A stretch of 64,000 nt of DNA, from positions 1 to 64,000 of the forward strand of contig DYJV01000003.1 in the NCBI GenBank assembly GCA_020722945.1, written 5' to 3'. Origin of the DNA: Candidatus Methylomirabilis sp. (lineage in GTDB: Bacteria > DYJV01). The translations under genes and the position numbers were made by a program. Below the pieces are notes generated by a model. That model did not search any database, was not told the origin of the DNA, and saw nothing but the letters and a program-made list of their open reading frames with translations. This document shows positions 1-64,000 of this stretch, one piece after another (within the stretch, counting starts at the first letter, position 1; every line of letters begins with the position of its first letter).

Positions 1-8
1 TGTCCCAT
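1..8 (-). CDS. 5' end of an unidentified minus-strand gene running off the window (ATG at position 8, read leftwards)
   Basis: Reverse complement reads ...TGGAGGTTAATTTATGGGACA: strong Shine-Dalgarno then ATG; a TATAAT-like -10 (TGGTATAAT) lies upstream on the same strand. Confidence 0.4.
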
Positions 9-221
9 AAATTAACCTCCATTAGGTGTTTATATATTATACCATAAGAATAAGGGACTAAACATTTAATAAAATCTGATATGAGTAATCCTCCTAATAT
101 TTTTTTAAGTTTTAACATTTTTCATATATAAAAACAATCATTTCATATGGCTCAATAATTGCTTTACTTAATCTTAATTTACTGTTAGGAAATTTAATCA
201 ATAGTTGATAAAGGGAGCTAA

Positions 222-2198
222 ATGTATAAAATATCTGTAATAATACCTACTTTTAACAGATTAGATATATTAAAACAAACCCTCCAATCTTATAACAATC
301 AATCTCTAAATAGTAGTTATTTTGAAATGATTATCATAAATGATGGGTCGTCTGACGGGACATATCAATTCCTTCAAAGCTGTAGCGATCTATTTAAATA
401 CAATATCACAACAATACATCAGGAGAATTCTGGTCCAAATGCAGCAAGAGAGAGGGGAGTCAAAATTGCAAAGGGGGATATTCTCCTCATAACGGGAGAC
501 GATATGGTCCCTTCAGCTAATTTTCTCCAAGAGCACCTCTTGTCCCATAGTAAATACCATTTAGACAACTATGCTGTTTTGGGATTTATAGATTGGCACA
601 AAGATATAAAAGTTGACAACTTTATGAGATATATTACCAAAGAGGGTGGAGAGCAGTTTGGATTTGATTTTATAAAAGATGGAGAATTTGTTAATTATCC
701 ACTGTTTTACACTTCCAACATATCTCTAAAGAGAAATTTTATAAAAGACCTTGATTATATCTTTGACAAAGATTTTACCTATCCAGCTTACGATGACATC
801 GAATTAGGCTTTCGGCTATCATTAAAAGGGATGAAGATATTTTATAATAAAAAAGCAGTAGTTTACCATCATCACTCTATAAATATTAAAAGTTTTTGTA
901 ATAGAGAGTATAACGCGGGAAAAATGGCATGGGTATTTATAAATAAACAACCAGCGGAGATATTGGGGAAGAAAACATTTCTAAAAACAGTAAACGAATA
1001 TGATAGCTATTCCAACAAAGATTTTCAGAACAGACTAACTTTAGCGGCAAAGGAGTTAAATAGAGTAGATTTTAATCTCTTTAAAGGTATTGTGAGCCAA
1101 GGAAAAGAGATAAGTAGTGAACTACAAAATATGGCAACTTCTGTTTTTCAAAATATGATTTTCACACATTTTGCACAAGGTATTTATGACGCTCTTGATA
1201 GTATTAACTGCTACAAAAAAAGATTAAAAATTGCAATTCTCCCTGAAAATTTTAAAGAAACTGCTTCATTCTGTATCAGACTGCTATATCCCTCTGCACT
1301 TTTGAAAATATTAAGCAATATAGGTGTGCTCTACTCCAATCAGATAAATAATTCCAATGTCAAAGATATCGATGTAGTTTTACTTCAAAGAAGTTCAATC
1401 TTTCATAAAAGCGTTCAGGAGCTTATAAAAATTGTTAAAGATAATGGCAAAAAAGTGTTTCTTGATATTGACGATATTTTATGGGAGAGCGATTCCGATG
1501 AATATTCCAATTTTAAACAATTAAATAATTTTACACATCTACTTGATGGTATAATTGTTCCTACTGATGAGCTAAAAAAAGAGACAGAGAAAACATTCGA
1601 CCTGCCAGTAAAAAAATTTGAAAACTATGTAGATATCTCATTTTTCTATCCAAATATAGTAAGAAGAAGTAAAAAATCTTTTAAGATATTGATTGGCGGC
1701 ACACATAGTCATATTGAAGATTTCAATTTTCTTATCCCTGTTATTAAAGAGATACAAAATAAATATCGAAAAGTTTACTTCTATTTCTGGGGATATCTCC
1801 CTGATGCACTTAAAGAGCACAGAGGTATATTCTCTATCCCTTTTGAAAATAAATATATCGATTACTCTATGAAACTTATAAAATCTGACTTTGATCTTGC
1901 CCTTGTTCCACTTATTGACAACAAATTTAATAGAGTAAAGAGTAGCATCAAATGGCTTGAATACTCTATGTGTAAGATACCCACTATATTTTCTGATACT
2001 ATACCTTATCAAAATATCGAAAATCTAAAAACTGGAATAAAAGTTGTAAATATTCAAAAGGATTGGGTGGATGCAATCTCTCTTCTTATAGAGGACGATC
2101 AGTTAAGAGATGAGATATCGGAGAACGCTTACAGAAATGTCTTATCAAATCACACTTTACAGAAGAATTTTTACAAAATTCTTGAGTTTTTCCAATAA
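222..2198 (+). CDS. Glycosyltransferase, N-terminal GT2 (GT-A) fused to C-terminal GT-B-like glycosyltransferase region
   Basis: ISVIIPTFNRLDILKQTLQSYNNQS and IINDGSSDGT motifs of GT2; C-terminal half (DVVLLQRSSIFHKSVQELI..FLDIDDILWE..) resembles GT1/GT4-like proteins. Confidence 0.85.
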   Translation: MYKISVIIPTFNRLDILKQTLQSYNNQSLNSSYFEMIIINDGSSDGTYQFLQSCSDLFKYNITTIHQENSGPNAARERGVKIAKGDILLITGDDMVPSANFLQEHLLSHSKYHLDNYAVLGFIDWHKDIKVDNFMRYITKEGGEQFGFDFIKDGEFVNYPLFYTSNISLKRNFIKDLDYIFDKDFTYPAYDDIELGFRLSLKGMKIFYNKKAVVYHHHSINIKSFCNREYNAGKMAWVFINKQPAEILGKKTFLKTVNEYDSYSNKDFQNRLTLAAKELNRVDFNLFKGIVSQGKEISSELQNMATSVFQNMIFTHFAQGIYDALDSINCYKKRLKIAILPENFKETASFCIRLLYPSALLKILSNIGVLYSNQINNSNVKDIDVVLLQRSSIFHKSVQELIKIVKDNGKKVFLDIDDILWESDSDEYSNFKQLNNFTHLLDGIIVPTDELKKETEKTFDLPVKKFENYVDISFFYPNIVRRSKKSFKILIGGTHSHIEDFNFLIPVIKEIQNKYRKVYFYFWGYLPDALKEHRGIFSIPFENKYIDYSMKLIKSDFDLALVPLIDNKFNRVKSSIKWLEYSMCKIPTIFSDTIPYQNIENLKTGIKVVNIQKDWVDAISLLIEDDQLRDEISENAYRNVLSNHTLQKNFYKILEFFQ

Positions 2199-2220
2199 TA
2201 TATAATATTAGGGGGATGTA

Positions 2221-5200
2221 ATGGATTACAACAAAGGGATAGTAGAGGATTATTACAAAAGTAGGAATTACCTTAAAGCACTTTCATACATCGAAAAATT
2301 TCTCCGTCAAAATCCTGACAATTTTGAACTAAATAATGACTATGGCCTTATATACACTCTTGTATACGGTTTTGAAGCAGGAGTTGGCTACCTAAAAAAA
2401 TCTATAGATTTAAAAAAAGATAATCTTGAAGCTATAACCAACATTGTTGAGATATATATTCAGAATAATCTTCCATTTTCTGCTATCAAAATACTCGAAA
2501 CAAGTGATATTTCTAATTATCCAAATCTTAAAGAGAAACTAAATTTTCTCAAGAAAAATTTTACTCCTGAAAAAGTTTCTTTCTATATACCTGTTTATAA
2601 TGTTGAAAAATATATAGTAAATTGTCTTAACGCTATATTTAATCAAAGTTATCCAATACATGAAGTCATTATAGTTGATGATTCCTCTCCAGATAATTCA
2701 ATTTCTAAAATCAAAGAGTTTATTGATAAATATGGTGACAAAATAAAGATACTTACTCATGATACCAATAGAGGACTTGCTGCTGCACGTAATAGTGCAC
2801 TCCAAAATGCAACAGGAGATTATCTCGCTACTGTTGATACTGATGCTCTCCCTGAAGAGACTTTCCTCGAGAGTATTATGATGGAGTTTTTTAAGAATAA
2901 ATATGATAAAAAATTAGCAGGGATAGGTGGTAAACTTTTAGAGGCAAACTCCTTATCTCTCACTGATAGATGGCGTGAAGTTCATATGAAGCAGCATTGG
3001 GGTGACAAAAATATAGATAACCCAGAATTTTTATTTGGTAGCACATCAGTTTATAAGATTTCTGCTTTAAAAGAGATTGGTGGTTTCAACGAATCATACA
3101 AGACAAATTATGAAGATTGCGATTTAGCTATCAGACTTAAAAAATCAGGATACAAAATCTCTTACATAGCAAATGCAAAAGCTGTTCATTTAAGGAGTGA
3201 CAATCTTTTATCTCTGATTACCACTTACTACAATTGGGTTGCTGCTCCATACAAAGGGAAATTAACATCTTTTGAATCTATAAAAGATAAACATGAATTT
3301 ACATTCAATATCTTATCCAAATTTACAACTCAAGATATTTCAAATAAAAGGTTTCATCTTCTTTATCCAGAATTTTTTTCAGCTCTTTTTTGGGTTATAA
3401 AAGATCTTGTCAACTCAGATATAGACTTTGAAGAGAAGATAGATACTGCTTACGCTTTATCTGGAGTTATATTTTACGGATTAAATCAAAACCTTAATAT
3501 CTCAGATAAACTAAAAGATTTTATATATCAAGATACTGAAAGATTCACAGATCTGCTCCAAATTAAGAAGAAAGTTTCAGAGATAGCATCTATCAAGTCA
3601 GACGATCCAAATTATATATCCTTAGCAATAGGAAGAAATTTTCCAAAAGCCAATATACAACTAATATCCTCTGTTGGTGCTACAATCTCAAAGTTTTTGG
3701 CATTTGAGCCTATGCTATACAAAATGATTGAGGTCTCAAGAGTCAGGATCGAGTATGAAGAGAATTTGGAAAATCAATCTCCAAATAAGCAAAGTAAAAT
3801 TTTACTCCTAAATCTCCCTTGGAGAGATGGAACAAGATATGGGATAAGGGCAGGTTCAAGATGGCCATTCACTAATGAAGTTCCTCAGGAAAATTGGCAA
3901 ATACCACCAAGTTATGTGCCATACCCTTTTTTCCTTGGCTATGCGACATCAATATTAAAAGAGGATGGATTTACGACTCATTTTATAGATGCTATTGCAG
4001 AAGGTGTTCTTGATGAGGAATTTTTTCAGAGGGTTAAAGGGGTCTCTCCAGATATTATATTTATAGAAACAGCTACAGCATCGATATACAACGACATAAA
4101 TTATGTCCGTAAGTTAAAAACTTTCTTACCAGACTCTAAAATTATTTTTTCAGGGACACACGTTTCATACTTTAAAGATAAATTTTTACAAGAGTATCCT
4201 TGTGTAGATGGGATAATAGTAGGAGAGATTGAACAAACTGCTCTTAAAATTGCACAATACTTTGAAAAACATCATAACTTTGAAGGATTTAATGAGAAAG
4301 GGTTTATGTTTTACGACAAAAATTCTTTAATATCGGGGAGTAGTGATAGAGGAGAATTGGTTGAAATTGACAAATTACCACTTCCAGAAAGATTGACTAC
4401 ACCTGTTTATAATTATGAAGATCTTTTTGCAGGGATGCTTTTCCCTTCACTACAAATTCATTCAACAAGGGGTTGTCCATTTGGATGTATATACTGTGTT
4501 TGGCCTCAAGTATTGTATCAAAGCAGAAGTTATAGGACAAGGGACCCAATCAAAGTTGTAGATGAGATAGAAGAGATGATAAAAATTTATGGATACAAAT
4601 CTTTCTATTTTGATGACGACACCTTCAATATAGGGAAAGAGAGAATTTTAAAAATATGTGAAGAGATAAAGAGAAGGGGTCTTGATAAAATACCTTGGAG
4701 TGCAATGTCAAGAGCTGACACATCAGATTTTGAAACATTAAAAGCAATGAAAGATGCTGGATTGGTATCGATAAAATTTGGAGTTGAATCTGCAACGCAA
4801 CAGCTTGTAGATGCTTGCGGGAAGGGACTTGACTTAAACAAAGTTGAAGAGTCTGTGAGATATTGTCAAGAGCTTGGTTTAAAATACCATCTCACATTTA
4901 CATTTGGACTACCTGGGGAAACAAAAGAGACAATCGAAAAATCCATTCAATACTCATTTGAGTTGAATCCTGATACATGTCAGTTTTCACTTACCACCCC
5001 ATTTCCAGGCACCAAACATTTTGATATGGCAAAAGAGAAAGGGCTGCTCCTTACAGAGGAGTGGGACAAATATGATGGGAATAGATACACTGTAATGAGA
5101 GGAGAGAATCTTACAAGAGAAGAGCTCGAGGGAGCAGTAAAAGATGCCTACCAAAGATGGGACGAATTTGACAGAAAGAGAAAAGGAGCTAAATCTAAAG

Positions 5201-6387
5201 ATCTAAGCAAATTCAAAAAACCATCTATATGTTACGACAAGAGAAATCTAAAAGTGATTTTTGTATGCCAAGATGGATATGATCTTGCTCCTGCAAGGGT
5301 CAGATGCTACAATTTTTCAAAAGAGCTCAATAAACTTGGTATCAAAAGTGAAGTTTTGTCATTTTATGATAATTTGAAAGCCTCTGACCAAGTGGGGCCA
5401 TGTGAAAATATGTCAGATTATGAGAAACTGAAATTAAATATTAAGGCCTACGAAAAACTTAAAGATGAGAAAAATGCAATTTTTTATGTTCAGAAATCTG
5501 GTTATCACTTTTTAGCTCCATATCTTGTAGCAGAAGAGAATGGGAATAAAATAATTTTCGATTACGATGATTTTGATCTCGGATGTTACCCTTTCCAGAA
5601 TTTACACAAATTTATACCATCCCTTTCTCCTGACAAATTATTTGAAGATTTGGTAAAAAAGAGTGAAATATGTATCGGCTCAAGTAAATTTCTTGTTGAT
5701 CTTATGGCAAAACATAATCATAATTCCCACTATATAGTCACAGGCGTTGATATGGATAAATTTAATTATGGCAATAACAATAAAGAGAGTAATGGAACTG
5801 TAGAGATAATATGGATGGGGCATGTATGGTCATCAGATATCTTTAAAAGTTTACTTTACTGTGTTACAAATTATTTATCTATTGATAAAGAAGCAATAGA
5901 TAAAAGCAGGCTCAACCTTATACTTTTCGGGACTTATAGTAAGGTTCTTGAAGAGAGTATTAAAAAATATACACCCAAATTATGCAACAGTAAGATAGTT
6001 TTTCATTCTAAAAAAGCACCTGACGAAATACCTAATATATTGAACAAAACAGATATAGGTCTTGCTCCACTTGATACATCAAACCCATTTACAACTATGT
6101 TTAATAAATCAAAGAGCCCTACTAAAGTTTTTGAATATATGGCTTGTAAGGTTGCAGTTATTGGGACAAAGATAGGTGAAATTGAAAATCTTATAACCGA
6201 TGGAAATAATGGCTATCTATTCAATAATCAAAACGAAGTTGAATTTAAGGAGAAATTAACCAAATTAATACTTGATGATAATATGAGGAGAGAGTTTCAG
6301 AACAGAGCTTACAAAAAAGTAAAAGAACATTTTTCACTTGAATCTATAGGTAAGAAATTGGCAAAAATAATTTATTCTAATGTATAA
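2221..6387 (+). CDS. Multidomain protein: TPR-like N-terminus, GT2 glycosyltransferase, B12-binding/radical SAM, C-terminal GT4-like glycosyltransferase
   Basis: GT2: VSFYIPVYNVEKYIVNCLNAIFNQSYP..VDDSSPDNS; B12-binding-like: ILLLNLPWRDGTRYGIRAGSRWPF; radical SAM CxxxCxxC in STRGCPFGCIYCVWPQ; C-terminal GT-B: IGLAPL..SPTKVFEYMACKVAVIGT. Confidence 0.88.
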   Translation: MDYNKGIVEDYYKSRNYLKALSYIEKFLRQNPDNFELNNDYGLIYTLVYGFEAGVGYLKKSIDLKKDNLEAITNIVEIYIQNNLPFSAIKILETSDISNYPNLKEKLNFLKKNFTPEKVSFYIPVYNVEKYIVNCLNAIFNQSYPIHEVIIVDDSSPDNSISKIKEFIDKYGDKIKILTHDTNRGLAAARNSALQNATGDYLATVDTDALPEETFLESIMMEFFKNKYDKKLAGIGGKLLEANSLSLTDRWREVHMKQHWGDKNIDNPEFLFGSTSVYKISALKEIGGFNESYKTNYEDCDLAIRLKKSGYKISYIANAKAVHLRSDNLLSLITTYYNWVAAPYKGKLTSFESIKDKHEFTFNILSKFTTQDISNKRFHLLYPEFFSALFWVIKDLVNSDIDFEEKIDTAYALSGVIFYGLNQNLNISDKLKDFIYQDTERFTDLLQIKKKVSEIASIKSDDPNYISLAIGRNFPKANIQLISSVGATISKFLAFEPMLYKMIEVSRVRIEYEENLENQSPNKQSKILLLNLPWRDGTRYGIRAGSRWPFTNEVPQENWQIPPSYVPYPFFLGYATSILKEDGFTTHFIDAIAEGVLDEEFFQRVKGVSPDIIFIETATASIYNDINYVRKLKTFLPDSKIIFSGTHVSYFKDKFLQEYPCVDGIIVGEIEQTALKIAQYFEKHHNFEGFNEKGFMFYDKNSLISGSSDRGELVEIDKLPLPERLTTPVYNYEDLFAGMLFPSLQIHSTRGCPFGCIYCVWPQVLYQSRSYRTRDPIKVVDEIEEMIKIYGYKSFYFDDDTFNIGKERILKICEEIKRRGLDKIPWSAMSRADTSDFETLKAMKDAGLVSIKFGVESATQQLVDACGKGLDLNKVEESVRYCQELGLKYHLTFTFGLPGETKETIEKSIQYSFELNPDTCQFSLTTPFPGTKHFDMAKEKGLLLTEEWDKYDGNRYTVMRGENLTREELEGAVKDAYQRWDEFDRKRKGAKSKDLSKFKKPSICYDKRNLKVIFVCQDGYDLAPARVRCYNFSKELNKLGIKSEVLSFYDNLKASDQVGPCENMSDYEKLKLNIKAYEKLKDEKNAIFYVQKSGYHFLAPYLVAEENGNKIIFDYDDFDLGCYPFQNLHKFIPSLSPDKLFEDLVKKSEICIGSSKFLVDLMAKHNHNSHYIVTGVDMDKFNYGNNNKESNGTVEIIWMGHVWSSDIFKSLLYCVTNYLSIDKEAIDKSRLNLILFGTYSKVLEESIKKYTPKLCNSKIVFHSKKAPDEIPNILNKTDIGLAPLDTSNPFTTMFNKSKSPTKVFEYMACKVAVIGTKIGEIENLITDGNNGYLFNNQNEVEFKEKLTKLILDDNMRREFQNRAYKKVKEHFSLESIGKKLAKIIYSNV

Positions 6388-6413
6388 ATTTGATATTTGC
6401 TAAGGGGCATATT

Positions 6414-7244
6414 ATGAATGAATTTGAGGAGTATAGAAGAGAGAAGTGGAAACTGCTCGACTTTGAAGATAATGAACCACCCTATATCCCTATCAGAATT
6501 AGGGCAACAATAGAAGAGGTAGAAGATTGTTATCAGAAAAACACCCTTTACTTAATAAACAATTTTGAAGAATTAAAGAGAGAGAGAGTAATCCAAATTC
6601 CAGATAAAGGTTCATTTGGAGTTCACAAGTTACTTAATTTCCCTCTGACCAAAAAAGATATATCTACTCTTACACTCGAAGAGAAACTTGATACAATTTT
6701 TAATAGATGTTCAGGTTGGATTTATCCTGATGAGGATAAATTTCTTACAGATATAGCTATAAGTTACTCCAAAACAGCTTCTTGTATAGTTGAATTGGGT
6801 AGCTACTCTGGTAAATCTGCTAACTTATTTGCATTTATCCTCTCAGATGAAGAGATAACAATTAATTGCATTGATAAATTTGATTATCCTACACACGATA
6901 TTATTAAAGCACCTTTCAATACTCTTTCAGGTATTCATTTTGATCAATTTTTAAAATGGACATATTGGTTTAGAGATAAACTCAATATTATCAGATATAA
7001 TACTTGGAAAGCACCAAAATTTTTTGATGATAACTCTGTTGATATAATATTTATAGATGCTGGTCACGATTTTGACAACTGCACAAGAGATATCCTCTCT
7101 TGGATACCCAAATTAAAAAGAAATGGTCTCATGATTGGGCACGATTATTGTCCAGAGCATCAAGATGTTATACTTGCAGTTAATTCTATCTTTGGGAAAA
7201 ATTTCGACAGAGGACCAGGTCGTATCTGGTATAAAATTTTATAA
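6414..7244 (+). CDS. Class I SAM-dependent methyltransferase-like protein
   Basis: [19 protein letters not shown] motif [37 protein letters not shown]; internal ATG preferred to the ORF start at 6390. Confidence 0.7.
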
Positions 7245-7257
7245 AAAGGGGGAACTT

Positions 7258-8331
7258 ATGTCAATTGCACTTATCACAGGTTCTGCAGGACTTATTGGTT
7301 CTGAAGCTGTAAAATTTCTAATAGAAAAGGGGTTTGATGTTGTAGGGATAGACAACAACCTTAGAGAATACTTTTTTGGTAAAGATGCCTCTACAAGGTG
7401 GAATAAAGAATTCCTGACTAAAAAATATAAAAATTACTACCATTTTGATATAGATATACGAAATGAAGAGGAGATAGCGAAAGTTTTCAAAAAGTTCAAA
7501 TTTAACCTTATTATCCACACTGCAGCCCAACCATCACACGACTGGGCGGCAAATGAGCCTTTTACAGATTTTACTGTAAATGCAAATGGGACTTTGACAT
7601 TGCTTGAAAATTTTAGAAAATACTCCTCTGATGCTGTTTTTATCTTTACATCTACTAATAAAGTTTACGGTGATACACCAAATAGATTACCACTTGTTGA
7701 GCTTGATAAAAGATTTGAAATTGCCGAGAATCATCCATTTTACAAAGGTATAGATGAAACTATGAGTATCGACCATACATTGCATTCACTCTTTGGGGCA
7801 AGCAAAGTAGCTGCCGATATTTTGGTCCAAGAGTATGGTAAATATTTTAATCTCAAAACAGCATGTTTCAGAGGTGGATGTCTTACTGGACCAGCACATT
7901 CAGGGACAAAACTCCATGGATTTTTATCTTACCTTATGAGATGTTGTATATGGCAAAACAAATACTTTATTTACGGTTACAAAGGTAAACAGGTCAGGGA
8001 TAACATTCACTCTTACGATTTAGTCAATATGTTCTGGAATTTTTATCAAGCTCCGAGAAAGGGTGAAGTTTACAATGCAGGTGGATCAAGACACTCTAAT
8101 TGCTCTATGCTTGAAGCTATAGAATTGTGTGAGGAGATATCTGGTGAGAAGCTCAACTACGAATATGTTGAACAAAATAGAATTGGGGATCATATATGGT
8201 ATATAAGTGATGTTTCAAAGTTCAAATCGCACTACCCTGAGTGGAATTTTAAATACAATTTAAGAGATATTTTAAATGAGATATACGATTATCAGAATTA
8301 TCTCTATAAAAATGGGATAGTCGAAAAATAA
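7258..8331 (+). CDS. NAD-dependent epimerase/dehydratase (extended SDR, CDP-paratose 2-epimerase-like)
   Basis: [68 protein letters not shown]; start chosen after GGGGGAACTT. Confidence 0.85.
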
Positions 8332-8368
8332 CTATTTTTTAATTCCAAAACTGGCAAAGGTGAATAAA

Positions 8369-9436
8369 ATGAATATTTTAATAACAGGTGGTGCTGGATT
8401 TGTAGGGAGTAATTTGGCTATCTATCTAAAAGAAAGATACAGAGACTCCCAAATATATGTTCTTGACAACCTAAAGCGAAGAGGTAGTGAGTTTAATCTT
8501 GAAAGACTTAAAGAAAGTGGAATTATTTTTATCCATGGCGACATAAGGAGTATTGAAGATTTCTTTGAATTAAGGGATAAAGATATTAATTTACTAATAG
8601 AATGCTCTGCAGAACCCTCCGTTCTTGCTGGTTACAGCGGAAATCCTTACTATCTTGTAAATACCAACTTAAATGGACTTATCAACTGTCTTGAATTTTG
8701 CAAAGATGTAAAATCAGATATAATCTTTCTATCAACAAGCAGGGTTTACCCTTACGATACTATCAATAGCATACCGGTATCAGAAAATAGCACCAGATTT
8801 GTATGGGATAAATATGACCTTAATGGATTCTCTTCTGAATTTGGAATAAGTGAGGAGTTCCCTCTTAACTCTCCAAGGACTCTTTATGGAGCAACAAAGC
8901 TTGCAGGAGAGTTTTTTATTCAAGAGTATGCCCAAATTTCAGGATTCAGATATACTATAACAAGATTTGGTGTAATAGCAGGACCATGGCAGTTTGGTAA
9001 AGTTGACCAAGGTGTTTTTACTTTATGGATAATGCACCATTATTTCAAGAAAAATCTTAAATATATAGGATTTGGGGGTAACGGTAAACAGGTGAGAGAT
9101 CTTCTTCATATTGACGATCTATGCGGCCTGATTGATTTACAGATAAAAAACATTGATCAATTTAACGGAAAGATTTTTAATGCTGGAGGGGGATACAATG
9201 TCAGTTTATCTCTCCTTGAGACTACTCAAATCTGCGAAGAGATCACAGGCAACAGAATAGATATTCTCAAAGATAACAATGAGAGACCTGGTGATATTAT
9301 TATTTACATTACAGACAACAGAAATTTAACTAACAAATTCAAATGGTCTCCCAAAAGATCAGCAAGAGATATTATCCAAGATACATTTTATTGGATAAAG
9401 AGTAATGAACTTAAGATAAAGAAACTTCTAAATTAA
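8369..9436 (+). CDS. NAD-dependent epimerase/dehydratase (extended SDR)
   Basis: MNILITGGAGFVGSNLAIYLKERY; LYGATKLAGEFFIQEY catalytic YxxxK. Confidence 0.87.
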   Translation: MNILITGGAGFVGSNLAIYLKERYRDSQIYVLDNLKRRGSEFNLERLKESGIIFIHGDIRSIEDFFELRDKDINLLIECSAEPSVLAGYSGNPYYLVNTNLNGLINCLEFCKDVKSDIIFLSTSRVYPYDTINSIPVSENSTRFVWDKYDLNGFSSEFGISEEFPLNSPRTLYGATKLAGEFFIQEYAQISGFRYTITRFGVIAGPWQFGKVDQGVFTLWIMHHYFKKNLKYIGFGGNGKQVRDLLHIDDLCGLIDLQIKNIDQFNGKIFNAGGGYNVSLSLLETTQICEEITGNRIDILKDNNERPGDIIIYITDNRNLTNKFKWSPKRSARDIIQDTFYWIKSNELKIKKLLN

Positions 9437-9464
9437 AACTACTTATCAACAGAGGTTTACTCAA

Positions 9465-11219
9465 ATGAGCGATGAAAGATATGAATATTGGTTACTTATA
9501 AATGATACAATCTCAAACTTTGATTCTCTGCCTAATATTGAATTAAGAGCCAATAAGATAAAGAGTTACATCATTGACAATCTTAAAACAGGAAATATTT
9601 TTGGAAGAGAGTATCTTACGGTATATTTTATCTTTAAGAGGCTTATTCCCAAACACTCCCAACAAATAGACTCACTTATAAATTTATATATATTAGAGTA
9701 TTCTAAATATCCAAAAGACTCTATTGAAGCTTTTGCCATTAATGACAATATCTTTATACTTGAAATATTGAATGGTAATTTTAAATCTGGACTTGAAAAC
9801 TACATCAAAAGGCTCTTTCTTCTTGACTATAATTTTGCAAGAAAGAATCCTCCCCAATGTCCACATAATTTTATTGGAAGTTTTCTTGTTTCTGCTAATG
9901 TCAAACCCCTATTATTCAAAATAGTTAAAGATCTTTTCTCAATAGATTTTTACTTTTCTTTAAATAAGAGGGATAGAAGGAGTGTTGTAAACTGGGTTTG
10001 GAACACACTTTGGGGTTTTACTCCAAGAATTCTGCTAAATGAAAGAAAAGAGATAGAAGATATTTATGAGGATTTGAAAGACATTATATACAAATTAATT
10101 TCACTCGATTCAATAGATGAAGTTCTGCACTTTTCAATGTTCGTTTATAATATAGCTATCGAAGCTTTTATTCAGGGGCAAGATGAATACAAAAAATTAC
10201 AAGATGAAATAGTAGCCCCATGCTCTCAATATTACAAAAAATGGATAGAGAAAAATAAAAATGTTATTAAAGAACTCCCTTTTAAAAAGATAGAAAATGG
10301 AAAAAAGAAAAAAATAGCTCTTGTAAGACCTAATATTGGTTATTGGTCACCCTTTATAGCTGAATATTCAATTCTTAAAGGATTAAAAGAAGATAAAAAA
10401 TTTAACGATAATTATGAGATAATTGTATATTCAATGGATTACTTTGAACTATGGAACTCTATGAGAGATGATTGTAGGGCAGATTCAAGAAAATGCTCAG
10501 AAATGTTAATGGAGATAGGTTCAGATTACAGAGTTCCTCTTGATGAATTTCATAAAGATCTTTTTTATAACAATCACTTAAATAAAATCATCAAATTCAG
10601 AGAAAAAATCATAGAAGATCAGATTGATATCCTCATATATTCTGACCACCTATACTCTTGTGGAGAGTTTCTCTTTTTATCAAGAAGTGCACCAAAACAG
10701 ATATATTGGGCACACTCTAATTTATGGTATGATGTCGAGGGGATTGATAAAAGAATAATTCATTTTTCACCCTATGACAATAGATTCGAAGGTAATCCTT
10801 TCAAGTGGGAGTTTTTTACTGTCACAATAGATAAAAAATTTTTAAATCCAGAAGAGGAAACAAAAAAAAGAGAAGCTGAGAGAATAAAAAAGTATTTTCC
10901 AAAAGGGAGTATCTTTTTAGGAAGTATAGGGAGATTATCCAAAATTAATAATTGGGAATACCTTTCAACAGTAGCAGAGATTATGAAAAGTAATCCAGAA
11001 ACTGTCTATATTGCTTGCGGAACAGGGAATGAAAATGAAATAAAGGAGAAACTAAAAAAATTAGGGATATCTGATAGATTTTATATGGTTGGTTTTGTTG
11101 ACCCACATATATACGGCTATGTTATAGATATATACCTCAATACATTTCCAGAACCAAGTGGACAAAGTGTAGTAGAATTTTTGAATAAAGGTCTAAACAA
11201 ATTTTTAGTGAGCTTGTGA
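9465..11219 (+). CDS. GT41/SPINDLY-like glycosyltransferase, probably C-terminally truncated at a transposase remnant
   Basis: C-terminal ...DIYLNTFPEPSGQSVVEFLNKG resembles OGT/SPINDLY-type glycosyltransferases; the ORF ends abruptly, directly followed by transposase-derived sequence. Confidence 0.7.
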   Translation: MSDERYEYWLLINDTISNFDSLPNIELRANKIKSYIIDNLKTGNIFGREYLTVYFIFKRLIPKHSQQIDSLINLYILEYSKYPKDSIEAFAINDNIFILEILNGNFKSGLENYIKRLFLLDYNFARKNPPQCPHNFIGSFLVSANVKPLLFKIVKDLFSIDFYFSLNKRDRRSVVNWVWNTLWGFTPRILLNERKEIEDIYEDLKDIIYKLISLDSIDEVLHFSMFVYNIAIEAFIQGQDEYKKLQDEIVAPCSQYYKKWIEKNKNVIKELPFKKIENGKKKKIALVRPNIGYWSPFIAEYSILKGLKEDKKFNDNYEIIVYSMDYFELWNSMRDDCRADSRKCSEMLMEIGSDYRVPLDEFHKDLFYNNHLNKIIKFREKIIEDQIDILIYSDHLYSCGEFLFLSRSAPKQIYWAHSNLWYDVEGIDKRIIHFSPYDNRFEGNPFKWEFFTVTIDKKFLNPEEETKKREAERIKKYFPKGSIFLGSIGRLSKINNWEYLSTVAEIMKSNPETVYIACGTGNENEIKEKLKKLGISDRFYMVGFVDPHIYGYVIDIYLNTFPEPSGQSVVEFLNKGLNKFLVSL

Positions 11220-11222
11220 TAC

Positions 11223-11552
11223 ATTTCAAAAATAAAATGTGAATTACCACTTAGACCGATATACCACAGAAAAGAAAACAGGATAGAGGGACATATTTTT
11301 TCAACAGTGTTTGCCTATCATCTACTTTGTGTAATCTATAGGAAACTTAAAGAACGTGGAATAAAACACTCTTGGAATACAATCAGAACGCATATGAATA
11401 GGCATAATAGGTCAGTATTAACAATGATAAATGCTGAAGGTAAAACAATTTACATAAAAGACACATCAGAGCCAAGTGAATTTAATGTGGAGATATACCA
11501 TGCATTGGGATTGAGCGAAAAACCACTAAAACGAGTAAAAACAATAGTTTAA
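11223..11552 (+). pseudogene. C-terminal remnant of an IS4-superfamily (IS1634-like) DDE transposase
   Basis: In-frame translation ISKIKCELPLRPIYHRKENRIEGHIFSTVFAYHLLCVIYRKLKERGIKHSWNTIRTHMNRH...; the LRPIYHRKE.RI.GH signature precedes the ORF-track ATG at 11307. Confidence 0.8.
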
Positions 11553-11751
11553 GAAAATTTGTAGTGTAGAATGATTTTAAGTATCTAATAATATCAATGC
11601 TTTATAAACACTTTTAACAAACTCGGGTTAAATATTATACCTCTCATAAATCTGTATCTAATAAACATTTTTTATATTGGATGAAAATAGAGTATAATTT
11701 CCACCAACTCAACTTTCGCAAAAAAATATTAAAAAAAATATAAAAAATAAG

Positions 11752-11780
11752 TTGACTTATCTTCTATATTAGATTATATG
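11752..11780 (+). promoter_or_regulatory. Sigma70-type promoter of the cold-shock gene (TTGACT-N17-TATATG) with A-rich upstream region
   Basis: TTGACT 11752-11757, 17-nt spacer, TATATG 11775-11780. Confidence 0.55.
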
Positions 11781-11836
11781 TTCATACAGTATTATCAATG
11801 TATTTTACATTGATGGAAATTAATCAGGAGGCAAAA

Positions 11837-12037
11837 ATGCAACAAGGTAAAGTAAAATGGTTTAATGAAAAGAAAGGTTATGGTTTTATCTCTATGGACA
11901 ATGGTAAAGATGTTTTTGTTCATTACTCAGCGATTCAAGGAGACGGTTTCAAAACTTTGAAAGAGGGAGATCAAGTTAGTTTTGAAATTGTAGATGGCTC
12001 AAAAGGACCTCAAGCAGATAAAGTATATAGAGCATAG
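11837..12037 (+). CDS. csp: Cold-shock domain protein (CspA family)
   Basis: [57 protein letters not shown] before the internal ATG. Confidence 0.96.
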
Positions 12038-12045
12038 CCCTAATT

Positions 12046-12067
12046 CCCCGGGTAATCCCCGGGGTTT
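12046..12067 (+). terminator. Rho-independent terminator-like hairpin between convergent csp and tauE-like genes
   Basis: CCCCGGG-TAATC-CCCGGGG perfect 7-bp GC stem followed by TTT. Confidence 0.6.
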
Positions 12068-12902
12068 AACATATAAACTTCAAAGCAACTATCATTAAAA
12101 ATCCTGCAAATATTTTTTTTAATATCTTCTGATTTAATCTTATAGCAGTATTTAATCCAAATTTACTCGTAAAAAATCCCATTGCTCCACATATCAAGAC
12201 AACTGATACATCTATAAATCCTACAAATGGTGGGTTAAACCCTACAAGCTTAAGTCCGCACATTCCATATCCTGTCATTCCACCAATTTGGTTAAACGGT
12301 ATCATAGATACAGAGAAACCTTGGGCAAACATCATTGGAAAATTAAAAAATGTTGTCAATAAAGGGATAGCAATAATTCCACCACCTATACCAAAAAATC
12401 CTGAGAAAAATCCTGTAAAGAGAGCTACAAAAACAAGGGATACAAATTTACTTTTCATATCTTCAAGTGAAAATGAATCGAGTGAACTTCTATTTTTACT
12501 TAATGGCATAAACATCTGTATACTTACAAATATAAGCAAAATTCCAAAATAGGTTTTTAGAGAGGCTGAATCAATTATAGAAGCAACTTTAGAACCACAA
12601 AAACCACCCAAAAATCCTATAAAAACAAATTTAAGAGTATTTTTAAATGAGAATAACCCTTTTTTGTAGTAGTCGTAAAAATTTTTTACAGATTGAATAA
12701 AGATAACACCATTTGTTGTCCCAAAAACAAACTGTGATAGGTATTCAGGGTGTTGAAAATTGGTAGTAGAGTATAGAAAAAAGAGGGCAGGAATTATTAT
12801 TGCCCCACCCCCTATACCAAGAAGACCTGCAATAAAACCACTTACAACCCCTATTAATATTATAAAAAGATAGAAAGTAAGAATATCTGATAGAAAAAAC
12901 AT
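12066..12902 (-). CDS. Sulfite exporter TauE/SafE family membrane protein
   Basis: Repeated GFIAGLLGIGGGAIIIPAL / GFFSGFFGIGGGIIAIPLL motifs, multiple TM segments. Confidence 0.92.
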   Translation of the reverse strand: MFFLSDILTFYLFIILIGVVSGFIAGLLGIGGGAIIIPALFFLYSTTNFQHPEYLSQFVFGTTNGVIFIQSVKNFYDYYKKGLFSFKNTLKFVFIGFLGGFCGSKVASIIDSASLKTYFGILLIFVSIQMFMPLSKNRSSLDSFSLEDMKSKFVSLVFVALFTGFFSGFFGIGGGIIAIPLLTTFFNFPMMFAQGFSVSMIPFNQIGGMTGYGMCGLKLVGFNPPFVGFIDVSVVLICGAMGFFTSKFGLNTAIRLNQKILKKIFAGFLMIVALKFIC

Positions 12903-12904
12903 AT

Positions 12905-14266
12905 CTATACTTCGATAATATTTATCTTTCCCTCGTTTCTCAACTGGAAGAATTCTGTGGCAACCTGAGGAAAAAGAGCATAAGACAATACATCTTCAAC
13001 AGATTTTGCTTTATCTCCAATCTCTTTAGTGAGCTTCTCCATTTCAGGCTCCAAAAGGTCAGCAGGTCTGACAACAATAGGAGTATCATTTTTGAGAGCC
13101 ATTTTCTGAACTTCAGGGTTAAAAGGAGCAATAGATTTACCATACATACCTTTTAATATATTGGTGGTTTCTTTTGTAAACATTGCATATCTTTTACCCA
13201 TTAGAACATTAATTGTGGCTTGTGTCCCAACTATCTGACTGGAAGGTGTCACAAGTGGAGGGTAGCCTAAATCTTCTCTTACCCTTGGAATCTCTTTTAG
13301 AACATCTTCGAGCTTATCCAATTTCCCTTGAGATTTGAGCTGGGTTTCAAGGTTTGACATCATACCACCCGGAACCTGATAGATAAGAACATTAGTATCA
13401 ACCCCAGTAAAAGCACTCTCGACATCTTTATAATTTTTTCTGACATTTTTAAAGTATTCAGCCATTTCACCAAGAGCCCCAATATCAAGCCCTGTATCGT
13501 ATGGTGTATTTTTGAGAGCAACTACAAGACTTTCAGTAGGTGGCTGAGATGTCCCAAGTGCAAGAGATGATATAGCTGTATCAATAATATCTGCACCTGC
13601 TTCAATCCCTTTGAGGTATGTCATACTCGCAAGTCCACTTGTGGAGTGGCAATGCATATGAACAGGCAATCCAACTTTCTCTTTCAACTTCTTCACTAAA
13701 TCGTAAGCATCAAATGGTGAAAGCAATCCTGCCATATCTTTTATACAGATGGTATCCACTCCAAGATTTGCAAGATCTTTAGCCATATTAACAAAATAAT
13801 CGTTATTATGAACAGGACTAATAGTATAACTTAAAGCTCCTTCAGCAATTTTACCATATTTTTTAACATATTCGATAGATTTCTGCATATTTCTGACATC
13901 ATTTAGAGCATCAAATATTCTGAATACATCTATACCATTTGAAGCAGAGCGTTCGATGAAAGATTGAAGGACATCATCAGCATAATGCCTATAACCAACT
14001 ATATTCTGCCCCCTAAGAAGCATCTGTAACTTTGTATTTGGAAGTTTTTTTCTTAATACTCTGAGCCTATCCCAAGGATCTTCTTTTAAGAATCTCAAGC
14101 ATGTATCAAAAGTTGCACCACCCCATACCTCTAATGACCAGTAACCCATTTTATCAAGTTTTTCACAAGCTCCAAGCATATCACTGGTTTTCATTCTGGT
14201 AGATAGAAGGGACTGATGAGCATCCCTTAGAATTGTATCAGTTATCATAACTTTTTTGTTGTTCAC
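12905..14266 (-). CDS. Pyruvate/oxaloacetate carboxyltransferase (pyruvate carboxylase subunit B / oxaloacetate decarboxylase alpha-like, without biotin domain)
   Basis: ITDTILRDAHQSLLSTRMKTSDM; CIKDMAGLLSPFDAYDLV; VHMHCHSTSGLA. Confidence 0.93.
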   Translation of the reverse strand: MNNKKVMITDTILRDAHQSLLSTRMKTSDMLGACEKLDKMGYWSLEVWGGATFDTCLRFLKEDPWDRLRVLRKKLPNTKLQMLLRGQNIVGYRHYADDVLQSFIERSASNGIDVFRIFDALNDVRNMQKSIEYVKKYGKIAEGALSYTISPVHNNDYFVNMAKDLANLGVDTICIKDMAGLLSPFDAYDLVKKLKEKVGLPVHMHCHSTSGLASMTYLKGIEAGADIIDTAISSLALGTSQPPTESLVVALKNTPYDTGLDIGALGEMAEYFKNVRKNYKDVESAFTGVDTNVLIYQVPGGMMSNLETQLKSQGKLDKLEDVLKEIPRVREDLGYPPLVTPSSQIVGTQATINVLMGKRYAMFTKETTNILKGMYGKSIAPFNPEVQKMALKNDTPIVVRPADLLEPEMEKLTKEIGDKAKSVEDVLSYALFPQVATEFFQLRNEGKINIIEV

Positions 14267-14334
14267 ATTATCCTCCTGTAATATATTTTAATTACTTGAT
14301 AATTCGATGATTGCATTTTGTATCCATAACAATA

Positions 14335-14369
14335 GAGAAAAAAATAAAGCGCTGCTAATACACAGCGCT
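14335..14369 (-). terminator. Rho-independent terminator-like hairpin between the biotin-carrier gene and the carboxyltransferase gene
   Basis: Minus strand AGCGCTG-n8-CAGCGCT followed by TTATTTTTTT. Confidence 0.65.
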
Positions 14370-14392
14370 AAATTTTCCATGATTTGATAAAA

Positions 14393-14602
14393 TTACTCTA
14401 TAACTGCTAAAACAGATTCTGTCTCAACAGTATCACCATCTTTTACCTTAACTTCTTTTACTTTACCACCAGCAGGTGCAACAACAGGCATCTCCATCTT
14501 CATAGCTTCAAGTATAACTATTTCATCGCCTTCATCAACTGAATCACCAGGCTTTACCTTAACTGATAAAATTTTCCCAACCATTGGAGCTAAAACATCC
14601 AT
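14393..14602 (-). CDS. Stand-alone biotin/lipoyl attachment domain protein (69 aa)
   Basis: MDVLAPMVGKILSVKVKPGDSVDEGDEIVILEAMKMEMPVVAPAGG with biotinylation motif EAMKMEM. Confidence 0.93.
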   Translation of the reverse strand: MDVLAPMVGKILSVKVKPGDSVDEGDEIVILEAMKMEMPVVAPAGGKVKEVKVKDGDTVETESVLAVIE

Positions 14603-14757
14603 AACACCCTCCTTAATAATTTAAATTTTTTGTTTCTATCATAAAGTTGATTTATTTGCAAGCAAATAGAAAGATAAAAAGAGTAAGCTCTAAAAAAATA
14701 TTTCAAAAATGGAGAGAGTAAAATTAAAAAGAAAGTTTTAAAAATTAAAAGCTGAAA

Positions 14758-16836
14758 CTAATTTTTTGAATCAAGATACTTTTGAATATGCTTGAAACCT
14801 TCAACTTTTACTTTATCGTAATAGTATTTAAAATTATTCTCTTTGTATATTTTATCCTCATAACTATTGTGACAAAATATACACTTACCGACTCTTAATA
14901 TTTTGATAATATCCTCACTATTAAATACTTTGAAATTTTCATTCGAAAGACTCTGATACTGTATCTTACCATCATGGGACACAATGCTCTCAAACGGGAA
15001 ATCAACATTAACTCCAGAGCTTTTGATATCGTAGATAGGTTTGAAGATTATTGTATCATTGTCAGCAAGCTCAAGATACCCCTTCCCAAGACCAACTGCC
15101 ATAGGATTGTTGTGACAGTCATGACATCTTTTGCTCAATTTTGTTACAGTGTGAGGTTGGACCGGTGCAACCGCAAATGAAGTAGTATTGTCATCATGTA
15201 TAAAAACTTTATTATCAAAATTCTTATCTGGAAAAGTCAACTGGCTTTGGCAAAACTGCATTGGTGAAATTTTACCCTTTGAATTAATTCCCAGGACAGT
15301 ATCCTCAAACCTAGTATAACTCCTATATTCATACCACATACCCATACTTTTGAAACCTGTAAGGAAATCTCGCTGAGAAAAATTTGGATTGTAACCTATA
15401 TGGCAACCGTAACAGAGAGGTGTCCATTTGAAATGACATGTATAACACTCAAAATTTTTGTTACACTGATTGGTCTTGTGTTTTGGGTCATTGCTAATAG
15501 TTTTTATTTCAAGTTTCTTATCACTTATCTTTGTAAAGAGGTAAATTTTGTTACCTTCCCTCTTGATATGACTTAGAATACTACCTTTTTTATTTTTTAG
15601 AAGCTGATCATTTATATTTATATTATCAAAACTACTTATCAAATCATCTCTTAAACTTGATACATCATAAAATTCAGGTTTATTTTTGTAATCACCATGG
15701 CAATCTTCGCATCTAATCTCAACCACCTGCTCCATTTTGTCATAAATCAGACCATCACCCATAATATCATTGGATGTATGACAATCTATACACTCCATCC
15801 CTTTTTGAAAATGAACATCAGCTCCCATGTGAAAAAAATTTCTCCCACCCATCAGCTCATTTTCCGAAAGAGATCCTTGACTGTAGGGTGTCCCATAAAA
15901 ATCGTTTTCCATAATCCCTACGTATGATGTTCCATATCTATTGCTTCTGTTGTGACAGTGAAGACATTGGCTGGTAGGAATTTTTTTGGTCATTTTGTGA
16001 AAGGTTGGATGCCCCTCCTCGCCTCTATCAATTGTAGGATCATCACCCTTATATTTACTGCTGTTATCATATAGGACATGGCAAGCCGAACAACCAGATG
16101 AATGATTGCTCGTAGAGTTGGGATTATTAGCCCCTATATGACACATACTACAAAATTTTCTAAAATGACTATCTGCTATCTCCCCAGATACTTCATACTC
16201 GTCTTGGTAAGATGGTGGAATATCATCTTTGCTGTAAAAAGGGACTCGCTTCAGAACCCTACCCTTTTTATCCTCTATATTGTTTGTAGCATAAATAGCA
16301 GATTTACTCTTTTGAGAATTCCATTGATACCTAAGATCTGCAATTACACCACCCATAGAGAACATAAGGGAAGTCTCTACCCTCTTGATATCATTGTCGT
16401 GGCAATCCTTTGTCCCACAGGACTTATTAACAAATTTCATGTCAGAGGGATTCCTTTTGCCAATCAAACCTTTATGGGCATCATCTTTTTTTATAGAAAG
16501 AGGGTCTCCACCATGACATACTATACATCCAAAAACATTTATAGGATGGGATTCGCTAATCTCTTCTATTCCAATATGGCATGTTATACAATACTCCTCC
16601 CTCTTCCATTTGGATACATAGATACCCCTCTTTTCAATTTTGAAGTTTCTAAAATTTTCAATATCTTTTAGGATAGCTTCATCTTTACTCTTTTGATACT
16701 GAATTTGAAGTTTCTCTATTTTATCTCTCTTATAACGCTTCTGATACTTTTTCCAATCAGAGTAAGGGTCAAAATAGTAAACAGCAATAAGGGTCAAAGA
16801 TAGTAGAAATATAAGTATATGCAGCAGTCTATTCAT
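14758..16836 (-). CDS. Multihaem c-type cytochrome (11 CXXCH + 1 CX4CH), N-terminal signal/anchor
   Basis: CITCH, CIVCH, CGTKDCH, CSMCH, CSACH, CLHCH, CIDCH, CEDCH, CYTCH, CYGCH, CHDCH, CIFCH; N-terminal hydrophobic LLHILIFLLSLTLIAVYYF. Confidence 0.93.
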   Translation of the reverse strand: MNRLLHILIFLLSLTLIAVYYFDPYSDWKKYQKRYKRDKIEKLQIQYQKSKDEAILKDIENFRNFKIEKRGIYVSKWKREEYCITCHIGIEEISESHPINVFGCIVCHGGDPLSIKKDDAHKGLIGKRNPSDMKFVNKSCGTKDCHDNDIKRVETSLMFSMGGVIADLRYQWNSQKSKSAIYATNNIEDKKGRVLKRVPFYSKDDIPPSYQDEYEVSGEIADSHFRKFCSMCHIGANNPNSTSNHSSGCSACHVLYDNSSKYKGDDPTIDRGEEGHPTFHKMTKKIPTSQCLHCHNRSNRYGTSYVGIMENDFYGTPYSQGSLSENELMGGRNFFHMGADVHFQKGMECIDCHTSNDIMGDGLIYDKMEQVVEIRCEDCHGDYKNKPEFYDVSSLRDDLISSFDNININDQLLKNKKGSILSHIKREGNKIYLFTKISDKKLEIKTISNDPKHKTNQCNKNFECYTCHFKWTPLCYGCHIGYNPNFSQRDFLTGFKSMGMWYEYRSYTRFEDTVLGINSKGKISPMQFCQSQLTFPDKNFDNKVFIHDDNTTSFAVAPVQPHTVTKLSKRCHDCHNNPMAVGLGKGYLELADNDTIIFKPIYDIKSSGVNVDFPFESIVSHDGKIQYQSLSNENFKVFNSEDIIKILRVGKCIFCHNSYEDKIYKENNFKYYYDKVKVEGFKHIQKYLDSKN

Positions 16837-16898
16837 ATAAATAAAAATAACCTTTGTTGTAAAACTTGAATATAAAAAAATATACTCTATTAAGCCAG

Positions 16899-17636
16899 TT
16901 ACATATACAATCCACCATTAATATGGTAAACTTGCCCTGTAATATAATCTGAATTTTCATCAAGTAGAAAAGATACTACTCTTGCAACTTCCTCTGCTTT
17001 TCCTAATCTTTTCATAGGGATTTTACTCCTAACTTTATCAAGAGCCTCAGGTGGAACTTTGGCAACCATCTCTGTTTCGATAAAACCGGGTGCAACTGCA
17101 TTTACAGTGATATTTTTTTGAGCAAGCTCAAGTGCAAGAGATTTGGTCAAACCAATTACTCCGGCTTTTGAAGCAGCATAGTTACTTTGACCAATATTTC
17201 CTGAAGCAGCAATTATAGAACTTATGTTGATTATCCTACCCCATCCATTTGCCATCATATAATCAAGAGAAGCTTTTATGCAGTAAAAACTCCCAAAAAG
17301 ATTAACCTGAATAACCCTTATCCACTCTTCAAGGCTCATCTTTATAACAGTTTTGTCGTGGGTGATACCAGCATTATTAATCAGAATATCAATTTTACCA
17401 TACTTTTCAACAAGTGCTTCAACAACATGTTTTACATCGTAAAAATTTTCAACACTACCCTGAAATATTTCAGCTTCACCACCATTTCTTAATATCTCAT
17501 CTTTTACTTCAAGAGCTTTATTTGTATCTCTATTGTATCCAATACCAACAATTATACCCCTCTTTGCAATTTCAATAGATATAGCTTTACCAATACCTCT
17601 GGCAGCACCTGTAACTAAAGCAACATGTTTACCCAT
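16899..17636 (-). CDS. SDR: 3-oxoacyl-ACP reductase / acetoacetyl-CoA reductase (FabG/PhaB-like)
   Basis: VALVTGAARGIGKAI; NNAGITHD; SNYAASKAG; C-terminal GQVYHINGGLYM typical of PhaB-like enzymes. Confidence 0.9.
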   Translation of the reverse strand: MGKHVALVTGAARGIGKAISIEIAKRGIIVGIGYNRDTNKALEVKDEILRNGGEAEIFQGSVENFYDVKHVVEALVEKYGKIDILINNAGITHDKTVIKMSLEEWIRVIQVNLFGSFYCIKASLDYMMANGWGRIINISSIIAASGNIGQSNYAASKAGVIGLTKSLALELAQKNITVNAVAPGFIETEMVAKVPPEALDKVRSKIPMKRLGKAEEVARVVSFLLDENSDYITGQVYHINGGLYM

Positions 17637-17810
17637 CTGACCCTCCTAAATTTTTTGATATATTGGTTCTAACTAAAATCTTAAGAGAAAATATCTACAA
17701 CATTATTTATATATAATAATATTTCTGAAAAGGAAAATCAAATTTAAATAATTTTCTTGGAATATCCTCATTTTTATGTTAATTGGAAAGAAAAAATTTT
17801 GGGGATATTT

Positions 17811-18911
17811 ATGGGATTTAAATGTGGTATAGTAGGACTTCCCAATGTTGGTAAGTCCACTATCTTTTCAGCTTTGACAGCCAATCAGGTTGATGCTTCA
17901 AATTACCCTTTCTGCACAATAGAACCTAATATCGGGATTGTAAAAGTATTTGACGAGAGGTTACTCAATCTTGCAAAACTAATAAACCCCGAGAAAATCA
18001 TCTACACTACTATGGAATTTGTTGATATTGCAGGGCTTGTAAAGGGTGCAAGTAAAGGTGAGGGTTTGGGTAACCAATTTTTATCAAATATACGAAATGT
18101 CGATGCAATAGCTCATATCGTCAGATGTTTTGAAGATAGAGATATAGTCCATGTTGAAGGTGATGTTGATCCTGTAAGAGACATCAAGATAATAAATCTT
18201 GAGCTTATACTTGCAGATCTTGACACAGTCTCCAAGAAGCTTGATAGAACAGAGAGGCTTTTAAAAAAGGGAGAAAAGAGCATAAAACTTGAATATGAAA
18301 TTTTATCAAAATTAAAAGATTCCCTCGATAACGAAATTCCCGCCAGATACACCAAAATCAACTCTGATAGTGAAGAGGAGGTTGCGATATTTAAGTCTCT
18401 CAATCTTCTGACTGCCAAACCTATTTTATATGTTGCAAATGTTGATGAAAATTCCCTCTCTGGTAACCACTTTACAGAGCAGCTAATCAACTTCGTAAAA
18501 AATGAAGATTCCAAGATTATTCTGATCTCAGGTAAAATTGAAAATGAGTTATCTTCTCTCTCTGATGATGAGAGGAAAGCTTTTATGGATGACCTCAAAA
18601 TGGAGATATCAGGCTTGGATAGAATGATAAAAGAGGGTTATGATCTTCTCGGACTAATAACCTTTATCACAGCAGGCAAACCTGAAGTGAGGGGATGGAC
18701 CATTACCCAAAATACCAAAGCTCCACAAGCAGCAGGGAAAATCCATTCAGACTTTGAGAGAGGATTTATAAGAGCAGAAGTTATCTCATACGATGATTAC
18801 ATAAAAGCAAAAAGCGAGCATAAAGCAAAAGAGCTTGGGTATCTGAGACTTGAAGGTAAAGATTATATTATAAAAGATGGCGATATTGTCCATTTTAGAT
18901 TCAACGTATAA
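17811..18911 (+). CDS. ychF: Redox-regulated ATPase YchF (Obg family)
   Basis: MGFKCGIVGLPNVGKSTIFSALTANQVDASNYPFCTIEPN; ORF-track start 17757 moved to the internal ATG. Confidence 0.97.
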   Translation: MGFKCGIVGLPNVGKSTIFSALTANQVDASNYPFCTIEPNIGIVKVFDERLLNLAKLINPEKIIYTTMEFVDIAGLVKGASKGEGLGNQFLSNIRNVDAIAHIVRCFEDRDIVHVEGDVDPVRDIKIINLELILADLDTVSKKLDRTERLLKKGEKSIKLEYEILSKLKDSLDNEIPARYTKINSDSEEEVAIFKSLNLLTAKPILYVANVDENSLSGNHFTEQLINFVKNEDSKIILISGKIENELSSLSDDERKAFMDDLKMEISGLDRMIKEGYDLLGLITFITAGKPEVRGWTITQNTKAPQAAGKIHSDFERGFIRAEVISYDDYIKAKSEHKAKELGYLRLEGKDYIIKDGDIVHFRFNV

Positions 18912-18922
18912 CAAAAAGTGAA

Positions 18923-19750
18923 ATGACCCGTATAACCTTATTTTTACTATTTATATTCACATTCAGTAGCTGTAGCAGCTCATTTTTGGATAGGATCAAT
19001 CCAAATATAGTTGCAAAAGTTGATAATGATCGCATTAAACTTAGCGAAATTAAAAAAAAGATAAATAAGGATAATGAGGGTTCAGACATCACCAAACCTC
19101 TAATTCTATTTTACATAAAGGAGAGAATTAACGAAATAATAATTGAAAATGAATTTAAGAAACTAAAATTTACAATTGAAGATTCTGACAGAGCTGATCT
19201 CGATATCTTCTCTAAACTGAATAAAGAGGAGCTTGAAAAGATCATAATCTTCAAAAAAGTCAAAAATTATATCGTTAGAAAGATAACACCACCTACCGAG
19301 AAAGAGTGTATGAAGTATTACAACGATCACATAAAAGATTACGAACAGGGTGAGCAGATAATTACAAAATATATAGTTACCAATGACGAAACCATCGCTA
19401 ACGAAGTTTATAAGGTGACCAAAACTTCAGGTTTAGACAAGGCTCTAAAAGATAAGAATCTCAATTATAGTTTTAAAGGTCTAATAAAAGTTGAAAATAT
19501 TCCTGATGAAATTAAAAAACAGATCAATTACCAAAAAGAGAATTCAACTTGGTTTCTAAAAACATCAGGAGATTATTTTTACATAATATATATAGAAAAA
19601 TATTACTCAAAAGTTATACCTTTCGAACAACTCAAAGAGAAAATCAACAGAACACTACTTGATGATAAGCAGAATAAATATTTTAAACTTTGGCTCAAAA
19701 ACCAAATTGATAATTCAAAAGTAATCATTTTTCACAACAAAATAGAGTAA
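18923..19750 (+). CDS. Putative lipoprotein, SurA/PrsA-like chaperone or peptidylprolyl isomerase-related protein
   Basis: N-terminal LFIFTFSSC lipobox; VAKVDNDRIKLSEIKKKI SurA_N-like; PPTEKECMKYYNDHIKDY. Confidence 0.6.
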   Translation: MTRITLFLLFIFTFSSCSSSFLDRINPNIVAKVDNDRIKLSEIKKKINKDNEGSDITKPLILFYIKERINEIIIENEFKKLKFTIEDSDRADLDIFSKLNKEELEKIIIFKKVKNYIVRKITPPTEKECMKYYNDHIKDYEQGEQIITKYIVTNDETIANEVYKVTKTSGLDKALKDKNLNYSFKGLIKVENIPDEIKKQINYQKENSTWFLKTSGDYFYIIYIEKYYSKVIPFEQLKEKINRTLLDDKQNKYFKLWLKNQIDNSKVIIFHNKIE

Positions 19751-19759
19751 ATTTAATTT

Positions 19760-20752
19760 ATGAGACAAATTGGAATTACTACAACTGTTCCGATCGAAAT
19801 AATTTACGCATCAGGTGCAGTTCCGATAGATCTAAATAATCTTTTTATTACTTACAGTGACCCACAAACTCTTGTAAATATCGCCGAAAACAAAGGATTC
19901 CCAAGGACTACATGCACTTGGATAAAAGGGCTATACTCAATAGCAATGCTAAAAGGGATAAAAGAGATAATTACTGTTCTTGAAGGGGATTGCTCTAATA
20001 CTCATGCACTCTCTGAAATATGGCAGCAGGAAGGTATAACAACTATCCCATTCTCGTTCCCATACAATAAAGATTTAATTTTTTTTAAACACAACTTTAA
20101 TTTTTTACAAGATTACTTTAAAGTTACCACAAAAGATATCTACAATACAAAAGGTGAACTTGACAAGATAAGAGATAAATTGCAAATTATCGATACAATG
20201 ACATACAGAGAAAATATTGTATCAGGTTTTGAAAATCATCTATTTCTGGTCAGCAGTTCAGATTTTTTATCTGATCCTAATCTTTTTGAAGGTAAGATAG
20301 ATAATCTCCTTTACGATTTAAAACATAGGGAGCCTTTTCGGGAGAGAGTCCGTCTCGGGTTGATCGGGGTTCCACCCATAATATTAAACATTTACCAAGA
20401 GATAGAGAGACTTGGTGCAAGAGTTGTTTTCAACGAAATCCAACTCCAGTTTGCAATGCTGAATAATTGTCAAGACATATATGAGCAATACCTTCAATAC
20501 ACATACCCTTATTCAGTATTTGGCAGAATAGAGAACATAAAAAAAGAGATAGCAATAAGGAATTTAGATGGGATTATACACTATACTCAATCTTTCTGTT
20601 TCAGGAATATTCAGGATCAGATATTCAAAAAGATGATAAATATCCCAATACTTACACTTGAAGGGGATAAACCTGAACCTCTCGATCAGAGGAACAAAAT
20701 TAGGCTTGAAAGTTTTATAGATATGCTTATGATAAAAAAAGAGAGAAGATAA
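19760..20752 (+). CDS. 2-hydroxyacyl-CoA dehydratase family protein (HgdB/COG1775-like)
   Basis: [27 protein letters not shown]; conserved cysteines in [28 protein letters not shown]. Confidence 0.85.
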
Positions 20753-20778
20753 AATATCAAATTTATAAGGAGTTAGGT

Positions 20779-22059
20779 ATGCTTGATGTCAAATTTATCA
20801 GACAAAATATCGAAAAAGTTGAAGAGATGCTACAAAATAGAAATACAAAAGTGAATCTAATCGAATTTAAGGATCTTGAAGAGAAGCGTAGAAAGCTTAT
20901 TACCGAAGGTGAAACCTTAAAAGCGGATAAAAACAGAAGAAGCAAAGAGATAGCAGAGTCTAAAAAACAGGGTTTAATAGATGACAATCTTATAAAAGAT
21001 CTGCAAATTATATCAGACAGAATTAAAATCGTTGACAATGAATTAAAAGATATAGAGGATAAATTTGAATTTATATCCCTCAACATCCCTAATATGCTGC
21101 ATAGCTCAGTCCCTATTGGTAAAGATGAAAGCAGCAATACTGTTTACAAAACTTTTGGGCAACCTCACAAATTCAATTTCACTGCAAAACCACACTGGGA
21201 TATTGCAGAGAAATTGGGTATTATTGATTTTGAAAGAGCAACCAAGATTACAGGTTCAAGATTTTCACTCTACTTTGGCAACGGAGCAAAACTTGAAAGA
21301 GCTATAATAAACTTTATGCTCGATCTCCATACCACAAAACATGGCTACAAAGAGGTTTTACCACCATTTATGGTAAATAGGCAAACTATGACAGGCACAG
21401 GACAGCTTCCAAAATTTGAAGATGATCTATTTAGAATTGACTCTGTTGATTACTTCCTTATCCCCACAGCAGAAGTCCCAGTTACAAATATCTACGCAGA
21501 TGAAATATTATCAGAAGATGAACTCCCTATATATTTTACAGCATACACACCATGCTTCAGAAAAGAAGCAGGCTCTTATGGTAAAGATACAAAAGGTTTA
21601 ATCAGACAACATCAATTTAATAAAGTAGAGTTAGTCAAATTTTCAAAACCGGAAGATTCATACGAAGAGCTTGAGAAACTTCTACTCAATGCAGAAGAGG
21701 TGTTGAAGTTGTTGAATATCCCTTACAGAGTTGTAACTCTTTGCAGCGGAGATACCGGGTTCTCCTCCGCCAAAACTTACGACATAGAGGTATGGTTACC
21801 GGGTCAAGATTGTTATAGGGAGATATCTTCATGTTCAAATTTTGAAGATTTTCAGGCAAGGAGAGCAAAAATAAGATTCAAAAAGAAAGGTCAAAAAGGA
21901 ACTGAGTTTGTCCATACTTTAAATGGGTCGGGACTTGCAGTAGGGAGAACTTTGGTTGCTATTCTTGAAAATTACCAACAAGAAGATGGCTCTGTTGTAA
22001 TACCTGAAGTTTTGAGAAAATATATGGACAACAAAGATATAATAAGAGGGGTTGTATGA
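20779..22059 (+). CDS. serS: Serine--tRNA ligase
   Basis: [19 protein letters not shown]-terminal coiled coil; [43 protein letters not shown]. Confidence 0.98.
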
Positions 22060-22685
22060 TCGCTCAATATCTCACAGAAATATCTTTACTCCTAATTCCT
22101 GTTCTTGTGGCAGTTACAATTCATGAAACCGCTCATGGATATGCGGCATATTTTAGTGGGGATATGACCCCTAAATATGCTGGACGCTTGTCACTCAATC
22201 CACTCAAACATCTTGATCCAGTAGGAAGCATTGTGTTTTTAATTACAAGAATGATAGGATGGGCCAAACCTGTCCCTATAAATCCCAATAACTTCAAAAA
22301 TCTAAAAAGAGATACAGTAATTGTATCACTTGCAGGTCCACTTTCAAATATGGCACTTGCAGTAATATTTGCTTTTTTACTTAAAGGATTGACTCTTTTT
22401 CCTATTGGTTCAACATTTATCTACTATAAGATAATGGTTCCAATTGCCATAATATGTAAGCTTGCAGTCCAGATAAATATAGCTTTTGCTCTGTTTAATC
22501 TGATACCAATACCACCACTTGATGGGAGTAAGGTTTTATACGAGATACTCCCTTATAATCTTGCTTTTCAATACCAGAAACTTGAACCTTATGGATTTAT
22601 TATAATATTGGTGCTACTGATTGCAAATGTTTTTGACTACACATTATGGCCGATTGTAAGATTTTTTACTGGAGTGTTACTGTGA
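22056..22685 (+). CDS. Site-2 protease family (M50) membrane metallopeptidase
   Basis: [17 protein letters not shown] HExxH motif; [20 protein letters not shown]. Confidence 0.95.
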
Positions 22686-24181
22686 AAACATTAATGATAC
22701 AGGGGACTGGCTCAAGTGTTGGCAAAAGCGTTATTGCAGCTGGGCTATGTAAAATATTTTCTGACCTTGGGTATAAGGTTACCCCTTTTAAATCTCAAAA
22801 CATGGCTCTTAACTCCTTTATAACAAAAGATGGTAAAGAGATGGGACGGGCACAGGTTGTTCAAGCAGAAGCAGCAGGTATAGAACCTCACTCTGACATG
22901 AATCCTATCCTGATCAAGCCAAATAGTGATACCGGTGCACAGATAATAATACATGGTAAAGTATATGGGAATATGAGTGCAAAGGATTATCATTCATTTA
23001 AAAAAGAGGCCAAAAATTTTGTAATTGAGAGTTTTAATAGGCTGAAAAAAAATTTTGATATAATGATTATAGAGGGTGCAGGTAGCCCTGCAGAGATCAA
23101 TCTTATGGATAATGATATTGTAAATATGGGAATGGCTGAAATTGCAGATGCACCTGTAATCCTTGCAGGTGATATTGACAAAGGGGGAGTTTTTGCATCT
23201 CTTGTAGGGACAATAGAGTTACTGCCAGATATCCACAAAAATAGAGTAAAAGCTTTTCTAATAAATAAATTCAGGGGTGATAAAACTCTTTTACAACCCG
23301 GTCTTGACTCAATAACATCAAGGACAAATATCCCTTTTATCGGAGTTATCCCATATATGAAGGATCTTTATATCCAAGAGGAGGATGGTGTTGTTGTTGA
23401 AAACTATCTAAAAAATGAGATAAATTTAAAAAGTATAAAGGTTGCAATTCTGAAACTCCCTCATATATCAAACTTTACAGATTTTGATGCTTTCAGCAAA
23501 GAACCTGATGTTTCAACAAAATATATTGAAATAGGTGACTCACTTGAACAATTTGACATACTTATAATTCCGGGGAGTAAAAATACAATAGAGGATCTCA
23601 GCCTGTTCAGGAGTAAAAATTTTATACCCGTGATAGAAGAGTTTGTTAGTCATGGGAAAACATTAATTGGAGTGTGTGGAGGCTTTCAAATGCTGGGTCT
23701 TAAAATATTTGATCCATATCATGTTGAAAGCAATTTAGATAATATTAATGGACTTGGATTCCTCAAATTCACTACAACTATGGAGAGAGAGAAAACTACA
23801 AAACAGGTCAAAGTTCGAACCAACAATCTAAATAATTACTTTGCTGTTGAAGATATTTTGGAAGGTTATGAGATACATATGGGTAAAAATGATTGTTTTG
23901 AAAAAAATTTTATTTTTAAAAATATTGATGATAATTCAGAAGATGGATTATTTAGTGAAAATGGAAATATCTGGGGGACATATATACATGGAATATTTGA
24001 TAATGACTCTTTCAGAAGGAAGATAATAAACTCTGTAAGGGTGAGAAAAGGTCTAAAAACTCTTCAGAAAGATGAAGCATTAAAGTATGCTTCTATGAAA
24101 AAAAGTGGGTTTGAAAAACTTGCATTATGTATAAAAGAGAATATTGATATTAAAATGCTTAACAATATCATATTTAAATAA
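22682..24181 (+). CDS. cobQ: Cobyric acid synthase
   Basis: GTG start overlapping the previous stop; [69 protein letters not shown]. Confidence 0.96.
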   Translation: MKTLMIQGTGSSVGKSVIAAGLCKIFSDLGYKVTPFKSQNMALNSFITKDGKEMGRAQVVQAEAAGIEPHSDMNPILIKPNSDTGAQIIIHGKVYGNMSAKDYHSFKKEAKNFVIESFNRLKKNFDIMIIEGAGSPAEINLMDNDIVNMGMAEIADAPVILAGDIDKGGVFASLVGTIELLPDIHKNRVKAFLINKFRGDKTLLQPGLDSITSRTNIPFIGVIPYMKDLYIQEEDGVVVENYLKNEINLKSIKVAILKLPHISNFTDFDAFSKEPDVSTKYIEIGDSLEQFDILIIPGSKNTIEDLSLFRSKNFIPVIEEFVSHGKTLIGVCGGFQMLGLKIFDPYHVESNLDNINGLGFLKFTTTMEREKTTKQVKVRTNNLNNYFAVEDILEGYEIHMGKNDCFEKNFIFKNIDDNSEDGLFSENGNIWGTYIHGIFDNDSFRRKIINSVRVRKGLKTLQKDEALKYASMKKSGFEKLALCIKENIDIKMLNNIIFK

Positions 24182-24206
24182 AGTAAGGGGGGTTACCCCT
24201 CACCTT

Positions 24207-24764
24207 TTAAAATTTTTTTACACCATAACTATCTTTATAGATGAATTCAGAGATATCTTTTCTTGGTGGACATTTTGAATCAGCCGCTGGATAACCAATA
24301 GGTGTCATCGCAACAACAGCAATATTTTCAGGAAGATTAAGTATTTTCCCAGCTTGTTCAGCATCAAACAGACCTAATATAACTGTCCCCAGCCCCATAC
24401 TATGTGCAGCAAGGCATAAAGTCTGCATAGCTATTCCAGCATCATACATATACCAATTGTCTCCCTTATTGGTCATAGGTTCACCCTTTTTAAAACCTGA
24501 TTTACCTTTAATCCCAAGCTCAACTATCATAATAGGTGCCTCAGAACATGCCTTTCTTGCAGGATTACCTTCAGGCATACTATTTATAAGCTTATCTTTT
24601 ATATGTTTGTCTGTAACAAGAACAAATTCCCATACTTGAGTATTTGCCCATGATGGAGACATTTTTACAAGGTTAAATAGCTCTTTAAGGGTCTGTTCGG
24701 AAACTAAATCACTTTTATAACTCCTTATACTTCTTCTTGATAAAATAGCTTCTTTCAAATCCAT
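24207..24764 (-). CDS. Nitroreductase family protein
   Basis: MDLKEAILSRRSIRSYKSDLVSEQTLKELFNLVKMSPSWANTQVWEFVLVTD. Confidence 0.92.
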   Translation of the reverse strand: MDLKEAILSRRSIRSYKSDLVSEQTLKELFNLVKMSPSWANTQVWEFVLVTDKHIKDKLINSMPEGNPARKACSEAPIMIVELGIKGKSGFKKGEPMTNKGDNWYMYDAGIAMQTLCLAAHSMGLGTVILGLFDAEQAGKILNLPENIAVVAMTPIGYPAADSKCPPRKDISEFIYKDSYGVKKF

Positions 24765-24792
24765 ACTTGATCCTCCTCAAAAATTATAAATA

Positions 24793-26694
24793 TTAATTTT
24801 TATTTGATTTTTTACTATCAACTTCTTTATCCATGTAGATAGATTTGAAAAGCCATTCGTAATAATTATCCCTAAACTCTCTATAAGAGTCAAGTATTGT
24901 AACTATGTTGTTGGAAATTTTATTTTCAGATATTTTGAAAAAGTTCTTTTGATCAACTTTTTGCCTATTAATCTTGATATATTCAGAGATATATTCTACT
25001 GTCTTCATAAAAGGATTTATAGAATCAGAGAAAATCAATCTTGAAAATCTTGCAGGGTGAGTCCATTTGAAAAATTCTGCAGTATATTCGTTGCAGAAAG
25101 GTTTTATGAATGGTCTCATATAGTTTTCATAAAAATATTTATTTGCTTTGGATATAAAATTAACATACTCAAAATCCTCTTTATCGTAATCTAACTTTAT
25201 ATCTTCAAGATTTTTCTCTATAAATTCAACTTCAAATTGAGCTTCTGAAATGTTTTTATTGAATGTTTCACTCTTTATCTTCATTTCATACAAGCCAGGG
25301 GCAAGGTTTCTTATATTTTCGATATTTTCAATTATAGCTCTATGCTCTCTATTTGCCACCTTACCTGAAACAAAGATTCCGAGATGTCCTATATCAGGAT
25401 GTATAAGATAAATTATTCTCTGCCCATTATTTTTAAGGTCTTCAGTAGTCTTATAAACTTCACTTATCCACTGTAAACCCTGCTCTGGAGGCGATATATT
25501 GTCACCCTCTGATGCAAATATCACAAAAGGTTCTTTTATTTTTCTCAAATCTATCTTTTCACCAAGTGGTGAAAGCATCTCACCCTTTTCAAGCTTGTTG
25601 CCAATAAAGAGATTATTTACGATAGCAACAATTTCACTCTCAGTAAAGAAATAGAATCCTGTCCACCATTTTTCAAATTCGAGGTAACGAGAATCCTCTT
25701 TATCAACATTATGAAAAACATTAAACTCTTTCTTCCAAAATGTATTTGCAGGATTTAACATTTCAAAATTATAAACAAGCCATGCTCCATCAAATATGCC
25801 ATTACTTAAATCTGAAATAAGCATTGAGAGCCATACTCCACCTGTCAATCCACCTGTAACTCTCATCGGATTGATTTTATCCCTACCAGCCCAGTAAGAT
25901 AAAGGAGTCCCATTGATAACAAGAGGACCCGTAAGATCAGGTCTCGTTGCAGCAATCATTGAAACGATCCAGCCTGCCTGACAATTTGCATAAATAACTG
26001 GTGGATTATCAGGGTGTAAATCGTGCATTATATCAATGAATGTAAGGAGAGCCAATCCAACATCATCAAGAGTCTGACCGGGACAAGGCTCTGGAAAGAA
26101 ACCTACTAAATAACATTGATGCCCCTCTTGCATTGCTATACCAGCTTCTGAATCTTTCTTAAAAGCACCAATCCCAGGTCCATGCCCTGCTCTTGGATCA
26201 AATATCATAATAGGTCTTTTATTAGGGTCTATTTCAACACCCTTGTCAGGAAGAATTTTGTAGAGGATAAAATTTGCTGGTCTTTCAAATCCTCTTGCAT
26301 CCATAATCTCTTCATATTTGAAGTTAACAAGTGGTGGCATACCTTTTTGGTAATGATCAAGCATTATATTACCACGCTTTCTTAGAACATCAATAAAGAG
26401 AATGTATCTCTGACAATAATCAACAAAATAGTTAATAAACTCAATATAGTTATCAAAAATATCTTTAAATGAATCTGTAGAAATTTTGACATAATAATCT
26501 CTTAAAATTTTATCATTAAGAGGATTTTTGTCAATCTTATCAAGTAATAGTGCAACATCAGAAGGATTTTTGTAATCAATCTTTAGTTGTTTAAAAAGAT
26601 CCTCAAAAAAATTGAGAAATTTCTTGTTGTTCGGTGAAAATAACTTATCTCCTATCTGAAACGGATTTAACTTGATAATTTCATTATTCAGCAT
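24793..26694 (-). CDS. DUF3141-type alpha/beta hydrolase, polyhydroxyalkanoate synthase-related
   Basis: MIFDPRAGHGPGIGAFKKDSEAG; VIYANCQAGWIVSMIAATRPDLTGPLVINGTPLSYWAG; FASEGDNISPPEQGLQWI; HPDIGHLGIFVSG. Confidence 0.85.
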   Translation of the reverse strand: MLNNEIIKLNPFQIGDKLFSPNNKKFLNFFEDLFKQLKIDYKNPSDVALLLDKIDKNPLNDKILRDYYVKISTDSFKDIFDNYIEFINYFVDYCQRYILFIDVLRKRGNIMLDHYQKGMPPLVNFKYEEIMDARGFERPANFILYKILPDKGVEIDPNKRPIMIFDPRAGHGPGIGAFKKDSEAGIAMQEGHQCYLVGFFPEPCPGQTLDDVGLALLTFIDIMHDLHPDNPPVIYANCQAGWIVSMIAATRPDLTGPLVINGTPLSYWAGRDKINPMRVTGGLTGGVWLSMLISDLSNGIFDGAWLVYNFEMLNPANTFWKKEFNVFHNVDKEDSRYLEFEKWWTGFYFFTESEIVAIVNNLFIGNKLEKGEMLSPLGEKIDLRKIKEPFVIFASEGDNISPPEQGLQWISEVYKTTEDLKNNGQRIIYLIHPDIGHLGIFVSGKVANREHRAIIENIENIRNLAPGLYEMKIKSETFNKNISEAQFEVEFIEKNLEDIKLDYDKEDFEYVNFISKANKYFYENYMRPFIKPFCNEYTAEFFKWTHPARFSRLIFSDSINPFMKTVEYISEYIKINRQKVDQKNFFKISENKISNNIVTILDSYREFRDNYYEWLFKSIYMDKEVDSKKSNKN

Positions 26695-26703
26695 GTAACC
26701 CTC

Positions 26704-26994
26704 TTATTTTTTATTTGTTGTTTTGTCATCTAAAGAAACACTCTTCTGATATACAGAATCAATATACTCCAAACCTTTTAATACCATATTTTTGTAATCA
26801 CTCAGAGCCATTTCAGAATTTTTTATCCACTCTTTGTAAACCTTTAATAAATTTTCTCTATATACTTCAGGCTGTTTCTGAATAAATATCTCTACAAATT
26901 TTAACTGCTGTTTGTTTATTAGGTTGAAGTTGTCCATGGATAAAGAGTAGAATAGTTTTATATTTTTAAAAAAGTTTTCATCATAGTTCATCAT
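26704..26994 (-). CDS. Small phasin-like protein, tandem paralogue 1
   Basis: 96 aa; ..FFKNIKLFYSLSMDNFNLINKQQLKFVEIFIQ..LLKVYKEWIKNSEMALSDYKNMVLKGLEYI..; homologous to the next three ORFs; position in the PHA locus. Confidence 0.75.
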   Translation of the reverse strand: MMNYDENFFKNIKLFYSLSMDNFNLINKQQLKFVEIFIQKQPEVYRENLLKVYKEWIKNSEMALSDYKNMVLKGLEYIDSVYQKSVSLDDKTTNKK

Positions 26995-27077
26995 AAACCT
27001 CCTAATATCTTAATAAAGGATATAAAGTAGAAATTTTATACCCACATATTCAATTAAAAATATCTGTTAGTCGTTCA

Positions 27078-27350
27078 CTACCTGTTAACATCAGAAATTG
27101 CTTTCTGGTATACAAAATCAATATACTCCAAACCTTTTATTACCATATTTTCATAATCTGTGAGTGCTAACTCAGAATTTTCTATCCACTCTTTGTATAT
27201 TTTGAGTAATCTCTCCCTATCCTTTTCAGGCTGCTCTTGAATAAATAGCTCTACAAATTTTAGCTCTTGTCTATTTATGAGATTGAAGTTATCCATAGAA
27301 AGAGCATAAAATGACTTTCTGTTCATAAAGAAGTTTTTGTCATTGTTCAT
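27078..27350 (-). CDS. Small phasin-like protein, tandem paralogue 2
   Basis: 90 aa; FYALSMDNFNLINRQELKFVELFIQEQPEKDRERLLKIYKEWIENSELALTDYENMVIKGLEYI. Confidence 0.75.
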   Translation of the reverse strand: MNNDKNFFMNRKSFYALSMDNFNLINRQELKFVELFIQEQPEKDRERLLKIYKEWIENSELALTDYENMVIKGLEYIDFVYQKAISDVNR

Positions 27351-27434
27351 ATTTAACCTCCTTAAATTAGAGTTAATATGATATTCAATAAACTTCTTAT
27401 AAATAAAAAATTGTCAAATATCAGGTAAAATAGA

Positions 27435-27704
27435 CTATTTTTGTTTATCTACTGCTTTTTTATAAGAAGTCTCTATGTAGTCCAAACCTTTTAGAACCAT
27501 ATTTTTGTAATCATTAAGTGCTATTTCAGAATTTTTTGTCCACTCCTGATAAATTTTTAATAAGTTGTCTTTGTAAGCATCAGGCTGAGTCTTTATAAAA
27601 AATTCGACCATCTGCTCCTGCTGCTTATTTATAAGATTAAAATTGTCGAGTGTAAGGTTGTAGTAATTCTTGATATTGTTAAAAAAATTGTCGTTGATCT
27701 CCAT
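27435..27704 (-). CDS. Small phasin-like protein, tandem paralogue 3
   Basis: 89 aa; YYNLTLDNFNLINKQQEQMVEFFIKTQPDAYKDNLLKIYQEWTKNSEIALNDYKNMVLKGLDYI. Confidence 0.75.
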   Translation of the reverse strand: MEINDNFFNNIKNYYNLTLDNFNLINKQQEQMVEFFIKTQPDAYKDNLLKIYQEWTKNSEIALNDYKNMVLKGLDYIETSYKKAVDKQK

Positions 27705-27721
27705 ACTCGTCTCCTTATTTA

Positions 27722-27982
27722 TTAAACTTTCATGTTTTTTGTAAATACTTCATTAAGATTGTCTAAACCTTTTAGAACAACATCTTTAAACATATCCAAA
27801 CCCTTTTCAGTAGAAGTTACCCATTCGTTGTAAACTGACATCATATAATCTGAATTTGGGACTTTACTGTTCTTAAGCATCATTTCAAAAATATTTTTCT
27901 GCTGCTCTGTAAGCATTTTAAAATTTTCAAAAGCCAACTCATAAACATTTTTTAAATTAACAAACATATTCTCTGTTCCCAT
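27722..27982 (-). CDS. Small phasin-like protein, divergent tandem paralogue 4
   Basis: 86 aa; VYELAFENFKMLTEQQKNIFEMMLKN..MMSVYNEWVTSTEKGLDMFKDVVLKGLDNL. Confidence 0.72.
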   Translation of the reverse strand: MGTENMFVNLKNVYELAFENFKMLTEQQKNIFEMMLKNSKVPNSDYMMSVYNEWVTSTEKGLDMFKDVVLKGLDNLNEVFTKNMKV

Positions 27983-28000
27983 GTTAAAACCTCCTATTTT

Positions 28001-29053
28001 TTATTTTAAAGAATGCTCAAATATCCATTTCCCCACAGATGGTGCTAACTCTTTCTGAGATTTTGAACTTACATATAATCCTATATGCCCACCCTTAAAC
28101 GATAACATAGTCTTATCTTTTGAAGATACTAAATCGTTTAAAGGTTTTGTAGATGCAGGTGGGACAAGATGATCTTGCTCTGCATATATTGTAAGTAGTG
28201 GCATTGAAATATTTTTTAAATTCACTTTCCTTCCATTTAGAGTAAATTCACCCTTTACAAGCTTATTACCCTGATAAAGATCTTTTAAGAACTTTCTATA
28301 TGCTTCACCTGCTTGTGCAGGACTATCAAATATCCACTTCTCCATTCTTAAAAAATTTTTTATATCTTCAACTGAAGTGGTATCCTTGACAAAATTGTAA
28401 TATTTTTCAAAATTAAGCTGAAAAGGTTTAAGCATCAGATAACCAATATTCATAAAATCACCAGAAACATTACCAGAAGAATCAACTAAGGCATCAATAT
28501 CTATATATTTTGACCATACATTTAGAAGACCATCCTCAACATCAAAATCAACAGGAGTAACCATAGTAACAAGATTTTTTATCTTTTCAGGATATAAAGC
28601 TGAATAGATAACAGAGAACGTCCCACCTTGACAAACACCAAGAAGGTTGATCGCATCAAGTTTATGCTTATCTCTTAGGTAATCAACGCAATTGTTAATA
28701 AACCCATCTATATAGTCTTCCATAGTGAGGTATCTGTCAGCTCTTTCTGGGTATCCCCAATCTATTATATAGATATCTAATCCTTGGTCAAGAAGTCTCT
28801 TTATGAAACTTTTATCAGCTTGAAGATCCATCATATAATATTTGTTGACAAGGGCATATACAATAAGAAGCGGAGGGTGTGGCTTTTGGGAATCTTTGTT
28901 CTGGTCGTAATGATAAAGTTTGACATTACCAAATTCAAGTTCTGTGCTTTTTGGAGTAGGCTGAACATCTATTGTATCAATATTTTTCATATCATTCATA
29001 AGATTAAATAATTTATAGTTGATATCAAGAATATCATTAGTAAAATTAATCAC
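28001..29053 (-). CDS. phaC: Class III poly(3-hydroxyalkanoate) synthase subunit PhaC
   Basis: LLGVCQGGTFSVIYSALYPEKIKNLVTMVTPVDFD lipase-like box with Cys; DWGYPERADRYLTMEDYI; YAEQDHLVPP; GGHIGLYV. Confidence 0.95.
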   Translation of the reverse strand: MINFTNDILDINYKLFNLMNDMKNIDTIDVQPTPKSTELEFGNVKLYHYDQNKDSQKPHPPLLIVYALVNKYYMMDLQADKSFIKRLLDQGLDIYIIDWGYPERADRYLTMEDYIDGFINNCVDYLRDKHKLDAINLLGVCQGGTFSVIYSALYPEKIKNLVTMVTPVDFDVEDGLLNVWSKYIDIDALVDSSGNVSGDFMNIGYLMLKPFQLNFEKYYNFVKDTTSVEDIKNFLRMEKWIFDSPAQAGEAYRKFLKDLYQGNKLVKGEFTLNGRKVNLKNISMPLLTIYAEQDHLVPPASTKPLNDLVSSKDKTMLSFKGGHIGLYVSSKSQKELAPSVGKWIFEHSLK

Positions 29054-29056
29054 TGA

Positions 29057-30028
29057 TTACTCCTCCATTTTTGTTTTCTTTACAGATTTTGCTTTTGCAT
29101 CTGTAGGGACTTCACCTTTTAAAGTTTTTATAATATCTTTTAGTTCTTTAATCTCTTTTCTTATCTCCTGATTATCTTGTTTAACAATGTAAAGCTCTTT
29201 GTAAGCTCTGTCAAGTTCTGTTTTGGTAGCAATATTGGAATCCTTTAGGACTTCGTAGGTGTATCTATCAAGGGATAATTTTAGTTTGGAGCCTGCTTTT
29301 ACAAGCTCTCCAAGTGTAGAGCCAAAATCTTTACTTTTAAAAAAACTATGAAAAACAGATTCATTTTTGTTTACCCATTTTTTAAAAAATTCATCAAAAT
29401 TTTCTATATTAGGATGTTTGATAATTTCATTAATAAAATCTTGGAACCCTTTTTCAGATTCTTTGTTTATGATTGCTTTAAACTTCTCAACATTCCCCAT
29501 ATAAGCTTTAAAATCTTCAACAATATTTTTTATCATATCATTATACTCCCTCGTCAAACCTATTGAAGGGAGCTTCAACATATCATCAAAAAATTCAAAA
29601 TTAACTTTTGAGAAATTATTGAGAACACCAAGATTACTTTCACTATTCTCAATAAAAAACTTTAAATTATTATAGATATTCATATCTGAAAAAGGTTTTG
29701 TAAAATCATTAAATACTTTTTCAGGAGTCAAATCAGAGAGGTTGAATATCTTAAGAACTATATCATTATAATTTTTCTGAAAATTTTTGAATAAATTCTG
29801 ATAATCAAAAACATCAAGTTTATTTTCTCTTTTAAAAAAAGCATCATTGAAGTTTTTATAGAAACTAAATAGGTCTGTGTATACTTGTGTCCCTTTATCT
29901 ATCTGAAAATAAGGGGTAAACATATCTCTCTGTATTGACGAAAGATCAAAGTATTTATAGTTGTTTGGTTTAAAAGAATTTTGCCACATTTCAAAAAACT
30001 TTTTCTGCATTTCCGTAAAATTGTCCAT
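29057..30028 (-). CDS. phaE: Class III PHA synthase subunit PhaE
   Basis: Adjacent to phaC; Phe/Lys-rich helical protein with C-terminal coiled coil ATKTELDRAYKELYIVKQDNQEIRKEIKELKDIIK typical of PhaE. Confidence 0.85.
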   Translation of the reverse strand: MDNFTEMQKKFFEMWQNSFKPNNYKYFDLSSIQRDMFTPYFQIDKGTQVYTDLFSFYKNFNDAFFKRENKLDVFDYQNLFKNFQKNYNDIVLKIFNLSDLTPEKVFNDFTKPFSDMNIYNNLKFFIENSESNLGVLNNFSKVNFEFFDDMLKLPSIGLTREYNDMIKNIVEDFKAYMGNVEKFKAIINKESEKGFQDFINEIIKHPNIENFDEFFKKWVNKNESVFHSFFKSKDFGSTLGELVKAGSKLKLSLDRYTYEVLKDSNIATKTELDRAYKELYIVKQDNQEIRKEIKELKDIIKTLKGEVPTDAKAKSVKKTKMEE

Positions 30029-30142
30029 TGTGAAACCTCCCTTGTTGTAAAAGAAATTTTAATGAGTAAAATAAAGTATTTGAAAAAGGTATAGAATATA
30101 AGAATTAATAATTTATAAAGAAATTGTAAATATTTTGCAAAA

Positions 30143-30904
30143 TCATAATCTCAAACCACCATCTACTTCTATAGTTCTGCCATTAACATAGTCATTTTTA
30201 ATAATAAAAAATAAAGTATCTGATATCTCTTTTTTATCTGCAAACCTATCAGCAGGTATTGTCTTTTTGATTTTTAGTTTTATAGTTTCTGGGATAAACT
30301 CTGTCATCTCTGTATCAACATACCCTGGAGCAATAGCAACTGACCGTATCTTGTATGGTGCAAGTTCCTTTGCCCATACAACAGTCATTGCAGCTACACC
30401 TGCTTTTGAAGCAGTATAATTACTCTGTCCAAGATTTCCAACTCTCGATATAGAAGATATTGATACAATTACCCCATGTTTATTGAATTTAACCATTTGA
30501 AAAGCAGCTTCTCTCGCACATAAAAATACACCTGTAAGATTGACATCTATAACCTTCTTCCACTTCTCAAAAGGCATTCTTACAATATTGCCGTTTTTAT
30601 CGGTTTTCACCATAAAAGAATCAGCAGTAACCCCACTATTGTTTACAGATATATCTACCCCAGAATACTTTTCAGCAACAGACTCATAAAAGTTTATTAC
30701 ATCATATTCAAGGCTTACATCAGCAACATAAGAGTCTACACTTACACCCTCTTTTTCAAAAAAAATTTCAGCATCGTGAAGATTTTTCTTACTTATGTCA
30801 CATATAGATACTTTTGCACCTGCTTTGGCAAGATCTAATGCAAATTGTCGTCCAAGTCCCCTTGCACCCCCTGTAACAATAGCTATTTTATTATTAATAT
30901 TCAT
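30143..30904 (-). CDS. SDR: acetoacetyl-CoA reductase / 3-oxoacyl-ACP reductase-like (PhaB/FabG)
   Basis: MNINNKIAIVTGGARGLGRQFALDLAKAGA; SNYTASKAG; PGYVDTEMTEFIP; next to phaE; internal ATG preferred. Confidence 0.88.
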   Translation of the reverse strand: MNINNKIAIVTGGARGLGRQFALDLAKAGAKVSICDISKKNLHDAEIFFEKEGVSVDSYVADVSLEYDVINFYESVAEKYSGVDISVNNSGVTADSFMVKTDKNGNIVRMPFEKWKKVIDVNLTGVFLCAREAAFQMVKFNKHGVIVSISSISRVGNLGQSNYTASKAGVAAMTVVWAKELAPYKIRSVAIAPGYVDTEMTEFIPETIKLKIKKTIPADRFADKKEISDTLFFIIKNDYVNGRTIEVDGGLRL

Positions 30905-31069
30905 TACCATTATCTCCAAAAAAAACATCCATTACTATTCTATAAGTAATAATAACAAGAATAGAAGTCAAGAGATATTTAATAAATTAATTAAAATTAA
31001 TCACTAATTTTAGAGATAATCAAGTAATTACAAGAAAATATAAAGAAAAAAATCAGATGATAATTTAGA

Positions 31070-31103
31070 TTGAAATAAAAAAGCGGAGCAAAATGCTCCG
31101 CTT
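31070..31103 (-). terminator. Rho-independent terminator of the porin-like gene
   Basis: Minus strand AAGCGGAGCA-TTT-TGCTCCGCTT 10-bp stem followed by a T-rich tract. Confidence 0.85.
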
Positions 31104-31126
31104 AAATAAATCATAATGAGTTGGTA

Positions 31127-32539
31127 TTAGAAATTGTATCTTACCCTTGCAGTTGATACAAATATATCCTCATCTGCATTGCCATCTTTGTCAGATTCCC
31201 AATAATCCATAGCATCTCCTGCGAATAAATAACCTGCATTTATTGCAAATTCAAGATTATCGTATAGTTTGTATTTTACATAAGCATTGACTTCAAGACC
31301 AAGTGCATCATCACTCTGAGACTTGCCATTGTTGTCTTTATACTCAAGGTCTTCAGCAAGCATCATATATAAAAGACCACCACCAATTGTAGTCTTTTTA
31401 GAAGTTTTCCATGCAAATAAAAGTTCATTCATTATGAAACCTTTGTCTCCAATGTATGGGGTCTCTACAAAATAATCATCATCTGTATAAGGTCCCTCCA
31501 TCAAGACAACACTATCAAATGTATCAACATCAACTGCCATATATCCATTGAAATCTGAATCATCAGAATCATCATCACCAGATGCATACCAGAATCTGTA
31601 AGTTAATTTCATATCACAGCAGAAATTATAACCTAAATCTAAACGAGCAAACCATGCATTTAGGTCATAGTTATCATCTGGAGCTGTATTACCAAGGTAA
31701 TCTTTGTATGAAACTTTATCTACACTTCCACCCTGATAAATAAAATCAAATCCTCCAAAAAAATTACCAGATTTGAAATCTCCACCAAGACCTATTGTGA
31801 ATATGTCAAGCTCTGCAGCTTTCATTAGTTTAGCTTCATACCATTCACCCTGTTTTGCACTAACTCCAACAAGCTCAGAGCCACCATCGAGGTTTTTAAA
31901 TAGATAATCAGCCCAAATATTCATTTTGAAATTGTCAGCAGGTTTGAAATCTACCTTAGCATAGATAGAATCAAGACTTGTAGTATCATCATTCTTTTTC
32001 ACTGATCTGTATTCATCCCCTCTTGTCCATCCAAAAATAAAATTTGAACCACTAAGACCACCATAAAGTTGAACACCCATTTGAGTTTCTTCCCAGAAAT
32101 ATTTGTTTAGTTTGAGAGGGAAAAGACCCATTTTAACACCAAGTTTATCATTCCATGGAAGTTTGAAATCAGTATACAACCATCTTGTTTCGATGTTTAC
32201 AGCATCACCAGAGAAACCACCACCTGCACTTTTACCAACGCTTCCACCTGCACCATACTCAAGAGCTCCCCACTCTGCTGCATATACACCTTTTACTTTG
32301 CCATTGTTAGTAGAGAAATCTGCCCAAAGTCTATACTTTGCCTCACCCCATAAATTGGTAACACTACCATCTTCAAGAGGTCCACCACCAGAACCATTAA
32401 ACCACTCATCATGATTGCTGCCCAGCATAAATCTGTTGTTAAAATCGCCATGCACTTGCATGTCAGCAGCAGAAACAAGAAGTGGAGTAACAGCCAAAGA
32501 AACAACTGCTAATAGAAAAAACAATACTCTTTTCATCAC
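31127..32539 (-). CDS. Outer-membrane beta-barrel porin-like protein
   Basis: Signal peptide MMKRVLFFLLAVVSLAVTPLLVSAA; alternating aromatic beta strands; C-terminal ...FVSTARVRYNF ending in F. Confidence 0.85.
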   Translation of the reverse strand: MMKRVLFFLLAVVSLAVTPLLVSAADMQVHGDFNNRFMLGSNHDEWFNGSGGGPLEDGSVTNLWGEAKYRLWADFSTNNGKVKGVYAAEWGALEYGAGGSVGKSAGGGFSGDAVNIETRWLYTDFKLPWNDKLGVKMGLFPLKLNKYFWEETQMGVQLYGGLSGSNFIFGWTRGDEYRSVKKNDDTTSLDSIYAKVDFKPADNFKMNIWADYLFKNLDGGSELVGVSAKQGEWYEAKLMKAAELDIFTIGLGGDFKSGNFFGGFDFIYQGGSVDKVSYKDYLGNTAPDDNYDLNAWFARLDLGYNFCCDMKLTYRFWYASGDDDSDDSDFNGYMAVDVDTFDSVVLMEGPYTDDDYFVETPYIGDKGFIMNELLFAWKTSKKTTIGGGLLYMMLAEDLEYKDNNGKSQSDDALGLEVNAYVKYKLYDNLEFAINAGYLFAGDAMDYWESDKDGNADEDIFVSTARVRYNF

Positions 32540-32612
32540 TTTCCTCCTTTTTTAATTTAAATTAATATTACAAAAAAATAAAACACTCTCTTAAATTAAA
32601 GAAATTTAACTT

Positions 32613-32641
32613 CTATTAAAGAAAATGGCTCACTTTGTCAA
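32613..32641 (-). promoter_or_regulatory. Sigma70-like promoter for the porin-like gene
   Basis: Minus strand TTGACA (32641-32636), 17-nt spacer, TAATAG (32618-32613). Confidence 0.6.
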
Positions 32642-32758
32642 TAAGTTTTTGTTTTAACTATATACTTTTTACATTTATTTTACAAAAAAAATATTTAACA
32701 AAAAGTGGTTAACTTATAAATTCAGAGCTGTAAATAGTAGTTATTGAAGTAAAGTTTA

Positions 32759-32787
32759 TTGCTTTTATATTTTTTCTGATGTATAAT
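32759..32787 (+). promoter_or_regulatory. Putative promoter upstream of trpS
   Basis: TTGCTT-N17-TATAAT (-10 at 32782-32787) with TG just upstream. Confidence 0.45.
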
Positions 32788-32833
32788 CAAAACTCATTAT
32801 TATAATAATTAATAGCCAATATTGGAGGGATTA

Positions 32834-33820
32834 ATGAACAATGTTTTAAGTGGAATGAGACCTACCGGGAAACTTCATTTAGGTCACCTGCACGGAGTTC
32901 TCGAAAATTGGATAGAGCTACAACACAAATACAACTGTTACTATTTTGCAGCAGATTGGCACGCTCTTACAAGTGATTACAAAGATACCTCAAACATAAA
33001 AAATAATATTTATGATATGATAGCAGACTGGATAAGTGTAGGTATCGACCCAGAAAAAGTAGCTATATTCATACAGTCTCACATAAAAGAGCATGCTGAG
33101 CTTCACCTTCTCATCTCAATGATAACACCTTTAGGCTGGCTTGAACGAAATCCTACATACAAAGAAGTGAAAGAAGAGCTTAGTGAAAAAGATATAAACA
33201 GCTACGGTTTTTTAGGCTACCCTGTTCTTCAGACTGTTGATATAATTTTATACAAAGCAAAATATGTCCCTATCGGAATAGACCAACTTCCACACCTTGA
33301 ATTATCAAGAGAGATAGCAAGAAGATTCAATTTTTTATACAACAGGGAAGTATTTATAGAACCACAGCCACTTTTTACAAAAGTTACAAAATTATCAGGG
33401 ATAGACGGAAGAAAAATGAGTAAAAGTTACGGTAACTCAATATATATCTCAGATTACGGGAAAACTTTATCTGACAAAGTTCTTAATCTTATTACAGATA
33501 CAAATAGAGTTAGAAGAAAAGATCCTGGTGACCCAGACAAATGTATGGCATTTGAATTCCATAAGCTATACCTATCAGAAGAAGAGATTTTAATGATAAA
33601 AAGAGAGTGTCCAACTGCTGGGATAGGTTGTTTTGACTGTAAGAAGATTCTTCTTAACAGAATTGTTGAGAAATTATCTCCTATTCACCATAAACGTGAG
33701 GAGCTTCTCTCAAAAAAAGACTACCTCAATGATATTATAGCAGATGGGGATAAAAGAGCCAAAGCTAAAGCAAGTGAAACTCTCAAAGAGTGTCTCGAAG
33801 TTATGAATCTCAATTACTAA
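32834..33820 (+). CDS. trpS: Tryptophan--tRNA ligase
   Basis: MNNVLSGMRPTGKLHLGHLHGVLENW; GRKMSKSYGNSIYIS; GGAGG before the ATG region. Confidence 0.97.
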   Translation: MNNVLSGMRPTGKLHLGHLHGVLENWIELQHKYNCYYFAADWHALTSDYKDTSNIKNNIYDMIADWISVGIDPEKVAIFIQSHIKEHAELHLLISMITPLGWLERNPTYKEVKEELSEKDINSYGFLGYPVLQTVDIILYKAKYVPIGIDQLPHLELSREIARRFNFLYNREVFIEPQPLFTKVTKLSGIDGRKMSKSYGNSIYISDYGKTLSDKVLNLITDTNRVRRKDPGDPDKCMAFEFHKLYLSEEEILMIKRECPTAGIGCFDCKKILLNRIVEKLSPIHHKREELLSKKDYLNDIIADGDKRAKAKASETLKECLEVMNLNY

Positions 33821-34936
<1,116 letters not shown>

Positions 34937-35070
34937 AAAGATATTAAAAAGCATATCTTATATTTATACAGCCAAAATCTAAAGCCACACAGCACTGCTC
35001 ACTTTATACTTTTTGTTGTCATATAAAATTTTATATGTTAAGGTTGAAAAATTTTAACATAGGAGGATTT

Positions 35071-35448
35071 ATGTATTACCTAAAAATCACTTCCTCTTTT
35101 GCTGCTGCTCATAATCTTCTCAATTACAATGGGAAGTGTGAGGCTCTTCATGGTCATAATTGGAAAATAGAAGTAGTGGTAAGGGGGAACGACCTTGACA
35201 AATCAGGTATGGTGGTTGATTTTAAAATTTTAAAGAATATCCTTAATGAAATAGAGGATACTCTTGACCACAAATATCTCAACGAACTTGACTGCTTTAT
35301 AGGAGTTAGTCCATCTTCAGAAAATATCTCTAAATTCATCTTTGAAGAGTTTGAAAAGAGATTGAGTAAATTTAGTAAAGATGTTGAAGTTTTTGAGGTC
35401 TCAGCTTGGGAATCAGACAACGCTGTTGCTTCTTTCAGGAGGTCATAA
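35071..35448 (+). CDS. queD: 6-carboxytetrahydropterin synthase QueD
   Basis: MYYLKITSSFAAAHNLLNYNGKCEALHGHNWKIEVVVRG; GGAGG before ATG 35071. Confidence 0.96.
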   Translation: MYYLKITSSFAAAHNLLNYNGKCEALHGHNWKIEVVVRGNDLDKSGMVVDFKILKNILNEIEDTLDHKYLNELDCFIGVSPSSENISKFIFEEFEKRLSKFSKDVEVFEVSAWESDNAVASFRRS

Positions 35449-36231
35449 TTGTTACTAAAAGATATTCATAGTCAGGGAGAACATATAAAAATACCAATAG
35501 ATAAAGTAGGGGTAAAAAACATCAATTACCCTATAATAGTTCTCGACAAAACCAAAAAATACCAGCACACAATTGCTTCTATAAATATGTATGTAAACCT
35601 TCCTCACCATTTTAAAGGGACACATATGAGTAGATTTATCGAAATACTTAACAAATATAGAGACGAAATAAGTATAAACAACTTTCATCAAATACTTGAC
35701 GATATGTTAGACAAACTTCAGTCTGAATCAGCTCACCTTGAAGTATCCTTTCCATACTTTATAGAGAAGAAAGCACCTGTTACAGGAGCTGAAGGAGTAA
35801 TGGATTATTTATGCACTTTCCTTGGAAGCAAAAATAAAAATGAAGATATAGACTTTATGATTACAGTCAAAGCACCCGTTACATCATTATGTCCATGTTC
35901 AAAAGAGATAAGTGATTTTGGTGCCCACAATCAGAGAAGTATTGTGACTGTTTCATTTAGATTCAGAAAACTTATATGGATAGAGGATATTATCCAAATT
36001 ATAGAATCTTGCTGTAGTTCCCCTGTTTACTCAATACTAAAAAGACCAGATGAAAAATATGTCACAGAAAAAGCCTACAATACCCCAATGTTTGTTGAAG
36101 ATATAGTCCGTGAGCTTGCAGAAAAGTTAAGAAATCATACTAACATCAAATGGTTTATAGTAGAATCAGAAAATTTTGAAAGTATACACAATCATAGTGC
36201 TTACGCATCTATAGAGAGTTCTAATATATAG
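35449..36231 (+). CDS. folE2: GTP cyclohydrolase FolE2 (type IB)
   Basis: TTG start after CAGGAGG; TVKAPVTSLCPCSKEISDFGAHNQRSIVTVSFRF. Confidence 0.96.
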   Translation: MLLKDIHSQGEHIKIPIDKVGVKNINYPIIVLDKTKKYQHTIASINMYVNLPHHFKGTHMSRFIEILNKYRDEISINNFHQILDDMLDKLQSESAHLEVSFPYFIEKKAPVTGAEGVMDYLCTFLGSKNKNEDIDFMITVKAPVTSLCPCSKEISDFGAHNQRSIVTVSFRFRKLIWIEDIIQIIESCCSSPVYSILKRPDEKYVTEKAYNTPMFVEDIVRELAEKLRNHTNIKWFIVESENFESIHNHSAYASIESSNI

Positions 36232-36238
36232 GGACAAA

Positions 36239-37777
36239 ATGATTGATACAAAAATCTTAATCAACCACGATAAGCTTGAAACACGAATAGCTGTCCTCGA
36301 AAATAATACTCTTGTAGAGATCTATGTCGAAAGGAGGAAGGAGCTTAATCTTCTTGGAAATATATACAAGGGTAAAGTAGTAAAGATACTCCCCGGAATG
36401 CAGTCTGCTTTTGTTGACATAGGTCTTGAGAAAGCTGGTTTTTTATATGTATCTGATGTATTTAACTATCTCAATCTGGATAATCTCTTCCTTTCAAATG
36501 AATGTATAGATGATCTTGATAATTTTGAAGAACCTCATTTAGAGAGAAATTACCATATTGAAGATCTCCTTAAAGAGGGTCAGGAGATATTAGTTCAGAT
36601 AGCCAAAGAACCATTGGGAAGTAAAGGAGCAAGGCTCACATCTCATATTACAATTCCCGGTAAACATTTAGTATTACTACCTACTCTGACTCATATAGGC
36701 ATTTCAAAAAAAATATATGATGAAAAAGAGCGTGACCGCCTCAAAATAATTCTTGAGAGTAACCGTGGCAATGACAAGTATGGTGTAATAGCAAGAACTG
36801 CAAGCGAAGGAGTTTCTCCTGAAGAGTTGAGAAATGACAAAGACTTTCTTGTAAAAATATGGGATGAAATCAAAAAAAAATATGAGCAGACTACAGGCAT
36901 CTCACTACTTCATAGGGATCTTAACTTACCTTCAAGAGTAATTAGAGATTTTTACTCCGCAAATATTTCTGAGATAATAGTTGACAATAGTGAGCATTAC
37001 GATACTCTCAAAAATTTTATAGATATTTATCTCCCCAAATTCAAAAATAGGATCTCTTTTTACAACGAAAAAGAGATGTTGTTTGAAAAATTTAACATAG
37101 AAATCGACTACAAAAAATTACTCAATCGAAGAATATGGCTTAAATCAGGTGGTTATATAGTTATAGATAAGACTGAAGCTCTCACTGCAATAGATGTCAA
37201 TACAGGTAAGTTTGTTGGGAAAGTAGAGCTTGAGGAGACTGTTTTCCAGACTAATATAGAAGCTGCAAAAGAGATAGCTTACCAGCTACGGCTCAGGAAT
37301 ATAGGTGGAATAATCGTAATAGATTTTATTGATATGCACAAGAAGGAGTATAAAGAGAAAGTTTCTAAAATATTTGAAGATGAGTTAAAAAATGATAGGA
37401 ACAGAGTCAATATTCTGAAAATATCAGAACTTGGTCTTATAGAGATGACAAGAAAGAGGACCCAAGATGACATTATAAGCAATCTTACAACCACATGCCC
37501 TATATGTGAAGGGAAGGGGCTCATCAAATCAGCAACATATATTTTATGTTCAATCTACCGAAACATAATCAAAAATCAGTCACTATACAGAAACAGAAAA
37601 CTTATACTAACTGTCCATCCATACATTGGTGAAATAATAATGGAGGATGAGAGAGATACATTAGAGTGGATTGAGAGAGAGCTTGAGATACAACTTGAAA
37701 TAAAATTTTTTAAGAAAACCTTTTCAAACAATATAGAGACTTACGAAATAGAAACTGAAGAGAAAACAATCTTATAA
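36239..37777 (+). CDS. rng: Ribonuclease E/G family
   Basis: NIYKGKVVKILPGMQSAFVDIGLEKAGFLYVSD; TEALTAIDVNTGKFVG; IVIDFIDM; TCPICEGKG. Confidence 0.96.
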   Translation: MIDTKILINHDKLETRIAVLENNTLVEIYVERRKELNLLGNIYKGKVVKILPGMQSAFVDIGLEKAGFLYVSDVFNYLNLDNLFLSNECIDDLDNFEEPHLERNYHIEDLLKEGQEILVQIAKEPLGSKGARLTSHITIPGKHLVLLPTLTHIGISKKIYDEKERDRLKIILESNRGNDKYGVIARTASEGVSPEELRNDKDFLVKIWDEIKKKYEQTTGISLLHRDLNLPSRVIRDFYSANISEIIVDNSEHYDTLKNFIDIYLPKFKNRISFYNEKEMLFEKFNIEIDYKKLLNRRIWLKSGGYIVIDKTEALTAIDVNTGKFVGKVELEETVFQTNIEAAKEIAYQLRLRNIGGIIVIDFIDMHKKEYKEKVSKIFEDELKNDRNRVNILKISELGLIEMTRKRTQDDIISNLTTTCPICEGKGLIKSATYILCSIYRNIIKNQSLYRNRKLILTVHPYIGEIIMEDERDTLEWIERELEIQLEIKFFKKTFSNNIETYEIETEEKTIL

Positions 37778-37895
37778 ACCTTTAATCTGCAACATAGAAT
37801 TATTTCTCACATTTTTATTTTCTATCCCCATTTGACTTTTATAAATAAATTTTGTACCTTATAAGTATAAAAATTTTATAATGTAGGTGTTTATA

Positions 37896-38585
37896 ATGCT
37901 TTACCAAACCACCTTTAAACTGACAGATGCTTCCATATTCTACCTTGAGAAAAATAATATTACCAAAAAAGATATTAATGAAATAATATCAAAATTCAAA
38001 ATACCTCCACTATATAGTGATAAAGCTATTTTTATAGCTAAACTTTTTACTAATTACGAAACAAAAATCCTTATAGATTTTGCAAATGAAAATAGCTATA
38101 TCAAGGAATTAACCTATACCAAAATAGACCCTTCAACACTTGATGATCATATTATCCCCTACTCAAAAATAGCAAAGAAATCTGATGAGCATGGCTCAAA
38201 TTGGGAGATAATATCTTTCGGTCAGATAAACAATATGTTTGTATCAGGATATGGAAAGGTAAAGGAGAACAACAACCTTAGAAAAAAAGAGCGGAATTAT
38301 AAAGCATCTATATTGCTACTCAAGCTTATAAACATCCCCACAACATCAAAAAATATAAATACTCTACAAGATTACCTGATAAATATCAAAAAGCTTGATG
38401 ATGTATCTATCTTCCTAAATGACTTATTGGAGTGTAAAGAAAACAATACTGAAAAGTTTTATAATGAAATTAGTAAAATATTATCCATTAGTAACTTTGA
38501 ATATTCTGAAAACTTCAAAAATATAGAGGGGTGTATATCAGATAAAAAAATTATCAAAATACCAACAGGGAACTGGCAATACTAA
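37896..38585 (+). CDS. Hypothetical protein, no family recognised
   Basis: 229-aa open frame with a TAGGTG ribosome-binding site upstream; fits between flanking genes. Confidence 0.7.
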   Translation: MLYQTTFKLTDASIFYLEKNNITKKDINEIISKFKIPPLYSDKAIFIAKLFTNYETKILIDFANENSYIKELTYTKIDPSTLDDHIIPYSKIAKKSDEHGSNWEIISFGQINNMFVSGYGKVKENNNLRKKERNYKASILLLKLINIPTTSKNINTLQDYLINIKKLDDVSIFLNDLLECKENNTEKFYNEISKILSISNFEYSENFKNIEGCISDKKIIKIPTGNWQY

Positions 38586-38592
38586 TTGCCAG
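38573..38592. repeat. Perfect inverted repeat across the overlapping stops of two convergent genes
   Basis: CTGGCAAT-ACTA-ATTGCCAG (8-bp arms, 4-nt loop). Confidence 0.75.
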
Positions 38593-39043
38593 CTACCTGT
38601 TCCTCTTCTACTACATTAATTTTAAGATTAGCATGAACTTCAGGGTGTAATTTGATTTCTAAATTAAAATTACCAAGTGTCTTTATAGGTTCTTTAAGTA
38701 ATATTTTCTTTCTGTCGATGTTAAGATCGTAATTTTGAAGTTCTTTCTCTATCATAATAGCAGTAACTGCTCCAAAAAGTTTTCCACTTTTACCTAACTT
38801 CTGTTTAATGTTAATCTCTATTGACTCTAATTTATTTTTAAGTTCTTCAGCTTGTATCTTTATTTTGTTAAGTTTTAAAGATATCATCCTTTTGTGGTGT
38901 TCAAATTCCCTTATATTTTTAGGGTCTGCTTTAACAGCAAATCCCTTAGGGATAAGGTAATTTCTTGCATAACCATCCTTTACTTTTACAGTTTCTCCGA
39001 TATTACCAAGAGCTTTTACATCCTCTTTAAGTATTATTTTCAT
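38582..39043 (-). CDS. rplI: 50S ribosomal protein L9
   Basis: [39 protein letters not shown]. Confidence 0.98.
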   Translation of the reverse strand: MKIILKEDVKALGNIGETVKVKDGYARNYLIPKGFAVKADPKNIREFEHHKRMISLKLNKIKIQAEELKNKLESIEINIKQKLGKSGKLFGAVTAIMIEKELQNYDLNIDRKKILLKEPIKTLGNFNLEIKLHPEVHANLKINVVEEEQVAGN

Positions 39044-39992
39044 CTCTGCCTCCCAAATTATTATTGTTAATTATTTTTCTAAAATTAAACCAATTGTCAA
39101 ATAAACCTGCTAATGCTACTAAAATAAGTAGAAACTGTGAAAAAAATATAAAAATATAAAAGATATTCTTCATAATCTTTGAGTAATTAAGCTTTTCAAA
39201 GCAAAACTCAATAACCGAAAATCCTTGTATCAGAAATAGATAACAACAGAGAATCAAAATATTAAAGGTTATCCATTTGATAGGAGGATATTTTATAAGA
39301 AAAATCTCAAAACCTGCTAATATAAACACCCAGACAACCCAAAATGGTAAGCTCCAGTTTGATATATCAACTATACCTATATCACTTTTTACTGCTCTTC
39401 TGACAATAGAGAGGTTAAGAAAAAATAAGCTACTATAAAAAATTATCATTAGTGAAGGTAGTATCCTCACTATAAGATAACTTATCTTGCTCAGATTATT
39501 TTTGATAGTGGCAATATCTGACTCACTTACCCCTATCTCCTTGTAACTTTGAAGAACAGCTTGAAAATTACTGTTAATGAATGAGGTGAAATCATTAGTT
39601 AGAGAGTATATATCCCATCCACTAAAAAGTAATATAAGGAGAATCGAGAGGAAAGTAGTCAATACCGATACTATAAAAATTGTATTAACACCTTTAAACC
39701 CTCTATTAAAAAATTCAAAGAGCAGAAAAAATGGCATTATATATTGTATAAGGTAAAGAGCCAAACTAAATTTTCCTGAAACAACAAACACCAAAATTGA
39801 AGATAGAGCTATACATATATATAACAAATAATTTTTGTTAGTTACTCCAATGTAAACAAGCGGCAATGGAGCAAAAAAGTTCAAAATACCACCAACCAAA
39901 GGTGAAATCAATGCTGACAAATATAGAGATGACGACAGCAGTGAAGCAAGAAGAACATTTCTTATATCAATATCATTTCCTCTTATAATCAT
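39027..39992 (-). CDS. YybS/DUF2232-like polytopic membrane protein
   Basis: Multiple TM helices; genomic position between rpsR and rplI typical of this family. Confidence 0.75.
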
Positions 39993-40230
39993 TAGCAGTT
40001 GTATATGGAAGTAAAGCCATATTTCTTGCTCTCTTAATTTCTTTTGCTAATTTTCTTTGATGAGCTGCACATGTTCCTGTAATTCTACTTGGGAGAATTT
40101 TACCTCTATCAGTAATAAATCTTTTGAGTAACTCATACTTTTTGTAATCAAGTTCAGATTCTTTGTTCCCACAGAAGTAACATATCTTCTTTTTAGGAAA
40201 TTTTCTTATAGCAGATGTTCTATTTAACAT
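39973..40230 (-). CDS. rpsR: 30S ribosomal protein S18
   Basis: [64 protein letters not shown]. Confidence 0.98.
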
Positions 40231-40540
40231 TTAGTTTTCCTCCTCTTTCAATAAAATTAATAGTTTCACCAATTATCTCTATTTTGGTTCTATGTTCACC
40301 ACTTTTTAAAAAGAAATTTGAAAATTTAAGTTTACCTTCAACAATTATCTTTGAATCTTTTGTAAGTTTCTCTTTACACACTTCTGCAAGTTTTGAATAC
40401 ACAACAACATCAAAAAAGTTAACTCTATTCTGGTTGACAACCATAATATTCATTCTGGTCAAGGGATTATTTGATGAGTTGTAGAATATTTCAGGGTCCC
40501 TGGTAAGCATTCCTGAAATAAAAACCCTGTTTATATCCAT
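40220..40540 (-). CDS. ssb: Short single-stranded DNA-binding (SSB/PriB-like OB-fold) protein
   Basis: [60 protein letters not shown]; between rpsF and rpsR; no acidic C-terminal tail. Confidence 0.82.
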
Positions 40541-40872
40541 TAACTTTCAGTTGATTCAACAGGCTCTTTACTCTCTTTAGGCTGCTCGTCACCTAAAACA
40601 ACAAAGAGATATCTAAAAATATTTTCATTGATCTTAAACTTTCTCTCTATCTCTTTGACAAGCTGGTAATCAGCATTGAGGTATGCAATAAAATAGTATC
40701 CGGTATTTTTTTTGTTTATCGGATAAGCAAATCTTTTGAGACCCCATTCATCAACTTTTACAATAGAACCTTTCATCTCTTCAACAAGAGACTTAAACTT
40801 TTCAAGCTCCTCTGTGGCAAGCTCTTTACTTAGCTCCCCATTAACAATAAACATTAACTCATAATACTTCAT
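40540..40872 (-). CDS. rpsF: 30S ribosomal protein S6
   Basis: MKYYELMFIVNGELSKELATEELEKF..VDEWGLKRFAYPINKKNTGYYFIAYL. Confidence 0.97.
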   Translation of the reverse strand: MKYYELMFIVNGELSKELATEELEKFKSLVEEMKGSIVKVDEWGLKRFAYPINKKNTGYYFIAYLNADYQLVKEIERKFKINENIFRYLFVVLGDEQPKESKEPVESTES

Positions 40873-41091
40873 ATCAACTCCTTATGGTTTTTTAGCCCTT
40901 TTTTAAAGAGCAAGGATAAATAGTTGGTGTCAATATAACAATAAATAAAAAAAATCAAGTTTTTTTAGAAAATATTTTAAATAACTATCTCTTTTTTAAT
41001 ATTGATATTGATAACTCTATTTTATCAAAAATCTTGTAATTTTAATATTATTGTGGCAGAAAAGATTAAAATAATTATACAAGAGGTAAAA

Positions 41092-42189
41092 ATGGATAAA
41101 ATAATAACTTCAATGCTAAAGGACCTTCAACAGTTAGCAGAACCTTCATTAAAGGAGTTTAAAACAACAGAATATATAGTGAACTTTCTAAACAAACATA
41201 ATATCCCTATCGATAAAAATTTAAAAACAGGTTGTTTTGGAACAATCAATGCAGATTCTAATAGAACTATTGCTTTTAGAGCAGATATAGATGCACTCCC
41301 TTTAGACAGAGAAAAAACAACCTACAAACATCTTTGCGGACACCATTCTCATACCGTAGGATTACTCCTTGCCCTCAAAAATATTATCAACAGAAAAGAT
41401 AGATTGAAATCCAATATACGATATATTTTCCAGCCAGCAGAGGAGACAGGTGGAGGTGCAAAATTTATGATAGAAAATAACGCTCTAACAGATGTAGATG
41501 AGATATATGGCCTTCACGGTTATCCAAAAATGAAGTTAGGTGAGATAGGGGTGAAAAAAGGGGAAGTCATGGCTGGCTCATGTATCTTCAAACTTGAAAT
41601 ATCAGGTAAAAGCACCCACGCAGCATACCCAAATCAAGGTAACGATGTTGTTGTAGCATTGAGCGACTATATAAATCTTTGTCAAAAAATAATATCAAGG
41701 ATTAAAAATCCTGTAAAAAGTGGGGTAATCTCTTTCTGCATAATAAATTGCGGTTCAGCTCCTAATATACTTCCTGAAAATATAGAAACAGAAGGAACAT
41801 TCAGATACTTTGCTAAAGAGGAGAAAGAACTTATCAAAAACAGTATGGAAAAATTCCTTCAAGCAGTAGAGATTGGTTACAATGTTAAAGGAAACCTTAT
41901 CACAAGCTGCAACAATGAGCCTGTTGTCAACAACGATATTCTATCTGACAAATTAGTAAATATATTAAAAGGTAATACTGATTTTAGGATCATTGATAAT
42001 TTTACCCCAGAGATGGGTGCAGAAGATTTTTCAGCTTATCTTCAAATGGTCAATGGTGTTTATATAAAAGTAGGGATAGCTGAGAATGAGAATCATCCAC
42101 CACTTCACAACAAAAATTTTTATGTTACTCAAGAGGGTGTAAAAAATTACATTAAACTCTGGGAGGCACTATCTTTTGTTGACTTATAG
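41092..42189 (+). CDS. M20-family amidohydrolase/peptidase
   Basis: AFRADIDALPLDREKTTYKHLCGHHSHTVGLLLAL; IFQPAEETGGGAKFMIE; start set to MDKIITSML. Confidence 0.92.
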   Translation: MDKIITSMLKDLQQLAEPSLKEFKTTEYIVNFLNKHNIPIDKNLKTGCFGTINADSNRTIAFRADIDALPLDREKTTYKHLCGHHSHTVGLLLALKNIINRKDRLKSNIRYIFQPAEETGGGAKFMIENNALTDVDEIYGLHGYPKMKLGEIGVKKGEVMAGSCIFKLEISGKSTHAAYPNQGNDVVVALSDYINLCQKIISRIKNPVKSGVISFCIINCGSAPNILPENIETEGTFRYFAKEEKELIKNSMEKFLQAVEIGYNVKGNLITSCNNEPVVNNDILSDKLVNILKGNTDFRIIDNFTPEMGAEDFSAYLQMVNGVYIKVGIAENENHPPLHNKNFYVTQEGVKNYIKLWEALSFVDL

Positions 42190-42209
42190 GCATCACTCTT
42201 AATTTTTTT

Positions 42210-43481
42210 ATGGGAAGAAAAATTACTAAAAAAGAGCCTCTAAAAGTTTTATACATACTGTCCCAAAAACCGGGTAACACAGGGAGTGGAATTTATTTAA
42301 AATATATTACAAAGGAAGCCCTCAGATACAATATAGATATGAGGGTAATCATCGGTATTTCAGAGATAAATGAGATTTCAGAGCTTTACCATATCCCTCA
42401 AACCCAAATTTTCCCTCTAATATTTACCAAAGATATCCCTTTTATAATCACAGGTATGAGCGATGTTATGCCTTATCCAAGCACAAAATTCTCCGATTTT
42501 ACTGATGAGATGTTTTATAGCTACTGCAAAGGTTTTAAGGCTACTCTTAAATATGCAACAGAGAATTGGACTCCAGATATACTTCACTCAAATCATCTAT
42601 GGGTTGTATCAGCATTAGCAAGATCTACATTTAAAGATATCCCTCTTGTTGTATCTTGCCACGGCACAGAGTTAAGACAGAGAATTACTGCAGCTAAGAT
42701 AGAAAAAAAGATAGTTAAAGATTTAAAAAAAGTCGATATAATCTTGGCACTTACTGAAGAGCAGAAGAGCACTATACTCAAATGGCTCAAAATTCCTGAA
42801 CAAAAAGTAGTTGTTACAGGGAGTGGGTATGCAAACGATATCTTTTACTGCAATCAAAATATTAATTTACAAAATAAAGATTTTTTCACAGTTATCTATG
42901 CAGGAAAGATAAGCTCTGCAAAAGGCGTTCCTTACCTAATTGATGCTTTTAAAGGGCTTAATGAGAAAGTGAGAAATAAAATAAAACTCTACATAGTTGG
43001 TGATTACAGCTCAGCAGAGGGTGAGAGGATAAGAAATAGTATCGTATCAGAACATTTCCCAAATATATATTTTTTTGGAAAACTGTCTCAACAAGAGCTT
43101 GCAGATAAATTAAGAGAATCCCAGCTTTTTATTCTACCATCATTTTTTGAGGGGCTGCCACTTGTTGTAATGGAATCTATTGCCTGTGGTTGTGCTGTGG
43201 TAGTAAGTGAACTACCTGATATTTCACTATGGATAAACAGAGAGCTTGTTGACAACGAGGTTGTAAAATTTATTCAGCTACCAGAGATGGAATCAATTGA
43301 CACACCTATAGATTCACAGATAGATTATTTTACAAATAATATAAAAGAAGCAATCCTTTGCTATGCAAATAAATTCTTTAATAAAGAGTATCCCGATGTA
43401 AAAAGATTTAGAAGTTTTATAACTCAACACTCTTTTGAGAATCTGTTTAAAAAAATTGTTGGGATATACAGCAGAATATAA
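42210..43481 (+). CDS. Glycosyltransferase family 4
   Basis: KPGNTGSGIYLKYITKEA; VIYAGKISSAKGVPYLIDAF; FILPSFFEGLPLVVMESIACG. Confidence 0.94.
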   Translation: MGRKITKKEPLKVLYILSQKPGNTGSGIYLKYITKEALRYNIDMRVIIGISEINEISELYHIPQTQIFPLIFTKDIPFIITGMSDVMPYPSTKFSDFTDEMFYSYCKGFKATLKYATENWTPDILHSNHLWVVSALARSTFKDIPLVVSCHGTELRQRITAAKIEKKIVKDLKKVDIILALTEEQKSTILKWLKIPEQKVVVTGSGYANDIFYCNQNINLQNKDFFTVIYAGKISSAKGVPYLIDAFKGLNEKVRNKIKLYIVGDYSSAEGERIRNSIVSEHFPNIYFFGKLSQQELADKLRESQLFILPSFFEGLPLVVMESIACGCAVVVSELPDISLWINRELVDNEVVKFIQLPEMESIDTPIDSQIDYFTNNIKEAILCYANKFFNKEYPDVKRFRSFITQHSFENLFKKIVGIYSRI

Positions 43482-43484
43482 GGG

Positions 43485-43820
43485 TTACAATGAGGTAATT
43501 TTTTTTATAAAAGTATCAAAAGTCGTAACCTGAAATAAAGACTCAACCCTCTCATTAGCACCGTAATAATACATCTGACCATTTTTCTCTTTTATATTAT
43601 CATATATCTTTATGATAACACCCAAACCTGTAGAATCAAGCTCAACCAACTCATTAAAAATAAATACTACTTTTACATCGTGCCTGCTATCCAACCATAG
43701 AGATATATCTTTTTTCATTTTATCAAGAGTTTCAATAGTATCTACTGTCATAGATGATGCAACTGTAACATTAAGGGTATTATAATCTTTCTCTTTTAAT
43801 GAATACAAATGATTAACCAT
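43485..43820 (-). CDS. STAS-domain protein (anti-sigma factor antagonist-like)
   Basis: VVFIFNELVELDSTGLGVIIKIYDNIKEKNGQMYYYGANERVESLFQVTTFDTFIKKI. Confidence 0.88.
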   Translation of the reverse strand: MVNHLYSLKEKDYNTLNVTVASSMTVDTIETLDKMKKDISLWLDSRHDVKVVFIFNELVELDSTGLGVIIKIYDNIKEKNGQMYYYGANERVESLFQVTTFDTFIKKITSL

Positions 43821-43857
43821 TTCTAACTTATATTAGTTAAGATACAAACTATAAGCC

Positions 43858-44202
43858 TTATAAACTTTTTAATGCATCATCAAGAGAATCATAACATTTT
43901 ATGAGATTATCCATTGTGGTCATCTCTAATAAAACTTTGATCTTTTCATTAATGTTGCACATCTTAAAAACTCCATTTTTTCTTCTTAGCTGCTCATATA
44001 TCCTTATAAGATTTCCAAGACCTGTAGAATCAATAAAATCACACTCTTCAAGATTCATAATAACATTAGGATTTTCCTTTTTACTCAGCCATGAAAGGAT
44101 TTCATTCTTCATCTCCTGAACAAGCTCAAGATTTTGAATCTCAATGTTAAATTTAGGAGTTATTATAATCGAATTTTGGTCATGCTCTTTCTTTGTGAAC
44201 AT
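43858..44202 (-). CDS. STAS-domain protein (anti-sigma factor antagonist-like), paralogue
   Basis: NVIMNLEECDFIDSTGLGNLIRIYEQLRRKNGVFKMCNINEKIKVLLEMTTMDNLI. Confidence 0.9.
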   Translation of the reverse strand: MFTKKEHDQNSIIITPKFNIEIQNLELVQEMKNEILSWLSKKENPNVIMNLEECDFIDSTGLGNLIRIYEQLRRKNGVFKMCNINEKIKVLLEMTTMDNLIKCYDSLDDALKSL

Positions 44203-44272
44203 AAAAATCCCCCTTGTTTATTATATTTTTTGGTATATATAAAAAATTTTACAAATTTCAACAAAAAATGTT

Positions 44273-44959
44273 TCATTTGAGTCTGTTTATTTTATAAATA
44301 AGTGGATCTTCAAACCCTGCATCTTTAAAGCCTTTAAGTCTGATAAGACAGCTATCACATACTCCGCAAGGTCGCCCTATATTATCAGGATTGTAGCAGC
44401 TTGTCGTTATCCCAAAATCTACACCAAGCTCCAAACCTCTCTTTATAATCTGACTTTTCCCAAGTTTTATCAAAGGCGTGTGTATAACCACCCCTTTATC
44501 TTCAACTCCTATCTTAGTTCCGAGATTGACACTCTTTTGAAAAGATTCTATAAACATAGGTGTGCAGTCAGGATAATTTGAGAAATCAATAGCATTAACA
44601 CCTATAAATATATCTGAAATATTGTTGGCTTCAGCAATACTTACAGCATAAGATAAAAAAATAATATTCCTTGCAGGGACATATGTAGCTGGTATCCCCT
44701 CCCTATTTAACTTCCCAGCAGGGACATCAATACTTCTATCTGTAAGAGCAGAACCACCAATATCTTCAAGAGGGACCTTTAAGATAATATGCTTCTTTAC
44801 ACCAAAAAATTTTGCAACTTCTGAAGCTCTGGTAAGCTCAAACTTATGTCTCTGATTGTAATCAAAAGATAGTGAAATTATATCAAATCCCAAATCTTTG
44901 GCAATCGCGATTACGACTGTTGAATCCAAACCTCCACTTGATAAAACAATAGAGTCCAT
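44273..44959 (-). CDS. queC: 7-cyano-7-deazaguanine synthase QueC
   Basis: MDSIVLSSGGLDSTVVIAIAKDLGFDIISLSFDYNQRHKFEL; CYNPDNIGRPCGVCDSCLIRLKGF. Confidence 0.97.
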   Translation of the reverse strand: MDSIVLSSGGLDSTVVIAIAKDLGFDIISLSFDYNQRHKFELTRASEVAKFFGVKKHIILKVPLEDIGGSALTDRSIDVPAGKLNREGIPATYVPARNIIFLSYAVSIAEANNISDIFIGVNAIDFSNYPDCTPMFIESFQKSVNLGTKIGVEDKGVVIHTPLIKLGKSQIIKRGLELGVDFGITTSCYNPDNIGRPCGVCDSCLIRLKGFKDAGFEDPLIYKINRLK

Positions 44960-44963
44960 TGTG

Positions 44964-46721
44964 CTAAATAGTGAGCTTGATAGATAGCTCTTTTAGTTGC
45001 TTTGAATCAACATCAGAAGGTGCATCAGTCATCATACAAGTAGCTTTTTGGGTTTTCGGAAAAGCAATAATATCTCTTATAGAATCAGCTCCTACAAGAA
45101 ACATCATCAATCTATCAAAACCCAAAGCTATACCGCCATGAGGTGGAGCTCCAAACTGAAGAGCTTCAAGTAGGAAACCAAATTTTAAATTTGCCTCCTC
45201 CTCATTTATCTTAAGCAGATTAAATATCTTCTCCTGAATATCTCTTCTATGTATTCTTATACTACCACCTCCGATTTCTATCCCATTAAGGACAAGATCG
45301 TAAGCTTTCGCCCTTACTTTTAGTGGGTCTGATGATAACATATCGATATCTTCATCAAAAGGCATTGTAAATGGATGGTGCTTAGAAGCATAGCGTTTCT
45401 CATCTTCGTCCCATTCAAATAGAGGAAATTCTGTAACCCATGCAAAACAAAATTCATCATCATTTATCAAATTAATCCTCTTTGCTATCTCTTTTCTCAA
45501 ACGTCCTAACGACTCATTTACAACATTATAAGAATCTGAACCAAAAATAACCAAATCGTTAACTTTGAGCTCAAGTCTCTCTTTAAGAGTATCTTTTTCG
45601 TAATCAGTAAAAAACTTAACAATCGGCGATTGCCATTCACTCTCTTGGATTTTGATCCACGCCATCCCTTTTGCACCGTAAACTTTTACAAACTCTGTAA
45701 GTTCGTCAAGGTCTTTCCTTGTAAAACTTGCACCATTTGAGATTTTGAGTGCTTTGATTACTCCACCATTTTTGACTGTGGTTTCAAAAACTTTAAAAGT
45801 AGTAGCTTTAAAAATATCTGTAACTTCAACAAGTGGAAGCTCAAATCTAAGATCGGGAGCATCCAGACCATATTTGTCCATAGCTTCATTGTAAGGTATT
45901 CTTGGGAAAGGTTTGTCAAATTTGATACCTCTAATATCTGAAAATAGTTTCTTTATCATCTGCTCCATAATGTTCATAATATCTTCAGTATCAACAAATG
46001 AAAGCTCCATATCGACCTGAGTAAATTCAGGTTGCCTATCAGCTCTCAGATCCTCATCCCTAAAACATTTTACAATCTGATAATATCTATCAAAACCAGA
46101 CACCATAAGAAGTTGTTTAAAGAGCTGAGGAGATTGTGGAAGTGCATAAAATTTACCAGGGTTGACCCTGCTTGGAACAAGATAATCTCTCGCACCTTCA
46201 GGTGTGCTTTTGGTAAGGAAAGGGGTCTCTATCTCAAGAAAATCGTTTTCATTAAGGAAATTCCTCATTATTTGAGCACTTTTGTGTCTTGTGATTAAAT
46301 TTTTCTGCATAGATGGTCTTCGTAGGTCAAGATATCTGTATTTTAGTCTAAGGTTTTCTGTAGTATACATATTGTCATCAGTAGAAATAGGCGGAGTTTT
46401 AGAAGTATTTAGTAGTTCAACTTTATTCACAATAACTTCAATTTCACCTGTAGATAGTTTGGGGTTGGTGGTGCCATCAGGACGCTTCTCAACTACCCCT
46501 TCAACCTCAATAACATATTCACTTCTGAAATCTTTAGCCTTTTCAAAAACATTGTTTTTGGCATCAGGATTAAAAAGTATCTGGGTAACTCCGTAACGGT
46601 CCCTCAGATCTATAAATATTATTCCGCCATGATCACGCCAATTTTCAACCCAGCCACATAAAGTGACCTGCTCCCCTCTATTTGATAACTTAAGAGCTCC
46701 GCAAGTATGGGATCTTTTCAT
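44964..46721 (-). CDS. aspS: Aspartate--tRNA(Asp/Asn) ligase
   Basis: MKRSHTCGALKLSNRGEQVTLCGWVENWRDHGGIIFIDLRDRYG; GIALGFDRLMMFLVGADSIRDIIAFPKTQ. Confidence 0.98.
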   Translation of the reverse strand: MKRSHTCGALKLSNRGEQVTLCGWVENWRDHGGIIFIDLRDRYGVTQILFNPDAKNNVFEKAKDFRSEYVIEVEGVVEKRPDGTTNPKLSTGEIEVIVNKVELLNTSKTPPISTDDNMYTTENLRLKYRYLDLRRPSMQKNLITRHKSAQIMRNFLNENDFLEIETPFLTKSTPEGARDYLVPSRVNPGKFYALPQSPQLFKQLLMVSGFDRYYQIVKCFRDEDLRADRQPEFTQVDMELSFVDTEDIMNIMEQMIKKLFSDIRGIKFDKPFPRIPYNEAMDKYGLDAPDLRFELPLVEVTDIFKATTFKVFETTVKNGGVIKALKISNGASFTRKDLDELTEFVKVYGAKGMAWIKIQESEWQSPIVKFFTDYEKDTLKERLELKVNDLVIFGSDSYNVVNESLGRLRKEIAKRINLINDDEFCFAWVTEFPLFEWDEDEKRYASKHHPFTMPFDEDIDMLSSDPLKVRAKAYDLVLNGIEIGGGSIRIHRRDIQEKIFNLLKINEEEANLKFGFLLEALQFGAPPHGGIALGFDRLMMFLVGADSIRDIIAFPKTQKATCMMTDAPSDVDSKQLKELSIKLTI

Positions 46722-46823
46722 ATTTTTCCTCTCTTTTATAAAAATCTGTTTTTACTAAAATTTTTTGTTATCTCTGTCAAGAAGAAAAGAGATAAATCTT
46801 TTAAATATAATACTTTTAGCAGA

Positions 46824-47258
46824 TTATTTTTCTCGTCTCTGTTCCCTTTCGATATCCCTCTTCTTTATATCTTCACGCTTATCCCGGACATTTTTACCTT
46901 TACACAAACCAAGCTCAATTTTTATAAGCCCTTTATTAACATAGACTTTAATAGGTATTAATGTGAGTCCCTTCTCCTTTATCTTGCCTGTAATTTTGTC
47001 AATCTCTGAACGATGTAGGAGTAATTTTCTTGTTCTTGTAGGTTCATGATTATAAATATTCCCATGATTGTAAGGACTTATGTGGGCATTAAATAATAAT
47101 ATCTCCCCATCCTTTATATTAGCATAGCTATCTTTAAGATTTATCTTACCTTGCTTAGCAGCTTTAACCTCTGTCCCCTGCAAAACCACTCCAGCCTCAA
47201 ATTTATCAAGAATAAAATACTCAAAATAAGCTTTCCTATTATCAGTTAATACTTTCAC
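46824..47258 (-). CDS. smpB: SsrA-binding protein SmpB
   Basis: NRKAYFEYFILDKFEAGVVLQGTEVKAAKQGKINLKDSYANIKDGEI. Confidence 0.97.
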   Translation of the reverse strand: MKVLTDNRKAYFEYFILDKFEAGVVLQGTEVKAAKQGKINLKDSYANIKDGEILLFNAHISPYNHGNIYNHEPTRTRKLLLHRSEIDKITGKIKEKGLTLIPIKVYVNKGLIKIELGLCKGKNVRDKREDIKKRDIEREQRREK

Positions 47259-47381
47259 AGATTCTGCTTATAACATTAATGAAAATTTTTCAAGATTGAT
47301 TTAATAAAAAATTAGTTGAATAATGTTTACTAATTTGTTAGTTTAGATACTCTTATTAAAAAATAGGGAGTTTAGTAAAAA

Positions 47382-50000
47382 ATGGAACATTACGATTTTA
47401 ACAAAATTGAGAGTAAGTGGTACAAATTTTGGGAAGATAACGGTTTTTTCAAAGGAGATGAGAACTCTCCAAAACCACCCTACTCTATTGTGATACCTCC
47501 ACCTAATGTTACAGGTTCACTACATATGGGGCATGCACTCAACAATACACTTCAAGATGCTCTCTGTCGCTACAAAAGATTAAAAGGCTTCAATGTTCTC
47601 TGGGTCCCCGGGACAGACCATGCTGGCATTGCAACTCAAAATGTTGTTGAGAGAAATCTTGCAAACGACAAAATATCAAGACACGACCTTGGAAGAGATA
47701 AATTTATAGACAAAATCTGGGAGTGGCGGGAAAAGTATGGACACACTATCATAAACCAGCTCAAAAGACTTGGAGCATCGTGCGACTGGGAAAGAGAAAG
47801 ATTTACAATGGATGAAGGCTTATCAAAAGCAGTAAGGGAAGTCTTTGTCAATCTTTATGAACAAGGATTAATCTACAAAGGTGATTACATAATAAATTGG
47901 TGTCCAAGATGTCACACCGCACTCTCTGACCTCGAAGTTGAGATGGATGAAGGGAGCAATGGCTATTTATGGTATATAAAATATCCAATCAAAGATCAAA
48001 CTTCCTCTCTTGTTGTTGCAACTACACGACCAGAGACAATCCTTGGAGATACAGCAGTAGCAGTCAATCCATCTGATGAAAGATACAAAGATCTTGTGGG
48101 TAAAAGCGTTATTTTACCAATAATCAACAGAGAAATTCCAATAATAGCAGACGACTATGTGGAGAAAGATTTTGGAACAGGTGTTGTCAAAATAACTCCA
48201 GCACACGATTTTAACGATTTTATGGTTGCACAGAGGCACAATCTCCCTTCAATCAATGTTATGACAAACGATGCAGTTATGAATGAGAATGCAGATAAGT
48301 TTGAAGGTCTTGATAGATTTGAATGCAGAAAAAAGATTATTGAAGATTTGAAGCATCTTGGAATGATTGATAAAATAGAAGATTACAAACTTGTAGTCGG
48401 ACACTGTTACAGGTGTAAGAGTATTGTTGAACCAAGATTATCAAAACAGTGGTTTGTCAAAATCAAACCACTTGCAGAAAAAGCTATAGATGCAGTAAAA
48501 AAAGGTGAAACAAGAATCATCCCTGAACAGTGGGAGAACAACTATTTTGGCTGGATGGAAAATATCAGGGATTGGTGTATCTCAAGACAGATATGGTGGG
48601 GGCATAGGATACCTGCATGGCTCTGTTCCGATTGTGGGAAATACTCTGTTTCAAAATCAGATATAAAAAAATGTTTACATTGCAATAGCAGTAATATTTC
48701 TCAAGAGGATGATGTCCTCGATACTTGGTTTAGTTCTGCTCTTTGGCCATTTTCCACAATGGGCTGGCCAAACAGAACAAAAGAGCTTGAAGTTTACTAC
48801 CCTACATCAGTTTTGGTGACAGGTTTTGACATACTTTTTTTCTGGGTTGCAAGAATGATGATGATGGGATTATGTTTTATGAAAGATGTCCCTTTTCGCC
48901 ATGTTTATATCCATGCATTAGTTAGGGACGAGAATGGTGAGAAGATGTCTAAATCAAAAGGGAATGTTATCGATCCACTTGTTGTCATAGATAAGTTTGG
49001 GGCTGACTCACTAAGGCTTACGTTATCTGCATTTGCTGCACAAGGTAGGGATATTAAGCTATCAGAGAGTAGAGTAGCTGGTTACAAAAATTTTATAAAC
49101 AAAATATGGAATGCTACAAAGTTTATCCTGATAAATACTCAAGATTACAAAGATACTGAAGTAGCCACCGATAATCTTTCAATTATTGACAAATGGATAC
49201 TCCATTCATTAAAGGAGACTATTACAAATTACGAAGCCTCATTAGAAGAGTATAGATTTAATGATGCTGTTTCAACAATTTATCAATTCGCATGGTATGA
49301 ATTTTGTGATTGGTTTATTGAAGCATCCAAAATAAATTTAAGTAATGATAACTCAAAGTATCCAACACAAAAGACACTGATAAATGTTTTTAAACAAATT
49401 TTACAGATGCTCCACCCATTCACCCCTTTTGTAACAGAAGAGCTATGGCAGAATTTTGATAAATCTTCAATAATGCTCTCAACCTTGCCATCAGCTTCAG
49501 ATCTTGACGATTATCCTGAAGAGTTCAAAAAGATGGAGAAGATAAAACATCTAATCAGCGGCATTAGGAATATCAGGGGGGAGTTGAATATATCTCCATC
49601 CCGTTTCTTAAATTTATACTTCTACTGTGAGGATCAAGAAACAAATAGTTTAATACAGGAGAACAGCAGTTATATCAACAAACTTGCAAATCTCAAATTT
49701 ATAAAGTTTAAAGATGGTGAGCTAACCATCAAAACAATTAAAGATATTGTTGATAAAATTGAAGTTTTTATAGATATCGAAGGTGCAATTGATATAAGTG
49801 AAGAGACCAAAAGATTATCAAAAGAGATTGACAAAACAAGGGATGAGCTTGCAAAACTCGAAAATAAATTAAGAAATGACGATTTTATAGCAAAGGCAAA
49901 ACCTGATATTGTAGAGAAGAGCAAAGAGAAATATAATGAGCTCTCTTTAAAATTAGAGAAAGCCGAACAGAGCCTTTCAAGAATTAAAAATTTAAATTAA
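47382..50000 (+). CDS. valS: Valine--tRNA ligase
   Basis: PPPNVTGSLHMGHALNNTLQD; GEKMSKSKGNVIDPL; C-terminal coiled coil. Confidence 0.98.
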   Translation: MEHYDFNKIESKWYKFWEDNGFFKGDENSPKPPYSIVIPPPNVTGSLHMGHALNNTLQDALCRYKRLKGFNVLWVPGTDHAGIATQNVVERNLANDKISRHDLGRDKFIDKIWEWREKYGHTIINQLKRLGASCDWERERFTMDEGLSKAVREVFVNLYEQGLIYKGDYIINWCPRCHTALSDLEVEMDEGSNGYLWYIKYPIKDQTSSLVVATTRPETILGDTAVAVNPSDERYKDLVGKSVILPIINREIPIIADDYVEKDFGTGVVKITPAHDFNDFMVAQRHNLPSINVMTNDAVMNENADKFEGLDRFECRKKIIEDLKHLGMIDKIEDYKLVVGHCYRCKSIVEPRLSKQWFVKIKPLAEKAIDAVKKGETRIIPEQWENNYFGWMENIRDWCISRQIWWGHRIPAWLCSDCGKYSVSKSDIKKCLHCNSSNISQEDDVLDTWFSSALWPFSTMGWPNRTKELEVYYPTSVLVTGFDILFFWVARMMMMGLCFMKDVPFRHVYIHALVRDENGEKMSKSKGNVIDPLVVIDKFGADSLRLTLSAFAAQGRDIKLSESRVAGYKNFINKIWNATKFILINTQDYKDTEVATDNLSIIDKWILHSLKETITNYEASLEEYRFNDAVSTIYQFAWYEFCDWFIEASKINLSNDNSKYPTQKTLINVFKQILQMLHPFTPFVTEELWQNFDKSSIMLSTLPSASDLDDYPEEFKKMEKIKHLISGIRNIRGELNISPSRFLNLYFYCEDQETNSLIQENSSYINKLANLKFIKFKDGELTIKTIKDIVDKIEVFIDIEGAIDISEETKRLSKEIDKTRDELAKLENKLRNDDFIAKAKPDIVEKSKEKYNELSLKLEKAEQSLSRIKNLN

Positions 50001-50016
50001 GAGAAAAATTTCAAAG

Positions 50017-50745
50017 ATGTTAAAAATCAAAATTTTTTTTATTATCACTCTTGCTATATTTATATCCTCTTGTATTGGAGTAAAAGAAGTTATCAAATAC
50101 AAAACTTACACCTTCAACGAGTATATCCAGCTCCAATCACTCAAATTCAAACCATTTATAAGTGATGATTCATTTAAAGCCAAAATCAAGCTAACTCTTG
50201 CAAGCGGGAAAAGTTACTCCTTTTACGGAATGATCTACCTTGACAGGAGTGGCAATATCTACAGAATATTTACATATTCACTATTTGGTAAAAATATAAT
50301 CGACATATTTTTTGACAAAGATAAAAACTATGTTACCCTTGAAAAAGAGGAGATACTCTATGTAGTCGAAACAGACAACAAGGTTGATTCTGAAAAAAGT
50401 TTATTTTACTTCCTCAAAAATATCCTTGCAGGGATAAAAGTAGAAAATGCAATTATAGAAAACTCTTGTGTATCTGGATATTTTCAAGATTTTTATGTAA
50501 AGAGCTGTGAAATAGACAACTATAAAAAGATATTTTTCTACAAAAACTCCCAACTTGAAAAATATTTTGAATTTCCAGATGATAAAGAGATGATTTTTGA
50601 GATAGGGAGTGAAAAATTAGAGATAGAGCTAAAAGATAAGATAGAAAATAAAGATTTTGTGAGCAATTTTCTTAATTATACAAAAAATTTTAAGATTGTT
50701 AAGCAGGAGAGCCTAAAAGAACTTGAAGATAGAATATTGAAGTAA
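50017..50745 (+). CDS. Hypothetical outer-membrane lipoprotein (LolA/LolB-fold possible)
   Basis: Lipobox FISSCIG; beta-rich FKAKIKLTLASGKSYSFYGMIYLDRSGNIYRIFTYSLFG. Confidence 0.65.
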   Translation: MLKIKIFFIITLAIFISSCIGVKEVIKYKTYTFNEYIQLQSLKFKPFISDDSFKAKIKLTLASGKSYSFYGMIYLDRSGNIYRIFTYSLFGKNIIDIFFDKDKNYVTLEKEEILYVVETDNKVDSEKSLFYFLKNILAGIKVENAIIENSCVSGYFQDFYVKSCEIDNYKKIFFYKNSQLEKYFEFPDDKEMIFEIGSEKLEIELKDKIENKDFVSNFLNYTKNFKIVKQESLKELEDRILK

Positions 50746-50746
50746 A

Positions 50747-51721
50747 ATGGAAAAATCAGACATCATAAATTATGCAAAAAATATCATAAAAACAGAGATA
50801 GAGGCATTATCACCACTTATCGAATCTATCGATGACAATTTTTGCAACATATTGGAAACAATACTTAATTGCAAAGGGAAGATAATACTCACAGGCATTG
50901 GGAAATCTGGATTAGTCTGTCAGAAAATATCTGCCACTTTATCAAGCACAGGGACACCCTCATTCTTCCTTCACCCAGCAGAAGCAATACATGGAGATAT
51001 TGGTGCAGTTGATAAAAAAGATATAGTAATAGCTGTATCATCAAGTGGAGAGACAGAGGAGCTTCTTATAATAATTCCTATTCTAAAAATCTTATCAGAT
51101 AAAGTTATAGCAATTACTTCAAAGAGTGATTCAAGGCTTGCAAAAACTGCTGATTACCTCTTTGTCATACCAGCCTCAAAAGAGGCGTGCCATCTCAATC
51201 TCGCCCCTTCAAGCTCAAGCACAGCCACACTTGTTTTTGGAGATACACTTGCTTTATCTCTATCTTGGTTAAAGGGTTTTAGCTACGAAGATTTTGCACT
51301 TCGACATACAGGTGGGTTGATCGGGAAGAAACTAATCCTCAAAATAGAGGATATTATGCATTCAGGCTCAGATATTCCAAAAGTGAAAGAAGCAACATTG
51401 ATAAAAGATGTTATTATTGAAATGAGCAGCAAACGACTTGGATGTGTGGGAGTATTTGACGATCAAGGTTCTTTTAAGGGTATCATAACAGATGGAGATT
51501 TGAGAAGAGCAATGGAGAAGCATAAAAATATTATCGAGTTAAAAGCAGCAGATATTATGACCATAAATCCAAAAACAATATTTGAAGATGAACGTGCACT
51601 CAACGGTCTAATTTTAATGGAGAAATACTCTATAACCACCCTATTTGTAAAAAATAAAGATGGTGCGATAAATGGTGTGGTTCATCTACACGATCTTCTA
51701 AAATCAGGATTGAAACTTTAA
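50747..51721 (+). CDS. kdsD: Arabinose-5-phosphate isomerase (KpsF/GutQ family, SIS + CBS domains)
   Basis: ILTGIGKSGLVCQKISATLSSTGTPSFFLHPAEAIHGDIG; ALSLSWLKGFSYEDFALRHTGGLIGKKL; CBS pair. Confidence 0.96.
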   Translation: MEKSDIINYAKNIIKTEIEALSPLIESIDDNFCNILETILNCKGKIILTGIGKSGLVCQKISATLSSTGTPSFFLHPAEAIHGDIGAVDKKDIVIAVSSSGETEELLIIIPILKILSDKVIAITSKSDSRLAKTADYLFVIPASKEACHLNLAPSSSSTATLVFGDTLALSLSWLKGFSYEDFALRHTGGLIGKKLILKIEDIMHSGSDIPKVKEATLIKDVIIEMSSKRLGCVGVFDDQGSFKGIITDGDLRRAMEKHKNIIELKAADIMTINPKTIFEDERALNGLILMEKYSITTLFVKNKDGAINGVVHLHDLLKSGLKL

Positions 51722-51722
51722 T

Positions 51723-52712
51723 ATGCTTTCACTCGGCATCGAAACATCTTGCGATGAAACCGCTGTTGCAGTTGTTGATAACAACTTTAACATCTTAAGC
51801 AATGAGCTCTACTCTCAAATAAAGGAACATTCAGCATTTGGAGGAGTTGTCCCTGAAATTGCATCAAGGAAACATATAGAGAAAATAGATATCATCGCCA
51901 ATCTATCATTAGAAAAAGCAGGGATCAAAGTAAAAGATATCGATATAATAGCAGTAACAGTCGGTCCAGGTCTGATAGGTTCAATACTTGTAGGGCTCAA
52001 TTTTGCAAAAGGTCTTGCATATGCAACTAAAAAACCTCTATACCCTATTCACCATATAGAGGGACATATATTATCACTTCTTTTCGATAATAATTTAGAT
52101 TTTCCATTTATATCACTTGTTGCTTCAGGGGGACACACTAACCTTTTCTTAGTAAATAGTATAGGGAATTACACACTACTTGGGAAAACTCTCGATGATG
52201 CAGCCGGTGAAGCCTTTGATAAAGTTGCAAAGATGCTTAACCTTGGGTATCCTGGTGGACCTATCATCGAAAAACTCGCATTAAAAGGGAAAAACTGTAT
52301 AAAATTGCCCCAATCATTCATCGTAAAGGAGAACTTAAATTTTAGTTTTAGCGGAATAAAAACCTCTGTTCTTAACTTCATAAAAAACAACAGTTTCAAA
52401 ATTGAAGACCTATGTGCATCATTCCAAAATAGCATTGCAGAAACTTTTATCTTCAAACTTCAGGAAGCATCAAGAATTTTTGGAGTTAAAAACATTGCAT
52501 TAGCAGGCGGGGTTTCCTGTAACTCTTTTATCCGGAATAAAATATCAGAATTTGCAAAGAATACAGGGAAGAAATTATACCTTCCCTCAAAATCCCTCTC
52601 CACAGACAATGCTGCAATGATAGCAGCTGCTGGAATATCAAAGCATTCAAGAGATAGTATCAACTTTCCATTTGACTTTACACTCAATGCAAAATCAAGA
52701 TTAAATATTTGA
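51723..52712 (+). CDS. tsaD: tRNA threonylcarbamoyladenosine transferase TsaD
   Basis: MLSLGIETSCDETAVAVVD; PIHHIEGHILSLLF; SLVASGGHTNLFLV; ALAGGVSCNSFIR. Confidence 0.98.
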   Translation: MLSLGIETSCDETAVAVVDNNFNILSNELYSQIKEHSAFGGVVPEIASRKHIEKIDIIANLSLEKAGIKVKDIDIIAVTVGPGLIGSILVGLNFAKGLAYATKKPLYPIHHIEGHILSLLFDNNLDFPFISLVASGGHTNLFLVNSIGNYTLLGKTLDDAAGEAFDKVAKMLNLGYPGGPIIEKLALKGKNCIKLPQSFIVKENLNFSFSGIKTSVLNFIKNNSFKIEDLCASFQNSIAETFIFKLQEASRIFGVKNIALAGGVSCNSFIRNKISEFAKNTGKKLYLPSKSLSTDNAAMIAAAGISKHSRDSINFPFDFTLNAKSRLNI

Positions 52713-52729
52713 ATATAGAGTAACTTCAA

Positions 52730-53536
52730 ATGGACAAAACAAGATATTTTAAAAGAAGTCTTGGTCAAAACTTTCTTATTGATAACAATATCAAATCTAA
52801 GATAGTTCAAGCTCTTGAAATAAAGAGTGGCAATGAAAATGTAATAGAGGTAGGTCCTGGAAATGGAGCTCTTACAGAAAAGATAGTTTTACTTACAAAT
52901 TCAGTTATACTTGTTGAAAAAGATGACTCACTTATTGATGAGCTTAAAAGTAAATTTCCAAATTTACAAATTATCAATCAAGATTTTCTTGATTGGGAAT
53001 TTCCAAAAGACCTTAAAAATATTAATATCATAGGAAATCTACCTTACAATATTGCCTCTCAGATTATATTTAAAGTATTAAGGAATAGTCAAATATTCAC
53101 TAAAGCTATCTTCATGGTTCAGAAAGAGGTTGCAGAGAGAATTACATCTAAAAATACAAATAAAGATTACTCTCTTCTTTCAGTTATATGCCAAACATTT
53201 TCCAATCCAATAAAATTGTTTAATGTTTCCCCAAACTGTTTCTTCCCCAAACCTAAAGTAACTTCAACAGTTTTAAAGTTTGAGATAAAAAAAGAGGATA
53301 TCCCAGATAACTTTGATCTATTTCTCATCTTTTGTAAATCACTATTTTATACAAAGAGAAAAAAATTACTTAACACATTGAAACAAAATCCATTTTTAAC
53401 TTACAACAGCAAGTTTTTTGAATATTTAGAAGAGAATTTTGATAAAAATATCCGTATTTCAGATATACCAAAAGATGATATTTTAAAAGCTTACAACTAC
53501 TATACAAAAATTATTGATAACCCTATCTCAAAATAA
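52730..53536 (+). CDS. rsmA: 16S rRNA (adenine1518/1519-N6)-dimethyltransferase
   Basis: KRSLGQNFLIDNNIKSKIVQALEI; IEVGPGNGALTEKI; IIGNLPYNIASQIIFKVL. Confidence 0.97.
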   Translation: MDKTRYFKRSLGQNFLIDNNIKSKIVQALEIKSGNENVIEVGPGNGALTEKIVLLTNSVILVEKDDSLIDELKSKFPNLQIINQDFLDWEFPKDLKNINIIGNLPYNIASQIIFKVLRNSQIFTKAIFMVQKEVAERITSKNTNKDYSLLSVICQTFSNPIKLFNVSPNCFFPKPKVTSTVLKFEIKKEDIPDNFDLFLIFCKSLFYTKRKKLLNTLKQNPFLTYNSKFFEYLEENFDKNIRISDIPKDDILKAYNYYTKIIDNPISK

Positions 53537-53722
53537 TCAAAAAAATATAGTTAAAAAATATCTTTATATAGCTATACCAAAAAGAGTGAATATTAAAATA
53601 ACAAATTAATTACATATAGTTACAAAAATAACAGATATTATACAATTTTAAGTTTTAAAATTTAAATTATAAAGCAAATCTTTTATGTTGAATTTTTGTT
53701 CAAAATTTTATAATGCTTGACT

Positions 53723-54979
53723 ATGGATAAAATAATTATTGAAGGGTGCAGCAGGCTTTTTGGTGAAGTTGAGATAAGTGGCTCCAAAAATGCCGTTCTA
53801 CCTATAATATCAGCATCAATTCTCCTCGATTCACCTATAGTTATAAAGAATGTCCCTTATCTTAGAGATGTAGTTACATTTATGAAGCTTCTTGAAATAC
53901 TTGGTGCTAAAATCAATTACGACAAAAAATCTTTATTCATAGACCCAACTACGATAAACAACTTTGAAGCCCCATACGATCTGGTCAAAACAATGAGGGC
54001 ATCAATTTTAGTTTTAGGACCACTTGCTGCCAAATTTGGCAAAGCCAAAGTCTCTCTTCCCGGAGGTTGTGCTATTGGTGCAAGACCTGTAAATTTTCAC
54101 GTTTCAGCAATGAAGAAGTTTGGTGCTAATGTTGAAATTGAAGATGGCTACATAAATTTAAATTCAAAGAAACTTAATGGCTGTTTCTACTGCTTTGATA
54201 TCCCTTCTGTTACAGGCACCGAAAATGTAATGATGGCTGGAACACTCGCTGACGGGGATACAATCATAGAAAATGCAGCTACAGAACCAGAAGTTACAGA
54301 TCTTGCCAATTTTCTTGTTGCCTCTGGAGCAAAAATTGACGGGATAGGGACAAACAAATTAACTATCAAAGGTGTTACAAAGCTCAAGCCTAAAAAAGAT
54401 TACTCCGTAATAGCTGACAGGATAGAAACTGCTACATTTATGATTGCTTCAGCTATTACAGAAGGGAACATCTTAATTAAAAACTCAAATATAAACCACC
54501 TCGATGCTGTAGTCAACAAACTTAGAGATGTTGGTGTAAAAATAACCAAAGAATCTGATGGCATAAGGGTAGTTGGTCCAGGAGTTATAAAATCTGTCGA
54601 TATTCAAACATCCCCTTACCCCGGTTTCCCAACAGATGTTCAAGCTCAACTTATGGCTCTAATGTGTTTCTCAAAAGGTTTATCAGTAATAAAAGAGACT
54701 ATCTTTGAAAATAGATTTATGCACTCCAACGAATTAATGAGGATGGATGCAGATATACAAATTCAGGGCAATACAGCAATTGTCCGTGGCAAAGAATCAC
54801 TCACCGGAGCCAAAGTGATGGCTTCAGATCTAAGGGCAAGTGCCTCACTTATCCTTGCAGGATTAAGAGCTAAGGGGAAAACTGAAGTTTCGAGGATATA
54901 CCATCTTGATAGGGGGTATGAAAGATTCGATCTCAAATTAGAGAAGCTAAATGCAAAGATAGAGCGTTCAAAAGAGTAA
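53723..54979 (+). CDS. murA: UDP-N-acetylglucosamine 1-carboxyvinyltransferase
   Basis: MDKIIIEGCSRLFGEVEISGSKNAVLPIISASIL; LPGGCAIGARPVNFHV; FPTDVQAQLMALMC. Confidence 0.98.
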   Translation: MDKIIIEGCSRLFGEVEISGSKNAVLPIISASILLDSPIVIKNVPYLRDVVTFMKLLEILGAKINYDKKSLFIDPTTINNFEAPYDLVKTMRASILVLGPLAAKFGKAKVSLPGGCAIGARPVNFHVSAMKKFGANVEIEDGYINLNSKKLNGCFYCFDIPSVTGTENVMMAGTLADGDTIIENAATEPEVTDLANFLVASGAKIDGIGTNKLTIKGVTKLKPKKDYSVIADRIETATFMIASAITEGNILIKNSNINHLDAVVNKLRDVGVKITKESDGIRVVGPGVIKSVDIQTSPYPGFPTDVQAQLMALMCFSKGLSVIKETIFENRFMHSNELMRMDADIQIQGNTAIVRGKESLTGAKVMASDLRASASLILAGLRAKGKTEVSRIYHLDRGYERFDLKLEKLNAKIERSKE

Positions 54980-55012
54980 CATCTATATACTTTATAACCC
55001 CAGAGGCTTTAA

Positions 55013-56209
55013 ATGCCATACAAAAAGATTGTTGAAAATTCTATCTCATTTCTCCAGCTCAACGATTATGACACTGTATTAGAAACCATCCTTACAGAAA
55101 CCAAGCAATTCCTTAACGCAGATGCAGGGACAATATACATAGCTGAAGATGGTAATTTAATTTTTCAATACACACAAAATGATACATTACAGTTCAAAAG
55201 ATCAGAAGTAAGTGCACTAAAATACTCCAACAAAAAGATCAAGATAGATGATTCATCTATTGCAGGTTATTCCGCTCACTACTTACAAACATTGAATATC
55301 CCTGATGCTTACAACTTAAACCCTGCTCTACCCTTCAAATTTAACAAAAATTTTGATAAAACATCAGGATACAAAACAATTTCTATTCTAACATCCCCAA
55401 TTACAAATTCTGCCAATAAACTTTTAGGTGTTATACAAGTAATAAATAAAAAGGATACTTATGGCAAGATTATCCCATTTTCAGAAGATGATGAGAAGAT
55501 CATAATAAAATATTTTGGAATTCAATCAGGTATTGCTATTCAAAGAGCCAAACTCACATCAGAGATAATATACAGAATGGTAAGAATGGCAGAGCTGCGA
55601 GACCCAAAAGAGACAGGCAGCCATGTCAAAAGAGTAAGTAACTACTCTGCTGTTATTTATAGAAACTTATCAGAACAAATGGGACTTAATCAAAAGGAGA
55701 TTACAAAAAACATAGACATTATAAAATCTGCCTCCCTCCTTCACGATGTAGGTAAAGTAGGTATCCCTGATGCCATTCTAAAAAAGAGTGGGAAACTATC
55801 TGAAGATGAGTATAAATATATGAAAATGCATACTGTTTTTGGAGCTAAATTGTTTGACAATACATCTGAACCATTGGATATTGCTTCTAAAGATATTGCT
55901 CTTAACCATCACGAACGATGGGATGGGAAAGGTTATCCCGGTGATATTGATATAACAAATGCTCAGATCAACGATATCTCCGCTAAACCCAAAAAAGGGG
56001 AGGAAATCCCTTTATTTGCAAGGATAGTAGCAGTTGCTGATGTATTTGATGCACTCACTTCAAATAGATCATATAAAAATTCTTGGACATTTGAAGATTC
56101 TGTAAATGAAATAAATAGAAATTCAGGGACCCAATTTGATCCGCTAATTGTTAGAATTTTTAACGATTCGCTAAGTGAGATAAAAAATATTTTAGAGTAT
56201 TATTTATAA
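55013..56209 (+). CDS. GAF domain + HD-GYP domain protein (putative c-di-GMP phosphodiesterase)
   Basis: GAF-like N-terminus; SASLLHDVGKVGIPDAIL; ALNHHERWDGKGYPGDI. Confidence 0.95.
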   Translation: MPYKKIVENSISFLQLNDYDTVLETILTETKQFLNADAGTIYIAEDGNLIFQYTQNDTLQFKRSEVSALKYSNKKIKIDDSSIAGYSAHYLQTLNIPDAYNLNPALPFKFNKNFDKTSGYKTISILTSPITNSANKLLGVIQVINKKDTYGKIIPFSEDDEKIIIKYFGIQSGIAIQRAKLTSEIIYRMVRMAELRDPKETGSHVKRVSNYSAVIYRNLSEQMGLNQKEITKNIDIIKSASLLHDVGKVGIPDAILKKSGKLSEDEYKYMKMHTVFGAKLFDNTSEPLDIASKDIALNHHERWDGKGYPGDIDITNAQINDISAKPKKGEEIPLFARIVAVADVFDALTSNRSYKNSWTFEDSVNEINRNSGTQFDPLIVRIFNDSLSEIKNILEYYL

Positions 56210-56901
56210 TGAAAAGTAGTCTAAATATATTAAATTTTTTAAAAAAAGTAATCTTATTCTCAAACTTTTCAGATGATGAGGCACTTCTTATATCAAATAT
56301 CCTAAAAATTATAAAGGTATCAAAAAAAGAGATAATTTTTGAAGATGGTGGAGAAGCATCTGGTTTCTATATTGTTTATAATGGGAAAATCAAAATATTC
56401 AAAACATCTTACGAAGGAAAGGAGCATATTTTACATATTTTTGGTCCTTCCCAGATATTTGGAGAGGTTCCTGTATTTTCAAACAAAAATTTTCCCGCAT
56501 CTGCACTTGCTATTGAAGATTCAGAGCTTTTATTTATACCAAAAGATGATTTTATAAATCTGATTAACAAATATCCAAAGTTAGCATTAAATATGTTGTC
56601 AGTCTTATCTCTAAGGTTACACACTTTTACTAATGTAATTGAAGAGCTTTCATTAAAGGATGTCCCTGCAAGGCTCGCCTCTTACCTCTTACTCGTAAAA
56701 GATAGCAGTAAATCTCAAACTTTCGAGCTTGACATCACCAAAAATCAACTTGCATCTTTACTTGGGACTATTCCTGAAACATTATCAAGAGTATTAAACA
56801 AATTTCTGCAAAGTGGCATTATTGAATATAATGGAAAGAGTATAATTCTAAAAGATATTGAAACAATTGATAATATATCAAAAGGTTTTGAAAAGATATG
56901 A
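56209..56901 (+). CDS. Crp/Fnr family transcriptional regulator
   Basis: Cyclic nucleotide-binding-like domain (DGGEASGFYIVYNGKIKIFKTSYEGKEHILHIFGPSQIFGE); HTH ITKNQLASLLGTIPETLSRVLNKF. Confidence 0.94.
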   Translation: MKSSLNILNFLKKVILFSNFSDDEALLISNILKIIKVSKKEIIFEDGGEASGFYIVYNGKIKIFKTSYEGKEHILHIFGPSQIFGEVPVFSNKNFPASALAIEDSELLFIPKDDFINLINKYPKLALNMLSVLSLRLHTFTNVIEELSLKDVPARLASYLLLVKDSSKSQTFELDITKNQLASLLGTIPETLSRVLNKFLQSGIIEYNGKSIILKDIETIDNISKGFEKI

Positions 56902-56953
56902 TGAAAGGTAATTAACAACAATATTTTTTTCAATACAAGGAGAATTATAATTT

Positions 56954-57940
56954 ATGAGTAATATATTAGTTGAGGTTACAAGAGGTGAATTTCCTGAAAA
57001 TATTCACAGAGGGCATATATGTGTAGTCAACCATGACAATTATGTAACAAAATCTATAGGAGATATCAATTTTCTTACATTTTTACGCTCGTGTGCCAAA
57101 CCTATCCAAGCAATCCCTGTAATTACTTCTGGAGCTATGGAAAAGTTCAGAATAACTGAAAAGGAGATTACTATATTTTCAGGGTCTCTAAATGGTCAAT
57201 GTTTCCAAATTGAGATTCTAAAAGCAATACTGAATAAACTCGGATTAGATGAAAATGCACTCCAATGTGGAATTCATCCACCTTCACATATCGAAACAAG
57301 GAAAAATACACCTAAATTTTCAGTTTTACACAACAACTGTGCAGGCAAACATATTGCTATGCTGACATTGTGCCAATTTTACAATTTTCCTATAGAAAAT
57401 TACTACAAAATTGAACATCCTGTTCAACAGATAATACTTGATGAAATTTCATATTTTACAGAAGTTCCAAAAAATGAGATTAAAATTGGGATTGATGGAT
57501 GCGGAGTCCCAGTCTTTGCAGTTCCTATCTTTAATTTTGCTTCTGCTTACCAAAAATTATCTGATCCAGAAAAGATATCTGACACAAAAAAGTCATCTGC
57601 AGTGAAACTTTTAATAAAAAATAGTATCAAATACCCTGAATTAATTGCTGGTGATGAGCGAATATGCACTGAACTTATGAGAGTTAAAAGCAACCTTTTC
57701 GCTAAAGTTGGAGCAGATGGGAGTTATGGTATTGCAATCCCAAAGGAGAAAATTGGGATTGCAATAAAAATAGAAAGTGGTAATATGACTGTTCTTCATT
57801 TAGTAGTCTTGGAAACCTTAAAACAACTTAAAATTCTTAACGATAATGACATCGACAAATTAAAAATTTTCTACGACATAAAAGTAACAAACCACAGAAA
57901 AGAGATAGTTGGGATGTTTAAACCTATATTCAAACTTTAA
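56954..57940 (+). CDS. Asparaginase (L-asparaginase II-type family)
   Basis: VEVTRGEFPENIHRGHICVVN; SCAKPIQAIPVITSGAMEKF; HNNCAGKHIAMLTLC. Confidence 0.9.
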   Translation: MSNILVEVTRGEFPENIHRGHICVVNHDNYVTKSIGDINFLTFLRSCAKPIQAIPVITSGAMEKFRITEKEITIFSGSLNGQCFQIEILKAILNKLGLDENALQCGIHPPSHIETRKNTPKFSVLHNNCAGKHIAMLTLCQFYNFPIENYYKIEHPVQQIILDEISYFTEVPKNEIKIGIDGCGVPVFAVPIFNFASAYQKLSDPEKISDTKKSSAVKLLIKNSIKYPELIAGDERICTELMRVKSNLFAKVGADGSYGIAIPKEKIGIAIKIESGNMTVLHLVVLETLKQLKILNDNDIDKLKIFYDIKVTNHRKEIVGMFKPIFKL

Positions 57941-57960
57941 AAAGGATTAAATATTTTTGT

Positions 57961-60477
57961 TTATGTATGGAGAAGATCTGTCTCATACAAAAACTCTTGA
58001 AGTCTCATCTCAATATCATCAGGATTGGCATTTATTCTTGCAACACCCATCTCTATAGCTTTTTTGGCAACTGCTGAGGCAACTTTTATAGGAACTTTAA
58101 GGTCTAAACCATTTGGGATAATGTGATTCGGAGATAATCTACAAAGTGCAAGTTTTGAAATTGCCTCTGCAGCCTCTATTTTCATCTCATCATTAATCTC
58201 CTTTGCTCTTACATCAAGAGCACCTCTGAATATTCCTGGAAAAGCAAGACAGTTGTTTACCTGATTCGGAAAATCTGAACGACCAGTAGCTATAATCTTC
58301 GCACCACCAGCTTTTGCTTCCTCTGGCATTATCTCAGGGGCAGGATTGGCAAGAGCAAAAACAATAGCATCCTTATTCATACTCTTAACATGATCTTTTG
58401 TAAGAAGATTTGCTTTTGAAAGACCTATAAAAACATCAGCACCCTTAATAACATCATAGATAGTGCCCTTCTCCTTATTAAGATTTGTCACTTTAGCCAT
58501 TTCATCTTTATAAGGATTCATACCTTCAGCCCTACCTTCATAGATAGCTCCATTTGTGTCACACATAATAAGATTCTTGCACCCTGCTTTAAGTATTAAT
58601 TTTGAGACAGCAGTTGCCCCAGCTCCTGCTCCATTTACAACCACTCTAACAGCATCAATTTGCTTATTTACTATTTTAAGAGCATTTTTAAGACCAGCCA
58701 AAACTACAATAGCTGTCCCATGCTGATCATCATGAAAAACAGGGATATCAAGTAGTTTTTTTAGCTCTGATTCAACATGAAAACATCTCGGAGCAGATAT
58801 ATCTTCAAGGTTAATACCACCAAAATTAACAGATATAGCTTCAACTGTCTGAATTATCTCTCTTGGATTTTGAGTTTTTATACATATAGGAAAAGCTTCA
58901 ACTCCACCAAAGGTTTTAAATAGGAGTGCTTTACCCTCCATAACCGGCATACCTGCCTCAGCTCCTATATTTCCAAGTCCAAGAACTGCAGAACCATCTG
59001 AAATAACAGCAACAAGATTACTCTTACAAGTATATTCATAAACTTTTTCAATATCTTTTGATATTAGTTTGCATGTTTCTGAAGCAGTTTTAGAGGAGTA
59101 GAGAAGATTAAATATATATTTATCTCTTATTGGAAGTTTATTTTTTATCTCTATAACACCAGTATGTCTTCTGTGCAAAATAACTGATTCTCTATTTACA
59201 TCAACTTTTTCATCAAATCTAAATCTTAGCTTCTCTTTACTCTCAAAGTTCTCTCCCTCATATAAAAGATTAAACAATCTTTTGGTAACAAGCTCAGGGT
59301 CTATATCTATCCTATTGATTTTACACTCTATGGCTTTCTTTGCTACAACACCTGCAATAACAGGTGAAACACGAAAATCAAAAAGATCAGGAAGGATATT
59401 GATGTCATTTAGGTTGTCACCTACAAGAGCTGCCAAAGCCTCTGCTGCTGCAATTTTTATATCATAATTAATCTCAATTGCTCCAACATCAAGGATACCT
59501 CTCATAAAACCAGGTATTATAAGGGCTGATGTAAAGTGATTGGGGTAATCAACCCTACTTGTAGCAACTATCTTAGCACCTGCATCCTTTGCATCACGAT
59601 AATTTATTTCAGGCTCAGGACTTGAAAGAGCAAATACAATAGGATCTTTTTTCATCAATTTAATCATATCGTATTGGACAACTTTACCAATAGAAACACC
59701 TATAAAAACATCAGCATTCTTAAGAGCATCTTTTAACTCACCCTTTTCTTGAGAAATATTTATACTTTTTGATATTTCACTTTTAACCCAGTTCATATTG
59801 TAAGGTCTATCTCTGTAAATTATACCCTTATTATCACATAGAAGAATATTTTTTATTCCGTAGTATAGAAGCAACTTTGTGATACCTATCCCAGCAGCAC
59901 CTGCTCCATTTATTACAACTTTTATTTTATCTTTCTTTTTACCTATTATTTTTAGAGCGTTGATTAAGGCAGCAAGAACAACCATAGCATTAGCATCTTG
60001 GTCTCCATGAATAACAGGGACAGATAGACATTTTCTCAACATATCTTCAATTACAAAACAGTTAGGCGATCTTATATCTTCAAGGTAAAACCCTCCAAAT
60101 GTAGGCTCAAGGTTCCTTATGCTGTCAATAATACTATTTTCATCTTTACCTTTAATAGCAAGGGGTAGTGCATCGATATTTGCAAATGTCTTAAAAAAAA
60201 CAGAGTAACCCTCAAGCATAGGTATAGCACCGGATGGAGTAACATTACCTATCCCAAACACAGATGTCCCATCTGAAATTATTCCGATAGTATTGCCCCT
60301 GCATGTAAGTTTGAATGACTCAACACTATTTTTTTCAATCTCTCTACAGCACTCAGCAACTCCTGGTGTATATACCAAACTCAAAATAGAGCTATCTCTC
60401 AATTCTACTTTACTATTTATACCTATAAGACCTCTAAATTTTTTTCTCAATTCAAGAGATGTTTTTTCCATTTTCAT
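57961..60477 (-). CDS. Tandem-duplicated malic enzyme (two complete malic-enzyme-like units in one 838-aa chain)
   Basis: Unit 1: SLVYTPGVAECC..LEDIRSPNCF..HGDQDANAMVV..VVINGAGAAGIG; unit 2: FNLLYSSKTASETC..LEDISAPRCF..HDDQHGTAIVV..VVVNGAGAGATA..ALANPAPEIMPEEA..SDFPNQVNNCLAFPG. Confidence 0.93.
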   Translation of the reverse strand: MKMEKTSLELRKKFRGLIGINSKVELRDSSILSLVYTPGVAECCREIEKNSVESFKLTCRGNTIGIISDGTSVFGIGNVTPSGAIPMLEGYSVFFKTFANIDALPLAIKGKDENSIIDSIRNLEPTFGGFYLEDIRSPNCFVIEDMLRKCLSVPVIHGDQDANAMVVLAALINALKIIGKKKDKIKVVINGAGAAGIGITKLLLYYGIKNILLCDNKGIIYRDRPYNMNWVKSEISKSINISQEKGELKDALKNADVFIGVSIGKVVQYDMIKLMKKDPIVFALSSPEPEINYRDAKDAGAKIVATSRVDYPNHFTSALIIPGFMRGILDVGAIEINYDIKIAAAEALAALVGDNLNDINILPDLFDFRVSPVIAGVVAKKAIECKINRIDIDPELVTKRLFNLLYEGENFESKEKLRFRFDEKVDVNRESVILHRRHTGVIEIKNKLPIRDKYIFNLLYSSKTASETCKLISKDIEKVYEYTCKSNLVAVISDGSAVLGLGNIGAEAGMPVMEGKALLFKTFGGVEAFPICIKTQNPREIIQTVEAISVNFGGINLEDISAPRCFHVESELKKLLDIPVFHDDQHGTAIVVLAGLKNALKIVNKQIDAVRVVVNGAGAGATAVSKLILKAGCKNLIMCDTNGAIYEGRAEGMNPYKDEMAKVTNLNKEKGTIYDVIKGADVFIGLSKANLLTKDHVKSMNKDAIVFALANPAPEIMPEEAKAGGAKIIATGRSDFPNQVNNCLAFPGIFRGALDVRAKEINDEMKIEAAEAISKLALCRLSPNHIIPNGLDLKVPIKVASAVAKKAIEMGVARINANPDDIEMRLQEFLYETDLLHT

Positions 60478-60764
60478 TGTTTATCATCCTTTTAATGCGT
60501 TTTTAAAAAATCAAGTGAGAAAATTACATTTTATCAATTAACTAAAGCAAATTAAATATTTGAAAGATTATTCATATTAAAACCATAAACATTCATAAAA
60601 AATATGAAAGCAACAAGCATACCACAACAACAAGAAGAGAATAAATTTAAAACTACCTGTAATTATTAAAAACATTAACTAAATGCAAAAAATATAAAAT
60701 CTTTTATAGTGAGAGATTACAACAGTAGTATAATTTTTTCATCAAAAGATATTTTTGAATTAAC

Positions 60765-60783
60765 TGTTTCAAGTATTGAAACA
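60765..60783. repeat. Perfect inverted repeat in the large intergenic region (candidate operator)
   Basis: TGTTTCAA-GTA-TTGAAACA (8-bp arms, 3-nt centre). Confidence 0.6.
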
Positions 60784-60974
60784 AAATAGAAATACCAAAT
60801 TATAATTCTCAACCAGATCAAAATATCATTTTATAAAAAATTTTTTATTACTCTACATTAAGAGCAGGTGGATTAAACATCGATTAAATTATTAAGAATA
60901 AGGGAAATAGAGTTAAATTATTTAAAATTTTAAAAATATTGGGAAATTTTGCTATAATAATAGCCAAACACATC

Positions 60975-61003
60975 TTGACATTCAAAAATTTTTAATATAT
61001 CTA
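60975..61003 (+). promoter_or_regulatory. Putative promoter for yebC-ruvCAB
   Basis: Consensus TTGACA at 60975-60980, 17-nt spacer, weak -10 TATCTA. Confidence 0.35.
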
Positions 61004-61117
61004 TTTCTCTCTTTTATTTTATTAATGAGCAGTTTATTATCTATCTGCTTAAACAAACTACTCCAAACATAAAAATTATATTACTTTTTTTCTTTATATA
61101 AATATATAGGAGGTTCT

Positions 61118-61873
61118 ATGTCAGGTCACAGTAAATGGAGCACAATAAAGCGTAAAAAAGCAGATATTGACTCTAAACGAGGTAAGCTATTCACCAAAAT
61201 AATCAAAGAGATTACAGTTGCAGCAAAAACAGGTGGAGGCGTTCCAGAGTCAAATCCCCAGTTAAGAACAGCTATTTTGGCAGCAAAAGAGGTAAATATG
61301 CCAAAAGACAATATAGAAAAAGCAATTAAAAGAGGGACAGGCGAGCTTGAGGGTGTTTCTTATGAGGAGATTATCTATGAGGGTTACGGACCGGGCGGAG
61401 CTGCTGTTCTTGTTCATTCACTTACAGACAATAGAAATAGAGCAGCATCAGATATAAGAAATATCTTTACGAAATGCAATGGAGCATTGGGTGAAGCAGG
61501 CTGCGTAGGTTGGCTCTTCCAGCGTAAAGGGTTTATCACTGTTCCTGCAAACGGGGTAGAGGAGAGTAAACTTTTTGATTTAGTTATAGAAGCAGGGGCT
61601 GAAGATATGAAACTTGATGATGATTCTGCTTATTTTGAGATTTTATCTTCACCATCTGACTTTGAAAATGTAAAGCAAATACTTTCAGAGAACAAAATCA
61701 CATTTGATAGTGCAGAAGTTACAATGCTTCCACAAAACACAATAAAACTTACAGGGAAAGATGCTGAAAATATGCTCAAACTAATGGATACTCTTGAAGA
61801 TTGCGATGATGTCCAGAAAGTTTACTCTAATTTTGATATTGATGACACTTTTTTAGAGCAGTTTTCAAAATAG
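61118..61873 (+). CDS. yebC: YebC/PmpR family transcriptional regulator/translation factor
   Basis: [41 protein letters not shown]. Confidence 0.98.
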
Positions 61874-62364
61874 TGGTTGTAATAGGGATCGACCCCGGCT
61901 CAAAGATAACAGGCTTTGGAATAATAAGAAAATCGGGGCAAGATATTGACTATCTTTCAAGCGGCACTATTAATTTAGAAAATATCAGCGATACACAACT
62001 GAAACTAAAAAAAATTTATAATGAATTCTCATCTCTGATAAAGATACATCATCCAGAATCAGTGGCTGTTGAGGATATTTTTTATGCCACCAATGTTAAA
62101 TCAACCATCAAGCTTGGGTATGTAAAAGGGGTCATACTTCTTGCTGCAATAGACAACAATCTACAAACTTTTGAATACTCCCCCACAAATATCAAGTCTG
62201 CTGTTACTGGTAATGGAAGAGCAGACAAAGAATCTGTTAAAAATATGCTCAGATATCTCGTAAAAGGATTGCCTGATACATTTCATTATACTGATGAAAG
62301 TGATGCAATAGCAATAGCATACTGTCATATTAATACTATATCTTTTAATAGAAGAGTCCAATGA
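61873..62364 (+). CDS. ruvC: Crossover junction endodeoxyribonuclease RuvC
   Basis: GTG start overlapping the yebC stop; VVIGIDPGSKITGFGII; AVEDIFYATNVKSTIKLG. Confidence 0.96.
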   Translation: MVVIGIDPGSKITGFGIIRKSGQDIDYLSSGTINLENISDTQLKLKKIYNEFSSLIKIHHPESVAVEDIFYATNVKSTIKLGYVKGVILLAAIDNNLQTFEYSPTNIKSAVTGNGRADKESVKNMLRYLVKGLPDTFHYTDESDAIAIAYCHINTISFNRRVQ

Positions 62365-62960
62365 TTGCTTTTTTAAAAGGTGAGATCTTACAAAAAAATC
62401 TCGATTCTCTTATTCTCAATGTCAATAATGTCGGTTACGAACTATTTTCTCCCCTCTCTACCCTCTCAGTGCTCGAAAATAGCAGTAAAAGTGAAGTCCA
62501 ACTTTATGTAAAAACAGTTGTTCGTGAAGATTCAATTACTTTATACGGTTTCCTTACAGAGGAGGAGAAAAATCTTTTCAATATGCTGCTCTCTGTCTCC
62601 AAAGTAGGACCCAAACTTGCACTCTCAATCTTGTCAGGATTGGCACCCAAAAAAATAATTAGAGCAATAAAAGAGAGAGATATCAAATTATTATCATCTA
62701 TTCCGGGTCTTGGAAGTAAAATAGCCGAGAGAGTATGTTTTGATCTAAAAGACAAACTTCAAGGTGTCGATATATCACCTGATGACCGTCAACCATCTTC
62801 CACGGAGGGTAAAGAGCAGGATCTGATCTCTGCACTTCTGAATCTTGGCTACAAACTATCAGAGATAAAACTTTTAGTCTCAAAAATAGTGAAAAGTCAT
62901 CCTGAAAAGAGCATTGAAAATTTACTTAAAGAGATCCTCAACGAGCTTTACAATGTATAA
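62361..62960 (+). CDS. ruvA: Holliday junction branch migration protein RuvA
   Basis: [64 protein letters not shown]. Confidence 0.97.
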
Positions 62961-63948
62961 AAAAGATTTAGTCCTCAAAGATGAATTTGACGACAAATTA
63001 AGACCTCAAAAGATAGACAATTTTATTGGACAGGAGAAACTGAAAAAAAATCTGAAAACTTTTATACAAGCAGCAATAAAAAGAAATGAAGCTCTTGACC
63101 ATCTTTTATTCTATGGTCCTCCAGGTCTTGGGAAAACTACACTTGCAAATATAATCGCATCAGAGCTTAATGTAAATATCCATACAACATCAGGTCCCAT
63201 ATTGGAACGTGGTGGAGATTTGGCGGCAATACTTACAAATCTTGGAAATCATGATGTTCTATTTATTGACGAGATACATAGAATGAATAGAGTAGTAGAG
63301 GAGATACTCTACCCTGCTATGGAAGATTTTAAAATAGATCTGATAATAGGTAGCGGACCAAGTGCAAAAAGTGTCAAACTTAATTTAAACAGCTTTACTC
63401 TCATAGGGGCAACTACACGGGCAGGGCTTCTTACATCACCTCTTAGAGATAGATTTGGATATATAGGTAGACTCGAATATTACGATCTTGAAGACCTTGA
63501 AGGGATAATAAAAAGATCAGCCAAAATTCTGAAAATAGAGATTAAAACTGACGGTGCAGTTGAAATAGCAAGAAGATCAAGGGGCACTCCAAGAATAGCC
63601 AACAAACTATTACGAAGAGTTAGAGATTTTGCAGAGATACATGGCGAGGGGATCATTGACCAAAAAATAGCTGATTTTGCTCTCAAACATCTCGATATTG
63701 ACCAAAAAGGTCTCGACTCTATGGATAGAAAATTTATCCTATCAATAATCGAGAAATTCAATAATGGTCCAGTAGGTATCGATACCATCTCTACTTACCT
63801 TGATGAGGAGAAAGACACAATAGAGGATGTTTATGAGCCTTACCTCATTCAGATAGGATTTTTAAAAAGAACATCGAGAGGCAGGGTAGTCACAAATCAT
63901 GCTCTTGAATATTTCGGCAAAAATGTAAAACAGGGGATATTTGAGTAA
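62953..63948 (+). CDS. ruvB: Holliday junction branch migration DNA helicase RuvB
   Basis: [48 protein letters not shown]; start set to ATG 62953. Confidence 0.98.
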
Positions 63949-63953
63949 TAGTT

Positions 63954-64000
63954 ATGAAATACTTTATTACAGGCACAGATACAGGTGTTGGAAAAACTTT
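63954..64000 (+). CDS. bioD: Dethiobiotin synthetase BioD-like, 5' end only (runs off the window)
   Basis: ATGAAATACTTTATTACAGGCACAGATACAGGTGTTGGAAAAACT = MKYFITGTDTGVGKT, typical BioD N-terminal P-loop. Confidence 0.7.
   Translation, partial: MKYFITGTDTGVGKT

Follow-up and report, generated by a model that had tools for sequence, protein, structure and literature searches.

What do four short genes, lined up behind a class III PHA synthase in Candidatus Methylomirabilis sp., contribute to the PHA granule, if they act there at all? The genes lie in the 64,000-nucleotide stretch of DNA analysed here (the window; positions 1 to 64,000 of contig DYJV01000003.1), where a first-pass annotation, made from the sequence alone, had described four consecutive same-strand ORFs of 86–96 aa beside a class III PHA synthase and inferred unusually short phasins, amplified in tandem, that might form mixed granule coats or adjust granule size. 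The ORFs are indeed there on the minus strand (m1 to m4), and so is the operon context, with the array directly behind an intact class III pair, phaE–phaC:

24793–26694, minus strand: DUF3141 PhaC-like alpha/beta hydrolase (PF11339, 688 bits; Cys at the nucleophile position, ANCQAG), 9 nt after m1
26704–26994, minus strand: m1, 96 aa mini phasin-like protein of the amplified type (ORF, paralogue comparison)
27078–27350, minus strand: m2, 90 aa mini phasin-like protein of the amplified type (ORF, paralogue comparison)
27435–27704, minus strand: m3, 89 aa mini phasin-like protein of the amplified type (ORF, structure prediction, paralogue comparison)
27722–27982, minus strand: m4, 86 aa mini phasin-like protein of the phaC-proximal type (ORF, paralogue comparison)
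28001–29053, minus strand: phaC, class III PHA synthase catalytic subunit (TIGR01836, 475 bits, cut-off 365; GxCxG nucleophile motif present as GVCQGG)
29057–30028, minus strand: phaE, class III PHA synthase subunit (PF09712, 77 bits; TIGR01834, 60 bits, below the cut-off of 155)
30143–30928, minus strand: fabG/phaB-like 3-oxoacyl reductase (PRK08217, 314.6 bits)

Read along the minus strand, the gene order is fabG-phaE-phaC-m4-m3-m2-m1-DUF3141-nitroreductase, and the adjacency of phaC (TIGR01836) and phaE (PF09712) to the array marks a class III PHA synthase locus. From phaE through the DUF3141 gene, the intergenic gaps measure 3, 18, 17, 84, 83, and 9 nt. These short gaps make a single operon likely, and fabG-phaE-phaC-m4-m3-m2-m1-DUF3141 are probably co-transcribed. 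Both large gaps (84 and 83 nt) fall between the triplicated copies m3, m2, and m1; a promoter might lie inside either of them, but a promoter scan returned background level only. The DUF3141 hydrolase that follows the array may be a second, putative PHA-active enzyme; in the sister genome introduced below, its orthologue is located on a different contig (L117:2519-4381).

The four mini proteins are tandem paralogues, with three close copies and a divergent one nearest phaC, as had been proposed. Identities are 72% for m1/m2, 62% for m1/m3, and 53% for m2/m3, against 24–31% between m4 and each of the other three. Searching the organism's own genome with m3 retrieves the remaining minis at E-values of 1e-33, 6e-28, and 2e-13. 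At the DNA level, three tandem repeat copies are found, 359 and 354 nt apart; m4 shares only a short motif with them. The alignment of m1–m4 holds 21 invariant columns, of which 13 are left once the two sister-genome copies (G1a and G1b) join. The own-genome matches, a second genome with homologues in the corresponding position, and the strong Shine-Dalgarno sequence ahead of each gene (4/4) argue that the array is not a product of chance.

That second genome (G001, contig JALVYZ010000154.1) belongs to the same taxonomic order and is the only close relative among the genomes compared; all other relatives, of up to 300, are related at domain level only. With a single relative closer than domain level, the lineage of the window is very poorly sampled, possibly of phylum rank. 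The operon of G001 reads fabG-phaE-phaC-G1b-G1a-plsY, with two minis at the same place, so that the copy-number comparison proposed by the first-pass annotation gives four minis in the window and two in its relative. Beside the pha-operon fabG, G001 also carries a PhaR-like PHB_acc_N gene (PF07879; L013:10214-10558); the assembly to which the window belongs yielded no such gene.

In a maximum-likelihood tree of all six minis, G1b groups with m4 at a support of 99.8/100, and m1 groups with m2 (98.7/99). The split that sets m1, m2, and m3 apart from G1a and the m4 type is less well supported (80.8/74). Across the genomes, identity is 53% both for G1a–m3 and for m4–G1b. Judged from these sequences, G1b is orthologous to m4, and G1a to the m1–m3 type. 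The tree topology and the cross-genome identities suggest, as the simplest reading, a common ancestor with one gene of each type, of which the second would have tripled in the window's lineage. The proposed tandem amplification thus holds for the m1–m3 type, while the m4 type has stayed single and the ancestral state appears to be a pair of distinct types. A recent duplication is unlikely, as DNA identity between the copies is just 61–76% and dS is high or saturated (m1/m2: dS 1.8, dN 0.17; rough estimates, as the genes are short and AT-rich). The copies look old and seem to have evolved under purifying selection.

What kind of protein do these genes encode? From the alignment of all six sequences, AlphaFold2 predicts a hairpin of two helices (residues 7–38 and 42–88, pLDDT 88.7), with the turn at residues 39–41 of m3. 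The helices are amphipathic, with 18-residue hydrophobic moments mostly between 0.3 and 0.5, a common property that counts as weak evidence for phasin membership, and the proteins are near-neutral and rather polar. Foldseek found no significant match in the PDB (E-values of 0.38 or worse), and the AlphaFold model of PhaE made for comparison was unusable (pLDDT 52).

Family searches gave no credible match for the minis in Pfam and NCBIfam, phasin families included. The PF05597 phasin model matched none of m1–m4, G1a, and G1b in hmmscan (up to an E-value of 10), and the minis were likewise absent from a genome search with that model; the PhaE model (PF09712) matched none of them either. For Phasin_2/PhaP1 (PF09361), hmmscan returned no match, and HMM and profile-profile comparisons stayed at shuffle level; homology to this family was rejected, as no similarity was detected. 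The profile search that the first-pass annotation had put forward therefore ended with no mini passing any phasin model. Relatives are equally scarce: 290 genomes yielded marginal fragments within larger frames only, PDB sequences yielded none, and no orthologue was found at the other class III or class III-like pha loci examined. A scan of GTDB contigs, which depends on short conserved patterns that distant relatives may escape, found the sister genome only, and a plasmid search, made with one query sequence and open to the same escape, found no relative. No publication on comparable mini- or short phasins turned up in literature searches. Among the genomes searched, only two have the short version, and both belong to one poorly sampled lineage. 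In another genome, a locus (L036:4747-9158) holds two phaC genes, with short helical ORFs of the PhaE/PhaR type (95–170 aa) ahead of each; one of these ORFs shows weak Phasin_2 similarity, and a PhaR-like regulator-type ORF lies upstream.

Further comparisons were made with home-made HMMs of PF05597-type phasins (30 sequences; one, L055, from the sister genome and the rest from other genomes) and of PhaE-type C-termini, which were run on the minis, with the reversed minis, 300 shuffles, and ORFs alongside. G1b scored E=2e-4 against the phasin HMM (best of 300 shuffles 0.12) and E=1.6e-4 against the PhaE-type HMM (best shuffle 0.017); the other five minis, taken individually, were at background. 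The phasin alignment covers residues 7–84 of the 88 in G1b with one gap, and the PhaE-type alignment residues 2–56. Conversely, a mini profile was searched against a set of 31 phasins plus 524 background fragments; phasins took 10 of the first 15 ranks, and of the other five, three belong to pha loci, as PhaE or phasin-like proteins. The profile's mean phasin score was 3.6 bits, versus maxima of 1.6 for column shuffles and 2.8 for seven-residue block shuffles (60 trials each, all 120 below the real profile). The AUC alone is uninformative, because the reversed profile nearly equals the forward one (0.92 vs 0.93), and the signal lies in the mean scores and top ranks. Profile-profile comparison of minis and phasins gave P 0.005–0.014, reached by 0–1% of shuffles. 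Since several similarity tests were made, the result is read as suggestive, short of proof: a weak, order-specific similarity suggests that the minis and the PF05597 hairpin core share descent, and part of it may be shared helical composition. The description as unusually short and phasin-like holds up, with a remote similarity to the PF05597 hairpin, and no phasin family model recognises the proteins.

Among the known proteins closest to the minis are the PF05597/TIGR01837 phasins. Both are small and helical, and the phasin hairpin core aligns with the minis over nearly their full length, although the minis score below every model threshold. The phasins, however, carry a C-terminal leucine-zipper segment (LPTKxDxxxLxxxI); the alignment stops before it, and the minis end at helix 2. 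Unlike the mini genes, the PF05597 phasin genes sampled do not lie beside phaC. By its published description (PMC5658603), Aeromonas PhaP is likewise a small helical phasin, made of a single domain and encoded alongside phaC, although larger (GA13, about 13 kDa; according to that review, the solved structure is a tetramer of amphipathic helices) than the minis with their 86–96 aa. The C-terminal region of PhaE (PF09712) also forms a helix-turn-helix, its turn flanked on both sides by a related motif, whereas PhaE as a whole spans 265–430 aa and has a long N-terminal part that the minis lack.

Considering that the hairpin matches the N-terminal core of PF05597 and that the place behind phaC is conserved, we regard the minis as probable phasin-like proteins of the granule surface, miniaturised and lacking the zipper, that are co-expressed with PhaEC (probability of roughly 0.68). 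The main rival, which we consider rather unlikely, casts them as small partners of the PhaEC synthase, either accessory subunits or activators (PhaE-, PhaR-, or PhaM-like), that bind the enzyme and prime or localise it instead of forming a bulk coat. It would account for their being encoded directly after phaC, for the score of G1b against the PhaE-type C-terminal HMM, and for a PhaE-type protein as the best non-phasin match of the mini profile, noise aside. Nevertheless, an intact phaE is already there, the phasin alignment of G1b is the longer one, and three near-duplicates would be easier to explain by a need for bulk dosage than by a stoichiometric role.

Less probable still is that the minis merely share the operon, as small helical proteins that do not act at the granule surface but are regulatory, membrane-linked, or hairpins of the WXG100 kind. 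WXG100-type hairpins are among the best Foldseek matches and an EspB_fam model reached E=0.003, but those Foldseek matches fall short of significance, the EspB_fam match, at 17 bits, misses the cut-off of 450, and the turn lacks WXG, the conserved W sitting in helix 2 as YxEW; a WXG100/ESX (ESAT-6) identity was rejected on the first and last of these grounds. The same reading draws on recognisable PF05597 proteins that adjoin ubiB in both genomes, and is countered by the position behind phaC that both genomes keep for the minis. Genes for PF05597 'phasins' directly adjoin ubiB (ABC1 kinase) at L115:1787-2089 in the window's genome (G000:C50), at L116:3536-3844 in G001 (G001:C424), and at L118:4187-4495 in a third genome (G124). 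Among 30 PF05597 loci sampled, 8 have a ubiB neighbour and none has phaC within about 1.5 kb, and many 'phasin family' proteins may thus have a UbiB-related role instead of one in PHA. With so many PF05597 proteins next to ubiB instead of pha genes, similarity is insufficient to assign a PHA role, and it is the operon context that carries it.

How would a granule-surface protein of this kind work? The minis would be two-helix amphipathic hairpins, equivalent to the PF05597 core without its leucine-zipper segment, produced together with PhaEC and coating the nascent granule. Amphipathic helices are thought to mediate phasin binding to PHA (PMC5658603); here, the apolar helix faces would rest on the polyester, with the polar faces turned to the cytoplasm. 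Such a coat might limit coalescence and thereby set granule number and size. The m4 and m1–m3 types, both conserved in the lineage, would probably differ in function or assemble together, and the tripling of the latter could raise dosage or diversify the coat. We tentatively extend this to a specific, though doubtful, proposal: two co-conserved types of zipper-less two-helix granule proteins, acting as a mixed coat or as a coat plus synthase-adaptor pair, dedicated to class III PHA granules, lineage-specific, and missed by phasin models.

These short phasin-like proteins form a genuine family, conserved and confined to one lineage, and 'mini-phasin' serves fairly as a working name, although they fall outside the formal limits of the phasin families. 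Should they prove to coat granules, they would rank with the smallest proteins of the phasin-like kind, and their hairpin would mark the minimum for PHA binding, with no zipper for oligomerisation; it would be of use as a short granule-display tag and as a probe of which part of a phasin binds the polymer. They also suggest that phasin models overlook coat proteins of under-sampled lineages.
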